Assembly (NCBI GenBank): GCA_012034765.1
Contig: JAAUOU010000002.1
Coordinates: forward strand, 1-64,000
DNA from: Pleurocapsaceae cyanobacterium CSU_1_1
Lineage (GTDB): Bacteria; Cyanobacteriota; Cyanobacteriia; Cyanobacteriales; Xenococcaceae
Reading direction: 5' to 3'
Length of the DNA stretch: 64,000 nt
Shown one piece after another: positions 1 through 64,000 of this stretch. Position 1 is the first letter of the stretch; every line of letters begins with the position of its first letter. The notes below the pieces were generated by a model. The model ran no database searches and had not been told where the DNA came from. It saw only the letters and a list, made by a program, of their open reading frames with translations. The position numbers were made by a program, and so were the translations under genes.

Positions 1-156
1 GTCTGGCATTCAGCCAAAGAATATTTAGCTCATCGTCTTTTCGAATCAGTTGAACAACTAGAATTTCTTTTACATAAACTTTTAAATGAAGGAGACTTAA
101 TTATTAAGTGGGACAGGAAATTGAAAAATAAGGGCAATGCTATTAATGCAATTTAA
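1..156 (+). pseudogene. C-terminal fragment of a probable DDE transposase (runs off the left edge)
   Basis: The frame is open from the first base and ends at a TAA after 51 codons. The peptide begins VWHSAKEYLAHRLFESVEQL and ends in a short basic tail. A Trp followed by a helix and a basic end resembles the extreme C-terminus of IS630-like DDE transposases, in which this stretch follows the last catalytic acidic residue. The catalytic residues lie outside the window, so whether the element is intact cannot be judged. The family call comes from recall of similar tails and is tentative. It sits next to a nuclease gene and an attC-flanked cassette, which fits a mobile or accessory region. Confidence 0.45.
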
Positions 157-229
157 ATGCACAACAGCTTATACAGAACAATTCCGTATAATAAGTAGTT
201 AACTTTCACTTCAGGTATCAATTCAAATC

Positions 230-805
230 ATGGGTGCAGGTGCTGAATTTGAGGAATATGTAAGAAGTATTTATTCCATGTTGTTAAACTTTAAGGACGA
301 GGGAATTCTTGTCACAGGTGGAGCTAACACATATTTAAGTGGAATTTCAGGCGAACGCTATCAGATTGATGTTTATTATGAATTTGTGCGTGCAGGAGTT
401 CGTCATAGAGTAATTATTGAATGTAAAGACTGGAAAGATCCTGTCAAAAGAGAGGTCATCAATGCACTTGAGTCAAAAGTGCGAGATATCCCTGGAGTGA
501 TTGGGGTAATTATTTCTAGAAATGGGTATCAGTCAGGGGCAATTAACTTTTCAAAACAAAAAGGCATCCTTGCTTTAACATCTGATGAATTACCGTCTTT
601 GGGGACTCTCATTGGAGAACGCCTTAAAACAGTTGCTCTTCCTGATGAAACATGCCTTGGAGAGCCATTCTGGACGATTATGATGACTAGATCAGGTGAG
701 AATACAGGAGTATGGTTTGCATTAGGTTTTGATCGCACAGAAAAAAAAGCTACATTCCACTCTTTTTCTCGAAATATCATGCGGAGTTATTTTTTGAAAA
801 CATGA
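230..805 (+). CDS. Mrr-like PD-(D/E)XK nuclease domain protein
   Basis: A 191-residue protein whose first half carries a restriction-endonuclease fold signature. Asp47 lies in YQIDVYY, followed by a beta strand ending in IIECKDW with Glu64 and Lys66. This D...ExK spacing is the catalytic core of Mrr_cat/PD-(D/E)XK enzymes. A following helix (about residues 72-85) and a strand with VIGVIISRNGYQSGA (about 89-103) also fit the Mrr group. The C-terminal half (about 115-191) is unrecognised and has no evident DNA-binding winged helix. The length is short for a full Mrr protein. The stop overlaps the start of the next gene (ATGA), so the two are probably translated together. The likely role is DNA cleavage in defence or in a mobile element; the substrate is unknown. 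Confidence 0.7.
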   Translation: MGAGAEFEEYVRSIYSMLLNFKDEGILVTGGANTYLSGISGERYQIDVYYEFVRAGVRHRVIIECKDWKDPVKREVINALESKVRDIPGVIGVIISRNGYQSGAINFSKQKGILALTSDELPSLGTLIGERLKTVALPDETCLGEPFWTIMMTRSGENTGVWFALGFDRTEKKATFHSFSRNIMRSYFLKT

Positions 806-1056
806 GTATAGACTCTAATAATTGGCGAGTTACAGGCTTACCCCGTTACGTTTTGAGAGGACTTATTGTACAACTCGAAGCTTTTGAGCTTCGTCATGAA
901 TCATTTGATATGATAGATTCTGGTGCCGTACTCATGTTTCTACCTCCTGATGCAAAACCGACAGATCCCTTTATCCCAATCCCTATAACTAGAGAACAAC
1001 TAATAACTGGATATTATGGAGAAAGTATATCAAGTATACGGAAACAGGATAATTGA
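802..1056 (+). CDS. Small hypothetical protein coupled to the Mrr-like nuclease
   Basis: An 84-residue protein with no family I recognise. The ATG lies inside the last codons of the nuclease gene (ATGA overlap), which argues for a real gene and for translational coupling. It is soluble, with mixed charge, an aliphatic first half and a proline-rich stretch (FLPPDAKPTDPFIPIPITRE, about residues 46-65). No signal peptide or membrane segment is visible. By position it could be an accessory, specificity or immunity partner of the nuclease, but nothing in its own sequence shows this. An attC-like site follows directly, so the pair may be the content of one gene cassette. Confidence 0.6.
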   Translation: MSIDSNNWRVTGLPRYVLRGLIVQLEAFELRHESFDMIDSGAVLMFLPPDAKPTDPFIPIPITREQLITGYYGESISSIRKQDN

Positions 1057-1065
1057 TTCATCATG

Positions 1066-1161
1066 GCTAAGTTAACGAGCGCTTGTACGCGGAACGGCAG
1101 CATATGCTATTGTTTGTGTAGTCAATTCTAGCGCCGTCTGGTGAAGCGTAAGCCGTTAGGC
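1066..1161. other. attC-like recombination site 1 (left boundary of the hydrolase cassette)
   Basis: An imperfect inverted repeat of about 90 bp ends in GTTAGGC (1155-1161), which fits the attC R' consensus GTTRRRY exactly. The left arm contains GTTAACGAGCGCTTGTAC, and the right arm contains GGTGAAGCGTAAGCC before R'. Comparing the left arm with the reverse complement of the right arm gives TAACG and then CGCTTGTAC against CGCTTCAC, with one extra G in the left arm. Such an unpaired base is typical of folded attC sites. The left R'' box (AGTTAAC) deviates from RYYYAAC at one base, and the right arm is about 3 nt longer than the left. Confidence 0.55.
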
Positions 1162-1212
1162 TGACTTGAAAGATTACCAAATTCTGTTCGGTGGGCATTT
1201 AGAGTATTAACG

Positions 1213-2079
1213 ATGGGACGAACATCTGCCAAAATAAACATGCCTTGCGCTCAGATGAACGAATTATTGCAGTTCCGAGCGACACATCCCATACAACGTC
1301 AATCAATCGATGGTGTGGAATGGAACTATATCCTTAGTGGTACAGGCACAGAAACCATCTTGGTTCTCAGCGGAATGCTCGGTAGAGCAGATACTGGATA
1401 CCGAATGGTGATGAATTTTGAAAAAACTTATCGTGTTTTGTCAATTTCCTATCCCTTATACGACGAAATAAGCGCATTGGTCGATGGATTAATCAAACTC
1501 ATAGATAGAGAAGGCATTCGGCGTGTCCATTTTGTTGGAACATCGCTTGGTACCGCTGTCGGTCACGTGCTAGTTCGGCGTTATCCCGACCGGCTCGAAC
1601 GGATAGTGCTATCAACTTTTGGAATATATGACAGCAAAAAATTGAAGCAATTCAAACAATTTATCTATTTGTTAGATCGCTTACCTTATTGGTTGATTAA
1701 AAAATACTTTAAATTGGTCTTCCCTAATTCATTAAAAGGGTTTGATGAATCGGACAAGAAATTTCAAATCGCCTACTTAAACGATCTACTCGATCTTCAA
1801 GGTGATAAGCAAACGATTATGAGTCAATATCGAATGATACTAGAAATGTTTGAGAATCCCACTTATGGAATTGATCGACAGATCGATAATTCTTCGATTC
1901 TCATTATGCAGTCCCAGGATGATGAGAGCTGGGATCGCAATGCACAAGCAGTATTTCGCCAAGCATATCCAAATGCCCACATTCGGTTATTTGAGGAAGG
2001 CGGGCATTTGAGAGAAATCAGGGATGAAATCGAACATATTGAAACTATTCGTCATTTTTTGGAGTTGAAATCAGCCTAA
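1213..2079 (+). CDS. Alpha/beta-hydrolase, probable integron-type cassette gene
   Basis: A 288-residue soluble alpha/beta-hydrolase. The nucleophile elbow is GTSLGT with Ser111. The probable acid lies in the SQDDESW segment near residue 237, and the catalytic His is in EEGGHLRE near the C-terminus. An oxyanion-type SGMLG stretch follows the first long strand (about residues 53-57). The substrate cannot be told. ATG codons at residues 11 and 15 are alternative starts, since no clear ribosome binding site precedes the first. The stop codon TAA is embedded in GCCTAAC, the R'' box of the second attC-like site, exactly as in classical gene cassettes. No integrase gene or attI site is visible, and no own promoter is obvious. 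Confidence 0.8.
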   Translation: MGRTSAKINMPCAQMNELLQFRATHPIQRQSIDGVEWNYILSGTGTETILVLSGMLGRADTGYRMVMNFEKTYRVLSISYPLYDEISALVDGLIKLIDREGIRRVHFVGTSLGTAVGHVLVRRYPDRLERIVLSTFGIYDSKKLKQFKQFIYLLDRLPYWLIKKYFKLVFPNSLKGFDESDKKFQIAYLNDLLDLQGDKQTIMSQYRMILEMFENPTYGIDRQIDNSSILIMQSQDDESWDRNAQAVFRQAYPNAHIRLFEEGGHLREIRDEIEHIETIRHFLELKSA

Positions 2080-2160
2080 CAAGTCCGTTGCACAATGACC
2101 GTATTGAGATTGTTGCTGAGTCGGGGAGTTCCTGGCGGCTGGTGAACAGAGTCGTTAAGA
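2074..2160. other. attC-like recombination site 2 (right boundary of the hydrolase cassette)
   Basis: The site starts with GCCTAAC (fits RYYYAAC) overlapping the hydrolase stop codon and ends near GTTAAGA (fits GTTRRRY except the last base). The left arm TAACAAGTCCGTTGCAC matches the reverse complement of the right arm, TAACGACTCTGTTCAC, at most positions, with one extra G in the left arm only, as in known attC hairpins. The length of about 87 bp is in the normal attC range. The right arm shares CTGGTGAA with site 1, so the two sites are related. Together they delimit a cassette of about 1 kb running from the first R' to the second R'. Confidence 0.65.
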
Positions 2161-2301
2161 ACCTCTTATTATATTTGCTTTCTAAACAGAATCTCATACT
2201 CTATCTTAGTCATTAAGTTTTATAAGTTCTGATAATCTTGAAGGTCATGATTAGCAGTAATCTAGAGACATCGGGTATTAAATCACAATGTAAATTTACA
2301 G

Positions 2302-3153
2302 ATGATTAACAAAATTCTATACGCTGATTCTGGAGCAGAAAATGCTCAAGATATGCTCAAAATACTATTAGAGCTTCCCTCCACTAAGAATGCTCAAGTG
2401 TCAATTTTGAAGGTGATTTCGCCAAAAACCACCCAAGAAGAATCGGCGGCCCAAGAAGAAGCTCAAGCAAAAATTGGTGAATTGGTTGCCAAACTTGGGA
2501 CAAATTGCGATGAAGCTAGCTGTAAGGTTGAGGAAGGTGAACCCAAAACTACTGTGCTTAAGGTGGCACAAGAAGTGGATGCCGATCTAATTATTATGGG
2601 TTCGCGGGGTTTAGGTAAATTACAGTCGATTCTCAGTAATTCTGTGAGTCAATATGTATTTCAATTAACCGATCGCTCAATGCTGCTGGTAAAAGATGAT
2701 ATCTATGTCAAAAAACTAAAGCGAGTTATGGTGGCGCTTGATAAATCTCCTGGGGCAAGCTATGCTTTGGAACTTACCCTATCTCTACTACAGGGTTATC
2801 AAGATGCAGAGATCTTTTTGACCAGGGTTAATCCAGATTTAGATCCCAACGTTAATTTATCTCAAACAGATATGGAGAGTAATCCAATTTTGGCTCCAGC
2901 GATCGCCAAAGTCAAACGTATGGGTTTGCAATATCGCTGTTTGGTAACAGGTGGTAGACCAGCACAGAAGATCTGTAGTTTAGCTGAAGCTAGAAATATC
3001 GATCTGTTAGTTTTAGGTTCTCCTGAACGTCGTCCTTCCATTGCTAAAAGCCTGCCAGATATTGAGCGTTTATTAGGTAGTTCTTTATCTGACTATATTC
3101 GCATCAAAGCACCTTGTCCTGTGCTTTTGGCTAGGCAAGAGGTAGCAGCTTAG
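2302..3153 (+). CDS. Tandem universal stress protein (UspA family)
   Basis: A 283-residue cytoplasmic protein made of two Usp domains (about residues 1-135 and 139-280). The first domain carries the ATP-binding type loop GSRGLGKLQ...SNSVSQYV (about 99-118), matching the G-2x-G-9x-G(S/T) pattern approximately. The second has VLGSPERRPSI and a C-terminal PCPVLLAR strand. Tandem Usp proteins bind ATP or AMP and act in stress survival; the exact role here is unknown. It stands alone between the cassette region and psaB and is followed by its own hairpin terminator. Confidence 0.88.
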   Translation: MINKILYADSGAENAQDMLKILLELPSTKNAQVSILKVISPKTTQEESAAQEEAQAKIGELVAKLGTNCDEASCKVEEGEPKTTVLKVAQEVDADLIIMGSRGLGKLQSILSNSVSQYVFQLTDRSMLLVKDDIYVKKLKRVMVALDKSPGASYALELTLSLLQGYQDAEIFLTRVNPDLDPNVNLSQTDMESNPILAPAIAKVKRMGLQYRCLVTGGRPAQKICSLAEARNIDLLVLGSPERRPSIAKSLPDIERLLGSSLSDYIRIKAPCPVLLARQEVAA

Positions 3154-3173
3154 GATTGCGCTTTATTTTTTTA

Positions 3174-3205
3174 TCCTCTGCATGATTTCAGCAGAGGACT
3201 TTTTA
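3174..3205 (+). terminator. Rho-independent terminator of the Usp gene
   Basis: The inverted repeat TCCTCTGC / GCAGAGGA has a 9-nt loop and is followed by CTTTTTATG, about 20 nt after the stop codon. Confidence 0.75.
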
Positions 3206-3226
3206 TGTTTATTTTCTAACATTCAT

Positions 3227-3254
3227 AAAAAATCCCTCATCGTATGGATGAGGG
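3227..3254 (-). terminator. Rho-independent terminator of psaB
   Basis: Read on the minus strand, CCCTCAT / ATGAGGG forms a 7-bp stem with a 7-nt loop followed by six T, about 40 nt beyond the psaB stop. It faces the Usp terminator, so the two convergent genes have separate terminators. Confidence 0.8.
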
Positions 3255-3291
3255 AAAGATTACTTTTTTAACTAGTAAATCTTAGTTATGT

Positions 3292-5488
3292 TTAACCAAA
3301 TTTACCAGCAGTCGAGGCAATCAAGAAGGCTGCGTAGGTCAGAATATAACCCACAGTAAAGTGAGCCAGACCGACTACACGACCTTGAACGATGGACATA
3401 GCAACTGGCTTGTCTTTCCAACGAACTAAGTTCGCCAGAGGAGTACGCTCGTGCGCCCAGACAATAGTTTCAATCAACTCTTGCCAATAACCACGCCAAG
3501 AGATGAGGAACATGAAACCAGTCGCCCAAACTAGGTGTCCAAAGAGGAACATCCAAGCCCAAACAGAAAGGTTATTAACACCATAAGGGTTATAGCCGTT
3601 AATCAATTGCGCAGAGTTTGCCCAGAGATAATCACGGAACCAACCCATGAGGTAAGTAGAGTTTTCGTTGAACTGAGCAACGTTACCCTGCCATACACCA
3701 AGGTGTTTCCAATGCCAGTAGAAGGTTAACCAGCCCAAGGTATTGAGCATCCAGAACATTGCTAAGTAGAAGGAATCCCAAGCTGAGATATCGCATGTAC
3801 CGCCACGACCAGGGCCATCACAAGGGAAAGCAAAACCGAAGTCTTTTTTATCGGGCATTAATTTGGAACCACGGGCATCTAAAGCGCCTTTGACTAGAAT
3901 CAAAGTAGTGGTGTGTAATCCTAAAGCGATCGCATGGTGAACCAAGAAATCTCCAGGTCCAATAGTAAGGAACAAGGAATTTGTACCACTATTGATCGCA
4001 TCTAGCCAGCCAGGTAGCCAAGCTGCACCAGTTTGGGTAATGCTATCAGGATTAGAAAGAAGTACATCAAAGCCATAGAGAGCTTTTCCAGAGGCGGCTT
4101 GAACAAACTGTGCAAACACAGGCTCGATCAAAATTTGCTTTTCTGGAGTACCAAAAGCTACTACTACGTCATTGTGTACATACAAACTCAAGGTGTGGAA
4201 GCCAAGGAAGAGAGATACCCAACTTAAGTGAGAAATAATCGCTTCTTTGTGCTGTAAAACTCTTGATAGTACGTTATTTTTGTTAGCTTCGGGATCGTAA
4301 TCTCTCACGAGAAAGATTGCACCGTGAGCAAACGCACCGACCATCAAGAATCCAGCAATATATTATGGTGAGTATATAAAGCTGCTTGAGTTGTATAATC
4401 CCTCGCAATAAATGCATAGGAAGGCAAGGAATACATGTGTTGTGCGACCAAGGAAGTAACCGTACCTAAACTAGCCAGAGCCAAAGCTAACTGGAAGTGC
4501 AGGGAGTTATTCAAAGTGTCGTACATTCCTTTGTGTCCTTCACCCAAACCGCCTTGAGGAGGCTTATGAGTGTCCAGAATCTCTCTGATGCTATGACCAA
4601 TACCGAAATTAGTGCGGTACATATGTCCAGCAATGATAAAGATAACTGCGATCGCCAAGTGGTGATGAGCAATATCTGTCAACCACAGAGACTCGGTTTG
4701 GGGATGAAAACCACCTAAGAAAGTTAAGATAGCTGTTCCTGCTCCTTCAGAAGTTCCAAACACATGACCAGCAGTGTCAGGATTCTGAGCATATACACCC
4801 CAGTTAAGACTAAAGAATGGCCCCAAACCAGCAGGATGAGGAGGAGTAGAAAGAAAGTTATCCCAACCCACATGCTGTCCACGAGATTCTGGGATAGCAA
4901 CGTGAACTAGGTGTCCAGTCCAAGCCAAAGAACTTACCCCAAACAAACCAGCTAAGTGGTGATTGAGGCGAGACTCGGCATTTTTGAACCAAGCCAAGCT
5001 AGGACGGAATTTTGGCTGCAAATGCAGCCAACCAGCAAACAAGAAGATAGACGACAAGAGCAATAAGAAAATCGACCCTTGATATAGTTCTTGGTTGCTA
5101 GTCATACCAATGGTATAAAACCAGTGATAAACCCCTGAGTAGGCAATGTTTACTGGGTTAGAAGCTCCACCTTGAGTAAAAGCATCGATTGCTCCTGCTC
5201 CAAAGTGAGGATCCCAAATCGCATGAGCGATGGGACTTGTATTTAAAGGATCTTTAATCCACTGTTCAAAGTTACCTTGCCAAGCTACATGGAACAGAGT
5301 ACCGGAAGTCCACAAGAAGATAATGGCAATATGACCAAAATGGGAGGCAAAAATCTTTGGTAAAGATTTTCCTCAGTCATACCATCATGCAACTCAAAGT
5401 CATGAGCGGTGGCAATTCCATACCAGATCCGACGAGTGGTCGGGTCTTGGGCGAGATCCTGGCTAAATTTGGGAAATTTAGTTGCCAT
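3292..5488 (-). CDS. psaB: Photosystem I core subunit B (PsaB), reading frame broken twice in this sequence
   Basis: PsaB pairs with PsaA to bind P700, the core antenna chlorophylls and the FX cluster in the thylakoid. The FX-binding loop [17 protein letters not shown] is present, as are many His-rich transmembrane segments. The start peptide [20 protein letters not shown] is the usual one. The gene is split into three frames by two single-base losses. One is at about 5356-5358, where an AAA run should be AAAA after LYQ (Lys codon). The other is between 4364 and 4365, where a C is missing in the minus-strand CAT-CAA of THHQYIAGF. Restoring both gives 732 residues, the normal length. No other mutation is evident, which points to sequence error rather than decay. 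psaA lies 274 nt upstream, as expected for a psaAB operon. Confidence 0.95.
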
Positions 5489-5762
5489 AAGTTATGGGTA
5501 GAATTCTCCTGTAAAGGTTGAAAATGAGCTAAATATAATTATTTGCTACTCATTTCTGGCTTTTAGTTACTATCGTCAATATTCGATAGTTTTGTTAAAA
5601 CACGGCTGCTGATTTAGCTTACTAGTTTATATTTCATTGACTAGCTACCGTTTAATTTTTTTTTACTGCTAATAGTCTTTGCTCAAAACCATAATTTTGG
5701 TTTGTCAATCTCACAAGAGAGATTTAACTCATCTTGAAAGACCGACATAACCTTAACAACAG

Positions 5763-8024
5763 CTATAACGATAGTGTTCTAGCTAAGAAGAATGCCCAGG
5801 TGGTAACAATTCCTCCTAACAAATAGTGAGCTACACCTACTGCACGACCTTGAGTAATACTCAAAGCGCGAGGTTGAATAGCTGGAGCTACTTTTAGTTT
5901 GTTGTGCGCCCAAACGATAGACTCAATCAATTCTTGCCAATAGCCACGTCCACTAAAGAGGAACATTAAGCTGAAGGCAAACACAAAGTGACCTGCCAGG
6001 AACATAATGCCATAAGCGGATAGAGCCGAACCGTAGCTATTAATAACTTGAGAAGCTTGCGCCCACAAGAAGTCACGCAGCCAACCGTTGATACAAATAG
6101 CACTTTGAGCAAAATTACCAGCAGTGATATGAGATACCGTACCGTCAGGAGATACCGTTCCCCAAACATCTGACTGCATTTTCCAACTAAAGTGGAAAAT
6201 TACCACAGAAATTGAGTTGTACATCCAGAACAAACCAAGGAACACATGATCCCAAGCAGATACTTGGCAAGTACCACCACGACCAGGCCCGTCACAAGGG
6301 AAGCGGAAGCCTAGATTAGCTTTATCTGGAATCAGGCGAGAGCTACGAGCGTAGAGAACACCTTTCAAAAGAATCAAGGCAGTTACATGGATGGTAAAGG
6401 CGTGAATATGGTGAACCATAAAGTCAGCCGTACCTAACGCAATGGGCATCATTGCCACCTTGCCACCAACCGCTACGATACCGCCGCCAAAAGCATAGCT
6501 TGCTGGCTCGATCGCCGTAGGAGCAGTAGTCCCTGGTGCCAAAGTATGTATATTTTGTACCCACTGCGCAAAGATTGGCTGGAGTTGAATCGCCGTATCT
6601 GAGAACATATCTTGGGGGCGACCCAAAGCTCTCATGGTGTCGTTATGAATGTACAAACCAAAGCTATGGAAGCCAAGAAAGATACATACCCAGTTAAGGT
6701 GTGAAATAATTGCATCGCGAACACGGAGTACGCGGTCAACCACATTATTTACATTCTTAGCTGGATCATAATCACGCACCATATAAATCGCGGCATGCGC
6801 TCCTGCACCAACAATTAAGAAGGCACCAATCCACATGTGGTGAGTAAACAGCGATATCTGAGTCGCATAGTCGATCGCCATGTAAGGATATGGAGGCATG
6901 GCGTACATATGCTGTGCCACGATAATTGTCAGAGAACCGAGCATTGCTAAGTTAACTGCCAATTGAGCGTGCCAAGAAGTAGTCAAGATCTCATAAAGAC
7001 CTCTGTGACCTTCTCCACCAAACAATAAAGGATCGCCTTTGTGACCGTCTAAAATTTCTTTCATACTGTGACCAATACCAAAATTGGTACGGTACATATG
7101 ACCAGCAATAATAAACAGTACGGCAAGAGCCAAGTGATGATGTGCTGTATCAGATAACCACAAGCCACCAGTTACAGGGTTCAAACCACCTTTGAAAGTT
7201 AAAAAGTCAGAATATACGCCCCAGTTAAGGGTGAAGAAAGGTCGAAGCCCTTCTGCAAAACTTGGGTATAATTCCGTCATCAAATCTCTATTCAAGATGA
7301 ATTCGTGTGGCAGAGGAATATCTGCTGCTGCAACTCCTGCATCTAACATTTTGTTGATTGGCAGAGATACGTGAATCTGATGACCAGCCCAGCCAAGACA
7401 GCCTAAGCCTAATAAACCAGCTAAATGGTGGTTCATCATTGATTCCACATTTTGAAACCACTCTAGCTTAGGAGCTCTTTTGTGGTAGTGAAACCAGCCA
7501 GCAAAGATCATCAAAGCTGCCATAACTAACCCGCCAATAGCTGTGCAGTACAACTGAAAGCTGTTAGTAAATCCAGAAGCTCTCCAAAGATAAAAGAAAC
7601 CTGATGTGATTTGAATTCCGTGGAAACCACCACCAACATCAGCATTAAGAATATCTTGACCAACAATTGGCCAAACTACTTGGGCGCTAGGTTTGATTAC
7701 AGTAGGATCGGTTAACCAAGCTTCATAGTTGGAAAAGCGAGCTCCGTGGAAATACATTCCACTTAGCCAAACGAAAACCACTGCTAAATGACCAAAATGA
7801 GCGCTGAATATTTTTCGCGAAATATCTTCTAAGTCACTGGTATGACTGTCAAAATCATGAGCATCAGCGTGAAGATTCCAAATCCAAGCGGTTGTTTTAG
7901 GACCTCTGGCTAAAGTTCGGTCAAAGTGACCTGGCTTGCCCCATTTCTCGAAAGAAGTTGGGACTGGATCTACATCAACTGTTACCTTGACTTTCGCCTC
8001 GTCTTTTTGAGGACTAATTGTCAT
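5763..8024 (-). CDS. psaA: Photosystem I core subunit A (PsaA)
   Basis: An intact 753-residue PsaA, the usual length. It has eleven predicted membrane spans rich in His chlorophyll ligands (for example [11 protein letters not shown] and [11 protein letters not shown]) and the FX-cluster loop [17 protein letters not shown], whose two Cys join those of PsaB to hold the 4Fe-4S centre. The ATG is preceded on the minus strand by a GAGGAG-type ribosome binding site (about 8027-8036). psaB follows in the same direction, so this is the first gene of the psaAB operon. No psaB-like frameshift is seen here. Confidence 0.98.
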
Positions 8025-8456
8025 GAGGATTCTCCTCTCAGGGCAATAGATTTTAGATTTAGATTTTCCTATTCTGAAGAACAGGTTTTTTTTATGTAAA
8101 AAGAGAGATCGAAAAAATCACTGCTTTTTATATAACCTTAGCTTGCTCTCCCTTAATAGGTTTTTATTTCAAGCTACAGGCATTACTGTATCTGATCATA
8201 TGACTTAGAACTCAGCAAACCCAGTAAAGCTTAACAAAATTTTAAATGGGCGTGATTATTGTTCTAAAAGGTTTTGCACCTCCAAAGTTTCTCGGCAAAA
8301 GTATACAAAACAAAACCTATCTTCATAAAAGGCAATGTAAGTCATGGAGTCTAAATTCTCTAGATCCTGATTTAATTTATTAATAGGGAAGGATTAATTT
8401 GGGTCAGTCCAAAAGCAACCAGCTTTATTATTGATAACTTTATCGGTAGATATTTA
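8025..8456. promoter_or_regulatory. Divergent spacer holding the psaAB leader and the lipoprotein gene promoter
   Basis: A 432-bp AT-rich region between the divergent starts of psaA (minus) and the lipoprotein gene (plus). Cyanobacterial psaAB transcripts normally have long, light-regulated leaders, so this space is expected. I cannot place a promoter with confidence and see no ORF or RNA gene in it. Confidence 0.4.
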
Positions 8457-10166
8457 ATGAAAACTGTTAGAACAATCATCTCGATCTTGATGCTCGGTTG
8501 TTTGCTTGGTTGTCAGCAGCTCAAGCTAGAGAATTATACTGGCGATTGGGTTCCGCCCACGGACGCGCCTCTAGGCGCTAATCCTTTAGGACTCCGCGAT
8601 CGCTTTGTCGAAACTTCTGCCAAAACTAGTAACTTGGCGACTACCAACAGCAATTTAGCTGAAGTAACAGCTCCTAAAATCATTAAAGAGTTGAATCAAG
8701 AACTCGAACAATACAGTCCACAAGTAAGAATCACTGCTCCTCGATCAGAAAAAACTTTTAACCAAACAGATATTGCCATCAAATTAGCAGTAGAAGATTT
8801 ACCTATATTTCAAGATGATCGATTGCACCTGGGTAATCATTTAAATTTAATCGTTGATAACGAACCATTTCAGTCAATCTACGGTTTGGATGAACCAATA
8901 ATTATTAAAAACTTGACACCTGGAACTCATACTCTTAGAGTATTTGCCGTAAGTCCTTGGGGAGAAAGTTTTAAAAATGAGGGTGCTTATGCTCAAACTA
9001 CTTTTAATGTTTTGACTGAAACTAATACCAATCGACCTAATGCTGACTTGCCACTACTGACCTACAACAGTCCTAATGGAACTTATGGCGCAGAACCAGT
9101 GCTGCTGGATTTTTATCTAAATAATCCTAATTTGGCGATTGCTAAAAATAACCCCGATCAGCAAAAGTTGCTGGTTAAAGCAACTATTAATGGTACAAGT
9201 TTGATCATTGAAGATTGGCAGTCGTACTATTTAACTGGATTTGAACCAGGAGAAAATTGGATTCAGCTAGAGCTAATCGATGAGTTGGGCAATACTATCG
9301 AAAATACTTTTAATAACACTGTTAGAGTGTTTACCTATAATCCACAACAACAAGATAACTTAGCCCAATTAATCAGTAATAAAATATCTTTTGATGATGC
9401 TCAATCGATAGTGAAGCAGAGCTATTATATACAGCCTGAAAGAACTCCAGAAATCGTTGAGTCGAAAGACATAGCTGAAGCTGAAAACCAGGTTAACAAT
9501 GTTATTAACAGTGCTGCTAATCAGTTAGAAGCAACTGCTAAAGAATTATCACCAGTAAACTCTGGGACTACTAATCAAGATAATCAGCAAATAGAATCAG
9601 AGGTTGAAAAAATAATAGTAAAACCTGCTCAAAAAAAAGAGATTGCAATCCCCAAATCTACTACTATTCAACCAAGTATCCAGCCAAAGAACTCTCAAGC
9701 TATAGTTATAGATGAAGCATCTGAAGCAAAAGCAGAACCTGCCACTGACATGACCCCAGAGACTGAAATTGCTGGTAATTCCAGTGATAGTGATTTAGTA
9801 AAACTACCAGCTAAACCAGCCAAATTATCAGCTTCAGATGTGGCTAATAATACTGCTAATAATCTGGAACAGGTAAAACCCAAACCTACTTCTAGCAAGA
9901 TTGTCATTACAGAATCAAATTCTCCCCAGAAGCCAATAGCCGAGATTACAATCCCCCCAACCGAGTCCGTGAAAATTGTCGAATCAGTTGAATCAGATAT
10001 TGCTTCAAATATCAATTCAGATAGAGCGATCGCCAATCCCATTCAGCAATCTCCCCAGAGTTTTTCCGAACCAACCGCCGACAAATTTTGGTGGTGGAAA
10101 AAATTCTTAGTTGGGTTGCGACAAGCAATGGAAGCACTAGCCAGAAAGTTACCCGATCAGATTTAA
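8457..10166 (+). CDS. Large predicted lipoprotein of unknown function
   Basis: A 569-residue exported protein. The N-terminus MKTVRTIISILMLGCLLGCQ is a signal sequence with a lipobox; Cys19 (LLGC) or Cys15 (MLGC) would be lipidated. Residues about 95-330 look like beta-rich, Ig-like domains (a segment with LTPGTHTLRVFAVSPWGESF). Residues about 335-545 are a low-complexity Pro/Lys/Glu/Ser linker. A short amphipathic tail with FWWWKKFLVGLRQAM closes the protein. Residues about 34-49 (PPTDAPLGANPLGLRDR) come from a repeat element inserted in frame just after the lipidated end. The function is not recognised; an envelope role is inferred from the export signals. Confidence 0.75.
   Translation: MKTVRTIISILMLGCLLGCQQLKLENYTGDWVPPTDAPLGANPLGLRDRFVETSAKTSNLATTNSNLAEVTAPKIIKELNQELEQYSPQVRITAPRSEKTFNQTDIAIKLAVEDLPIFQDDRLHLGNHLNLIVDNEPFQSIYGLDEPIIIKNLTPGTHTLRVFAVSPWGESFKNEGAYAQTTFNVLTETNTNRPNADLPLLTYNSPNGTYGAEPVLLDFYLNNPNLAIAKNNPDQQKLLVKATINGTSLIIEDWQSYYLTGFEPGENWIQLELIDELGNTIENTFNNTVRVFTYNPQQQDNLAQLISNKISFDDAQSIVKQSYYIQPERTPEIVESKDIAEAENQVNNVINSAANQLEATAKELSPVNSGTTNQDNQQIESEVEKIIVKPAQKKEIAIPKSTTIQPSIQPKNSQAIVIDEASEAKAEPATDMTPETEIAGNSSDSDLVKLPAKPAKLSASDVANNTANNLEQVKPKPTSSKIVITESNSPQKPIAEITIPPTESVKIVESVESDIASNINSDRAIANPIQQSPQSFSEPTADKFWWWKKFLVGLRQAMEALARKLPDQI
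8557..8603 (+). repeat. Short copy of a palindromic repeat, inserted in frame in the lipoprotein gene
   Basis: The left part GGACGCGCCTCTAGGCG matches AGACGCGCCTCCAGGCG at 35160-35176. The right part AATCCTTTAGGACTCCGCG matches AATCCTTTAGGGCTTCGCG at 35298-35317. This copy is essentially the two ends of the longer element joined together, finishing in a HIP1 octamer. It does not break the reading frame. Confidence 0.65.
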
Positions 10167-10522
10167 GATCAAGTACGCTCTTTACAGTTAAATATCTTGA
10201 TATGGGGAATTAGGGAAATAGGGGATTAGGGAACAAGCTTATCTTGGCGATAATGAATATAGTGAATACAAGAAAAGAGTAAAATTTTATTAAGCTGAAT
10301 CGCTCTTGCGTTAAATCCAAAATCTTTTTAAGAAATAGAGAATTTAAGCTACTTTTACCTTTACAATAATCTCTGCACCGACTCCAGTAAAAATAAAAAT
10401 AATTTAGAGCTAAAGGTTTGAAGACATTGATAAAACTAGTTACCGTTCGTCAATCTCAACCTAAAAGAATTCGGCTTACAGAGTAAACAAACCAGACTTA
10501 AAGGGAATTAGACTACAAATTC
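10167..10522. other. Intergenic spacer with a degenerate GGGAATTA-type repeat
   Basis: 356 bp between the lipoprotein gene and serA. At about 10203-10232 there is a short tandem array of GGGAATTA/GGGAAATA-like units, related to arrays at about 20595-20622 and 53498-53545. The rest is AT-rich and probably holds the serA promoter; no ORF is supported. Confidence 0.4.
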
Positions 10523-12118
10523 ATGACTATGGCAAAAGTTCTCGTCTCCGATCCTATCGATCAAGTTGGTATTGATATCATCTCTCAAGTAGCAGAGGTA
10601 GATGTAAAAACCAAACTGCCTTTAGAAGAGCTAATCAAAATAATTCCCGAGTATGATGCTTTAATGCTGCGATCGGGTACTCAAGTTACAGCAGAAGTAA
10701 TTGAGGCTGGCAAAAATCTAAAAATTATTGGGCGAGCAGGAGTTGGCGTAGATAACATTGATGTTAAGGCTGCTACCCGCAACGGTATCGTCGTGGTTAA
10801 CTCTCCAGAGGGAAACACGATCGCCGCTGCGGAACATGCTTTAGCAATGATGCTAGCTCTTTCTCGTCAGATTCCTGATGCTAACCAATCCGTCAAAAAC
10901 GGCAAGTGGGAACGGAAAAAGTTTGTGGGGAATGAAGTATACAAAAAAACTTTGGGTGTAGTTGGTCTGGGCAAAATTGGCGCTCATGTGGCTAAGGTAG
11001 CCAGGGCAATGGAAATGAAGTTGCTAGCATACGATCCTTTTGTGTCTACAGAACGAGCAGAAAGATTAGGCTGTAGTCTAGTAGACCTGGACTTATTATT
11101 TAGGGAGTCAGATTATATTACGCTACACATCCCTAAAACTCCCGAAACCGCTAATTTAATTAACGCTGAAGCGATCGCCAAAATGAAGCCCCACGTCAGA
11201 ATTATTAACTGCGCTCGTGGCGGTATTATTGATGAAGCAGCTTTAGCCGAAGCACTTCAAGCCGAAAAAATTGGCGGTGCAGCACTAGATGTTTATAGTA
11301 GCGAACCTTTAGGAGAATCACCTTTAACAGCTGTCGGTTCTAATCTAGTTTTAACTCCCCATTTGGGAGCTTCTACGGCTGAGGCACAGGTAAATGTGGC
11401 AGTTGACGTAGCCGAGCAAATTAGAGATGTTTTATTAGGTCTGCCTGCTCGTTCTGCGGTCAACATTCCTGGTTTAAATCCAGATGTTATGCAAAAACTC
11501 AGACCATATCTAAGACTAGCAGAGACATTAGGTACAATGGCTGGGCAACTGGCTGGAGGTAGAATTGATGAGTTGAATATCCGTTTACAAGGAGAGTTAG
11601 CTAATAACGATAGTCAACCCATCATTGTTGCTGCTTTAAAAGGATTACTTTCTCAAGCTTTAAGAGAACGGGTTAATTACGTAAATGCAGCCATTGAAGC
11701 CCAAGAACGAGGCATTAGGGTAATTGAAACTAAAGATATTTCAACCCGTGATTATTCTGGGGGATCACTACACATTGAAGCTCAGGGAGCTAACGGTAAA
11801 CACTCAGTTACAGGAGCTTTATTGAGTGAAGGGGAAATTAGAATTACCAGTCTGGACGACTTCCCCATTAATGTTCCCCCAAATGACAATATGCTGTTTA
11901 CCCTTCATCGAGATATGCCTGGACTTATCGGCAAAATTGGCTCTTTGCTAGGTAGCTACAACGTTAACATTGCCAGTATGCAAGTAGGACGTAAAATTGT
12001 TCGGGGTGAAGCTGTGATGGTATTAAGCTTAGATGACCCTCTGCCAGAAGGAATCTTACAAGAGATCATTAAAGTTGACGGTATTAGAGATGCTTATACG
12101 GTTAAACTCTCAATTTAA
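10523..12118 (+). CDS. serA: D-3-phosphoglycerate dehydrogenase
   Basis: Catalyses the first committed step of serine synthesis, 3-phosphoglycerate to 3-phosphohydroxypyruvate with NAD+. At 531 residues it is the long form. It has the split substrate domain, a Rossmann motif VGLGKIGAHVA (about 148-158), catalytic Arg in INCARGGII (about 229-237) and His in LTPHLGAS (about 277-284). An intervening domain (about 318-450) and a C-terminal ACT domain (MLFTLHRDMPGLIGKIGSLL, about 455-474) follow, the latter typical of serine-feedback regulation. An ATG two codons downstream (MAKVLVSD) is an equally likely start. prmA follows on the same strand after a 530-bp gap. Confidence 0.96.
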   Translation: MTMAKVLVSDPIDQVGIDIISQVAEVDVKTKLPLEELIKIIPEYDALMLRSGTQVTAEVIEAGKNLKIIGRAGVGVDNIDVKAATRNGIVVVNSPEGNTIAAAEHALAMMLALSRQIPDANQSVKNGKWERKKFVGNEVYKKTLGVVGLGKIGAHVAKVARAMEMKLLAYDPFVSTERAERLGCSLVDLDLLFRESDYITLHIPKTPETANLINAEAIAKMKPHVRIINCARGGIIDEAALAEALQAEKIGGAALDVYSSEPLGESPLTAVGSNLVLTPHLGASTAEAQVNVAVDVAEQIRDVLLGLPARSAVNIPGLNPDVMQKLRPYLRLAETLGTMAGQLAGGRIDELNIRLQGELANNDSQPIIVAALKGLLSQALRERVNYVNAAIEAQERGIRVIETKDISTRDYSGGSLHIEAQGANGKHSVTGALLSEGEIRITSLDDFPINVPPNDNMLFTLHRDMPGLIGKIGSLLGSYNVNIASMQVGRKIVRGEAVMVLSLDDPLPEGILQEIIKVDGIRDAYTVKLSI

Positions 12119-12649
12119 AACTTTCAGCTTGCCCAACTAATATATTGCTGGTAACGCTTTCTTGCAAATGGTAAGTAAAATATCGTTGGACTAGAGCCAA
12201 AATACTTGGTTGATAAATTCAAAGTTGGTGGATTTTTGCACTAACTTTGTTTTTGTACTCCAAGTAAATTTTCAAGTTCAAATATATTAACGTTTAAATA
12301 AATTAGAAAGCTAAGTTTTTTGAGCTTATTGGGAAAACTATTACTAAAGAAGCAAATAAATAAAATAGTAGATAAAGCTAAAATCTTGACATACAGTAGG
12401 GAAAATATATACTTTAACCCCAGATTATTTAATAAACAGTCAAACCTAAACCAAATAATTAATTTGTATTGGTAATAATCGCAGTCACAAGTGTAATTCC
12501 TACTAAACTCCAAGATAAACTCATTTAGCTTGAAACTATAGAAAATTGTGGCATAAAAGTAATGCAGCCATCGTTAATGGTGGATTAAGATTAAGTTCTT
12601 GCGGTTCAACCAAGATAATTTTTAATATAGCTCACAACCTATAAAATTC
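12119..12649. other. Long serA-prmA spacer
   Basis: 531 bp of AT-rich sequence. I see one promoter-like element (listed separately) and no supported gene. A 90-codon minus-strand frame here has an unnatural composition and was rejected. Confidence 0.4.
12386..12413 (+). promoter_or_regulatory. Sigma70-like promoter upstream of prmA
   Basis: A perfect -35 TTGACA (12386-12391) and a good -10 TATACT (12408-12413) are separated by 16 nt. It would start transcription about 230 nt ahead of prmA, giving a long leader or a separate small RNA. No hairpin-plus-T-run was seen before prmA. Confidence 0.45.
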
Positions 12650-13582
12650 ATGTCTAATCGTTGGTGGGAGATTGTTGTCAAATGCGAGCCAGTTTTAGAA
12701 GAATCTGTCTTTTGGCGACTCGAAAAATTTGGCTGTTCAGGGACAGCGATCAAAGTCAAAGTTTTAAATGATGAGCAAAGCTTAGAATCAGAGTCTACTG
12801 ATCAACAAATTTTGATCAAAAGTTATATTCCTGAAATCGACACTCAGTTGTTAGATTTGGCTGCTCTCTCTCTCTGGTTAGAACAAGATGCCAAATTATT
12901 GGAAGTATCTGTTCCTGAGGCGCAATGGCACTTAATTGATGAAGAAGATTGGGCAACTGGTTGGAAAGACTATTGGCAGCCAATGGAAATTGGCGATCGC
13001 TTTTTAATCTATCCTGCTTGGGAAACTCCTCCAGAAAAAACCGACAGATTAATCTTACGCCTCGATCCTGGAGCAGCATTTGGCACAGGCACTCATCCGA
13101 CAACACAGCTATGTCTAGAATCATTAGAGATGCGGCTTTCTGGGGATGCTAAACATCAAACTATAGCCGATATTGGGTGTGGTTCAGGTATTTTGTCTTT
13201 GGGTTCTGTTTTGCTTGGTGCGAAAAAAGTTTATGCCGTAGATACTGATGCCTTGGCTACCAAAACTTGTCGTAGTAATTGTCAGTTAAATGAACTTAGC
13301 CGAGATAGTATCATTGTGCGGGATGGTAGCGTTGAAAAGCTAATTGCCGAAAATGAAATTTTTGATGGCATCATTTGTAATATTCTGGCTGATACCATCC
13401 TTAAATTATTTCCCCAGTTTAATCAAATTACCCACGAAAAAAGCTGGGCGGTTTTGAGTGGTATTCTTCTAACACAAGCCGATCAAATTGCCGATGTTGT
13501 CGAGCAACAAGGGTGGACAGTAGCAGCATTATGGAAGCGGAAGGATTGGTGCTGTTTTAATATTCGACGCTCAGAATACTAA
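12650..13582 (+). CDS. prmA: Ribosomal protein L11 methyltransferase
   Basis: A 310-residue class I SAM-dependent methyltransferase that modifies ribosomal protein L11. The N-terminal substrate-recognition domain (about 1-130) has the diagnostic [19 protein letters not shown] stretch. The SAM-binding motif [19 protein letters not shown] is at about 172-190, with acidic motif [10 protein letters not shown] following and NILADTI as motif IV. The length is normal. It lies downstream of serA and converges with map, with only 7 nt between the stops. Confidence 0.95.
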
Positions 13583-13589
13583 TCCTGCT

Positions 13590-14366
13590 TCAATTAACTT
13601 GGGTTAGAATATCTACCCCATCCTTAGTTACGGCAATAGTATGCTCAAACTGAGCTGAAAGCTTTTTATCTTTGGTAATAGCAGTCCAACCATCATCGAG
13701 CATAACTGCTTCCCATGTTCCTTCATTAATCATTGGTTCAATGGTAAACACCATACCAGGCTTAATCTTTTTCTTTTGCCTGGGATCGTAATAATGAGGG
13801 ATTTGAGGGGCAGTATGAAAAATATGGCTTACTCCATGACCAACAAAGTCTCTGACGACAGAAAAACCCTGTTGTTCAGCATACTCTTGGATGGCGGCTC
13901 CAATATCATTAATTCTAGCGCCTGGTTTGACCGCAGCAATTCCTCTTCTGAGACATTCCTCCGTAACTTCCACTAGTTTTCTCGCTGTTGCTGAAGGAGT
14001 TCCGACAAAAAAAGTTTTAGAAGTATCCCCGTGATAGCCATCAACAATCGGCGTTACATCAATATTAATAATATCGCCGTTTTTGAGGATTTGCTTGGCA
14101 TTGGGAATGCCGTGACAAATAACTTCATTAACGCTGGTACAAAGAGAACCAGGGAACGGATTTTCTTTAGGTCCATATCCTAAAGGCGCGCTCACTGCTC
14201 CTTTTGCTTTCGTCCATTGTTCGGCAGCATCATTGATTTCTAGAGTGCTGACTCCAGGTTTCACCATGGGTTCTAAAAAATCTAATAATTCCGCAGCTAA
14301 AGCTCCTGCTCGACGCATTTTTTCAATTTCCCGACTAGAGAGATAAGTGATTTGTTCTGTTCCCAT
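13590..14366 (-). CDS. map: Methionine aminopeptidase, type I
   Basis: Removes the N-terminal Met from new proteins. The 258 residues carry the five metal ligands in their usual context: Asp in INIDVTPIVDGYHGDTSKTF (two Asp), His in GHGVSHIFH, Glu in TIEPMINEG and Glu in QFEHTIAV. The substrate His is in NEVICHGIPN. There is no N-terminal zinc-finger extension, so this is the short bacterial form. It is a single gene, convergent with prmA. Confidence 0.96.
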   Translation of the reverse strand: MGTEQITYLSSREIEKMRRAGALAAELLDFLEPMVKPGVSTLEINDAAEQWTKAKGAVSAPLGYGPKENPFPGSLCTSVNEVICHGIPNAKQILKNGDIINIDVTPIVDGYHGDTSKTFFVGTPSATARKLVEVTEECLRRGIAAVKPGARINDIGAAIQEYAEQQGFSVVRDFVGHGVSHIFHTAPQIPHYYDPRQKKKIKPGMVFTIEPMINEGTWEAVMLDDGWTAITKDKKLSAQFEHTIAVTKDGVDILTQVN

Positions 14367-14452
14367 TGCTATTTTTGCTGTACTTGATTCTTGCTATACA
14401 TACTGCCTAGTCTATCAATTCTTGAACTGGTAATCTGGATCTAACAATATTT

Positions 14453-14490
14453 GTGAAAAAAGACCTAGATCAATAATCAATCTAGGTCTT
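14453..14490 (-). terminator. Rho-independent terminator of the acidic repeat protein gene
   Basis: On the minus strand AAGACCTAGAT / ATCTAGGTCTT forms an 11-bp perfect stem with a 9-nt loop, followed by a T run (CTTTTTTCAC). It lies about 50 nt beyond the stop of the acidic gene and upstream of map. Confidence 0.8.
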
Positions 14491-14539
14491 GGATAAATTT
14501 ACTTAAACAGTTGAACACAAATGTCGTCAACCGTCGATC

Positions 14540-16698
14540 TTATTTGTCCCGATTAATTTCCTTAAGCTCTTCCTCTTTCTGAGAAAAATTATCTTGAATT
14601 GAACCTAATAAATCATTCAATTCTCCTAAAGAATCGTCAGAAATTTCGGTTAACTCGTCTAGCTTTTTGTCAATAGCATTAATAACATCAAATACATCTG
14701 AATCAGCATTATTTAGTTTATCAGTTGAGGATTGACTCTCATGAGAAAATGCTCCCATAAGTTCATCAAAGTCAGACTCTTCAGCCGAAGCTTCTTCAAA
14801 GCTTAACTCTTGGGAAGATTCATCTGCATTGTTAAAAGCAGCCATGAATTCATCAGAGTCAGACTCTTCAGAGATCCCTAAATCCTGTTCTGACTCAAAA
14901 GTCAACTCATTCAATGCTAATTCATTATCATCAACTAATTCTTGCATAAACTCATTTGGTTCAGAAGCATTTAAACCTTCTGCATTTAATGATTCTGAAC
15001 CATCTAAAGATTAAAACTCAATTCATCTGATTCTGAATTCATCTCTGAAATATTATCCAGATTTATTTCCTCAGGAGAATCGTCTTCGTCAACAAACTGA
15101 CCCATTAATTCTTCAGCGTTAAAAGCGATCGCCGATGAATCTTCAAAGCTAAATTCCACGGAAGACTCATCATCAACCATTAACATTGCTTCAAAGTCTA
15201 TATCGTTAGACTCTGAACTCATATTTGATTCATCGTCGAAGCTAAATTCCACAGAAGATCGAGCATCTTCCATTGGTTCTTGTTCATTAGATTCTAATTC
15301 AGTAGCGATCGCCGATTGATCATCAAAATTAAATTCTGAAGAGAATTGATCATCCACTACTAACTCGCCCATCAAGTCATCAAAATCAGCATCAGCAACG
15401 GGCATTGCCTCGAAGTCCATTTCCTCAGACTCCGAACTGATTGACGATTCATCATCGAAACTAAATTCTGAACTGGATTTATCTTCTGTGGCGATCGCTG
15501 AAGAGTCATCAAAACTAAATTCTGAATTGGATTCATCTTCTATCGCTAACTCTTCGATGGACTCATCTGAGTCGTCAGTAGCCATGGGCATTGCCTCGAA
15601 GTCCATTTCCTCAGACTCCGAACTGATTGACGGTTGATCGTCAAAACTAAATTCTGAACTGGATTCTGGCTCGGTAGCGATCGCTGAAGAGTCATCAAAA
15701 CTAAATTCTGAATTGGATTCATCTTCTATCGCTAACTCTTCAATAGACTCATCTGAGTCGTCAGTAGCGATGGGCATTGCCTCGAAGTCCATTTCCTCAG
15801 ACTCCGAACTGATTGACGATTGATCGTCGAAACTAAATTCTGAACTGGATTCTGATTCTTCTAAATCAGATTCTTCCATGAATAGCTCATCAGAGTTTTC
15901 ATTGCTACAGTCTTCACTCGTATCTAGTTCCGTTGGCTCGAATGTTCCAATTAATTTGTTTGCTATTTCCAGATCAGCAACTTCTTCGCTTTGACTGGAT
16001 TCAGCTAAATCTGCTGAATTAGCAAAAGGATTAAGATTTGCTGGTATATTTTCTGTAACGTCTTCAATTTCCTCTTCTAGAGAATTTTGAGCAGTCACTA
16101 ATTCATTGTTAAATATATCTGACTCTAATGAAGTTTCCTGAAAAGATTGTTCTTCAATAGGAGAAATGACTTGTTCTAATACTTCGTTTTCAACCGAGGA
16201 ATTTTCTAATTTTGAGTTTAAATAATCATTTTTTGTTTCTAAATCTTGTTCATGATCTTCTAAAGCAAAACTATTTTGCTGCTCAAGTTCATGTTTTGTC
16301 CCCAGTTGCTCATTCATTAGCTCGGTAACAGGCTCATCCCATAGCTGATTTTGTTTGATAGGAAATGAACTAACACTAGCTTCTGGGATCTGTGTTTCCT
16401 CGATTTCGTTAGCAACAGATTGACCCAGTATGCTTTCTTGACTATTGAGTTCTGTTACTATATTGTTATTGTTCGATTGTTTTTCTTCTTGATTCTCATT
16501 AAATTTCTTTTGGCTGCTAGTTGCTAACATTCCAGCAATACTAGCTACAGAAGTAGTCGCACCCAAGCCGACGATCAGAGCTTTTTGATTTTCTTTTGCT
16601 AACAACATTCCAGCAACGACGGTTACGCTACCAAAAGCAAGAGAAATTAGCAGAATTTTATTAACAATTTTGGCTGATTTCATTTTAGGTAAATTCAA
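14540..16698 (-). CDS. Membrane-anchored, highly acidic repetitive protein; frame broken near 15012
   Basis: The N-terminus is basic and then hydrophobic, with two likely membrane segments (about residues 14-30 and 39-60). The rest is extremely rich in Glu, Asp and Ser, with recurring SEFSFDD, MDFEAM, DFDELMGAF and FMAAFNN motifs. Three near-identical 62-residue units lie in the middle. The main frame stops after ...DELSFNL. A one-base insertion in the CTTTAG run (about 15010-15016) restores LDGSESLNAEGLNASEPNEF and continues through the second frame to DKKLDELTEISDDSLGELND...INRDK. Since the same motifs (DFDELMGAFSHE) occur on both sides, this is one gene of about 720 residues. The C-terminus is a predicted coiled coil. 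The function is not recognised; a scaffold or ion-binding surface is only a guess. Confidence 0.65.
15292..15849 (-). repeat. Three tandem 186-bp units inside the acidic protein gene
   Basis: The marker GGCATTGCCTCGAAGTCCAT recurs at 15401, 15587 and 15773, an exact 186-bp spacing (62 codons). The two protein-proximal units are almost identical at DNA level; the third is more diverged. Each unit runs from SSEFSFDD to AIATE. Confidence 0.85.
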
Positions 16699-17175
16699 TA
16701 TAAGTTAACTTATGAAAGAAGTTATGTTTTCAGGCTGGTAGCTGATTTCAACTACTTTATGGCGCGTTTAGGTAAGAATCTTCTTCCCCTAAAGCCACCT
16801 TACTTTGGTAAGCATCGTAACCAAGGGTTAATTAATTCTGAAATACGAGAACTTCCTTAGCCTTATTTTTAAGAGTTCCCAAATGCCCGCTCAAAACTAA
16901 CAGTTTGCCAATTGACTGTCCAGTGTGTAATTACAGATGATCGCACTTGTGATTCATAACTTTACAAACTATCTATTTTAGATAGGTTAAATAACAAAGC
17001 ATATTGTAACTAGTTACTCATCAAAATTAATAGTTTTTAAATGTGACATTAATATTGCAACTATTTTTACTAAGTACAAAAGAACTATTATTTGCGGTAA
17101 TTCTTGATTGGGACAAATCAGTTTAAAATAGTAGAATCGCAATAAAACTTAATACTTGCATTTAATCATTTAATT
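16699..17175. other. Spacer between the divergent acidic protein gene and grx
   Basis: 477 bp, AT-rich. It must hold the promoters of both divergent genes, but I cannot assign them. I see no ORF, RNA gene or clear repeat. Confidence 0.35.
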
Positions 17176-17430
17176 ATGGCAGCAAAAGTAGAAATATATA
17201 CCTGGAGTCGTTGTCCGTTTTGTATCCGAGCAAAAGCGCTATTGGATCGAAAAGGAGTTGAGTATACAGAATATTGTATTGATGGTGATGAAGATGCTAG
17301 AGATAAAATGAGATTAAGAGCTAATGGCAGATCGAGCGTACCACAAATCTTTATTGACGATCGCCATATTGGCGGATGTGATGATATTCATGCTCTGGAA
17401 AGAAAAGGGGAATTAGAAGCTCTATTGTAG
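17176..17430 (+). CDS. grxC: Glutaredoxin 3 type
   Basis: An 84-residue dithiol glutaredoxin. The active site is CPFC (Cys13 and Cys16) after the YTWSR strand; the usual residues are CPYC. The cis-Pro motif SSVPQIFID and the glutathione-binding GGCDDIHAL are both present. It reduces disulfides and glutathione mixed disulfides in the cytoplasm. The length is that of bacterial Grx3. Confidence 0.93.
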   Translation: MAAKVEIYTWSRCPFCIRAKALLDRKGVEYTEYCIDGDEDARDKMRLRANGRSSVPQIFIDDRHIGGCDDIHALERKGELEALL

Positions 17431-17563
17431 AGAAGTATTCTTCAGCTGTACTTTATTAAGATAAAGGTAAAGAGGAAACGGATGCTGTATTGATCTGTAG
17501 CAATCCTCTCGGTTTTATTCATTGAAACTCGTATGGCAATTAGTAAGCAGTAATCAGTAATTA

Positions 17564-17896
17564 ATGCACGCATTATCAATTCCCACTTGGATAGTTCATG
17601 TCTCTAGCGTCTTAGAATGGGCTGCTGCGATTTATTATATTTGGCAGTATGGAGAAGTTACGGGCGATCGCTCCTGGTATAATTTGTCTTTTGCAATGTT
17701 ACCAGCCTTAGTTAGTGCTATGTGTGCCTGTACCTGGCACTTTTTTGACAATACACCCTCTTTAGACTGGCTGGTTATCCTGCAAGCAGCAATGACGGTA
17801 GTGGGTAACTTTACGGTATGTATTGCAGCCTGGGGAATCTGGCGTAGTTCCTCACAACTGCCAAAGCACGAATCAAGTGTAGTTGAAAATGAATAA
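17564..17896 (+). CDS. DUF2499 membrane protein (Ycf49-like)
   Basis: A 110-residue protein with three likely membrane spans (about 8-28, 43-64, 71-92), conserved in cyanobacteria and plastids. Typical segments are PTWIVHVSSVLEWAAAIYYI and AMCACTWHFFDN. It overlaps the following DUF3593 gene by 8 nt; these two are commonly neighbours, suggesting a common membrane function that is not known. The family name is from recall. Confidence 0.8.
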   Translation: MHALSIPTWIVHVSSVLEWAAAIYYIWQYGEVTGDRSWYNLSFAMLPALVSAMCACTWHFFDNTPSLDWLVILQAAMTVVGNFTVCIAAWGIWRSSSQLPKHESSVVENE

Positions 17897-18185
17897 AGAG
17901 AGCTTGTTTGCCATTTCTTTGTTTCCCTATTTGGGCTTCCTGTGGTTTATGACTCGTTCAGGCAAAACACCGCGTTTAGCTCTAGTTGGTTTTTATGTGC
18001 TGTTGGTTTTTGTAGCGATTACAATTCCTGCGGGAATTTATGCCCAAATACATTATGGAAAGCAATTAGCTGATGTGGATTGGCTACATGGCAGTGCCGA
18101 ACTGTTTTTAACTTTGTCGAATATTCTCGTGGTTTTAGGCTTTCGTCAGGCAATTATTGAGCAGAAAAATAAGTCAAACAAGTAA
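17889..18185 (+). CDS. DUF3593 membrane protein
   Basis: A protein of about 98 residues with three likely membrane spans and a conserved start ESLFAISLFPYLGFLWFM. The ATG at 17889, inside the end of the preceding gene, is preferred over an in-frame TTG two codons upstream. The overlap implies coupled translation with the DUF2499 gene. The family is conserved across cyanobacteria and some plastid-bearing eukaryotes; its function is unknown. Confidence 0.8.
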   Translation: MNKESLFAISLFPYLGFLWFMTRSGKTPRLALVGFYVLLVFVAITIPAGIYAQIHYGKQLADVDWLHGSAELFLTLSNILVVLGFRQAIIEQKNKSNK

Positions 18186-18257
18186 CGTTAGGTAGCAGCT
18201 AATTAGTTTGAAAAGATTGGCGATCGCACTATTTGCATTTGCAGTACCAATTTTTAG

Positions 18258-18407
18258 TATGAATTTGGAGTTGAAAGACATATTCATCTTAATGCGATCG
18301 CTAACATACTATATAAACAAACCAAACCAGAACAATTAGAGACTTTAAGTAAAATAGAGGAAACGGTCAGAAAACAAACACTTGAATATATTAGTCCTCA
18401 AATTTGA
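18258..18407 (+). pseudogene. Gene remnant, possibly a transposase fragment
   Basis: A frame without a usable start that encodes a sensible helical peptide containing HIHLNAIANILYKQTKPEQL, then EETVRKQTLEYISPQI and a stop. A TAG precedes it in frame. The composition resembles a real protein, and I have a weak memory of similar text in cyanobacterial transposase-like proteins. The rest of the 362-bp spacer (18186-18547) holds HIP1 sites and nothing else I can name. Confidence 0.35.
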
Positions 18408-18547
18408 AAATTAGACTGTATCAAAAGCGATCGCTCGCTCTAAAGGCATTCTACTTAAAAAAATAAATCAAAATATCAATTTTCAATAGCTTTACATTCC
18501 AATTCCTGTGGTTCTGTAGAGCTATTTATTTTTACTTATTTTTACAC

Positions 18548-19652
18548 CTACTGATTTTCCTGTCTCAGGTAAGCTTCAATTAAAAAATTCAAATTGCCGT
18601 CCATCACGTCGTTAATGTCAGTGGTTTCAGTCTCAGTGCGTAAATCTTTAACCATTTGATAGGGATGAAAGACATAGTTGCGAATTTGGTTTCCCCAAGC
18701 AGCTTCCACAATATCACCACGAATTTCGGCAATTTCTTGCGCTCGTTGTTCTTCAGCGATAATCAGCAGTTTGGCTTTTAATAAAGCTAAAGCACGCTCT
18801 TTATTTTGCAATTGCGATCGCTCTTCAGTACAGCGCACGGCGATTTTAGTCGGTAGATGAACTATCTGCACCGCCGTTTCTACCTTGTTGACGTTTTGTC
18901 CACCTGCACCACCAGAACGAGAAGTTTTAATTTCTAAATCTTTATCGGGAATTTCTAACTTCAGCGCTTCATCGCCTAAATTGGGCATCACCTCAACCCC
19001 CGCAAAGCTCGTTTGTCGCTTACCGTTGGCGTTATAAGGAGAAATTCTGACTAAGCGATGAGTACCTTTTTCACCTTTTAAATACCCATAGGCATGGCGC
19101 CCTTCAATTTCTAGAGTAGCGGATTTAATTCCTGCTTCATCCCCCGCAGAAGACTCGGCTAAACGAACTTTGTAACCTTCTTTCTCCGCCCAACGAGTAT
19201 ACATGCGCAAGAGCATTTCTGCCCAATCTTGAGCATCAGTTCCCCCTGCACCAGCGTTGATAGTTAAAACTGCGCCTTTGGTATCATAAGTACCAGATAA
19301 AAGTTGCTGGAGATCCCAGAGTTTTAACTCTTGGTTTAACTGTTCTAGGCTAGTTTGAGCCTCTGTAGCCAGGGATTCATCTGATTCTAATTCCAATAAT
19401 TCAGCGATCGCTTTGGCATCTTCTAGAATATTCTGCCAATGTTGATATTGCTCCAAACTTGACTTGGAATCATTTAATTCTTGCAAAACTTGCTGCGCTG
19501 TAGTCTGGTCGTCCCAAAATTCAGCTTGTGCTGCCCTTTGCTCTAAATCTTGAATTTTAGCCCTAATTGCAGGAGGGTCAAAGATATTCCTGAGTTTTAC
19601 TCAGGCGTAAGGCGATCGCTTCGATAGTACGCTTTAATTCGGATACTTCCAT
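18548..19652 (-). CDS. prfB: Peptide chain release factor 2, with programmed +1 frameshift
   Basis: RF2 terminates translation at UGA and UAA. The body carries the GGQ loop [16 protein letters not shown], whose Gln is methylated and triggers peptidyl-tRNA hydrolysis. The stop-recognition tripeptide region [13 protein letters not shown] differs from RF1's PxT. The true start is the ATG at 19652, giving [20 protein letters not shown] and then QEYL followed by in-frame TGA at codon 25. Translation resumes in +1 as [15 protein letters not shown]. This is the autoregulatory RF2 frameshift known from many bacteria, not damage. The gene follows sipA on the same strand with a 53-nt gap. Confidence 0.95.
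19577..19592 (-). promoter_or_regulatory. Programmed +1 frameshift site of prfB
   Basis: On the minus strand the slippery heptamer CTTTGAC (Leu codon, TGA stop, C) is preceded by CAGGAATAT, in which AGGA is the internal Shine-Dalgarno-like element at about the classical spacing. Low RF2 lets the ribosome pause at TGA and shift +1, so RF2 controls its own synthesis. Confidence 0.9.
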
Positions 19653-19705
19653 GACAGGAACTAGTTAATGTTAACTATTATAATTATTAATTATTTATTT
19701 AATAA

Positions 19706-19936
19706 TTAATTTTCTATTAATTTAAGGTATTGACTCTCTAATAAAAAAGCCCCTTGAATAAAACGGATACCGTAATAACCTCCAGGACGACGATCTAAAA
19801 TCGTTCCTGCTTCGCCAATTGCGAGGACATCAGGCGATCGCAACATGGGCATTGGTTCTGCGGTTTTAACATAAGCAGGTAGAGCTACAATCTTAACGCG
19901 ATCGCCCACCTTAAAATGATTTGATTCATTGTCCAT
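19706..19936 (-). CDS. sipA: SipA-like protein (DUF3148), NblS partner
   Basis: A 76-residue SH3-like small protein. The block VKIVALPAYVKTAEPMPMLR and the C-terminal RRPGGYYGIRF...FLLESQYL are the family signature. In Synechococcus, SipA binds the histidine kinase NblS and stimulates its autophosphorylation, linking it to stress and high-light control; the same role is inferred here. It lies between a hypothetical gene and prfB on the same strand, so it may be co-transcribed with prfB. Confidence 0.85.
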   Translation of the reverse strand: MDNESNHFKVGDRVKIVALPAYVKTAEPMPMLRSPDVLAIGEAGTILDRRPGGYYGIRFIQGAFLLESQYLKLIEN

Positions 19937-19952
19937 AAGTATCTAGGCAAAA

Positions 19953-20171
19953 TTAATTATGTAATACTTCTAGATTAATAATAGTACAGGCTGTGGTGGC
20001 AAATAACTCTGCCTGAGAAGTGTATTCTCCTTCAGTTAAGCGAGGGTAGCGATCGCCTAACACTGCTAAATAATCTGAGAGGCGATCGCTAATTAGGTTT
20101 TGAGCAATTCTAGTATCAATATCTATAACTAGATGAATATAAAAACCACCAACGCGATCGCATCCTGCCAA
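19953..20171 (-). CDS. Hypothetical protein upstream of sipA, possibly 5'-truncated
   Basis: Up to 72 residues, with a convincing protein-like core (NLISDRLSDYLAVLGDRYPR, then LTEGEYTSQAELFATTACTI). It ends 16 nt before sipA on the same strand. The first codons overlap, on the opposite strand, the start of the truncated sensor gene, so the real N-terminus may have been lost when that remnant was joined here. I do not recognise a family. Confidence 0.45.
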   Translation of the reverse strand: MAGCDRVGGFYIHLVIDIDTRIAQNLISDRLSDYLAVLGDRYPRLTEGEYTSQAELFATTACTIINLEVLHN

Positions 20172-20507
20172 AATTCATCTCCCAAGTTTAAAGGACTACC
20201 ACTACGTTTGGTCTTAGTTTTACCTTTTGTACTGCAAGTTTTTGGTGCGGTGGGATTAGTGGGCTATTTTTCTTTCAAAAACGGACAAGCAGCAGTTAAC
20301 GATCTCGCAGATCGCTTGATGGATCAAAGTAGCAATTTAGTGTCTAAGCATCTTGATAATTATTTAGCCATCCCGCCAAAAATTAATCAGATTAATCTAG
20401 ATGCGATCGCTTTAGGCTTATTGGATGTCACAGATTTGAAGACAGCAGGACATTATTTTTGGCGACAACTACAAGCTTATCCAGAAATAACTTATACCAA
20501 ATTATGA
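20133..20507 (+). pseudogene. N-terminal fragment of a membrane sensor protein
   Basis: 124 codons. After a polar start there is a membrane segment (LRLVLVLPFVLQVFGAVGLV, about 23-42), then an extracytoplasmic helical region with NDLADRLMDQSSNLVSKHLD and QINLDAIALGLL. This is the beginning of the sensor domain seen in many cyanobacterial histidine kinases and adenylate cyclases. It stops after about 80 extracytoplasmic residues, with no second membrane span, HAMP, PAS or catalytic domain, and no continuation in the other frames downstream. It is therefore a truncated remnant. Confidence 0.6.
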
Positions 20508-21239
20508 ATCTTGCTCAAGCAGCCATCAATTAGCTAGTGAATCAACAACCTACTCTATTTAAGTAGGTGAGCCAAATTAATTAGAAGATGGTTTGGTAGG
20601 GAAGTAGGGAAGTAGGGAATAGAGATAGCTAACTTATTGCCTTCAAAATCTATTTTATCTTTGGTTTTATATTTAATTCCGCCTACTTACTTAATTAAAA
20701 ACTACTGTAATTCGACCATGCCTCAAAGCCAAATTGTTTGTTTATATAAAATTTAGACCATTAATATATTGTCGCAATATAAACTTCTTGTAAACTACTA
20801 AAATCAATTAAATATTTAGAATATGATTATTTAAAGTCTTAGAGTAAGTTATACAGATTCAATTGTAGTATCAAATTTTACAAAATAAACTTATTAACAA
20901 GATCAAAAATAAAAATTCTACTACTAATCTAAAAATTACTTATTTTTTGAGACAATGTGCATTAACCTCACTACTACGCAGCCTAAAATCTTATCTTAAT
21001 TTAAGCGTTAAGCAAAACATTATTTTGAGATCGCTAAACTTCTTGCTCTAATCAAATATTAGTTATTTAAATAAATACTTTAATTAATATAAAACAGCAT
21101 ATTTTTCAATTAGTAAATCATTTTTTTGCCAAAATAGACTAAACCAAACCTGATAAATTGATTGATTTATAATTAGATAATATAGCAATTAAGAAATGAG
21201 CAAAAGTAAATTGTTAAAACTTACTTTTTCATCTTCAAA
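20508..21239. other. Long AT-rich spacer
   Basis: 732 bp without a supported gene. At about 20595-20622 there is a short tandem array of GGGAAGTA-like units, related to arrays near 10.2 and 53.5 kb. The remainder is very AT-rich. It may be decayed sequence left by loss of the sensor gene. Confidence 0.4.
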
Positions 21240-22115
21240 GTGAATATTTATATACCTTTTTTTTATTCAGAAAAGATTAAAAGACCCGATCATAACTTTT
21301 TTTTATTGAGTATTTTAGGAGAAGATTTTCTGATTTTGCTGTTGGCTTTCAGTTTCGCTAATTTTTTTACCTGGTCAAATGTTTTAGGGCTATTTTTACT
21401 ACAGGTATCTTTTTGGTGTATCTATGAAATTGGCTATATTGAAAATGACATTTTGGGCGAAAAGTTTGAAGATAAAGCAGTACTTTCCTATAACTATAAT
21501 TCTTACAAATATTCGTTCCAGCTTTGGCAACCTTGGGTCTGGGCAGTTGTCTTTTCCATCTTAGGTATAACTGTTCTTCATCAAGAAATTGCGATTGAGG
21601 GGGTTCATCTGGGTGTAGCAATATTTGGCAATGCCGAGCGAGAACTATTTCAAATATCTGAAAGCTTCTTATATTGGATAGCTTTTTTATTAATCTTAAG
21701 ATTTCTATTTCATATTTATAATCAACTCAATAAGCAGAGTCGAGTCTGGTTCTATTTTTTGTTGCAAGCATGTCGCTATTGTGGTTATTTGGTTTTGTTA
21801 ACTACTAATACAGTTGGCTTAGTTTTACTAATCAGTAAAATTTTGATTCGTTCAATGCAGTATATTTTATATCGCTATATGGGGGGCAAAAATAGCGACT
21901 GGCTAACTGATTTCCCTCGCTACTTTTTTTACTTACTAATTTATCTTTTAATCTTAGGTGCGATCGCTGCTAATGAACGTGATATTTCTTTGTTATTTAA
22001 TTACCAAGTACTTGCCATTATTGCCTTTTGTTTATTTAGAGGAAGCAAGCATTTTGTGAAGGTATTCTCACAGTTAATGCACGTTAGTAAAGATGGCTCA
22101 AATCGAATTGTCTAG
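21240..22115 (+). CDS. Polytopic membrane protein, unknown (faintly UbiA-like)
   Basis: 291 residues with about seven hydrophobic segments. The start is a GTG; no strong ribosome binding site is evident. The segment YEIGYIENDILGEKFEDKA (about 62-80) recalls the first Asp-rich motif of UbiA-type prenyltransferases, but the second motif is not seen, so the resemblance may be chance. It is Phe/Tyr/Leu-rich with many TTT runs, unlike its neighbours, which could mean transfer or relaxed selection. It converges with selO, 13 nt apart. Confidence 0.55.
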   Translation: MNIYIPFFYSEKIKRPDHNFFLLSILGEDFLILLLAFSFANFFTWSNVLGLFLLQVSFWCIYEIGYIENDILGEKFEDKAVLSYNYNSYKYSFQLWQPWVWAVVFSILGITVLHQEIAIEGVHLGVAIFGNAERELFQISESFLYWIAFLLILRFLFHIYNQLNKQSRVWFYFLLQACRYCGYLVLLTTNTVGLVLLISKILIRSMQYILYRYMGGKNSDWLTDFPRYFFYLLIYLLILGAIAANERDISLLFNYQVLAIIAFCLFRGSKHFVKVFSQLMHVSKDGSNRIV

Positions 22116-22128
22116 TATTGGTGACTTT

Positions 22129-23541
22129 TTACTGCTGTAGCTCATCAAGCAAAGAAATAAAAGGTTGCCAATCATTCTCTTCACTAATCGATCGCCAAAC
22201 GGATTCAATCAGAGGACGCAATAGAGGAGTCTGAGGATTATGAAATTTAAGGCGATCGCTAATTTTATCTCTATCGCTGGAGGAAATGTGATTAAGACAT
22301 TGATGATAAATATTGCGCCAACTATCGCTGATTTGTGGCAAAAAAGTGGCGTTAGCCAAAATTAGATTTGGCTCCTCAAACCAACGAAAATCAAATCCTT
22401 GAGCTAATTCGGCAAAGAAACCAGAATAGCTAATTTGCGTATCTCTTAATAAGCTCACAGTTTGAGCTAACAATTGCTCGGCTAGATTGCCTAAATCTGA
22501 CTCAAAGCCAAGTTTTTGCAGCATTAACTGTTGATAGTGTTGCTGATAATAGTCGTCAAACTGTGCCAACTCAACTTCTAAACTTGATTGTTCCGTAATC
22601 ATTGCTAGGGGTTTTTGCAGTAACTCCAAATTAAACCTACAAATATAGGGCTGATTACCATAGCTATAGCGCCCACCATAATCAAAGTAAGCAGCGGTAA
22701 ATCGAGCATCATAGCTAGGAATAAAAGCATAAGGACCATAATCAAAACTCTCTCCAGTGATCGACATATTGTCGGTATTGAGAACTCCATGACAAAAGCC
22801 TGCTGCCATCCACTGTGCTGCTAACTGTGCCACTCTAGTTACTAACTGAGCGTAAAACTGACTATACTTGTCCTCATCATCGGGGATATCTGGATAATAT
22901 ACGGCGATCGCACTATCTAGCAATTTACTAATTAGATCGGGACGTTGCAGATAGTGAAATCGTTCTAAAGTGCCAAACCGAATGTGGGATTTGCTTAGAC
23001 GCACCATTACCGCAGAGCGTGTGGGGGAAGGTTCATCTCCTCGCCAGAGAGACTCCCCTGTTTCAATCAAGCTTAAACAACGAGAAGTATTTACTCCTAG
23101 CTGATGCAGTGCCTCTGCTGCTAACACTTCGCGAACACCACCCTTAAGAGTCAGTCGACCATCAGCAGTACGAGAATAAGGCGTTCGACCCGATCCTTTA
23201 GTTCCTAAATCATATAGATTGCCATCAATACCACGAACCTGACCATATAAAAAGCCTCTGCCATCCCCCAAAAATGGATTATAAGCGCCAAACTGATAGC
23301 CATGATAACGCAGAGCTAAAAAAGGTCTAACCCCCTGAAAGTGACCAAAAGCTGCAATGAAATCACCGTCTGTCACTAAATCTGGTTTTAAACCTAATAA
23401 TGGTAACAGGCGATCGTTGCGATAACGTAAAAAATGATTGGGAAAATCCGCAGCAGCAACAATATCGTAATAGTCATCACCCAAGTTTTCCACTATGGGT
23501 TCATATTCAAGGTTGAGCAGCGGGTTGATACTTGTTCCCAT
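22129..23541 (-). CDS. selO: SelO/YdiU pseudokinase, protein adenylyltransferase
   Basis: A 470-residue SelO-family protein. These proteins have a kinase-like fold with inverted ATP orientation and transfer AMP to Ser, Thr or Tyr of target proteins during redox stress. The signature stretches are [31 protein letters not shown], the active-site [10 protein letters not shown] and the metal-binding DYGPYAF. No C-terminal selenocysteine or Cys motif like that in mitochondrial SelO is seen. The length is in the bacterial range. It is divergent from crr7. Confidence 0.92.
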
Positions 23542-23655
23542 AATGATTAAAATATCTAATTCTCAACTAGCTTCTGAGTTCAATTAGTTTTACAGTTAAT
23601 TTACTCATTTATTCATCAATAAGTTAATTTTTAGTCCTCTTTTGATTATTTAACT

Positions 23656-23913
23656 ATGCCAGATCCAATTATGTATCAAGAGGATGGTTATGTTGTCCTC
23701 GAATCAGATCAGCCTGAACAATTTATGAATTCAGCCGAACTGAAAACTAAACTAGCCAATCTGTTACAGCAGCCAGAAGTAATTATTCCCAGAGAGCTAG
23801 AACAGTTAGAATCACCAGAATTACAGGCTCAACACTTACTTGATAACTATTTTGAGTTAGATATTAGTGCCAATCAGTATCTACAGTGGTACGTGGTACG
23901 CCTAGAAAAATAA
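23656..23913 (+). CDS. crr7: CRR7-like protein (chlororespiratory reduction 7)
   Basis: An 85-residue soluble protein with the family's start DPIMYQEDGYVVLE and end QYLQWYVVRLEK. In plants, CRR7 is needed for accumulation of the chloroplast NDH complex; cyanobacterial homologues are conserved but less studied. The family call is from recall. It is a single gene followed by a long hairpin. Confidence 0.75.
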   Translation: MPDPIMYQEDGYVVLESDQPEQFMNSAELKTKLANLLQQPEVIIPRELEQLESPELQAQHLLDNYFELDISANQYLQWYVVRLEK

Positions 23914-23953
23914 CTGGGCAGCCAAATTTATCTAACCAATTATTTTCTACTCT

Positions 23954-23994
23954 AACGTGAGTTCGGAATTATAGTTTTTTGCCGAACTCACGTT
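23954..23994. terminator. Long perfect hairpin between crr7 and the CHAT gene
   Basis: AACGTGAGTTCGG and CCGAACTCACGTT form a 13-bp perfect stem with a 15-nt loop that contains six T. There is no T run after the stem on either strand. It sits between two convergent genes, so it could act as a bidirectional terminator or 3'-end stabiliser. Confidence 0.5.
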
Positions 23995-24002
23995 ACTCTC
24001 AA

Positions 24003-25838
24003 CTAATTCCAGTTGCCGTATAGGCCAAATGACGACCAGAAATAAGGATGATTGAGGGTCAAAGTACCTTGAGGAAAATCTGCTGGCAGAGCTAAATCTG
24101 TGCCATTGGATAAGTTAACTTGTTTGTTATTAATCTTGACATTGCCTCGCAGCATTGCCAACTGAGTCTGACGTAATGCCTCTGACTTATTCAAAGTACT
24201 ATCGAGCTGATCATAAAACTCGCCCATCATAGCTAAAGTTCCTAAATCGCTAACATACCAAAGACTAGCTAATGTAGATTTAACCCCTGCTTGTACTGCT
24301 AATCCTGCAAAACCCAACTCAGCATCCTTATCTCCCAAGGCAGTTTCACAAGCGCTTAAAACCATTAACTCAATTGGCGTATTATCCGTATTCCAACCAA
24401 GTTGATTTGATAGTTTTTGTAGCTGAGGTATTTTTAGCTGACTATCATAAAACTGGATGTAAGAATCGTTTAAATCTCCTGCTTTGAATTCAGCATGAGT
24501 GCCTAAATGAATAATTGAAAATGGCGTTTCGCGACTATTTTGAGCCACAAAATTGGGAATTGTAAACTGTTGATTTAGAAATGATTCTCCACGACGGGGA
24601 TTACTCACAACCGTTTTCAATTCAATGGGCATGGTTGGTAAGGTTGCTTGCTCCTCAAATTCCGATGCCCCCATTGCCAAAATGGAAGCTTTGGCTGGAC
24701 TTACGTAGCGAGTATCGGTTAAGCCAAAACTAGGAACCATTCCCGTAGCATACTTTTCAATCAAGAATTGTTTTCCATCATAAAGGGCAGCAACAGGCAA
24801 TAAACGCAATCCTGAATCCATCGAAAATACCAAAACATCGATTTTATTAGCCGCTAGGTCTGCTTCTATGGGTTTGATCAGAACGTTGTATAGCTCTTGT
24901 GATGACCTTTTGTAGTCATTCTGATTTATTCTTCTAACATCACCAATTTCTTCGCGTAACTCTGTTGCCTTAGCAATAACATCTTTTCGCGAGGTATTTT
25001 TGACTGTCTTGCGTATTATGGGAGATTGAGCAACTGGAGGTGCATCAACACCCTTTAACTCAGATGATGCCACTAAGGAGGTTTGGGCATTTGCCTGCAC
25101 TTGCTCTGGTAAAACTACAATGGACTCAAGCTGGTTGTTTTGCAGAGAAATATTGATAAAGGCAGCTTTTTTGCCTGTTTGTTCAGCTAACTGAGCTAAT
25201 CGACGAGAAATATCTTTAACCGACGGTACAGAACCATAAAGTTGCATTCCTGTAGAACCAATTAATTGATTCAGTTGAAATTCTTCCTGCATATAGATAG
25301 CTAAATCGCCAGGCGCATCTTGAAATTGAGTTTCATATGCTCCGCGGTCTATTTGTTCCGTCGCTGGTTGAGAATCTTTTTCTGCTACTTTTTCCTCCTT
25401 TGGTTCCTCAGATTTTTTAATGTCTCTCTGTTCAGCTTCGTCAACTAATTTTTTGACTATTTCATCGGACTCAGGTGAGTTGACAACTTCCGCTTCAGTG
25501 GTTTTTTCGATTGTTACAGGTTCGCTCTCAACAATTTCAGATTGAGTATTGATAGGGTCAGAAGTTTCTTGACTAGAAGTTTCTGGACTAGAAGTTTCTA
25601 TTTCACTATTGGGCTGAGTATTATCAACAGGTGTTTCTTCGACGATATCCCCCGCTGTATTTTCCCCCAAATTATCAGCTGTGTTACCTTCATCAGGCTC
25701 AGGCTGATTCATAATCTCATTGGGATTAGGTTGCGTAATGTCAGACATATTACCTGATTGAGAACGCGCTATTTCTGTAGAGAATATGATCAACGCACAT
25801 GACAACACTACTCTTATTAATAATCGAGATAATTTCAT
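24003..25838 (-). CDS. Exported CHAT-domain protein (caspase-like)
   Basis: A 611-residue protein with an N-terminal signal peptide (cleavage after about residue 26). A long acidic Thr/Glu/Pro-rich linker follows (about 35-165), then a helical region, and a C-terminal CHAT domain (about 300-611). The caspase-type dyad is His448 in IIHLGTHAEF and Cys497 in VLSACETALGD; GFAGLAVQAGVKSTLASLW follows as usual. CHAT proteins are peptidases or scaffolds, often linked to secretion in cyanobacteria. The gene lies 32 nt downstream of a putative beta-barrel gene, so the two likely form an operon acting in the envelope. Substrate unknown. Confidence 0.85.
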   Translation of the reverse strand: MKLSRLLIRVVLSCALIIFSTEIARSQSGNMSDITQPNPNEIMNQPEPDEGNTADNLGENTAGDIVEETPVDNTQPNSEIETSSPETSSQETSDPINTQSEIVESEPVTIEKTTEAEVVNSPESDEIVKKLVDEAEQRDIKKSEEPKEEKVAEKDSQPATEQIDRGAYETQFQDAPGDLAIYMQEEFQLNQLIGSTGMQLYGSVPSVKDISRRLAQLAEQTGKKAAFINISLQNNQLESIVVLPEQVQANAQTSLVASSELKGVDAPPVAQSPIIRKTVKNTSRKDVIAKATELREEIGDVRRINQNDYKRSSQELYNVLIKPIEADLAANKIDVLVFSMDSGLRLLPVAALYDGKQFLIEKYATGMVPSFGLTDTRYVSPAKASILAMGASEFEEQATLPTMPIELKTVVSNPRRGESFLNQQFTIPNFVAQNSRETPFSIIHLGTHAEFKAGDLNDSYIQFYDSQLKIPQLQKLSNQLGWNTDNTPIELMVLSACETALGDKDAELGFAGLAVQAGVKSTLASLWYVSDLGTLAMMGEFYDQLDSTLNKSEALRQTQLAMLRGNVKINNKQVNLSNGTDLALPADFPQGTLTLNHPYFWSSFGLYGNWN

Positions 25839-25870
25839 AATTGATGTCTCACTTTGAATTTACTAATAAA

Positions 25871-26854
25871 CTATTTAAAAGAAAAACTGTAGCCAAGACC
25901 CAAAACAAATCTTGTTCCGTCTCCCGCCGAACCAGTCACATCCGTAATTGAGGGAACAATAACGAGGGGGAATTTTCTAAATGGTACCAAAGGAACTCCA
26001 ATCGTTAAGTCTTGACCACTCCATTCCGCTACAAAACCAATTGGTTGAATCACTTTAACTGCTAAACTACCAAAAACGCCGACGTTTTCGTTACCTTCAT
26101 TAATATTGGACTCGGAGCGGAATTGACCGCCACCCACGCCCAACGTTGTATACAATTCACTAAAAGGCTTAGTTCTGTCTGATCTCAATTTAAATCTTTT
26201 AGTAGCAACGCCATATACAGATGATCCTCCGTCCGTGTCTCCCCAAGTAGTTAAGCCTTGAACGCCGACGGCAACAGCAAAGTCTTTTGGTAAACGACGA
26301 TGTAGCTTGAGATTAATTGACCCATCACGAAAAGGCGAACTAACATCAACTAAACTAATTCCCACCTGTAAGCCAAGATTTTTTTGAGGATCTCCCAAAC
26401 CAAAGCCCAGACCAATCACTCCATCAGAATCTTCTCGAAATCTCGCTCTCTCTTGATAGCCGATCCCAATTCCCACATTTCCCCAAGCTGCTCCATAAGC
26501 TGATGGATTGATAATCGTGATACTGGGAGAGGTTCGGTATGTCTCTTTCGGAAAAGGAAGTTGTAATGGGATTCGTTTTGGTTCAAATCGTTCTCCTGCC
26601 GATGGCTGACGGCGCAATGAGGGAGCACCATCTTCTGATGATTGAACAGCAACAGCATTATTAAGCTTTTCTTTAGGGGAAATGGGCTGAAGTTGGGTTT
26701 TACTCAACTTACTGTTGTTTGGTTGTCTGAGATTTGATGGTGAGGAAGGTTTAATTTGTTCAGCTTCAACATGAACACTACTGGCTGCCAAGATAGCGAT
26801 GTTTATTAAAGCAATTTTTAGATAGGGAGCGAAGAACTTTCTAATGAGAGACAT
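25871..26854 (-). CDS. Exported protein, putative outer-membrane beta-barrel
   Basis: 327 residues with a signal peptide (cleavage near residue 32, after VHVEA). A Pro/Ser/Gln-rich linker runs to about 105. The remaining 220 residues alternate hydrophobic and polar residues with many Gly, such as VGIGIGYQERARFR and GVIGLGFGLGDPQ, and end in FVLGLGYSFSFK. A terminal aromatic strand is typical of outer-membrane barrels, but I do not recognise a family. It is the first gene of a two-gene unit with the CHAT protein. Confidence 0.65.
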   Translation of the reverse strand: MSLIRKFFAPYLKIALINIAILAASSVHVEAEQIKPSSPSNLRQPNNSKLSKTQLQPISPKEKLNNAVAVQSSEDGAPSLRRQPSAGERFEPKRIPLQLPFPKETYRTSPSITIINPSAYGAAWGNVGIGIGYQERARFREDSDGVIGLGFGLGDPQKNLGLQVGISLVDVSSPFRDGSINLKLHRRLPKDFAVAVGVQGLTTWGDTDGGSSVYGVATKRFKLRSDRTKPFSELYTTLGVGGGQFRSESNINEGNENVGVFGSLAVKVIQPIGFVAEWSGQDLTIGVPLVPFRKFPLVIVPSITDVTGSAGDGTRFVLGLGYSFSFK

Positions 26855-27175
26855 CTACAACACAGTGCTTTATATATTTCTATATGTAATTTATATGTAA
26901 AAGTGCCTTTTACCAAATCTTGCTGGTCTAACATTTGACTCCCATCATCAACCAAATTACTACTAGATAAGCTACCGAGTAACTTTATAAGAATTATAGA
27001 CAGAATTTAAGAACTCACGCCTAATAGGTTATTTGATTATGAGGGAACAACTTTAGGTGAATAAAGTAAGAGCAAGAAAACACTAGTGGGTTAATAGATT
27101 TAGCTCTACACCATTAAGTACCGATTAGAAAGACAATTTTGTAAGATAAAGTGTCAGTTAGTGCCAACAGCATAC
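26855..27175. other. Spacer upstream of the barrel gene
   Basis: 321 bp, AT-rich, between two minus-strand genes. It probably contains the promoter of the barrel-CHAT unit. No gene or repeat is seen. Confidence 0.3.
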
Positions 27176-27691
27176 CTACCAAGGCCACCAAAGAGGTTGA
27201 TATGGTTCATCATTAAAACTATATACTCCTCGAACTTTATACACTTGGCAATCAATAGGAGATTTATTTTCTAAAACACAACTAGCATTAAATTTAGGGT
27301 TGACGCTAAACAGCTTTTCACTAGTCTCGTCCAGACAATTTTGGTCTTCTTGGTTGACCAAACAAACTTGGTTTTCCTCTTTAGTAGTTTCAGCTTTTAA
27401 ATATTTAGCATCTTCCTGTTGATAGGAAGTTTGTAATTTTGTGGCAGTTTGCTGACAAACTTCTGCTCCAGACTGTCCTGGTAATAAATATTCAGCGTGC
27501 CAACTCATCAAAGGTGTCAAATTTACTTTGCCTGGGTTGTAGGCAAACATGGTGGGGGTGTCGCCTTGAGCGGCGCAAACAAATACAGATTGAGCAGACT
27601 CAGGAGCGGCTTTTTCTTCAGCCTTGACAGGAACTGTAACCAAGGCGATCGCGCCAGCAACCAAAACAAGAGATAAATATTTATTTTTCAT
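27176..27691 (-). CDS. COP23-domain exported protein
   Basis: 171 residues with a clear signal peptide (cleavage after VKAEE, near residue 24). The mature part has conserved Cys (SVFVCAAQGDTPTMF, EVCQQTATKLQ, VCLVNQEDQNCLDETSEKLF, SCVLENKSPIDCQVY), typical of the cyanobacterial COP23 family first described as a circadian oscillating membrane-associated protein. The six Cys may pair as disulfides in the periplasm. The molecular role is unknown. Confidence 0.78.
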   Translation of the reverse strand: MKNKYLSLVLVAGAIALVTVPVKAEEKAAPESAQSVFVCAAQGDTPTMFAYNPGKVNLTPLMSWHAEYLLPGQSGAEVCQQTATKLQTSYQQEDAKYLKAETTKEENQVCLVNQEDQNCLDETSEKLFSVNPKFNASCVLENKSPIDCQVYKVRGVYSFNDEPYQPLWWPW

Positions 27692-27877
27692 CTGTGCTAC
27701 CTAAAATATTGAGATATTAAAGCTATGTATATACGCTTATAAGTGTATTTGACTATATATAAGCAGGCATTGCCTATTATTTCACTTAATTTATTGTCAC
27801 AACCATAAACTTTTGATGAAGTAGGCGAATTTTAGGTGCGGACAAAGCAGTATTTCACAACCAACAGGGGTAATAAA

Positions 27878-29385
27878 TTATTTCAGCTCATAGCCGAATA
27901 AATTAGCGTCTACTTCGGCTAAGTCGATATCTCCCAAGCCATATTCTTGCCAGCGCCGATCGACCATAGCTGCTACATCATCATCCGATTCTAAAGCTTT
28001 ACCCCATTCATGATCGGTTTCAGGAGGAATTTTCGTCGTCGCATCGATCCCCATGCGCCCACCTAAACCAATTTTTTCACTGGCAAAATCAAGGGTATCA
28101 AAAGGAGTATCAGGTAAAATAAAGACATCACGAGAGGGATCGACTTTGGAGCTAATTGCCCAAACTACTTGACGAGGATCGCGGATATTGATGTCTTTGT
28201 CTACGACAATCACAAACTTGGTGTAGGTAAACTGGGGTAATGCGCTCCAAAAAGCGAGGGCTGCCCTTCTCGCCTGTCCAGGATAGGCTTTATCAATCGA
28301 AATAATCGCAGCTTTGTAACTCAGCGCTTCCATCGGTAAAAAGAAATCGACAATTTCCGACACTTGCTGACGCAGAATTGGGGTATAAATACGGTTAAGC
28401 GCGATCGCCATCATCGCTTCTTCTTTGGGTGGACGACCGCTAAAGGTCGTTAAGTAGATGGGATCTTTGCGGTGAGTCATACAGTGAAAACGGACTAAGG
28501 GGGAATCTTCAACTCCGCCGTAGTAGCCCATGTGATCCCCAAAAGGTCCATCGGGTGACATTTCTCCTGGGGTAATTGTTCCTTCCAAAACAAACTCAGA
28601 ATCCGCAGGCACTTCCAAATCGACAGTTTTACATTTAGCCAGTTTCACCCCACTACCACCATATAAACCTGCAAACAACCACTCTGAGAGGTCTACAGGA
28701 ATGGGTGTAGCTGCTGCCATAATAATCAGCGGATCGACTCCTAAAGCGATCGCAATTTCTAGTTTTTTCCCTGCCTCGGCTGCCTTCCTCAGATGCCTTG
28801 CCCCACCACGCACCGACAGCCAATGAACGGTCATGGTATTCTTGGACTGAAGCTGGAGACGATATACACCAACATTAGGCGTACCCGTTTCGACATCTTT
28901 AGTAATTACTAAACCCAAAGTGATGATTTTTCCCGCATCTCCCACATAAGGGCGAATCATTGGCACTCGGTTGAGATCGACATCCTCACCTTCCATCACT
29001 ATCTGCTGGCAAGGTGGAAAAAGTCTCTTCCTGGCTTGGCTTTTAAAACATCAAATAGCACCTTCCCAAAATCTACCGCCTGCTTAATTTTCTTAGGAGG
29101 CTTGGGCTGTTGTAACATGGCTAGTTTAGAACCCAAGGTTTCTAACTCTTCTGGGGCTTCCATATTCATCGACCAGCAGATTCGCTCTACTGTCCCCATA
29201 AGATTAACTGCTACGGGAAAGGGAGAGCCTTTAACATTTTCAAACAGCAAGCCAGGACCTCCTGCCTGTAACATGCGATTAGAAATTTCCGCAATTTCTA
29301 GTTCAGGATCGACCAATGCCGAAATGCGCCGAAGTTGACCCTTCGATTCCAAAATTTCGATAAATCCCCGTAAATCTCTAGCCAT
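27878..29385 (-). CDS. ubiD: UbiD-family decarboxylase; frame broken near 29016
   Basis: A prenylated-FMN-dependent decarboxylase of the UbiD group, probably acting on a polyprenyl aromatic acid in quinone synthesis. The N-terminal 128 codons end in ...KPGRDFFHLASR and stop. One missing C in the minus-strand TTTTTCCACC (CCC expected) would give RDFFPPCQQIVMEGEDVDLN and join the second frame. Repaired length is 502 residues, normal for cyanobacterial UbiD. The cofactor and active-site region includes VGVYRLQLQSKNTMTVHW, SVRGGARHL, GPFGDHMGYYGG and the catalytic Glu/Arg/Glu neighbourhood. The downstream frame is otherwise intact. Confidence 0.9.
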
Positions 29386-29441
29386 ATTAAGAAATATAAA
29401 CTTATTAGTATATACATAGTCTAGAAGAGTTGGGGCAGAAT

Positions 29442-29696
29442 CTACAATTTCTTTGTCAAGCTGGATGAAAGATCCTGGCTCATTGCATCGATAATATTGT
29501 GCAAAGCTTCCATAAACACCTGTTCAGAGTTTGAATTCAAAGCATTTAACAAATAAGTTCTGCCCCCTTGTGGTTGGCAGAGAAATTGAACTACCTGATT
29601 TTTATTACTTATCTTATTCATGAACACTATTGGTTTATTGATATTATTCAAAATCAAACCAAGCCAAATTATCCAGCTTTGTCTAATTACATCCAT
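29442..29696 (-). CDS. Small hypothetical protein, possible antitoxin-like fragment
   Basis: Up to 84 codons; an ATG at codon 27 (MNKISNKNQVVQFLCQPQGG) is a more natural start. The part LLNALNSNSEQVFMEALHNI loosely recalls addiction-module antidote proteins, which have a similar LNEAL...FLEAL pattern ahead of an HTH, but here the protein ends before any HTH. It may be a remnant. No toxin partner is visible beside it. Confidence 0.35.
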   Translation of the reverse strand: MDVIRQSWIIWLGLILNNINKPIVFMNKISNKNQVVQFLCQPQGGRTYLLNALNSNSEQVFMEALHNIIDAMSQDLSSSLTKKL

Positions 29697-29776
29697 CTGT
29701 TAAAAGTATGGTATCTAAGAGCAAAATTAAGCTCAACTAGTCATGATAACCGCTTATAATAGTAGTAACAATCTTG

Positions 29777-29995
29777 TTAAGCCTGTGAACTACTTTGACC
29801 ATTAATTACTGCTGCGCCGACTAAATGAGCTATTCTTAAAACTTCTGGCACTTTACCATGGTCTGTCAATTGAATTAAAGCTGTAGACAAATTGTTTCAG
29901 TAGCATCGTTACCATCAGCCTCAATCTTGCCCCATACCATCCCTTCAAAACGAGTATTCGTGCAAATTACCGCCTGCTATATTTACCTTATTCAT
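29777..29995 (-). pseudogene. Small conserved-looking protein gene (72 codons) with two compensating frame breaks
   Basis: From ATG at 29995, MNKVNIAG is followed by a frame change near the GGCGG run. The next frame reads VICTNTRFEGMVWGKIEADG and NDATET, then another change at ATTTGTC. The third stretch reads STALIQLTDHGKVPEVLRIA and HLVGAAVINGQSSSQA up to a stop in the original frame. The total length is a multiple of three, so one extra and one missing base cancel. All three pieces look like a single soluble protein. I do not recognise the family. It lies just upstream of secA, on the opposite strand. Confidence 0.5.
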
Positions 29996-30143
29996 TACTC
30001 ATCGCTCACTGAAAAAAGTCGTTGACAAGAGGCAAATGGTAGAATTATTACGAGTTATTAAATATTGCGATTTAATTGGGCAATCAAAGATTAGAAAGCA
30101 AATATAAATCAATTAGGAATAAGGATCATACATAAAAATTACT

Positions 30144-32984
30144 ATGCTGAAAAGACTGTTGGGCGACCCCAATGCGCGTAAGTTGAAAAAATTTCAGCCT
30201 TTAGTGGCAGAAATCAACCTGATTGAAGAGGACATCAAGAATCTATCCGACGAAGATTTAAAAGCCAAAACAGGCGAATTTCGCGAACAGTTGGCTAAGG
30301 GAAAAAACGACGATGAAATCAAAGAAATCCTTGATGATATTCTGCCCGAGGCTTTCGCTGTGGTTAGAGAAGCAGGGATTCGCGTCTTAGGATTGCGCCA
30401 TTACGACGTACAGTTGCTTGGTGGCATAGTATTATACAAAGGTCAGATTGCCGAAATGAAAACAGGGGAAGGTAAAACTTTAGTCTGTACCTTACCTGCT
30501 TATCTTTATGGTTTAACTGGTAAAGGAGTTCATGTCGTCACTGTTAACGATTATCTTGCTCGTAGAGATGCAGAATGGATGGGGCAGGTTCACCGTTTCT
30601 TAGATCTGTCTGTTGGTCTAATTCAGTCGGGAATGAGTCCTGCTGAGAGAAGAAAAAACTATGCTTGCGATATTACCTATACTACTAACAGTGAGCTGGG
30701 GTTTGATTATCTGCGAGATAATATGGCTGTCTCCATGGAGGAAGTAGTACAGCGTCCTTTTAACTACTGTGTAATTGACGAGGTGGATTCGGTATTAATT
30801 GATGAAGCCAGAACTCCTTTAATTATCTCAGGGCAGGTGGAACGTCCTACAGAAAAGTATCTGCAAGCATCTCAAATAGCAGCACAGCTAATTAGACAAA
30901 AAGAAGATTACGATGAGGAATCAAATCCCAACGAGGGTGTTGGTGATTATGAAGTAGATGAAAAAGCGCGTAATGTTTTGATGACCGACGAAGGTTTTGC
31001 GCGGGCGGAAGAAATATTAGGGGTAAATGATTTATACGATCCTGAAAATCCTTGGGCGCACTATATTTCTAATGCAATTAAAGCCAAAGAACTCTTTACC
31101 AAAGACGTTAACTACTTGGTGCGTAATGATGAGATTGTCATCGTCGACGAGTTTACAGGACGGGTATTAGCTGGAAGACGCTGGAGTGATGGTCTGCATC
31201 AGGCAATTGAAGCAAAAGAAGGCGTGCCAATTCAGAAAGAGACTCAAACCCTGGCAAGTATTACTTACCAAAACTTTTTCTTACTCTATCCCACCTTGGC
31301 GGGGATGACTGGTACAGCCAAAACTGAGGAGACTGAGTTTGAAAAAGTCTATAAACTTCAGGTAACAATTATTCCTACCAATTTGCCTTCTAAGCGTGCT
31401 GATTTAGCTGATGTGGTGTTTAAGCAAGAAATTGGTAAATGGCAGGCGGTGGCGGAAGATACTTCTAACATGCACGAAAAGGGTCGCCCCGTACTAGTGG
31501 GTACTACTAGTGTGGAGAAATCCGAGTTAATTTCTAAGTTGTTGCAGGAAAAAGGTATTGAACATAATTTGCTCAACGCAAAACCTGAAAATGTGGAGCG
31601 GGAATCAGAAATTGTGGCGCAAGCAGGTCGCAAAACTGCTGTAACCATCGCAACCAACATGGCGGGTCGTGGTACTGATATCATTTTGGGTGGTAATGCC
31701 GATTATATGGCAAGGCTCAAGGTTAGAGAGTATTTGATGCCTAAAATAGTTGCTCCTGAAGACGACAATTTCATGGCAGGAGTATCAGGACTAGATTTGG
31801 GTAAAGATAGTCCCAAAGGTTTTGGTAACAGTGGCAGTAACAATAAAAAAGTTAAAACCTGGAAAGCCTCCCCACAAATCTTCCCGACTGAACTATCAGC
31901 AAAAGCTCAGGATGTTTTAAAGGAAACGATTAAATTTGCCGTTCAACAATATGGAGAACAAAGCTTACCCGAACTAGATGTCGAGGAAAAAATTGCCGTA
32001 GCTTCGGAAAATGCTCCTGTAGACGACCCTGTCTTAGTCAAGCTAAGAGAAGCTTACAAAATGGTGCGTAAAGAGTATGAAGTGTTTACCGATGCTGAAC
32101 ATAATGAGGTGATTGCTAACGGTGGACTACACGTAATCGGGACTGAGCGTCATGAGTCTCGCCGAGTAGATAACCAGTTGCGAGGTCGTGCAGGGAGACA
32201 GGGTGACCCTGGTTCAACTAGATTCTTCCTCAGTTTACAGGATAACCTTTTACGGATCTTTGGTGGCGATCGCGTGGAAAAACTGATGAACATGATGCGA
32301 GTAGAAGACGACATGCCCATTGAATCTAAAATGCTCACCAACTCCCTCGAAGGAGCGCAAAAAAAAGTCGAGACTTTCTATTATGATACCCGTAAGCAGG
32401 TATTTGAATATGACGAGGTAATGAACAACCAGCGTCGCGCTATTTATGCTGAACGTCGCCGTGTACTAGAAGGATTAGACCTTAAAGAACAGGTAATTCA
32501 GTATGCTGAAAAAACGATGGGTGAGATCGTTGATGCCTATATTAACCCTGAGTTACCTCCTGAAGAGTGGAAGCTAGACAAGATGGTGGATAAAGCCAAA
32601 GAGTTTATCTATCTGTTGGAAGACGTGAAGCCTGAGCATTTAGAAGACATGACCGTTAATGAGATCAAAAACTTCCTGTGTGAAGAAGTCCGCAAGGCTT
32701 ATGATATCAAAGAACATCAAATTGACAGTATGCAGCCTGGATTAATGCGCCAAGCAGAAAGATTCTTTATTTTGCAACAAATTGATACTCTCTGGCGAGA
32801 ACATCTCCAGGCAATGGATGCTTTGCGAGATTCAATTGGACTGAGGGGTTATGGACAAAAAGACCCCTTAATTGAATATAAACAAGAAGGATATGAAATG
32901 TTTTTGGAGATGATGATTGATATTCGTCGCAATGTTGTTTATTCTCTCTTCCAGTTTAAGCCACAACCCCAGGCAGGAAACTAA
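30144..32984 (+). CDS. secA: Preprotein translocase ATPase SecA
   Basis: The motor of the Sec export pathway; in cyanobacteria it serves both plasma and thylakoid membranes. An intact 946-residue protein with Walker A MKTGEGKT (Lys111), DEAD-type [13 protein letters not shown] (about 213-225), motif [13 protein letters not shown] and [13 protein letters not shown] of the second nucleotide-binding fold. An insertion at about 545-625 is typical of cyanobacterial SecA. The C-terminal zinc-binding tail of E. coli SecA is absent. A single gene with its own terminator. Confidence 0.98.
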
Positions 32985-33015
32985 GACTATTGTTTTACTA
33001 GTTTAATAGCTTTAT

Positions 33016-33041
33016 AGCCAGCGTTGATTGCTGGCTTTTTA
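33016..33041 (+). terminator. Rho-independent terminator of secA
   Basis: AGCCAGC / GCTGGCT stem with a 7-nt loop followed by TTTTTAT, about 30 nt after the stop codon. Confidence 0.85.
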
Positions 33042-33066
33042 TTTAGGCCTATTTAATTTTAATTAT

Positions 33067-33417
33067 CTAATCATCTGCGGGTTCGGTTATAGGTTCAGCA
33101 GCAGCATTTTCCTGAGCAATAATCGCCCGTTTTTTTAGCTTGATAGTTAAATAGCGAATTGCATCTTCGCTCAACCGCATCATTCTTTCCAAAGGTGCAT
33201 TTTGGCTACCATCGGCTTCATAGTTCATTTGTACATAAATACCGTCCAAATATTTGCCAACAGGATATGCAAGTCTTCTTTTACCTTTGACCTTAACCTC
33301 CAGGTTCTCAGCACCAGTTTCAGACAGATAATCTTGATATTTGGTAACTGCATCACCGACTTGATCTTCCGATAAATCGGGACGGAGGATATACATTAAC
33401 TCGTACTTGTTGCTCAT
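33067..33417 (-). CDS. rpsF: Ribosomal protein S6
   Basis: 116 residues of bS6: [20 protein letters not shown], then the [20 protein letters not shown] core and [15 protein letters not shown]. The start is taken at MSNKYELM because AAGGAG lies 10 nt ahead of that ATG; an upstream in-frame ATG would put this ribosome binding site inside the coding region. It is a component of the small-subunit platform. No rpsR or ssb neighbours are present, as is common in cyanobacteria. Confidence 0.95.
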
Positions 33418-33636
33418 TTTACTTATTCTCCTTGTGGACAAATGGCTTCTGAATTAGAAGCAAGGAATTACAATCTTACTATTACTTGACGCTGAATTAC
33501 CAGGACTCTGCTGTGGAAAGAGCAAATTCATCTAAAATTAGGCGCTCGCCATGCACTGTTCGGTTTAATAAAAGCCAACTTTAAGAGTATGATTTCTTAG
33601 TAACGGTAACGAAATAATTAGAAGTTTAATCTAGCT

Positions 33637-34404
33637 ATGACACAACGCTATGTCCGTATTAAAACCAATCGCGAGCAGATTTATTATGGTGTGCTGAAAG
33701 CAAATCGTAGTGTATTAGTCTATGATGCTCCACCCTGGTTAAACGGACAAGAAACAGAGATGGTGCTGGAGTCAGATACATATCAATTGCTAGCTCCTTG
33801 TGTCCCTTCCAAAATTGTTGCTGTGGGTAAAAACTATCTTAAACACGCAGCCGAAATGGGTACACCTGTACCCAATGAACCTTTGTTATTTCTTAAACCA
33901 CCAACTGCTATCGTGGCGGATACCCAAAGTATTATCTACCCCTTACAATCACAGCAGGTAGATTACGAGGGAGAATTAGCTTTGATTATTGGCGATCGCT
34001 GTAGTAAAGTCAATCCCGAACAAGCAGCAAAGAGTATTTGGGGATACACCATTGCTAACGACGTAACCGCAAGAGATCTGCAAAGAAAAGATAATCAGTG
34101 GACAAGAGCCAAAGGATTTGATACGTTTTGCCCTTTAGGGCCCTGGATTGTCCGAGAAGTGAGCGTTGAGGCTACAATTCAAACTTTTATCAATAACGAT
34201 CATACTCCTCGCCAGTCTGCTGTGATTAGCGACATGGTTTTTAATCCAGATTTTCTCGTTTCTTACATCTCACAGATCATGACCTTGTTACCTGGAGACG
34301 TAATCCTTACTGGCACTCCCGAAGGAGTTGGATCAATTAAGCCTGGAGATGACGTGAGAGTTGAAATTGAAGGCATTGGCTGTCTCTCGAATCAAGTTGC
34401 TTGA
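33637..34404 (+). CDS. Fumarylacetoacetate hydrolase family protein
   Basis: 255 residues with the FAH/YcgM fold. KIVAVGKNYLKHAAEMG opens the catalytic domain. The divalent-metal ligands lie in the EGELALIIG stretch and in TIANDVTARDLQRKDNQWT. KGFDTFCPLGPW and TGTPEGVG complete the signature. Members include oxaloacetate decarboxylases/tautomerases and acylpyruvate hydrolases; the substrate cannot be assigned here. It is a single gene. Confidence 0.87.
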   Translation: MTQRYVRIKTNREQIYYGVLKANRSVLVYDAPPWLNGQETEMVLESDTYQLLAPCVPSKIVAVGKNYLKHAAEMGTPVPNEPLLFLKPPTAIVADTQSIIYPLQSQQVDYEGELALIIGDRCSKVNPEQAAKSIWGYTIANDVTARDLQRKDNQWTRAKGFDTFCPLGPWIVREVSVEATIQTFINNDHTPRQSAVISDMVFNPDFLVSYISQIMTLLPGDVILTGTPEGVGSIKPGDDVRVEIEGIGCLSNQVA

Positions 34405-34479
34405 TATTTGTTTTGATTCGTTTGATTTAGCAGCGCTGTTATTAATCAGTTTAGTTTTAGTGACTTGACTTGATGCTTA

Positions 34480-34968
34480 CTATCTTGGTAGTTGACTGTA
34501 TACCGCAGCAGAGATTGTCGGAATTTCAGGATAGCGACCAAAAACACATTCTGCCATGCAAAACAAGCTTGCACCCGCAGCAATAATAAACACGAAGCCA
34601 CCAATTAATTCGAGTCCTCCCAAAGTGCTAAAAATAATTGAAATTAAAGAAATGGCAATGCTAAACAGGATCGATTGCAAGGTATTAAACCGAATAAAAT
34701 AAGAAATCTTTTCGTTCTGGACTACTGCTAAGAATAAAACAAAAAAGACAACTAAACTGCCCAATCCCAGTGGAATAATTGCGTCAAAAACACCGTAAAG
34801 TAAAGAGATTGGTAACAAGAGTGACTGCAAGAAGTTAAATATAGGCGCTAAAGCTGGGACTTTAACTATTAATCCCATGCCTATAGCCATGGCATCATAG
34901 ATAGCAAACAGATATACGGCTGCTCCAAAAAAGCGGTCTTTAACGTCGGCTGAACCAAACCTTGCCAT
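34480..34968 (-). CDS. Tic20-like membrane protein
   Basis: 162 residues with four likely membrane spans (about 14-34, 44-66, 70-83, 96-138). The signature is the FIRFNTLQSILFSIAISL stretch and the C-terminal FGRYPEIPTISAAVYSQLPR. The family is the cyanobacterial ancestor of the plastid inner-envelope import component Tic20; its function in bacteria is not settled. It is a single gene, convergent with the FAH-family gene. Confidence 0.8.
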   Translation of the reverse strand: MARFGSADVKDRFFGAAVYLFAIYDAMAIGMGLIVKVPALAPIFNFLQSLLLPISLLYGVFDAIIPLGLGSLVVFFVLFLAVVQNEKISYFIRFNTLQSILFSIAISLISIIFSTLGGLELIGGFVFIIAAGASLFCMAECVFGRYPEIPTISAAVYSQLPR

Positions 34969-35075
34969 CTCAAATATGCTCCCAAAATCAAAATAATCAA
35001 ATTTCTTGAGGCAACAAAATATAGCTCAACAGCTTATCCATATCACCATGATGTCTAGTATAACTAAACAAAAGT

Positions 35076-35444
35076 TTAGTTAATCCAGGTGACGTTAAAA
35101 CCCATTTGACACTCATAAACTTGAGCCTGTTTTGACCTTTGCGGCGATTCGACCTCCACAGACGCGCCTCCAGGCGAGATGCGAAGCGAATCCTTATGCC
35201 CTAAAGGATATGCGGAGCGGTATGCTTTAGCACTAGCTGCGCGTGACGCGCAAGGCTTATCTTTAGGACGCGAAGCGGTACCCTTTTGGGTTAGGGCAAA
35301 TCCTTTAGGGCTTCGCGATCGCATTTTGCCACATCCGAGCTTGCTATCATGCCAGCGAGGCAAACCACTTTGATCTGACATCACACAATTTTGGCAAACT
35401 TGTTGAGCAGACAAAATTTGCTGGTCTGCAATCATAACTATCAT
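35076..35444 (-). CDS. Small Cys-containing protein with a repeat-derived insert
   Basis: 122 codons. The N-terminal 41 residues (CxxC at Cys17/Cys20, then LPRWHDSKLGCGK with Cys38) and the C-terminal 25 residues (QVYECQMGFNVTW with Cys112) read as one small cyanobacterial protein, perhaps metal-binding through four Cys. Residues 42-97 are encoded by a palindromic repeat element and have a quite different composition (Arg, Ser, Ala, Pro, Gly). The insert is about 56 codons and keeps the frame, so a full product could still be made. A second ATG three codons in is an alternative start. The family is not named; the split-protein reading is inference. Confidence 0.6.
   Translation of the reverse strand: MIVMIADQQILSAQQVCQNCVMSDQSGLPRWHDSKLGCGKMRSRSPKGFALTQKGTASRPKDKPCASRAASAKAYRSAYPLGHKDSLRISPGGASVEVESPQRSKQAQVYECQMGFNVTWIN
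35156..35322 (+). repeat. Palindromic repeat element, long copy, inside the Cys-protein gene
   Basis: About 167 bp that is GC-richer than its surroundings and full of nested inverted repeats: CCTAAAGGATATGCGGAGCG against CTTTAGGACGCGAAGCG, TGCGCGTGACGCGCA, and TCCTTTAGGGCTTCGCGATC. Its two ends match the short copy in the lipoprotein gene near 8.56-8.60 kb. It holds several GCGAAGCG/GCGGAGCG words. A plus-strand frame across it is a by-product. Confidence 0.75.
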
Positions 35445-35721
35445 GATGTTGATCCTTTATTAGTTATATAGATTATTCTAATTTCTTCTGACTAAAATTA
35501 GACTTTTTGATACATGCTTTAACTAGATAATGATCTTTAAAATTAAATAATCGAAATTTATTTTTCTAGATGAATTGATGAATTGATGAATTATGGATAA
35601 AACTTGTGGTTTTCCTGGCTAGACTAGGCTATTTACTAAATTGATGGTTTTCAAAAGGACATTGAATTAGATAGCATAGATCATACTTACTTATCCTTAT
35701 CGAAAATTACAGAATCAGATA

Positions 35722-37005
35722 GTGAATCAAACTAATTTAGATTTTCTCCTAGAAACAGATCCCGAAATTGCGGAAATTATTGATTTAGAATTGGGTCGCC
35801 AGCGATCGCATTTGGAACTAATTGCCAGCGAAAACTTTACTTCTCCTGCGGTATTAGCTGCCCAAGGGTCAGTCTTAACCAATAAATACGCTGAAGGTTT
35901 ACCAGGAAAACGCTATTATGGCGGTTGCGAATTTGTAGATCGTGCCGAACAGCTAGCAATTGACCGCGCCAAGCAATTATTTGGAGCCGAGATGGCTAAT
36001 GTGCAGCCCCATTCAGGCGCTCAGGCAAACTTTGCCGTTTTTCTAACTTTGCTCGAACCTGGCGACACCATCATGGGAATGGATCTATCCCACGGTGGAC
36101 ACTTGACCCATGGTTCTCCTGTCAACGTTTCAGGAAAATGGTTTAACGTCGTGCAGTATGGCGTAAACCAAGAGACAGAGCAACTAGACTTCGAGCAGAT
36201 TAGAGCATTGGCGTTAAAAGAACGTCCTAAACTAATTATCTGTGGTTATTCTGCCTATCCCCGCACTATTGATTTTGCTAAATTTAGAGAAATTGCCGAT
36301 CAAGTTGGCGCATATTTATTAGCTGATATTGCCCATATTGCTGGTTTAGTAGCTACAGGACACCATCCTAACCCTGTTCCCTATTGTGATGTGGTCACTA
36401 CTACTACTCATAAAACCTTAAGAGGGCCTAGAGGCGGTTTGATTTTGACTCGCGACGCTGAATTAGGTAAAAAACTTAATAAGTCAGTCTTTCCTGGTAC
36501 TCAAGGTGGTCCTTTAGAACATGTGATTGCGGGTAAAGCAGTTGCCTTTGGGGAGGCTCTCAAGCCAGAATTTAAAGATTATTCAGGTCAGGTAATTGCC
36601 AATGCCCGCTCAATGGCGGAAGCTTTCAAAGCCAGAAATTTTAAGCTAGTATCTGACGGTACAGATAATCATCTTATTTTGGTTGACCTCCGTAGTATTG
36701 GCATGACAGGGAAAAAAGGAGATGCTCTTGTTAGTCAGGTAAATATTACCGCTAATAAAAACACCGTGCCTTTCGATCCCGAATCACCTTTTGTCACTAG
36801 TGGACTGCGCTTGGGTTCTCCTGCCATGACTACTAGAGGTATGGGGGGGACAGAGTTCCAAGAAATTGCTAACATTATCGCTGACAAACTACTTAGCCCT
36901 GAAGATGAGGCTGTACAACAAAACTGTTTGGATCGAGTAGCTGCTTTGTGCGATCGCTTTCCCCTTTATCCTTATCTACAAATTCCTGTACCTGCCAAGA
37001 TATAG
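35722..37005 (+). CDS. glyA: Serine hydroxymethyltransferase
   Basis: Interconverts serine and glycine with tetrahydrofolate; central for one-carbon units and for photorespiration. 427 residues with a GTG start. The PLP lysine lies in [35 protein letters not shown] and [18 protein letters not shown] at the N-terminus are diagnostic, as is [14 protein letters not shown] with the PLP-binding Asp. Normal length. No other serine-pathway gene is adjacent. Confidence 0.97.
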
Positions 37006-37096
37006 GAGTATGCTGAGTTAGAGGCAATTTGGTGCCAGCAACAGCTTGATGCTATTAAAAAGTACACCTTATATCATCCCTGGAACTTAATCTCAG

Positions 37097-38179
37097 ATGC
37101 CTGTTGAACTATATCATCTGATTGCATTTCTTACCTCTGTTACCTTTGTCTTATGGACAATACCCGATGTCAAAACTTTGGGTTTAAAGTTGGGTATCGT
37201 AGATCGACCAAACGCCAGGAAGATTCACCAAAACCCCGTTGTCCGTGTGGGCGGGGTTTCAATTTTTGCAGGCACGATCGCTGCTCTAGTTATTGTCTGG
37301 TTACTAGGGGGATTTTCTGCTCTAGCTCCTCAAAAAGTCACGGAAGTTTGGGCGGTAATTATTGGCAGCATTTTATTTTTTGGTATTGGTTTTGCCGATG
37401 ATTTATTTAATCTCACTCCCATTTCACGCTTACTGATGCAGGTTGCCGTAGCTACTGGTTGTTGGTGTATGGGAGTACGGATCGATTTTGTCTCCTTTCC
37501 GATTTATTCTCTGGTCAAAATCTATTGGCTCAGTCTTCCTGTTACCGTAGTTTGGCTAGTGGGGATGGCAAATGCAATTAATTGGATTGATGGGGTTGAT
37601 GGTCTAGCAGCGGGGGTTGCAGGAATTGCTGCCTTTGTGATGTTAGTTGTGACCTTGTTTATGGATCAGCCTGCTGCTGGGTTAATTGCCGCGGCGATGG
37701 CAGGTGGCGCACTGGGATTTCTTCGTTATAACTTTAATCCCGCTCAGATTTTTATGGGGGATGGGGGTGCATATTTCATGGGCTTTACTCTCGCCGCCGT
37801 AGGAGTAATTGGTCTAGTTAAAACGACTGCTATCACCGCCGTTCTCTTACCCTATCTAATTTTGGCTGTTCCCATTCTCGATATGTCTGCGGTAATTTTT
37901 TCTCGCATTAGCAAAGGAAAATCTCCCTTTATTGCCGATAAAAGCCATCTCCATCACTGGTTGCTTAAAGTAGGAATTTCCCAGCGTCAAACAGTATTGT
38001 TTATTTATACCCTAACTTTCTGGGTTGGCAGCCTGGCTCTTGGTTTTTCCAATATTCCCAGCGGTTGGGGCTATGCAATTGGAGCGACAATGCTCTTAGC
38101 TTGGCAATTATGGCAGGTTTGGCAAGTTTGGAAAGAAAGACGCAGAATTCTTAATAACGTTAGTAAATCAGATCAATGA
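37097..38179 (+). CDS. MraY/WecA-family glycosyl-1-phosphate transferase
   Basis: 360 residues with about 10-11 membrane spans. Conserved motifs are KIHQNPVVRVGGVSIF, the Asp-rich FADDLFNLTPISRL, NAINWIDGVDGLAAGVAG, MGDGGAYFMGF and the cytoplasmic His motif DKSHLHHWLLKVG. Enzymes of this group place a sugar-1-phosphate on undecaprenyl phosphate; this one is of the WecA/TagO type for surface polysaccharide rather than the peptidoglycan enzyme MraY. Its stop overlaps the start of cinA (ATGA). Confidence 0.88.
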   Translation: MPVELYHLIAFLTSVTFVLWTIPDVKTLGLKLGIVDRPNARKIHQNPVVRVGGVSIFAGTIAALVIVWLLGGFSALAPQKVTEVWAVIIGSILFFGIGFADDLFNLTPISRLLMQVAVATGCWCMGVRIDFVSFPIYSLVKIYWLSLPVTVVWLVGMANAINWIDGVDGLAAGVAGIAAFVMLVVTLFMDQPAAGLIAAAMAGGALGFLRYNFNPAQIFMGDGGAYFMGFTLAAVGVIGLVKTTAITAVLLPYLILAVPILDMSAVIFSRISKGKSPFIADKSHLHHWLLKVGISQRQTVLFIYTLTFWVGSLALGFSNIPSGWGYAIGATMLLAWQLWQVWQVWKERRRILNNVSKSDQ

Positions 38180-39429
38180 GCGCAGAAATCATTTGTATTG
38201 GTACAGAATTACTGTTAGGAGATATCTTAAACACCAACTGTCAATATTTAGCTCAAGAATTAGCTAACTTAGGTATTCCTCACTACTATCAAACGGTAGT
38301 GGGAGACAACGTAGAACGTATCCATCACGTAATCGCCACGGCTATTAAACGCTCCTCAATTTTGATTTTTACTGGTGGTTTGGGTCCAACTCCTGACGAT
38401 TTAACCACCGAAACAATTGCCAGTTTTTTTAATACTCCTCTGCAAGAAGATGCGGCAATTATGCACGATATTGCCAGCAAGTTTGCTTCAGTGAGGCGAG
38501 TTATGTCTCCTTCTAACCGCAAACAGGCGCTTATTCCTCAAGGTGCGACTACCCTGCCTAACCCTATGGGGACAGCCCCAGGCATTATTTGGCAGCCCCA
38601 AGTAGGTGTCACCATCATGACCTTTCCAGGAGTTCCTGCTGAGATGTGTCGTATGTGGCAAGATACTGCCGTTCCCTTTCTTAAAACCCAAGGTTGGGGC
38701 AGAGAGAGTATTTATAGTGAAATGATGCGCTTTCGGGGTATCGGTGAATCAGCTCTGGCAGAGAAAGTAGCTCACCTGTTTGATTCCCACAATCCTACTG
38801 TTGCGCCCTATGCAGGACAAGGCGAAGTGCGCCTGCGGGTATCTGCTAAAGCAAGTTCTCAAGAAGAAGCAGCAGCAATGATCGAACCGATCGCTACAGA
38901 AATTAAGCAGATTGCTGGGTTAGATTATTTTGGCAGTAACCAAGAAACTCTCGCTGCTGTAGTTGGAAAATTATTAACTAATGCCCAGCAGACTCTTAGC
39001 ATTGCCGAATCTTGTACTGGGGGAGGTTTAGGAGCAATGTTAACCGAGATTCCTGGTAGCTCAAACTATTTTTGGGGTGGAGTAATTGCTTATGCTAATC
39101 AGGTTAAGCAGATTCTGCTGAGGGTCAATAGTCAAGATTTAGCCGAATATGGAGCGGTGAGCGATACTGTAGCGCAGCAGATGGCCGTGGGAGTAAAGCA
39201 GCGCTTACAAACGGATTGGGGCATTAGTATTACTGGTATAGCAGGACCAGGGGGCGATACGACCGATAAACCTGTAGGGCTGGTCTATATTGGTGTAGCT
39301 ACCCCTGAAAATGAAAGCTTTAGTTATGATTATCGTTTTGGCAAGCAAAGAGGGCGGGAATTGGTACGTTATTTAAGCTCTTGTGCTGCTCTTGATTTAT
39401 TAAGACGTAATTTGAGCAAACGTGGTTAG
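38176..39429 (+). CDS. cinA: CinA-family protein
   Basis: 417 residues. The N-terminal MoCF-like domain (about 1-170: EIICIGTELLLGDILNTNCQ, IFTGGLGPTPDDLTTE) hydrolyses ADP-ribose-type substrates in characterised members. The C-terminal CinA domain (about 255-415: SIAESCTGGGLGAMLTEIPG, SITGIAGPGGDT) is a nicotinamide-mononucleotide amidase in characterised members. The full two-domain form points to NAD recycling. It is translationally coupled to the WecA-like gene; the link between the two is unclear. Confidence 0.93.
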   Translation: MSAEIICIGTELLLGDILNTNCQYLAQELANLGIPHYYQTVVGDNVERIHHVIATAIKRSSILIFTGGLGPTPDDLTTETIASFFNTPLQEDAAIMHDIASKFASVRRVMSPSNRKQALIPQGATTLPNPMGTAPGIIWQPQVGVTIMTFPGVPAEMCRMWQDTAVPFLKTQGWGRESIYSEMMRFRGIGESALAEKVAHLFDSHNPTVAPYAGQGEVRLRVSAKASSQEEAAAMIEPIATEIKQIAGLDYFGSNQETLAAVVGKLLTNAQQTLSIAESCTGGGLGAMLTEIPGSSNYFWGGVIAYANQVKQILLRVNSQDLAEYGAVSDTVAQQMAVGVKQRLQTDWGISITGIAGPGGDTTDKPVGLVYIGVATPENESFSYDYRFGKQRGRELVRYLSSCAALDLLRRNLSKRG

Positions 39430-39564
39430 TTTATTAAGCAGTCTAAATTTATCTAACTCCCAATAATTAAGCTTGATTAAGCTCTGCAAAAATCTGGCTT
39501 GGTATCGCTAGATAAAAAGCTGATAGCTGTTAATTTTTACTCATAGTTTAGCGAATATGTTTAT

Positions 39565-39774
39565 TTAGCTCAGATCCACTTTTGTTTTACTGTGCAGCCA
39601 ATCATAAATGCGATCTAGCTCTTCTAAAGTAACTAGACCATATTGCCAAAGAATCATCGGAATAGGAGCAGGATGCTCTTCTACAGATTTTTGAACAATC
39701 TTGATGGAATCATTAGAAAGAGCTAATTCTTCTTTTAAAAATTTGATGAACTTGGCGTATATGGCTGGTTTCAT
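39565..39774 (-). CDS. DUF2949 small protein
   Basis: 69 residues, a helical cyanobacterial family: FIKFLKEELALSNDSI, then PIPMILWQYGLVTLEELDRI and YDWL. No catalytic or metal-binding motif is visible. The family name is from recall; function unknown. Confidence 0.7.
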   Translation of the reverse strand: MKPAIYAKFIKFLKEELALSNDSIKIVQKSVEEHPAPIPMILWQYGLVTLEELDRIYDWLHSKTKVDLS

Positions 39775-40260
39775 AGTGAGTTACCTTTTTTAAATTTTCA
39801 AATTACAAATCATCAGAGAATTTTACGGACTAAAAAGCGCAATTTTGGCTATTGGCTATTATTTTTCGTAAGGTTTTTGTCATTATTAACTATTGTGCAA
39901 ATTTTGCCTGTGTTTTTAATCGCTAAAAGATTGAGTTACATCTTAAAATATCAATCTTGAAGCTTGGGAACTTTAGACCCAATTAAATACAGCAGCAAAC
40001 GACTGCAATAAAAATCTTGGGTTCTTAATAATGACACACAGATTCTAATACGTAAATACACTTAATCAAACTACTTGTCAAAAAGAATAATATTTATAGC
40101 AATATTTTTGCTCTTTCCTCTGATAGATAAGTGTGATTGGACTCATCTATACTTGGCGATCGCGATCAAAATCTACATAAAATCTTTATATTTTTGACGC
40201 AAATTTGTATTGTTGAGGATTAAATTTTGATTTTCAGCTATTAACTTTTGCCAGCTATAA
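39775..40260. other. Spacer between a DUF2949 gene and an NblR-like regulator gene
   Basis: 486 bp, AT-rich. I see no ORF, tRNA, terminator with a good stem, or recognisable repeat. Confidence 0.3.
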
Positions 40261-40947
40261 TTATTCTCGTAGTACATAGCCAATTCCTCTGACAGTTTGA
40301 ATTAGCCTTTTATGATTTTGACTTTCAATCTTCAAACGCAGATAGCGAATATATACTTCAATCACGTTGGATTCACCACGATAATCATAGCCCCAAACAT
40401 TTTCAATAATTTCTTCTCTAGTCATTACCTGTTCGGGATTAGACATGAGATACCTAAGTAATTCAAACTCTTTCATTGTCAGTCCGATTACCCGATCTCC
40501 TCTAATAGCTTGACGAGTGCTTAAATCTAAAATTAATTCACCAAACCTTAACTGCTCAGGAATATCTGTTTCTGTCTGAAGATACAAATTGACCTGCTCT
40601 AACAATTTATCTTTCTGATAAGGCTTCAACAAGTAGTCATCAGCACCTGCTTCGAGACAAGCAACCCGTTCAGCAACAGTCTCCTGTTCGACCAACATCA
40701 ATACAGGAATATGTTCTCCCGCAGAACGTAACTGACGACACAAATCAAATCCAGATTTGCCTGTAAACGCACGGTCAACAATCACCATGACTGGTTGATA
40801 AACCCTTAGTTTAGACCATCCTTTTTGAGCTGTTTCGACCACAGGCAGATAGCCTAAAGTTTTAAGATCAAGACTCGCCTCCTGAGCAAAAAGATCGTCT
40901 GTCAGTAGCAGAATAGATGAATCAGTAGCGCTGTATTTATTTACCAA
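40261..40947 (-). CDS. OmpR-family response regulator, atypical receiver (NblR-like)
   Basis: 228 residues: a receiver domain (about 11-125) and a winged-helix DNA-binding domain (about 133-228, with LTMKEFELLRYLMSNPEQVM and RYLRLKIE...RGIGYVLRE). The acidic pair (Asp17-Asp18), phospho-acceptor-type Asp58 and Lys108 are present, but the conserved Thr/Ser after the fourth strand is Val86. NblR, the regulator of phycobilisome degradation and stress survival, is similarly atypical and works without phosphorylation. The NblR assignment is probable, not proven. It is encoded just downstream of nadK on the same strand. Confidence 0.75.
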   Translation of the reverse strand: MVNKYSATDSSILLLTDDLFAQEASLDLKTLGYLPVVETAQKGWSKLRVYQPVMVIVDRAFTGKSGFDLCRQLRSAGEHIPVLMLVEQETVAERVACLEAGADDYLLKPYQKDKLLEQVNLYLQTETDIPEQLRFGELILDLSTRQAIRGDRVIGLTMKEFELLRYLMSNPEQVMTREEIIENVWGYDYRGESNVIEVYIRYLRLKIESQNHKRLIQTVRGIGYVLRE

Positions 40948-40987
40948 AATCTTAAACTCCTACGGCAACAATCAGGTTAATGCTAGT

Positions 40988-41911
40988 TTAGGGCAATTCT
41001 ACCGATGTCGGTTTAGCGATATGAGGCAGTCCCCAACCCAATTTTTCTCGTAGGATACGGAAGAATTCAGGCGATCGCAAACGAATAAACCGTGCAGGAT
41101 AGATTGATTTTTCGACTAAAATGTGGTCGTCTGGCAAAATATAACAGCCACCGTTCCCATCAACCACCATCACCATTCGGTTTGGCGTGGCGGGAAAAAC
41201 TTTTACTGGTTCGCGATCGCTAAATACTAACGAGCGAGAAGCCAAAGAATGAGGACAGATTGGTGCTAGTTGCAAGACAGGTACATCAGGGGTTAAGACC
41301 GGCCCCCCTGCACTCAAAGCATAAGCGGTTGAGCCAGTCGGGGTAGAAATAATAATCCCGTCCGCCGCGATATCTACAGGAGCATGGTCGCCAATTTTTA
41401 CTTCAAAATGACACATACTAGTCAAGGGTTCGCGATGCAAAACCATTTCGTTGAGGCTAAGAGCCTCCCACAGTATAGTATCGTGACGAAATACTTTGAC
41501 TGCCAACATGGAACGTTCTTCAATTTCATATTCTCCACTCATTAGTTGCTCTAAGTCATCGTTGAGATGGCTTAAGTAACTTTCGGTTAAAAAACCCATG
41601 TGTCCTGTATTAACAGTCAACAGAGGAATATGATAAGGAGCAAGTTGCCGAAATGCAGATAAAACAGTACCATCTCCGCCCAAAACAACTGCAAATTTAA
41701 CACTTGGATCGAAGTTAGCAGGGGTTAACTGCTCAATTCGGGTATGGCAGACAGCACTGCCAGGAGTCGAGTATTCTAAAATACCTCCCATGCCAGTCGC
41801 CATACATACATCCCACCCACAGGCGGTTAGCTTTTCGGTAATTTCTGAGGCAACTTTGCAGGCGATCGGCTTAATATCGTTATAAACAATGCCGGCTTTT
41901 GGCTTTGGCAC
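40988..41911 (-). CDS. nadK: NAD kinase
   Basis: 307 residues. The catalytic [11 protein letters not shown] motif (Asp in GGDG) and [10 protein letters not shown] are present, followed by [27 protein letters not shown] with the second conserved block. It phosphorylates NAD+ to NADP+, the electron acceptor of photosynthesis. Cyanobacteria usually have two NAD kinases; this window shows one. It is 40 nt upstream of the NblR-like gene, suggesting co-transcription. Confidence 0.94.
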
Positions 41912-42106
41912 AACTAATTACTATCCCGTACTAATCATCTTGAATATTAGAGTCCTATCTTCCAGCCTATCGTGGAGCAGTTAAAAATAATAGTCTCGGT
42001 TGCTAATTATTATTGATTGATCCTTTTGTTCTCTGCTTTTAAGGACGAAGCCAGATAAGCATCAACAAAAAATATAGCTCTAAAACCACATCAAACATAT
42101 CTATGA

Positions 42107-42136
42107 AAATAAGCTCCCCGTAATGAGGAGCTTATT
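42107..42136 (-). terminator. Rho-independent terminator of psbD
   Basis: On the minus strand AATAAGCTCC / GGAGCTTATT, a 10-bp stem with an 8-nt loop, is followed by TTTTC. It lies about 45 nt beyond the psbD stop and confirms that no psbC is co-transcribed. Confidence 0.85.
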
Positions 42137-42178
42137 AACAAAGCTTAAAGAAATTTAAGCCTGTTTAATCAAGGTTAA

Positions 42179-43237
42179 TTACAGCGCGTTACCACGAGGT
42201 AATACTTCTTCTGGGAATTCAAAGTTTTGATGTGGTTGGTCTTGAGTTGCCATCCATGCTCTTAGACCTTCATTGAGCAAGATGTTTTTCGTATAAAAAG
42301 TTTCAAATTCAGGATCTTCGGCTGCTCTCAACTCTTGTGAAACGAAATCGTAGGCACGTAAGTTTAAAGCAATGCCGATAATCCCAATACTTGCCATCCA
42401 TAGTCCTGTTACAGGAACAAATAGCATGAAGAAGTGCAACCAACGTTTGTTGGAGAAGGCAATGCCGAAAATCTGTGACCAGAATCGGTTGGCTGTCACC
42501 ATACTGTAGGTTTCTTCTGCTTGAGTTGGTTCAAAGGCACGGAATGTGTTGGCTTGTCCACCATCATCGAACAGTGTATTTTCTACTGTTGCTCCATGAA
42601 TCGCACAGAGTAATGCTCCACCAAGTACTCCTGCTACTCCCATCATGTGGAAGGGGTTTAACGTGAAGTTATGGAATCCTTGCACAAACAGGATGAAACG
42701 GAAGATTCCCGCTACTCCTAAACTAGGTGCAAAGAACCAGCTTGATTGTCCTAGAGGATAGAGCAAGAATACTGATACGAACACGGCAATTGGTGCGGAA
42801 AAAGCGATCGCATTGTAAGGACGAATTCCCACTAGACGCGAGATTTCAAACTGACGTAGCATAAAGCCAATCAGCGCAAATGCACCGTGTAGTGCTACGA
42901 AAGCCCACAAGCCCCCGATTTGACACCAGCGGGTGAAACTCCAGCCTGCTTCAGGTCCCCATAAGAATAATAGGGAGTGTCCCATGCTATCGGCTGGGGT
43001 GGAAGTAGCAACGGTTAAGAAGTTACATCCTTCTAGATAGGAACTAGCTAGACCGTGAGTGTACCAACTAGTGACGAAGGTGGTGCAGGTTAGCCATCCG
43101 CCTATTGCCATATAGGCACAGGGGAAGAGTAATATACCCGACCAGCCTACGAATACGAAGCGATCGCGCTTGAGCCAGTCATCTACGGCATCAAAGATCC
43201 CGCGCTTGGCTGGTGCGCGTCCTACTGCTATTGTCAT
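42179..43237 (-). CDS. psbD: Photosystem II D2 protein, divergent monocistronic copy
   Basis: A 352-residue D2. The redox and ligand residues expected in D2 are present: TyrD Tyr160 with His189, His117, the P680 ligand His197, the iron ligands His214 and His268, and Trp253 of the QA pocket. Several normally invariant positions differ: Phe191 where D2 has Trp (FHNFTLNP), Cys51 in GWLTCTTF where Gly is usual, and EAGWSFTRW instead of EAQGN/DxTRW near 97-104. The typical psbD is followed by an overlapping psbC; here a terminator follows and then nadK. It is therefore probably a second copy, comparable in position to psbD2 genes, with its own promoter. Confidence 0.95.
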
Positions 43238-43503
43238 GGAAATAAATCTCCGAGATTATGTTTATTAAGATCGTTGGAATTATTACAATTTTGATGACTC
43301 GACACGAAAATACATCAAGTCTATTGTGAGAAAAGTTTACTTTTCTTTACTTATATTACACATAATAAAAGAAAGTAGCTGAAATTTCCAGGGTAAAACC
43401 AAAGAAAAAATAAAGATTTTCGAGATTTAAACTTAAATAAAGATGGGAATTTGCGAGAATTTGAAAGATAATCAAATAATTGCCGTCATTGAAAAACAAG
43501 CTT

Positions 43504-43776
43504 ATGTTCACTATCGATATCGTTTTACAAGAAATTCCTCTACCAATTTCAGTCCAACGCAAAGAAGAAGCAGCAGCCGAAAATCTCTATCAAGAGCTTA
43601 TGACAGCTATGCGTTCTGGTAGTGCTGACTTGATTGAGCTTACCTGCGATAAAGAGGAAGATAAAAAAGTCGCCCTCAAAGGCAACCTAATCTGTGCCAT
43701 TAGTATTAACAAAAAATCTGGTGGGATGGCAGAAGGTCGAATTCCTGGATTTTTTGCCACTATTGCTGATAAATAA
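43504..43776 (+). CDS. Conserved hypothetical protein upstream of an ABC ATPase
   Basis: 90 residues from ATG at 43504 (MFTIDIVLQEIPLPISVQRK); an ATG eight codons earlier is in frame but less likely. It is a beta-rich soluble protein ending in KSGGMAEGRIPGFFATIADK. I do not know a function. The stop shares one base with the ATG of the ATPase gene, so the two are co-translated. Confidence 0.65.
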   Translation: MFTIDIVLQEIPLPISVQRKEEAAAENLYQELMTAMRSGSADLIELTCDKEEDKKVALKGNLICAISINKKSGGMAEGRIPGFFATIADK

Positions 43777-44474
43777 TGACCTTCACTAAGGATATTAAGT
43801 CTGAAAAATTGCCGACTATTCGGGTAGACAATATTAGCTTTGGCTGGTCTGACGAAGCATCTGTATTGCAGGATTGCACCCTCCAAGTACCCCAGGGGGA
43901 ATTCTGGATGCTGTTAGGGAACAATGGCAGTGGCAAATCAACCTTATTACGCTTATTAGCTGGATTATTAATTCCTGATAGTGGTTCGGTTGTTATGCCT
44001 CACAAAACGGGATTTGTCTTTCAAAATCCCGACCATCAGCTAGTCATGCCGACAGTGGGAGCAGATATTGCTTTTGGTTTGGTCAGTGAGAACTTAACTC
44101 AGATGCAGGTGAGACAAAGAGTCAAAGAAGCCCTTGATGCAGTCAACTTGCCAGAGCTAGAAAGACGACCAATTCACGCTCTCAGCGGGGGACAAAAACA
44201 GAGAATTGCGATCGCTGGAGCGATCGCGCGTAACTGTGAAGCAATCTTATTTGATGAACCAACTGCTTTACTCGATGCTGATACTCAGCTTGAGTTAGTG
44301 GCTCAGGTAAGAAATCTAGTCAAACAGAGGGGTCTAACTGCTCTTTGGGTAACCCACCGTTTAGAAGAGTTGGACTACTGTGATGGCGCGTTCTTGTTAG
44401 CAGGAGGAAAAGTCGTAGCTCAGGGAGAACCTCAAGCTCTTAAGCAAAGATTATTGGCAACAGAGAGTCAATAA
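43776..44474 (+). CDS. ABC transporter ATP-binding protein, EcfA/CbiO type
   Basis: 232 residues. Walker A GNNGSGKST, Q-loop FVFQNPDHQLVMPTV, signature LSGGQKQRIAIA, Walker B AILFDEPTALLD and the switch His in VTHRLEEL are all present. The FQNPDHQ variant of the Q-loop is characteristic of energy-coupling-factor and cobalt-type importers. No membrane (EcfT) or substrate (S) gene is adjacent; in cyanobacteria these are often scattered. It is coupled to the preceding small gene. Confidence 0.88.
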   Translation: MTFTKDIKSEKLPTIRVDNISFGWSDEASVLQDCTLQVPQGEFWMLLGNNGSGKSTLLRLLAGLLIPDSGSVVMPHKTGFVFQNPDHQLVMPTVGADIAFGLVSENLTQMQVRQRVKEALDAVNLPELERRPIHALSGGQKQRIAIAGAIARNCEAILFDEPTALLDADTQLELVAQVRNLVKQRGLTALWVTHRLEELDYCDGAFLLAGGKVVAQGEPQALKQRLLATESQ

Positions 44475-44572
44475 CGATATGCATTTTCTTATTTGGTTAA
44501 CTTTTTGTTAACAAATATAATTAAAATAAAGTGTAAATCTTTACTTAGTTCTCATCAGGATCACCCCTTGCA

Positions 44573-45127
44573 ATGTCTCCCTCCTCCCACCAGGCAATAT
44601 TACTTGTCGATGGTTATAACATCATCGGCGACTGGTCGGACTTAAAACAAAGTCGCGATCGCCATGGGCTAGAAGCTGCCCGATATGAATTAGTCGAATG
44701 TCTGATTAACTATAGCGCTGCTGTAGCATACCGCACTAAAGTTGTTTTTGATGCTCATTATCAAGACACACCTCGCAGTAGCGAAATTCACACTACTGCT
44801 TTATCGGTACACTATACTGCCTTTGCCGAAACCGCAGACACCTATATTGAGAGATTTTGCGCCACCTTTGCTCGCAAAAAATACCAACAGGAATCTACTC
44901 GTCTCATCGTCGCCACTAGCGATCGCGCTCAACAGTTGACGGTGGTGGGCTACGGAGCAGAATGGCTTTCTGCTCCAATGCTGGAGCGAGAAGTAGGATT
45001 AGCAGTCCAGAAAACTAAAAGTAAGACCAAGAAACAGACCAAGAGAAAACCTCCTGGTCGTTTTTTATTTAATACTCTAGATCCTGCTGCGCAAAAGCGA
45101 TTAAAACAAATGCGACAGGGGATGTAA
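44573..45127 (+). CDS. NYN-domain protein, YacP/Rae1-like ribonuclease
   Basis: 184 residues. The PIN-like fold is recognisable from LLVDGYNIIGDW (first Asp), KVVFDAHYQ and VATSDRAQQLTVVGYG. The basic C-terminus (KTKSKTKKQTKRKPPGRFLF, about 146-165) could bind RNA. Bacillus YacP (Rae1) cleaves mRNA on the ribosome; similar activity here is inference. It lies about 100 nt after the ATPase gene and before tRNA-Glu on the same strand. Confidence 0.82.
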   Translation: MSPSSHQAILLVDGYNIIGDWSDLKQSRDRHGLEAARYELVECLINYSAAVAYRTKVVFDAHYQDTPRSSEIHTTALSVHYTAFAETADTYIERFCATFARKKYQQESTRLIVATSDRAQQLTVVGYGAEWLSAPMLEREVGLAVQKTKSKTKKQTKRKPPGRFLFNTLDPAAQKRLKQMRQGM

Positions 45128-45247
45128 TTATTTTTAGCTGTAGTCAACCGTAGCCAAAAGTTTTTTGAGTATTTTGTTGACAGGGACAAAAATATTCGAT
45201 ATATTTAGAAACGTTGCCAGTCAAGCAAGAGCAGGTGGCAAGTTCTA

Positions 45248-45320
45248 GCCCCCATCGTCTAGTGGCCTAGGACACCTCCCTTTCACGGAGGCGACAGGGA
45301 TTCAAATTCCCTTGGGGGTA
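45248..45320 (+). tRNA. tRNA-Glu (UUC)
   Basis: A 73-nt cloverleaf. The acceptor GCCCCCA / TGGGGGT has a discriminator A, the anticodon stem is CCTCC / GGAGG around loop CTTTCAC, with anticodon TTC at 45282-45284. The T arm is AGGGATTCAAATTCCCT. CCA is not encoded. In cyanobacteria this tRNA also donates glutamate to chlorophyll and haem synthesis. A T-run follows the gene (CTCTTTTTTTATTT at about 45350). Confidence 0.97.
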
Positions 45321-45530
45321 TATTGAAGCAAGAGCTAAATTACAGTTTAGCTCTTTTTTTATTTTCTATTCTTTCTGGTTTGCCATAATCATTCTTTTTT
45401 ATATTTCAGATTAGTTAGCCAGACCACCAGCCAATGAGACTTTTAAAAAATAGTTTTCAACTCATGAATTTAATCTAGAAATAGGCTGGTTGAGTTCGCG
45501 TCAAAGCTATAGCCACACCATGTCCGCTGT

Positions 45531-47470
45531 TTATAGCAAAATCACTAGTTGATAGGGGTCAAGCACTAGTTTCTGGATAGCTGAAATTGTCTTACCAGAG
45601 ACGAGATCGGTAAATATTTTCCGCATTCCTAGTAATCTCAATTGTTTAGCCACAATTTCTTGTTCGATATCGCTAAAGTTGGCTAACACAAGCACATTTT
45701 GTTCCTGTTGAGAACGAAAATAACCAAAGATGCAGTCATTGCCTGTATCAATAATTTCAGTTTCTCCCCGACTAAAAGCTCGATTATGCTGACGAATTTG
45801 GATTAACTTAAGCAATCCCAGATAAATTTGTCCTGGAATAGTAGAGCTATCTTTCCTCTTTAATGCCCGTTCATCATCAAATGCCGAACGGTGAACCCAG
45901 CGACTGTCGCCATCTTTTTCTGGCGACTCAGTATAGGTATAGTTGTTTAAAGTGCCGATTTCGTCTCCTAAATAGAGTAGGGGAATGCCACCGATGGTTA
46001 GAATAACTCCGTGTAATAAAAGGATGCGCCGTATGGCTAAATCAATTTCCTGGCGATGATTTTCATCTGTTAACTTCTCAAGACCACATAAAGAAGCAGT
46101 AGTACCAGCAATCCTGGCTTCTCCCGTTTCGGGTTTTTCTTGGAAGGGTAAGCCTTTAGCAAAGCTGCCTGGAAATCGACCAGTGAAAAATTCAGTCAGA
46201 AACTTGCGATGATCGTAAGGATTAATCTGCAAGTCTCGCATATCATCATCGGCAATTGCCCACCCAATATCATCGTGACAGCGAATATAGTTGACCCAAG
46301 CACAGTCTTGAGAGATCGTAAACCGCTTAGACATTCCATGACTCAGTAAACGAACATTTCTCACAGCTAGAGCATCCCATAACAGTGCCATCAACTGTGG
46401 ATTATAAGACAAGGGACATTCTTCTTGACTGATGTAGCGAGTTACTTCGTCGGGATGAACAATCGCTTCTGATTTAAACACCATTGCGGGGGCAGCAATT
46501 TTAACAATCGTATTAAAAGCCTGAATTATTAAATGCGCTTCGGGCAAATTTTCACAACTGGTGCCTAATTTCTTCCAGAGAAATGCTACCGCATCTAAAC
46601 GTAAGACTTCTACGCCAATATTCGCTAAAAACAACATTTCTTCAACCATCCCGCTAAAAACCACGGGATTTTCATAGTTTAAATCCCATTGATAATTACA
46701 AAAGGTTGTCCACACCCACTTACGAATTTTATTTTTGTAGGTAAAGCAGCCTGGACGTTCGTCAGGAAATACTGAATTAACTGTTTTTTCAAAAGCATTG
46801 GGCTGTTCACGATTAGGATACATCCGATAATACTCTTGATATTCTTCATTTCCAGCTAAGGCGCGTTTTGCCCACTCATGTTCGTCCGAGGTATGGTTAA
46901 ACACAAAATCAACTACCAAGCTAATACCATGCTGTCGTAATTCTGTAGCTAACTGTGATAATTCTTCCATCGTGCCTAGGGCAGGATTGACTTCTTGATA
47001 GCTACTGACAGCATAACCACCGTCATTATCCCCTTCAGGACATTTAAACAAGGGCATCAAATGTAGATAGGTAATACCCAACTCAGTTAAATAAGGAATG
47101 CGATCGCGAATTCCTTGGATGTTACCAGCAAACAAATCAACATAGCACATCACTCCTACAAGGCGATTAGATTGATACCACTGAGGATCTGCTTGGCGCA
47201 TTACGTCTAAAGCTTTGAGATCGTCAGATCTCGCTAACCACATTGAAGTAGCCGAAGCTAAAATATTTTCTAATGATAGAAGAAATCGTACTGATTGCCA
47301 TAAAGTTGATACAGTAGCTGAAACAAGCGGGGAAAATGAGTATTAATGCGTTCTACATAACCCTGCCATTCTACTGTATCGATGTGATCGCAAAAACGTT
47401 TTTCTAATCTAGGTAACAAACGCGACAACGAAGTAGCACTCCGCTTTTTCCAAGAATCAACTTGACCCAT
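45531..47470 (-). CDS. Amylosucrase-like GH13 enzyme; frame broken near 47272
   Basis: Repaired, about 646 residues. The first 66 residues (RLLPRLEKRFCDHIDTVEWQ, HFPRLFQLLYQLYGNQYDFF) form the N-terminal helical domain; after FYH the frame hits TAG. One extra A (CAA TTA) would read YQLENILASATSMWLARSDD and join the long frame. The catalytic barrel has DFVFNHTSDEHEWA, nucleophile Asp in VLRLDAVAFLWKKLG, acid/base Glu in FKSEAIVHPDEV and CHDDIGWAI. The NRLVGVMCYVDLFAG segment is typical of amylosucrases. It would make alpha-glucan from sucrose or recycle sucrose. Confidence 0.85.
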
Positions 47471-47732
47471 AGAGATAATAACAATCCTTATTTATCAATC
47501 AAATACTTATATTGTCAGCTTTTCAAGCGAAATTGTAATTACCCGCTCAAATATTCATAGATAATTTAGAATTGATTCGCAAAATGCAAATTTATCAAAC
47601 TTTTTGTCTTTTGTCCTGACGTGAAGCTGTCCAAACTGTTAATCTAAAGCTTAAAACTCAGAGCCTCAAGAATCAAGATATAATCTAGCTAATAAGCTAA
47701 TAATAGCTGTCCAACAAACTTGATCTGATCTT

Positions 47733-48089
47733 ATGAGTAATAATCCTGTGACCAATGCCTTCTTTTTCGGCAGAGCATTAGCTGAAGTTATGAGCGAAAA
47801 ACTTGAAGAATCTTTCACGAATACCATGAGCGATCTGGGTAAATTCGATGCCGAGCAACGTGAAAACTTACGCAAGTTTATGGAAGAAGTACAGCTTAGA
47901 GCAGAACGCGCATCAGGGACAACTGTTTATCCTAGCACCAATCATAATGGCAGCCAGAGAACTAGTTCCTATCAAGGCATCAATATTGACACCAGCAGCA
48001 GTAACTCCGAAGATCTCCAGACCATGTTGGATCAGCTTAGAGCAGAGATTGCTACATTGAGAACAGAATTAAAAAAATATCGTAATTAA
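47733..48089 (+). CDS. Conserved cyanobacterial protein with a C-terminal coiled coil
   Basis: 118 residues. The N-terminus NPVTNAFFFGRALAEVMSEK and the following KFDAEQRENLRKFMEEVQLR are conserved in cyanobacteria and in a plastid-targeted plant family (DUF6825-type, from recall). A Ser/Asn/Thr-rich linker joins a short coiled coil at the end (DLQTMLDQLRAEIATLRTEL). No membrane span is visible. Function unknown. Confidence 0.7.
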   Translation: MSNNPVTNAFFFGRALAEVMSEKLEESFTNTMSDLGKFDAEQRENLRKFMEEVQLRAERASGTTVYPSTNHNGSQRTSSYQGINIDTSSSNSEDLQTMLDQLRAEIATLRTELKKYRN

Positions 48090-48225
48090 TAAATTACTAA
48101 ATTATTACTAAACCAAATTGCCCTGTCACTAGAGCAGCCTTAGTTATAATTTAGCAGGGTTTGAGTAGGGTTTGAGTTGAGCTAATTTTAGCCAACAGCT
48201 ATAGAGTAAAAAGAGTAAAAACATT

Positions 48226-48840
48226 TTGAACACTGCGACTAAGAGCATTACTTATCCCATTGTTGAAACCTTTCATTCTTTGCAGGGAGAAGGTTATTGG
48301 ACAGGAGTAAACGCTTTTTTTATTCGTTTAGGAGGATGTGATGTTCATTGTCCTTGGTGTGATACTAAACACTCCTGGAATCCTCAACGTCATCCCCAGC
48401 AGTCGGCACGAGATTTGACACTCATAGCTCAAGCAGTTAATCCAGCGATCGTCATTATTACTGGTGGCGAGCCGTTGATGCACGATTTATTTCCTTTAAC
48501 TACCGCCCTAAAAAATGCAGGATTGCAGGTTCATTTAGAAACTTCTGGCGCTCATCCTTTAACCGGGGATTTTGATTGGATTACATTTTCTCCTAAGCAG
48601 TTTAAAGCGCCTCATTTCAGCATTTACGATCGCGCTAGTGAATTAAAAGTCGTGGTCACTAGCGAGTTTGATTTAAAATGGGCAGAACAACAGGCAAGTT
48701 TAGTTTCAAAATCCACCCTGTGTTATCTACAGCCTGAATGGAACTCTCCTCAGAGTAAAAGTTTGATTTTTGTCTATATTTTGCAGCATCCTCGGTGGCG
48801 GCTGAGTCTGCAAACTCACAAACTGTTAAATATTCAATAG
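48226..48840 (+). CDS. queE: 7-carboxy-7-deazaguanine synthase
   Basis: A 204-residue radical SAM enzyme of queuosine/7-deazaguanine synthesis. It has the FHSLQGEGYWTG opening and the cluster motif GCDVHCPWCDTKHSW, which is CxxxCxxC with the three cluster Cys. TGGEPLMHDLF and LETSGAHP are further SAM-binding marks. The start is probably the TTG giving MNTATKSITYPIVE; no ATG is available close upstream. Confidence 0.92.
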   Translation: MNTATKSITYPIVETFHSLQGEGYWTGVNAFFIRLGGCDVHCPWCDTKHSWNPQRHPQQSARDLTLIAQAVNPAIVIITGGEPLMHDLFPLTTALKNAGLQVHLETSGAHPLTGDFDWITFSPKQFKAPHFSIYDRASELKVVVTSEFDLKWAEQQASLVSKSTLCYLQPEWNSPQSKSLIFVYILQHPRWRLSLQTHKLLNIQ

Positions 48841-49137
48841 TGAATATCCTTAAGTGAAGTTGAGATGGTAAAAAGGAGTATTGAATTTAAAATTAAGATT
48901 ATTTTGAGGATTTCGTAGCTTTAATTGGCGAAAAAATTAAATAGTGAAAAAGTGGACGAATCTCGATTTTTGCCTTACAAAACAAAAGAGAAACAAATAA
49001 TCGACCGTTTGCTGATTATCTGATTGTTGCTTTTAAATAATTTTCAGGCTCGGATAATCACAGGATTACCCTAAACAAATAGCAAAGTCGATCGCCTACC
49101 TAAATTACTCGCCTTATTGTTGCCATTATCCAAGCTT

Positions 49138-49983
49138 ATGATTGTCTCGAAACTTTATGTTTATCCTCTCAAATCTGGTCAAGGAATCGAGCTACAGCAA
49201 GCACAGGTGCAAACCAAAGGATTTGTTGGCGATCGCTTAATGATGCTGGTGGCGGGAAATGGTAGGTTTATCACTCAAAGACAGTTTCCTCAGTTGGCAA
49301 AAATTCAAGTCACAATTGTCGGAGAAAGCACTACTCTCCAGGTAATAGACTGTACTTTCCCCTCGATTACTTTTATCTCTAGTCTAAATGGTGCGTTAAT
49401 TGAAGTGGAAATGTGGCGCGATCGCTTTTTAGCCATCGATCAGGGAAATGAAGTAGCCCAGTGGTTTCATCAATTTTTAAATTTGCCTGGGGATAAAGTT
49501 TGTCGTTTAGTTAGACAATCTTCAGCGCATACTCGCTTATTAGCCAAGAAATATTCCCAGGAGGAGGATCTGCCTTTGAGCTTGGCAGACAATTATCCAG
49601 TCATGCTTACTGCTAGCGCCTCTTTGATGGAACTCAATCAAAGAATTATCGAAATTCATCAACAGGATAGTCAAGCAATACCCATGAACCGTTTTCGTCC
49701 TAATGTAGTTATTGAAACTATTGAACCATTTATTGAAGATTGTTGGAGACTAATTCAAATTGGCGAGATTCAGTTTGAGGTAGCAAAACCCTGTAGTCGC
49801 TGCATTATCACCACGATCAATCAAAGCGACGGTAATAAAAATAGCCTCAAAGAACCTTTAAATACTCTGGGAACTTTTCGCCAACTAAGTGAACAGGGAG
49901 TTATGTTTGGCGTTAATCTGATTCCGCACAATGAAGGTATTATTCAAATAGGCGATCGCCTGGAAGTTTTGGCAACTAGATAA
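49138..49983 (+). CDS. MOSC-domain molybdenum-cofactor sulfur-carrier-like protein
   Basis: 281 residues from ATG at 49138 (MIVSKLYVYPLKSGQGIELQ); an in-frame TTG seven codons upstream is less likely. A MOSC_N domain (about 1-115, VGDRLMMLV, FITQRQFPQLAKI) is followed by a MOSC domain with RFRPNVVIE and the Cys motif KPCSRCIITTIN. Relatives are mARC-type molybdoenzymes and YcbX-like proteins that reduce N-hydroxylated compounds. A ferredoxin domain is absent. The spacer of about 300 bp upstream shows nothing recognisable. Confidence 0.85.
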   Translation: MIVSKLYVYPLKSGQGIELQQAQVQTKGFVGDRLMMLVAGNGRFITQRQFPQLAKIQVTIVGESTTLQVIDCTFPSITFISSLNGALIEVEMWRDRFLAIDQGNEVAQWFHQFLNLPGDKVCRLVRQSSAHTRLLAKKYSQEEDLPLSLADNYPVMLTASASLMELNQRIIEIHQQDSQAIPMNRFRPNVVIETIEPFIEDCWRLIQIGEIQFEVAKPCSRCIITTINQSDGNKNSLKEPLNTLGTFRQLSEQGVMFGVNLIPHNEGIIQIGDRLEVLATR

Positions 49984-50013
49984 TTAAGCTAGATTAAGCT
50001 TAACTTAACGGTA

Positions 50014-51462
50014 TTAATGATTCTCTTTAAAAGAATTATATTGTTCTTCATTAATTCTGCCCGCCTCATAGAGAGTATCGGTAATTTCGGAAATAGTTAG
50101 CACAGAATGAGCGCGATAGCCGTTGTCTTTTAGTCTATCTTTTACCCCTCCTTCATGGTCGATAAACACTACGATATCCTCAATGTTTAAACCCGCAGAT
50201 TTTAGCTTTTCTGCCCCTTCCATAACGCTTTTGCCGCTAATCAAAATATCGTCGATTACTACTACCTTTTCGCCTGGGTGAAAGTTACCTTCAATTAGAC
50301 GACGTGTACCGTGTGCTTTAACTTCCTTGCGGGGGAAAATCATCGGACGTTGGAGATTTAAAGCTAATCCTGTAGCCGTAGGTAATGCACCATAGGGAAT
50401 ACCAGCAATGCGATCAAACTCTAGCTGTCGGACAATATCACCATAGGCATCCAACACCTGATTAAATAAGTGGGGATTAGAAATAATTTTCCGCAGATCG
50501 ATATAGTAAGAAAAGGTTGCTCCTGATGCTTGAACATACTCGCCAAACAGCAAACAGCCAATATCAAACAGTTCGAGAATTAGAGCTTGATAGGGGTGAG
50601 AAGCTAATAAGCAGACATCAGCAGTCCAAAGATCGCAACTAGCACCCTGGTTAGTTTTTGCGACACGATAGGTATTGAGCTTTTGATTGAGGTTAGCTAC
50701 TTCTGTCGCCAAATTATTACTAGTCAAAAAGTCCTGGGGAATGGGAATCAATAATCCTTCTCCCATACTGTTTAGACCAGTATTAATTAACGATTCTAAA
50801 TTATTTTTCTTACTCCACAGACTACGTAGTAAGATTGTTCTTTCAGGAGCGATCGCTCTAATTTTACTCAACACCTCAATATTAGTCGTCCCTACTTCTA
50901 AATATAGCTGTTCGGGAGTTGCCCAGGATTGCGCTTCTTGAACAACCTGGAGATAAAATGGCTGCTCAAAACTAGGATATCTTTGTAAAGTCTCTGCCTG
51001 GGGATTAGAAGTATGGGCGAGAATAAATACAGCTTTATCGGCATAAACCAAAAAGGGTGCTGCATGATCTTGTCCTGCATAAGGAGTTAGAGTAACAGCA
51101 TCAACCTGCCACTGTTCAAAGATCGCCTTGGCAAAAACAGTACTGGTATTGAGATCGCTGTGTTTAGCATCCAAAATTACAGGAATAGACTTAGGTATTG
51201 CTGCCAAAATTCGTGTTAATAACTCCAACCCCGCACTGCCTAATGCCTGATAAAAACCCAAAGTCGGCTTGTAACCACAGACGCGATCGCTCGTTGATGT
51301 AATTACCCACAATAACCAAGTTTCAAGATCTTCAAGCAAACTGTCCCCACCTCGAAGATACTCAGATGGCATCATTTCGGGATTAGGATCGAGTCCTACG
51401 ATTAAAAGACTGTTGTTGGTGGCGATCGCTGATGGAGTTTTGCCGTAAAATTCATGGTGCAT
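50014..51462 (-). CDS. pyrF-pyrE fusion: Bifunctional OMP decarboxylase / orotate phosphoribosyltransferase
   Basis: About 482 residues. The first half is PyrF of the type-2 family (SLLIVGLDPNPEMMPSEY, catalytic ILDAKHSDLNTSTVFAKAI). The second half is PyrE (about 285-480) with the PRPP motif EKVVVIDDILISGKSVMEGA. Together they carry out the last two steps of UMP synthesis, in reversed domain order compared with the animal UMPS. The start is taken at MHHEFYGKTP because that ATG shares one base with the stop of the upstream cupin gene; nine more upstream codons are in frame. Confidence 0.93.
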   Translation of the reverse strand: MHHEFYGKTPSAIATNNSLLIVGLDPNPEMMPSEYLRGGDSLLEDLETWLLWVITSTSDRVCGYKPTLGFYQALGSAGLELLTRILAAIPKSIPVILDAKHSDLNTSTVFAKAIFEQWQVDAVTLTPYAGQDHAAPFLVYADKAVFILAHTSNPQAETLQRYPSFEQPFYLQVVQEAQSWATPEQLYLEVGTTNIEVLSKIRAIAPERTILLRSLWSKKNNLESLINTGLNSMGEGLLIPIPQDFLTSNNLATEVANLNQKLNTYRVAKTNQGASCDLWTADVCLLASHPYQALILELFDIGCLLFGEYVQASGATFSYYIDLRKIISNPHLFNQVLDAYGDIVRQLEFDRIAGIPYGALPTATGLALNLQRPMIFPRKEVKAHGTRRLIEGNFHPGEKVVVIDDILISGKSVMEGAEKLKSAGLNIEDIVVFIDHEGGVKDRLKDNGYRAHSVLTISEITDTLYEAGRINEEQYNSFKENH

Positions 51463-51785
51463 CAAAAGAAGACAGTAAGCCAAATACAAGGAGGTTCAGT
51501 ACTGGTATACTCAACTCGATGTTTTTGATGAGCAGGTATTAAGAGATAATCTCCTTTAATTAGCTTAATACGAGAATTATCCTCATAGCTCAATTCTCCT
51601 GACCCTTGAAGCACAATTAACCATTCATTCTGCTCTTGGTCGTACCATTCCCCTGCTGGGGTTACTTGCCCTGTGGAAATGATCCGTTTGATGGAAATCT
51701 GGTCATTATGCCACAAAGTCTCGAATAATTCCGCTGGGGGCAGTTGTTCGGGCAACTTAAATATATTTTCTCTTTGATCTTTCAT
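51462..51785 (-). CDS. Small cupin-domain protein
   Basis: 107 residues forming one cupin barrel. GEWYDQEQNEWLIVLQGSGE corresponds to cupin motif 1 and KGDYLLIPAHQKHRVEYTST to motif 2, with His residues for a metal. It overlaps pyrF-pyrE by one base, so it is translated with it. A link to pyrimidine metabolism is suggested only by position. Confidence 0.82.
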   Translation of the reverse strand: MKDQRENIFKLPEQLPPAELFETLWHNDQISIKRIISTGQVTPAGEWYDQEQNEWLIVLQGSGELSYEDNSRIKLIKGDYLLIPAHQKHRVEYTSTEPPCIWLTVFF

Positions 51786-51859
51786 CTCAACAAGCTTTAC
51801 AGTTTAAGCTTTTAACTAAAAGCGATCGCGCCTTTGTAATGCGATGGGAAAGCAGTTTC

Positions 51860-52258
51860 TTATAAAAACACCGCAGAAGCAACATTAAATCTTATTGCTA
51901 AAGCGCGAATTTGTCTGATATTTAATTCTCGTTTTCCGTTAATTATTTCTGAGATAACTCCCTGGGATCCAATCTCTGGTAAATCAGATTGAGATAAAGA
52001 ATATTCATCCATAAAATGAATTAGCATATCTACTCCACTACAATCTGGAATTGGATAATGTTGTTCTTCATAAGCTTCGATCACAATTCCCAATGTATCT
52101 AGAAAAGTATAAAGAGTATGGACGGTATTTGCTCCTACTTCATCAATTAAGCTATTTAATCTGGCAATTGCTTGATCGTATTCTAAATCATTATTAATCG
52201 TTAAATACGGAGCAATTTCTGCCCACTGTTGTTTTATTTTTGGTGTAATAGTACTCAA
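51860..52258 (-). CDS. higA: HigA-type antitoxin
   Basis: 132 residues. The N-terminal part (EIAPYLTINNDLEYDQAIAR) and the C-terminal HTH (DLPEIGSQGVISEIINGKRE, then LNIRQIRALAIRFNV) match the longer HigA antitoxins that follow HigB-type RelE-fold toxins. The start is TTG, overlapping the stop of the decayed higB (TTGA). As an antitoxin it would bind HigB and repress the operon; with HigB broken it is an orphan here. Confidence 0.8.
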   Translation of the reverse strand: MSTITPKIKQQWAEIAPYLTINNDLEYDQAIARLNSLIDEVGANTVHTLYTFLDTLGIVIEAYEEQHYPIPDCSGVDMLIHFMDEYSLSQSDLPEIGSQGVISEIINGKRELNIRQIRALAIRFNVASAVFL

Positions 52259-52383
52259 GATTTCCAGTCTCCTTTATTGTATTCAGAATGGGTTAATACA
52301 TGGCGGATGTAAATTTTTCTGCGGTTGAAGTGAATAGATGCAATATATCAGTATCCTGAAACTACAATTAGAGTAAACTTGCC
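52255..52383 (-). pseudogene. higB: Remnant of the HigB toxin gene
   Basis: The last 43 codons of a HigB-like toxin. GKFTLIVVSGY ends at an in-frame TGA, then YIASIHFNRRKIYIRHVLTH and SEYNKGDWKS, the conserved C-terminus of HigB mRNA interferases, run up to the stop that overlaps higA. The first half of the toxin, about 50 residues, is not found in any frame upstream. The toxin is therefore inactive. Confidence 0.75.
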
Positions 52384-52495
52384 TGGAAAAGATGGTTCGC
52401 CTTACAACCAAACGCAGTTGCGATCGCTCGACGATGTTTTAAACTTAATTCCTAACTATTGAAGTAGATTGTGATCAGTAACTGGACTGGTAACT

Positions 52496-53473
52496 TTATA
52501 CTGTCATTTGTGGAACAAACCAGTTTACAGCTTTGGTTAAAGCGAGATCAATATCAGACTGGGGTAAACCTAATTCTGTGACTGCTTTACAAGCATCATA
52601 AAACATCTTTTGCTGCGCCATACGTACGCCGTCTAGGGCAACTGTGGGATTTTTGCCTAATTTCGCTAAAATATTCTCTTCTAACCAAGCAACACCGTAG
52701 GGAATCCCATAGGGAATAGTATATTTGGGCGCGGGTATGTTGGTAATTTGTTCTAGCTTGCCCAGTAATTGCTTGAAAGTTAGATTTTGATTGCCTAAAA
52801 TATAGCGATCGCCTGTTTTACCCTTAGTTAAAGCTAGAATATGCCCCTGGACTACATCTTGAACATCAATTAAATTTAGTCCTGTATCGAGGTAAAAAGG
52901 CATTTTACGTTGGAGAAAACGCACAATAATCTCTCCTGTAGGAGTAGGCTTTAAGTCGAATGCACCGATAGGGGTGCTGGGATTGACAATGACAACATCT
53001 TGCCCTTGCTGTACTGCTTTTACCGCCTCTTGTTCAGCATAGTATTTAGACTTTTTATAATCTCCTACTAGTTTATCTACAGGGCTTTGATAAGTCTCAT
53101 CCGCTACCCCGTCTTGTTTAACTCCAATAGCAGCCACGGAACTTGTATAAACCGTGCGTTCAATCCCTGCTTGACGGGCGCATTGCAGAATATTGCGCGT
53201 ACCTAAAACATTGCTGCGGTAAAGTAAATCGCGATCGCCTTGCCATAGAGAATATTGCGCGGCAACATGAAACAACACCTGACAACCAGACATTAAAGAA
53301 GATAGATCGCTGCTATTTAAATTTCCTGTAACGATCTCGACATCTAGAGACTGGAGGTTATCTAGGGAACTCTGACTACGCACTAAAGCTTTAACCTCGT
53401 ATCCTTGCTGTAACAATAGCCTAATTAAATTAGCCCCAACAAAACCCGTGCCACCAGTTACGAAAGCTTTCAT
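52496..53473 (-). CDS. NAD-dependent sugar epimerase/reductase, HpnA-like
   Basis: A 325-residue extended short-chain dehydrogenase. Nucleotide-binding GGTGFVGANLIRLLL, LFHVAAQYSLW, the catalytic Ser in TSSVAAIG and YKKSKYYAE (Tyr-x3-Lys) are present. VNPSTPIGAFDLKPTPTG is typical of the hopanoid-associated epimerase HpnA. No other hopanoid gene is in the window, so the biological role is inferred from family only. Confidence 0.83.
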   Translation of the reverse strand: MKAFVTGGTGFVGANLIRLLLQQGYEVKALVRSQSSLDNLQSLDVEIVTGNLNSSDLSSLMSGCQVLFHVAAQYSLWQGDRDLLYRSNVLGTRNILQCARQAGIERTVYTSSVAAIGVKQDGVADETYQSPVDKLVGDYKKSKYYAEQEAVKAVQQGQDVVIVNPSTPIGAFDLKPTPTGEIIVRFLQRKMPFYLDTGLNLIDVQDVVQGHILALTKGKTGDRYILGNQNLTFKQLLGKLEQITNIPAPKYTIPYGIPYGVAWLEENILAKLGKNPTVALDGVRMAQQKMFYDACKAVTELGLPQSDIDLALTKAVNWFVPQMTV

Positions 53474-53497
53474 TGTTAATTAACTATGTTTGAGGAT

Positions 53498-53545
53498 AGG
53501 GAATTAGGGAATTAGGGAATTAGGGAAATAGGGAATTAGGAATTT
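53498..53545. repeat. Tandem octamer repeat (GGGAATTA)
   Basis: Five adjacent units of GGGAATTA with one GGGAAATA variant, ending in a truncated GGAATT. Similar shorter arrays occur near 10.2 and 20.6 kb. Such short tandem arrays are common between cyanobacterial genes. Confidence 0.8.
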
Positions 53546-53604
53546 ATTACGCAGCCACAATCTCATTGTTCACCACGAAGCCAACCTTGGAAGCTTTAAA
53601 ATAT

Positions 53605-53642
53605 AAACATCCCCACCGACGACCAAATCATTGGGGATGTTT
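53605..53642 (+). terminator. Hairpin upstream of the small coiled-coil gene
   Basis: AAACATCCCC / GGGGATGTTT, a 10-bp perfect stem with an 18-nt loop. Weak T content follows (TATTCAACTA). It lies 38 nt before the next ATG, so it could be a terminator of upstream transcription or a leader structure. Confidence 0.45.
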
Positions 53643-53679
53643 ATTCAACTATTTATTCAGTCTAACTGGAGTATACCAA

Positions 53680-53967
53680 ATGACTAATCCTATTATCCAA
53701 ACTGACATCGCTGATATTCTCAAGGAAATTAAATTAGACCAGAAAGAAATACTCAAAGAAGTTGGAAGTCTAAGACAAGAAGTAAACGAGATTAAGGTAA
53801 ATCTGGAGACAGTTAAAGGAAACCTTAAAGCCCTAGATACTAAAGTCGAGCAGTTAGATAAACGCCTTAGCAATAGTGAATTAACCAATCGTGGCATTTT
53901 AATCGGCTTAGTGGTTATTATTCTTGGTGGTGCTGCTAAACTTTTTGGTTTTATGGGTAATTCTTGA
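53680..53967 (+). CDS. Small coiled-coil protein with a C-terminal membrane anchor
   Basis: 95 residues from the ATG at 53680, which has GGAG 8 nt upstream; a longer in-frame start would run through the hairpin and is rejected. Residues about 8-70 form a heptad-type coiled coil (DQKEILKEVGSLRQEVNEIK, VKGNLKALDTKVEQLDKRL). A single membrane span follows (GILIGLVVIILGGAAKLFGF). This layout resembles tail-anchored XhlA-like proteins. Function unknown. Confidence 0.65.
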   Translation: MTNPIIQTDIADILKEIKLDQKEILKEVGSLRQEVNEIKVNLETVKGNLKALDTKVEQLDKRLSNSELTNRGILIGLVVIILGGAAKLFGFMGNS

Positions 53968-54013
53968 TTCGTGACTCTCCAGACATCAACTCAAAGATTA
54001 TAAAGGTTATGTC

Positions 54014-55927
54014 CTAATTTACCGTTGCTTTTTGTCTTTGAGATTTAATTTCCAAATAAACCAATAAGGCATTAACGTCCGCAGGGTTAACCCCACCAAT
54101 ACGGCTAGCTTGACCGATAGTTAAAGGTTTAACTTGATTCAGTTTTTCTCTGGCCTCCATCCGCAGAGTTTCCACCGTGAGGTAGTCCAAATCTTGAGGC
54201 AGTCGAAGCTTAGTATGTTTTGCCATTTGATCGATCTGTAACTGCTGACGTTTAATATAGCCAGAATATTTAAGATCGATTTCTGCCCCTTCTGTCTCAG
54301 CAATATTTAATGCAGCATTATCTAAGCCGTATTTTTTGAGATCGGCATAATGAAACTTGGGACGACGCAGCAAATCTGCCAGGGTAATCGAGCCTTTAAT
54401 CTTTTGTTGCGTTTCTTCGGCGATCGCTATTCCTACCTCTTCCTGTTCTTTAATCCGAGTTTCCTTCAGTCTAGACTTTTCAGCGGCAATTTTAGCTTGC
54501 TTATCGAGATAAAGCTGCCATCGGCGATCGTCAATTAAACCGATTTCTCGACCCAAAGGAGTCAAACGGCGATCGGCATTATCTGAACGTAGTAACAGGC
54601 GGTATTCTGAGCGACTAGTCAACATTCGATAGGGTTCTCGCAAGTCCTTCGTACAAAGATCGTCAATGAGCGTACCCAGGTAGCTTTGCTCTCTAGAGAA
54701 AATAACTTCAGGTTCGCCTTTAACAAACTTGACCGCATTAATCCCCGCTACTAAACCCTGTCCCGCAGCTTCCTCATAGCCAGTAGTGCCGTTGATTTGC
54801 CCCGCGCTATATAGCCCCTCAACTTTTTTAGTCATCAAAGTAGGGTAACACTGGGTTGCAGGGATAAAGTCATACTCAACAGCATAAGCAGGACGTAGCA
54901 TAACGCATTTTTCTAGACCAGGAAGGGTTCTCAGCATTGCTAGCTGTAATTTTTCAGGCAATCCCGTGGAAAACCCTTGAATATAAAGCTCAGGAATTTC
55001 TCTACCCTCTGGTTCAATAAAGATCTGATGACTTTCTTTATCGGCAAAACGGACAATTTTATCTTCAATACTCGGACAGTAACGAGGTCCTTTGGCATCT
55101 ACCCAACCACCGTATACAGGAGAAAGATGGAGGTTATCGCGAATAATTTTATGAGTTTCGGCAGTAGTACGAGTTAGATAGCAGTTCATTTGCTCTCTTT
55201 CGACCCAGGCTTCGGGGTCAAAGCTAAACCAGCGCATCTCTTCATCGGGTGGCTGGGGGGTCATTTTGCTGTAGTCTACCGATCGCTTGTCCACCCTAGC
55301 AGGAGTCCCTGTTTTTAGTCTGCCTGTCTCAAAACCTAGCCGATTGAGAGTCTCTGTTAACCCCGTAACGGCAAATTCGCCCGATCGCCCTGCATCCATC
55401 GATTTATTACCGACCCAAATCTTACCTCCTAAGAAAGTACCTGTGGTCAGAATTATTGCCTTAGCTGCAAAACAACTTCCAAAGTAGGTTTCAATGCCTA
55501 GCATTTCATCGTTTTTACCCAAAATTAGATCCGTTACCATTCCCTCGCGGATACTCAAATTCTCCTGATTTTCCACAATCTGCTTCATCACCGCAGCATA
55601 TTCTCGCTTATCGGTTTGCACCCGTAATGCCCACACCGCAGGGCCACGAGAAGCATTTAGCACTCGTTTTTGCAAATAGGTGCGATCGCTTACCTTGCCA
55701 ATCTCTCCTCCCAAGGCATCAATTTCATGGGTCAATTGGGACTTAGCAGGACCACCCACCGCAGGGTTACAAGGTTGCCAAGCAATACGATCTAAGTTAA
55801 GAGTTAACATCAAGGTACGACAGCCTAATCTGGCTGCTGCCAATGCTGCCTCACAGCCAGAATGTCCACCACCGACCACGATAATATCGAAAGCGTCTTG
55901 AAAATCTACAGTCTGAGATACGGTCAT
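54014..55927 (-). CDS. mnmG: tRNA uridine-5-carboxymethylaminomethyl modification enzyme MnmG
   Basis: 637 residues, also known as GidA. The FAD-binding motif [23 protein letters not shown] is at the N-terminus (about 13-36). [37 protein letters not shown] and the C-terminal helical domain ([15 protein letters not shown]) are family marks. With MnmE it modifies U34 of several tRNAs, including tRNA-Glu. Normal length. Single gene. Confidence 0.97.
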
Positions 55928-56049
55928 ATTAATTAACGATTGAAACAGAGAAGCTGAGAGCTAAAAACTAGTCAGTAAATTTGAACGAGGCTACTTCACA
56001 TTAGGCGTATTAATTGTAACGTAAGAATTCAGGTGGCAATTTAAGGTAG

Positions 56050-56411
56050 TTATTTTTCGTCAGCTAATGTTTCTTGTAATTCTGCTGAGGAGGCTTTGAA
56101 GCCAACTAATACCGCCTGATTATCTTTAGTCAATAAAGGTCGTTTGAGCAACATCGCATCTTGGGCAAAAGCATCAATCCACTGCTGATCGCTAAAAGTG
56201 TTTCGTGCCTCGCCTAAAGCGCGATAAGATTTACCTGAAGTATTCCGCATTGCTTTGCTGCCTAATGCTTTCACCCAACTGGCAATCATTTTTTGATGGG
56301 GAGGATGATCTTTGGTATTAATAAATTCATATTCAAGATTATTGTCCTGTAGCCAGCGATCGCTTTTTTACAAGTCCCACAATTGGGTATGCCATAAACC
56401 TTAATAGCCAT
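56050..56411 (-). CDS. Spx/ArsC-family protein; frame broken near 56366
   Basis: Repaired length is 120 residues. The start MAIKVYGIPNCGTCKK carries the CxxC redox pair of the thioredoxin-like ArsC/Spx family. One missing A in the TGTAAAAAAGCG run breaks the frame. With it restored, the protein reads KKSDRWLQDNNLEYEFINTK and then DHPPHQKMIASWVKALGSK, joining the long frame. The C-terminus (LGEARNTFSDQQWIDAFAQD, MLLKRPLLTKDNQAVLVGFK) matches the family. Members are arsenate-reductase-like or Spx-like redox regulators; the role here is not known. Confidence 0.85.
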
Positions 56412-56550
56412 AATAAGTAATCAGAATTGATTGTTAAACAGAGTTGCTCTTAAAATACTCTATAAATTCGCTGTTTTGTCTGATTTTTGCCTAATTATCT
56501 CATGTTATCAGGTTGATGAGGTTTGTTTTTGGAAGTTATTTTAAAATGAA

Positions 56551-57531
56551 CTACTTTCTGGCAAATGATTTAATTAAAGGAGCATTAGATCTTGGCAGTT
56601 GATTTAAAGCTTCAATAGCTGTCGGCTGGGAACAAACATGAGCATCAATGAATAAACCAATTGCTTCGGCAATCAAATCTCGTAGTTGTGTTTCTGGTTG
56701 AGTGGGTGGAAAGTCTAGAAATAACTGACCCGTTGTAGAATCTAAAGGATCGCAAGCAGAGTAATGGTTTGCACCTTCGAGCAGGAGTAGATAACTATCA
56801 TTTCTGCCACCCGCTATTGCTTCCTGAAAAGTACGTAGAATTGGAGTTGTAGCTTGTTCCCAAGTTACTCCATAGCGATGACTACTATTGGCAATAACTC
56901 CATCACAAGTTCCGCCAATTAATAGTAATGGTAAAGAATCAGGCAGAGGTAAGATTGTTCCTGCTGGATAGCCTAGCTGATTTCCTGCTGCCGTATGGGC
57001 AGCATAGGCAAAAGCAGCAGCAACTTTGGGGAAAAACTGTGGATTAGCACTTTCAATTGCAACTCTACCGCCAGCAGAATGTCCGCCTAAAACGATTTGG
57101 TTTAAGTCGAGTAAGCCTGCCAAAACTCCTTCAGCCTGTAGACGTTTTAACGCCATTAACAGGGTTGGTAAAGCAGATGCTGTTGCCCCTTTCCCGTACA
57201 TGTTTGGAGCTAACCTGGTAATGTCAACCCCTGGGGTGAGCGCCACCATCCCTGGAAAGTTTTCGGCAACCCAGGAAAACGTAACCACTACGAGTCCACG
57301 CTCTGCCAATTTAATCGCAAGCCATTGATACGATTCCCCACCACAGTTAACACCGTTAAAACAAATGATAACCTTAAATGGAGACTGTTGAGAATCAGCA
57401 GGAAAAATACCTATTTGCTCTTGGTTACTTCCTGGTGTTTGACTTGGGTAAAAAACCTTCAGATGAATTGTGTCATATGGGGAAGATGCATTTTCAACTT
57501 TAGCAGCTTGGAAAAGTGAGCGCACATTCAT
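56551..57531 (-). CDS. Alpha/beta-hydrolase, chlorophyllase/dienelactone-hydrolase-like
   Basis: 326 residues. The nucleophile elbow is VLGGHSAGGRVAI (GHSAG with the catalytic Ser), preceded by a beta strand; ICFNGVNCGGESYQWLAIKL is the oxyanion region. The catalytic His is probably in LLLEGANHYSACD. It resembles poly-ester or chlorophyllase-type hydrolases, but the substrate cannot be inferred. No signal peptide is seen. Single gene between the Spx-like gene and proB. Confidence 0.8.
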   Translation of the reverse strand: MNVRSLFQAAKVENASSPYDTIHLKVFYPSQTPGSNQEQIGIFPADSQQSPFKVIICFNGVNCGGESYQWLAIKLAERGLVVVTFSWVAENFPGMVALTPGVDITRLAPNMYGKGATASALPTLLMALKRLQAEGVLAGLLDLNQIVLGGHSAGGRVAIESANPQFFPKVAAAFAYAAHTAAGNQLGYPAGTILPLPDSLPLLLIGGTCDGVIANSSHRYGVTWEQATTPILRTFQEAIAGGRNDSYLLLLEGANHYSACDPLDSTTGQLFLDFPPTQPETQLRDLIAEAIGLFIDAHVCSQPTAIEALNQLPRSNAPLIKSFARK

Positions 57532-57645
57532 AGTATAAAAATTTTGTCAGAATTATATTGATTTGATGCCGATTTTTGGCGCGATCGCTTGTATATTAAA
57601 ACTCAACTATAATTTAAGGGATTCGAACTACTTTTTGCTTGACTC

Positions 57646-58764
57646 TCAAATATTTTCTTTCATCACCAAATTATTGCGATGCACTACGGTATCTACGCTG
57701 TCGTAACCTAAAATTTCGGCAATCTTGGTTGAGTGATACCCTTTAATTTGTTCAATTTCACTATTGTTATAGTTAACCAAACCTCGACCTAACTCAACAC
57801 CCTCTTGGTTACATAGCTGCACGGCATCGGTAGCCGAAAATTCTCCTTCAACCGCCACAATTCCCGCAGGAAGCAATGATTTTCCTTGACTAGTAATGGC
57901 TTTTACTGCACCACTGTCTAAATACAGCTTACCCATCGGAATCAAGCCATAGCTAATCCAGCGTTTGCGCGCATTATCAGTCTGGGGTTGGGGTTCAAAT
58001 TGAGTTCCTAAATCTTTGCCTTGCAAAATATCTAAAATATTTTGTGGTCGTTTTCCTTGAGTGATAACAGTTCTAACTCCTGTACTAGTGGCAATTCTGG
58101 CTGCTGCCAGCTTGGTTGCCATCCCCCCTGTACCCCACTGTGAGCCGCTAGCTCCTGCCTCAACCTGAAGTTGATTAAACTCATTGCTACTCACCAGTTT
58201 GATTGGTTGAGCATGGGCAACAGTTTTAGGATCGGCAGAATACATACGATCTACATCAGTTAAGAGAAATAACCAATCTGCTTGAACTAAGCTCGCAACT
58301 AAAGCTGAAAGGGTATCGTTATCACCAAATTTCAATTCATCTACCGCCACGGTATCGTTTTCGTTGACGATGGGAATTACTCCTAGGTCTAGTAGTTCTC
58401 CAAAAGTGTTGGCAACATTGACGTAGGTGTTGCGTTCGACTAATTCTCGCCTGGTTAACAAGATTTGAGCGATCGCCTGTTGTAAATTACTGAATAGATC
58501 ATCGTAGATGCGCATCAAACGTCCTTGTCCTACTGCTGCTACAGCCTGTTTTAAAGCCATTTTGCGCGGTCTTTCCAGCAAGTTTAGTCTAGCGCAGCCT
58601 ATACCCACAGCACCAGAGGAAACTAAGACTACCCTGTGTCCCTGAGAGCGTAAATGACTTAGCGTTTCTACCAAAGAAGCGATAGTAGCGATCGCAATTT
58701 GCCCTGTCGGCTGCGTCAGGCTAGAAGTGCCAATTTTTACTACTATAGTTTGGAAGTTACTCAT
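57646..58764 (-). CDS. proB: Glutamate 5-kinase
   Basis: 372 residues; the first enzyme of proline synthesis. The kinase domain opens with [10 protein letters not shown] and includes [40 protein letters not shown] and the [15 protein letters not shown] segment. A C-terminal PUA domain (about 278-372, [20 protein letters not shown]) is present, as in most bacterial ProB. proA is not adjacent. Confidence 0.96.
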
Positions 58765-58965
58765 TAACTAAATGTTACTTACTCCATACAGAATCAGGGT
58801 TTGCTATGCTCGATCTACATTAACTCAATTCTTAACCTACATCTGAAGCGTTATTGGTGCTTTATGCTACCAGTATGAATCAGAAAATTAAATAATCTAA
58901 AACTAGATTAAAGTCTTTTGGACTAATTTTTTGAGAAATTTATTGATTGTGAGAGTAGCGATCCT

Positions 58966-60213
58966 GTGACCGATATTAAGCCAGAATCAGATCAATCCTT
59001 GGTTACAACAATACTGGAACAGGGACTCAAGGCAGCACAGCAGCAAAATTGGCTAGAAGTTAGCAATCAGCTAAAACAACTACCGCAAAGTAAATCTGAC
59101 TATCATAGTAATCAATTTCTGGTAAATTCAGCAGATTGGCAGACAGTCTTTGATGTTGCTTTAGAAATGTTAATTAAAGCAGATTTTCAGCATAAATGGG
59201 AGATTACTAAGCTTTTTCCTCTCTTAGGAGACAAAATAATTATTCCTCTCAGTGCTTTAGCTTTAGATGAAACAGTAGAAGCAGAAGTGCGCTGGTTTAT
59301 CTGCCAAATTCTGGGAAATTTTGCCGAACAGTCGGTTGTCCTAACTCTGGTGCAGCTACTCCAGCAATCTACCGATCATGAATTAATTACCATCGCTGGT
59401 AAAACTTTAGTCAAAATTGGCGATCGCGCTATTGATGCTTTAGTAGAGCTATTATCTCAGCCAAAATATCGTCTCTTGGCAACTAAAGCTTTATCCTACA
59501 TTCGCACTGTCTCTACTATTACCCCCTTGTTAGCTATCACCACCTACGAGGATGCCGAATTACGCGCCATTGCCATTAATGCTTTAGGTAGCTTCCACGA
59601 TCGCCGTGTACCACCTGTATTGATTACAGCCTTACAAGATCCAGCCAGCACGGTTAGAAAAGAAGCAGCGATCGCTCTAGGTTTTCGCCCCGATCTTTGC
59701 CAAGAAATAAATTTAGTCGAACATCTGCAACCTTTACTTTATGATTTGAACCTAGAAGTTTGTAGCCAAGCAGCCATTTCTTTGGGCAGAATGCAGCAGC
59801 CAACCGCGAATGCTGTTCTATTTGAAGTTTTGCAAGCCAACACTACGCCAATGAGTCTTAAGCTGGATTTAGTCAAAGCTTTAGGGTGGAGTCAACTTAG
59901 TTCGGGCATCGTTTATCTCGAACAGGCTTTAAGCAACCCTAGCGAGTTAATTGTGCAGGAAATCATTCTAGTTTTGGGGCGAATAAGTACACCAGAACTA
60001 AAACATCAATCAGTTCAAGTACTAATCAACTTGTGGCAACTGCGACAATCATTACCAGTATCCAGCAGACAAACTCTTGCCACCTCTTTGGGAGAATTGC
60101 GCGATCGCTCTGCCATCCCAGTCTTACAAGAGCTTGCCCAAGATAGCGATCGCAAAGTCCAACTTCATGTCCTAGCCGCCTTAAAGAAACTAGCCATCAA
60201 CAATGAGCAGTAA
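58966..60213 (+). CDS. HEAT-repeat protein (PBS-lyase HEAT type)
   Basis: 415 residues from a GTG. About seven helical repeats of 30-35 residues run from about residue 85 to the end, e.g. ELRAIAINALGSFHDRRVPP and STVRKEAAIALGFRPD, then EVCSQAAISLGRMQQPTANA. This is the PBS-lyase-type HEAT repeat common in cyanobacteria, where related proteins act as bilin lyases or as scaffolds. No bilin-lyase family mark is seen and no phycobiliprotein gene is nearby, so a scaffold role is as likely. Confidence 0.82.
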   Translation: MTDIKPESDQSLVTTILEQGLKAAQQQNWLEVSNQLKQLPQSKSDYHSNQFLVNSADWQTVFDVALEMLIKADFQHKWEITKLFPLLGDKIIIPLSALALDETVEAEVRWFICQILGNFAEQSVVLTLVQLLQQSTDHELITIAGKTLVKIGDRAIDALVELLSQPKYRLLATKALSYIRTVSTITPLLAITTYEDAELRAIAINALGSFHDRRVPPVLITALQDPASTVRKEAAIALGFRPDLCQEINLVEHLQPLLYDLNLEVCSQAAISLGRMQQPTANAVLFEVLQANTTPMSLKLDLVKALGWSQLSSGIVYLEQALSNPSELIVQEIILVLGRISTPELKHQSVQVLINLWQLRQSLPVSSRQTLATSLGELRDRSAIPVLQELAQDSDRKVQLHVLAALKKLAINNEQ

Positions 60214-60307
60214 TTAGTGATGGTCGGTTGTCTTTGTGGTAATTATTACTAGCTTTTTTTTAGTAACCACTGCATAATGTTATGGTTATATTTTTTTTAC
60301 GGTGTGC

Positions 60308-61587
60308 ATGGCAAAGACTAAATTAGCTGCTGACGAAAAGGTTACAGTCCTAGAAGCTGCTCAAATTTTAGATGTTTCTCCTGACACTATACGTAGATGG
60401 GAAAAGAAAAAACTGATTAGAGCTAAACGTTCCGAAAACAACTATAGATTATTCGACCTTGAGGAACTATGGCGTATTCAAAATAAATATCTAGGATTGG
60501 GAAATAAGGTAGAGTTTAAAGTTCTCAAAAGCAAAAAAACTAAATTCAATGTCATCGAATTATTCTCTGGCTGTGGTGGCATGGCTTTAGGCTTTGAGAA
60601 TGCTGGGTTGACAACGAAGCTGCTGGTTGAAATTGATAAAAACAGCGTTAACACCCTTAAAGAAAATCGCTCCCACTGGAAAGTTGAACATCAAGACATA
60701 GCTCAAGTTGATTTCACGCCTTATAACGGCAAGATTGATGTTGTCGCGGGTGGACCACCATGTCAAGCCTTTAGCTATGCAGGATATAGTAAAGGTTTTG
60801 AAGATACTAGAGGAACTCTATTTTTTGAATTAGCTCGATGCGTAAAAGAAGTACAGCCAAAGGTAACACTTGTTGAAAATGTTCGAGGTCTGATTCGGCA
60901 CGATGAGGGAAGAACTTTATCTACTATGCTGCGAACCTTAGAAAATTTGGGATATAGACCTGTTTATAGATTACTTAGAGCGCAATTCCTAGATGTACCA
61001 CAAAAACGCGAAAGGGTAGTTATTATAGCGGTCAGAAAAGATTTAGACATACCTGCGTTGTTTCCCAAAGAGAAAGATTACACTGTCTCTATTAGAGAGG
61101 CATTAAAGATTGTCCTGAGAGTAACGGAGCTACTTATCCTAAACGCAAAGGAGAAATTCTTAAGTTAGTTCCAGCAGGAGGTTATTGGCGAGATCTACCG
61201 ATGGATATTCAGAAAGAATATATGAAAAGAAGTTTTTACTTGGGTGGTGGTAAAACTGGTATGGCTAGGAGACTATCATGGGATGAACCTTCGCTAACTC
61301 TTACCTGTAGTCCTGCTCAAAAACAGACTGAGCGGTGTCACCCTGAAGAAACAAGACCACTAACAGTAAGAGAATATGCAAGAATTCAAAGTTTTCCCGA
61401 TGATTGGCAATTTACAGGTTCTTTAGCATCACAGTATAGACAAATAGGTAATGCTGTTCCCGTTAATTTGGCTTATCACATTGGAAAATGTTTGATTGCA
61501 ATGCTGGAGAGAAAAATTGATTCGGAAAATATGATGATTGAAAAAATTGAAAAAGCAGAAAAAATTCAATTATCTCTACCACTATAA
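60308..61587 (+). CDS. DNA cytosine-5 methyltransferase with N-terminal MerR-type HTH; frame broken near 61106
   Basis: Repaired length about 426 residues. Residues about 12-50 (VLEAAQILDVSPDTIRRWEK) form a MerR/excisionase HTH. The methyltransferase follows: motif I VIELFSGCGGMALGFENAG, motif IV GGPPCQAFSYAGY with the catalytic Cys, motif VI LVENVRGL, motif VIII QKRERVVIIAV, and motif X GNAVPVNLAYHIG. The frame fails at GCATTAAAGATTG; one more A gives ALKDCPESNGATYPKRKGEI, which continues into the second frame. The ATG at 60308 is chosen over a GTG two codons earlier. With the endonuclease gene it forms a type II restriction-modification system; the HTH may also control its own promoter. Confidence 0.9.
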
Positions 61588-61616
61588 TGATTAAGATTAC
61601 TAAAAAAAAACTTAAT

Positions 61617-62522
61617 CTAATTTTCTTCTTCGTCCAAAGGTAATAATAATTGAACTTCTTCGGGCGATTGGCTTTTCATAAACTCTGAAATTTTATCTTT
61701 AAGTTCATCTCCAACTTCTTCAAAAATTTTTAATAGCTCGGGAAATACATCCTCACCAGCAAATTCTTCCCATAACTTTTCTTGTACTAATAGTTCTTCT
61801 TTAACGTCACAAACTCCAGAAGTCCAGCGAGAATATTCTTTAGGATAATATGGATTATAAGGTATACCAATACAGGTTTTTATATTGGCATTAGGGTTTT
61901 GACTAAAACGTAATGCACACCAGCGAAGCATTTTCCTTCTGAGAGATTTAAATTCTTTAAGATTAGGTTTAACAGTAGTTATATCCACATATAGTTCTAC
62001 ACCATTCGGTTTAATAACAAAAACATCGACACGTTTATCTTGATCTATATTTGTTGCTCCAGACTGAATACTATTCCTAATTAGAGTTATTTCATTTTGT
62101 TTATTAGGCTTTCTTCTTTTGGTTTCTATTTCTGAACAAATCTGATTTATTAAAGCTTCGGTCTTATCATCTATCTGACCAAATAAATCGTATTGCGTCT
62201 TTACCTGATAGCCAGCTCCTTCAGCTAATATTTTAGCAATTTGCTCATACAAAGACATTCCAAAAGAAGTATATAGAGACTGCATTATAGATGCAATAAC
62301 TACTGTTTCCTTGGTGAAAATTGCCTCGAAAAAAGGTTTATATTCTGATTCAGAAGTATATTTTTTTATCTTGTCATTAATCTTACTGGCTATTAGGTTT
62401 TTAATCTGAAGCCTAGTATTTTTATTCACGTTTGTAATTTTATAGAGTTCACACTGTTGTAACCATAAACTTATTGGATGTCTAGAGCTTAAGTGGATTT
62501 TGGCGAAGTAGCGATCGCCCAA
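61617..62522 (-). CDS. TdeIII-like type II restriction endonuclease
   Basis: 301 residues. The stretch SLYEQIAKILAEGAGYQVKT, ALINQICSEIETKRRKPNKQ and ELYVDITTVKPNLKEF with KRVDVFVIKP just ahead are the marks of the TdeIII group (GGNCC-type specificity in the characterised member); the PD-(D/E)XK acids are probably in RVDVFV and LYVDITTVK. The specificity here is inferred only. It ends 29 nt from the methyltransferase stop, convergent with it. The ATG start gives a HIP1-containing N-terminus; an in-frame GTG at about residue 33 (MNKNTRLQIKNL) is an alternative. Confidence 0.85.
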   Translation of the reverse strand: MGDRYFAKIHLSSRHPISLWLQQCELYKITNVNKNTRLQIKNLIASKINDKIKKYTSESEYKPFFEAIFTKETVVIASIMQSLYTSFGMSLYEQIAKILAEGAGYQVKTQYDLFGQIDDKTEALINQICSEIETKRRKPNKQNEITLIRNSIQSGATNIDQDKRVDVFVIKPNGVELYVDITTVKPNLKEFKSLRRKMLRWCALRFSQNPNANIKTCIGIPYNPYYPKEYSRWTSGVCDVKEELLVQEKLWEEFAGEDVFPELLKIFEEVGDELKDKISEFMKSQSPEEVQLLLPLDEEEN

Positions 62523-62579
62523 CTTCAGAGTTCAAGCTGATATCTTTAGCCGAATTTAATTTGTCGCCTCTAGAACCAC

Positions 62580-62601
62580 AAAAAAGCCCACCTTAGTGAG
62601 C
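62580..62601 (-). terminator. Likely terminator of ndhB
   Basis: On the minus strand GCTCAC / GTGGGC (one G-T pair) with a 4-nt loop is followed by six T, 26 nt beyond the ndhB stop. Confidence 0.6.
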
Positions 62602-62626
62602 CTAATTCAATTCTTATTTTTGCTAT

Positions 62627-64000
62627 TTACTTATTAATTAAGTCTTCAATTGAGGAAACTTGAATTGTAGTTTTAGGTATTTCTTGAGTAATTACAGTCG
62701 ACTGTAGAATCGGCGTACTGGCAACAGAACTAGCACTTAAAGTAAATAGGGGATTGGATAAAATTCCAGCAAGAGAAGTAATAATTGCTGAAGCGACAAT
62801 CCCTACCTGAAGAGGACGCATTCCTGGAAGCTTCCAGTTGATTTTGGGGTAATTTTTGACAGATTCGGACATTTCTTGGGGTTCTTTGACTACCATCATC
62901 TTCACTACCCGAATGTAGTAGTAAATTGAGATAACGCTGGTGATTAAGCCGAGCAATACTAGTCCATATAGTCCAGCCTGCCAACCTGCCCAGAAAAGGT
63001 AGATTTTACCGAAGAAGCCTGCCATGGGGGGAATACCACCCAGGGAAAGCAAACAGATACTTAAGCACAGGGTAAGGAGGGGATCTTTTTGATATAAACC
63101 TGCATATTCACTAATTTGATCTGTTCCCGTCCGTAGAGAGAAGAGAATGATACAGCTAAACGCCCCTAAATTCATAAATAGGTAGATGAACAGATAGAAG
63201 ATCATGCTGGAATAGCCATTATCTGTTCCTGCTATTAAACCAATCATCACAAAGCCAGCTTGGGCGATGGAAGAGTAGGCTAACATGCGCTTAATACTGG
63301 TTTGGGCTAAGGCCACCACGTTCCCCAACACCATACTGAGAATTGCGAGAGCGGTAAAGATAAAGTGCCACTGTTCGGTAAGAGAACCAAAAGCAGTGGT
63401 CAAAAGACGAATTGCTAGGGCAAAACCCGCAGCTTTTGAACCAACAGAGAGGAAAGCAACTACAGGAGTGGGAGAACCTTCGTAAACATCTGGTGTCCAC
63501 TGATGGAAAGGAACGGCAGAGATTTTAAAGGCAATACCCGCAATGATAAATACCAAAGAGATAGCTAAACCAAGGGACTGTATGCCATTGATTGCCGTAA
63601 TTTTAGCGGAGATACTATTAAGATTTGTTTCTCCTCCCGACAAACCGTAAAGTAAGGACATGCCATACAGGAAGATTGCCGAGCTAGAAGCCCCAATTAA
63701 GAGATACTTAAGAGCAGCTTCATTGGAACGGGGATCTCGCTTCATGTAGCCCGTCATTAAGTAGGAAGAGATACTCAACATCTCTAAGGAGATAAACACC
63801 ATAGTAAGCTCATTTGCTCCACAGAGGAACATACCTCCAAGGGTAGCGGTAAGCATAATGGCGATAAATTCTGCCAAAGATGTTCCTGACTGCTGAATAT
63901 AGTGAATAGACATCAAAATCGTCACCAGCGCCGAAAGAGCAACTATGCCCCGAAAGACAATGCTAAGATTATCTCCATTAAATGAACCTAGAAAAGCGAT
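62627..64000 (-). CDS. ndhB: NAD(P)H dehydrogenase (NDH-1) subunit NdhB, N-terminus beyond the window
   Basis: 458 codons are present, open to the window edge; the usual protein has about 520. It is a proton-pumping antiporter-like subunit of the NDH-1 complex in the thylakoid, used in cyclic electron flow, respiration and CO2 uptake. It has many membrane spans. The start of the visible part reads [20 protein letters not shown], then [20 protein letters not shown] and [20 protein letters not shown] (the typical antiporter motif). The first ATG inside the window is not the true start. Confidence 0.97.

Follow-up and report, generated by a model that had tools for sequence, protein, structure and literature searches.

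The usual description of an integron is that of one platform, intI with attI and the cassettes attached to it, which moves only as a whole, aboard a transposon or plasmid. Related arrangements are the integron mobilization unit (IMU) and the MITE-flanked class 1 integrons (Poirel 2009; Gillings 2009; described in PMC13367494 and listed in PMC8618304), in which, so far as the description in PMC13367494 goes, two separate MITE copies (with Tn3-type ends for the IMU) flank a segment. In cyanobacteria, attC sites form an established class, being one of 11 taxon-specific models (PMC8352920), and sedentary integrons with an intI-attI pair include that of Pleurocapsa sp. MO_192.B19 (G004:C452). Our literature search, whose coverage left out the majority of subscription papers and every bioRxiv preprint, returned cyanobacterial integrons and no attI-bearing MITEs.

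The window (the whole 64,000-nucleotide stretch that was analysed) begins at base 1 of contig C120 of a 4.6 Mb genome (G000), the assembly of which is 95.9% complete. Upstream of position 2196 it aligns to none of ten genus mates, and homology to relatives restarts at 2196. We consider it probable that this segment is a non-autonomous, MITE-like element which carries attI without an integrase gene and whose cassettes were loaded by IntI; the mobile attI shell that we infer around the cassettes is well supported. With the IMU and the MITE-flanked class 1 integrons, as these are portrayed in PMC13367494, the segment would share the combination of a non-autonomous inverted-repeat element, integron cassettes and mobilisation in trans, but it differs from them in that one pair of terminal inverted repeats (TIRs) encloses attI, the ends are IS5-type-like with a TNA target duplication, and intI is absent. 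It resembles IS5-family MITEs in its 22-bp TIR beginning GAGACTGTTT, its TNA duplication and its short relatives of 142-191 bp in the genus, whereas it additionally carries attI and cargo cassettes. Its attI and attC families are shared with the sedentary cyanobacterial integrons, from which it differs in having no intI. The array also fits the working definition of a CALIN (at least two close attC sites and no integrase), and resembles CALINs and integron cassettes in its tandem ORF and attC units, its R''/R' boxes, its attC stems with an extrahelical base and the absence of an integrase nearby, yet, unlike a CALIN, it keeps attI and is enclosed in transposon-like ends.

The first-pass annotation of this DNA had proposed that two attC-like sites bracket a hydrolase gene. 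A covariance model (CM R1) trained on 21 attC sites that come from other cyanobacteria, and on neither window site, gave exactly two matches over both strands of the 64 kb; they lie at the proposed places, on the + strand. The sites and the cassettes which they close are as follows.

Positions 199 to 1155, + strand: gene cassette 1, with the Mrr-type endonuclease gene, an 84-aa ORF and attC1, between the R' of attI and the R' of attC1
Positions 230 to 805, + strand: Mrr_cat restriction-endonuclease-like protein, 191 aa (Pfam PF04471, E 4.9e-8)
Positions 802 to 1056, + strand: 84-aa ORF of no known family, which overlaps the endonuclease gene at its end (ORF list, Pfam)
Positions 1070 to 1161, + strand: attC1, R'' AGTTAAC at 1070-1076 and R' GTTAGGC at 1155-1161 (CM R1 32.6 bits, E 3.5e-7)
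Positions 1156 to 2154, + strand: gene cassette 2, with the alpha/beta hydrolase gene and attC2 (R''/R' complementarity; inverted repeat detected)
Positions 1213 to 2079, + strand: alpha/beta hydrolase, 288 aa, GTSLG nucleophile motif and His in GGHL (Pfam PF00561, E 2.2e-6)
Positions 2074 to 2160, + strand: attC2, R'' GCCTAAC from 2074 and R' GTTAAGA at 2154-2160 (CM R1 46.4 bits, E 1.7e-11)

Most of the training sites, which are mostly located downstream of attI-type sequence, came from a scanner in which pairing raises the score (19 matches in 213 kb and none in shuffled sequence), and their covariation is therefore partly built in; the scores of the window sites are unaffected, because these sites were excluded from training. 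Both R' boxes named by the first-pass annotation were recovered, as was its placing of the start of the second repeat in the hydrolase stop codon, which the R'' of attC2 overlaps; the first site was also recovered, but its start moves from 1066 to 1070, where its R'' lies. Both sites combine RYYYAAC/GTTRRRY boxes, paired L boxes and an extrahelical base, with the R'' of attC1 one base off RYYYAAC and the R' of attC2 off GTTRRRY at its last base. The extra unpaired G that had been noticed in the left arm is real, and an extrahelical G at this place is a common feature of the 21 aligned cyanobacterial sites (model column 17), none of which comes from the window. The local alignment of attC2 with an attC beside the decayed intI of a genus mate scored 31 (maximum in 500 shuffles, 17), and attC1 is homologous and closely similar to the last attC of another array (G011:C113). 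Minimum-energy folding of the bottom strand, named as a check by the first-pass annotation, gave unimpressive values (-10.8 and -3.5 kcal/mol for the two sites); folding alone is no proof of an attC, and the covariance model was therefore used. An Rfam search gave no match.

Once excised, a cassette forms a circle, and the R'' at the gene end then pairs with the R' at the cassette's own start. In cassette 1 the R'' (1070) is complementary at 7/7 positions to the cassette's own start (GTTAACT, 198-204), and in cassette 2 the R'' (2074) is likewise complementary at 7/7 to its own start (GTTAGGC, 1155-1161), whereas the two boxes of each attC site as it now stands match at just 4/7 and 5/7. With GTT/AAC fixed, we calculate the chance of two perfect matches over four free bases at about 1 in 65,000 when any base may stand at each position, and at 1 in 256 when the choice is limited to purine/pyrimidine classes. 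The two perfect matches across cassettes therefore delimit two cassettes, 199-1155 and 1156-2154, and it is near certain that the genes of the segment are cassette genes.

The cargo has the patchy, foreign character that is a trait of gene cassettes. The Mrr_cat protein shares 50% identity with a restriction endonuclease from a Pantoea plasmid and has no homologue at E<=1e-15 in 195 other genomes of the order; no phage match was found for it, and a PADLOC run reported no defence system. That this nuclease may act against foreign DNA is a guess, as is the function of the hydrolase. The hydrolase has no homologue at E<=1e-25 in 292 other genomes of the order and no relatives in the genome contig collection; its similarity to RutD/PcaD-type enzymes is weak, and tblastn against plasmids returned distant hydrolases alone (<30% identity). 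Nor is the region beside the hydrolase conserved in relatives as ordinary intergenic sequence, a pattern that would have spoken against a cassette.

To the left, cassette 1 abuts an attI site that has been split by an insertion sequence.

Positions 1 to 172, + strand: 3' end of an IS630-family element (transposase C-terminus at 1-156, right end at about 172) splitting attI (multi-copy, tblastn)
Positions 173 to 204, + strand: right half of attI, ending in R' GTTAACT at 198-204 (attI alignment)
Positions 125 to 165 of contig C152 (G000:C152:125-165), - strand: left half of attI (attI alignment after removal of the IS at its TA target)

The start of the window, and of its contig, lies inside the IS630 element, whose own start falls at the beginning of contig C152; C152 runs on into mazG. 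The element is multi-copy in G000, where C43, C156 and C90 match at up to 171/172 positions, and its tblastn matches are annotated as IS630 family transposases (82-85% identity). The join of C152 to the window rests on the IS630 ends, the register of attI, the TIRs with their target-site duplication (TSD), and synteny, rather than on a read. A short third attC at 159-204 was considered and rejected, as other copies of the IS end at 172 and the remainder matches attI. Once freed of the IS, the attI site, with its cassette insertion point at G198|T199, aligns to the region just upstream of the intact intI in G004:C452 with a score of 98, where shuffles reached at most 39, and likewise to the attI region at the intact intI in G022:C150 with a score of 93, where shuffles reached at most 47. 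The intact IntI of the genus mates G003 and G004 lie on small contigs, with possible contamination, and served for homology alone.

This sequence family adjoins intI in several genomes. A scan for the attI core in one genome per species (84,980 species) gave 78 places, nearly all of them cyanobacterial, and a recognisable, often fragmentary intI stood beside the core in 18 of the 66 loci with at least 600 bp upstream. Another count concerns 18 loci at which attI could be matched with an attC further downstream: in 9 of these the R'' of the first such attC was perfectly complementary to the R' of attI, where 2.8 were expected (p 0.0002). From this complementarity and the adjacency to intI it follows that the family behaves as attI. 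A scan for the Pc promoter consensus was near chance (11 found, 7.9 expected).

Of the parts of a complete integron, the locus has an attI, interrupted by IS630, and lacks a functional intI adjacent to it. No intI scored above the family cut-off in G000, and a search with a cyanobacterial IntI query returned small fragments and generic tyrosine recombinases only, none of them in the window; given the completeness of the assembly, a complete intI elsewhere in the genome is unlikely. One fragment (G000:C57:6529-6660) adjoins another attI, in a second relic integron with an intI N-terminal fragment (44 aa), attI, 2-3 genes and an attC (G000:C57:6529-8723, L269). The earlier description, in which a cyanobacterial chromosome holds an integron-type cassette and the window has no integrase, agrees with these searches and with the attC matches. 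Its account of a cassette captured or left in the chromosome was right as to the cassette and incomplete, as there are two cassettes, an attI half-site and enclosing TIRs.

The outer boundaries of the segment resemble those of a transposable element.

Positions 166 to 187 of contig C152 (G000:C152:166-187), - strand: left TIR GAGACTGTTTATAAAGTAAATA, partner of the right TIR
Positions 2172 to 2193, - strand: right TIR, GATTCTGTTTAGAAAGCAAATA as read on the - strand (inverted-repeat comparison with C152)
Positions 2194 to 2196, no strand: target-site duplication TCA, which also precedes the left TIR in C152
Positions 2302 to 3153, + strand: universal stress protein gene (usp), the host gene adjoining the insertion (comparison with relatives)

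The two 22-bp TIRs are identical at 18/22 positions, a level reached by shuffles in 1/300. When the element and one TCA were removed, the resulting junction aligned without gaps across the insertion point to the nearest relative searched, Pleurocapsa sp. CCALA 161 (G005; Usp 98% identical), in which mazG is the gene upstream of usp. The locus shows two marks of a MITE, namely TIRs and a target duplication that corresponds to an unoccupied site in a relative. The family of the left TIR numbers 27 matches across the genus and its relatives, against 2 for a reversed control pattern, and TNA precedes 24/27 of them. The short MITEs of the genus mentioned above have the same kind of TIR, with an identical TNA on both sides in 7/8, and the G000 shell without its cassettes would measure about 127 bp. 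In another family of the order, G034:C55 holds a 915-bp IS with matching ends and an IS5-like transposase, a label taken from the look of the protein with no model match behind it. G000 itself yielded no autonomous IS bearing such ends, and its sole IS5-like transposase (C102) is without such TIRs. A left TIR like that of the window element is joined to attI at other loci too. A similar TIR occurs at just 1/78 of the named attI loci, which makes the shell look restricted to this genus.

On the reading of an attI-bearing, MITE-like element, the shell, with its 22-bp TIRs and 3-bp TNA target duplication, would have transposed into the site between mazG and usp, the IS5-like transposase presumably being supplied in trans. 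An integron integrase, acting in trans or encoded by a gene since lost, would have added two circular cassettes by attI x attC recombination, the hydrolase cassette first and the Mrr-endonuclease cassette next, between the hydrolase cassette and attI; this loading may have come before or after the insertion of the shell. Later, IS630 would have entered attI at a TA dinucleotide and broken it. As attI is disrupted and IntI is lacking, the array is probably frozen today.

A different history, which we judge unlikely, is that a full chromosomal integron inserted together with intI, that intI was then deleted, and that the TIRs are the ends of an unrelated MITE or an accidental repeat. Decay of intI beside a retained attI is common, as the mostly fragmentary genes at 18/66 loci illustrate, and the relic on C57 is one such case in G000 itself. 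However, the left TIR lies less than 100 bp from the point in attI where cassettes insert, an interval that has neither room for intI nor a trace of it; the TIR, the TSD and the empty site coincide exactly at both ends; and the joining of a left TIR to attI recurs at further loci. It is far less probable still that the cassettes were inserted directly at secondary, attG-like chromosomal sites without attI. This is a known process (Loot et al. 2024, as cited in PMC12444791), and dispersed attC singletons occur elsewhere in G000, 5/6 of them without a nearby attI, but the left boundary of the window array is an attI homologue in register with cassette 1. The modest folding energies would suit chance inverted repeats in ordinary intergenic DNA, an explanation that is refuted by the model E-values (1.7e-11 and 3.5e-7, the sole matches in 64 kb), the absence of the region from relatives and the double 7/7 match of R'' and R'.

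Parallels to the proposed MITE-like element exist in two genus mates, G012 and G011, which have a similar TIR-bounded attI element at one and the same locus, where the flanks are 93.6% and 91.4% identical. The order there is left TIR, attI, cassettes and right TIR, the last directly after the final R' (GTTAATG). The cassettes differ, with HAD and GNAT genes in G012 and BrnT/BrnA-like and GNAT genes in G011, named from protein appearance without a model search. These orthologous attI elements (G012:C98, L152 561-2234; G011:C113, L153 1055-2890) have target duplications that differ alike at the two ends (TAA/TAA versus TCA/TCA), which may reflect concerted change or independent insertion. G011 also has an attC in an insert that flanks usp on its opposite side, between usp and psaB (G011:C5:36176-36260, L066).

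A search of the rest of G000, which the first-pass annotation had also suggested, gave six further attC sites on other contigs and IntI as fragments only, none intact. Just 1/6 of these sites has an attI nearby, so the scattered cassettes may have other origins too. At G000:C53:9796 and C80:30553 (L265, L266), an attC stands directly behind toxin-antitoxin-like pairs (BrnT/BrnA-like and RelBE-like by eye). Cassette load varies strongly within the order, with 46 attC sites in G014 and 17 in G033. An attI-like pair 146 bp apart, with no intI seen near, is found at G000:C26:16077 and 16223 (L088 ~4077-4257). G000:C130:23146-23250 (L089, L095) has an intact attI with the same left TIR and apparently without cassettes; no right TIR was seen there or at the TIR-attI copy in G005:C172. 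The attI on C130 is a candidate for an unoccupied landing site.

Our data suggest that attI alone appears to be mobile, and that it keeps capturing cassettes at several loci of the genus after intI has been lost or has decayed. It is about an even chance that attI-bearing miniature transposons serve as mobile landing pads, with a transposase scattering integrase-free attI sites and an IntI acting in trans to load or swap their cassettes. If true, the capture site of an integron would be separated from its integrase and cassettes could be captured at many sites along the chromosome, helping to explain scattered integron cassettes in genomes that lack integrases. The mobile attI also makes a testable prediction, namely that IntI acts in trans.
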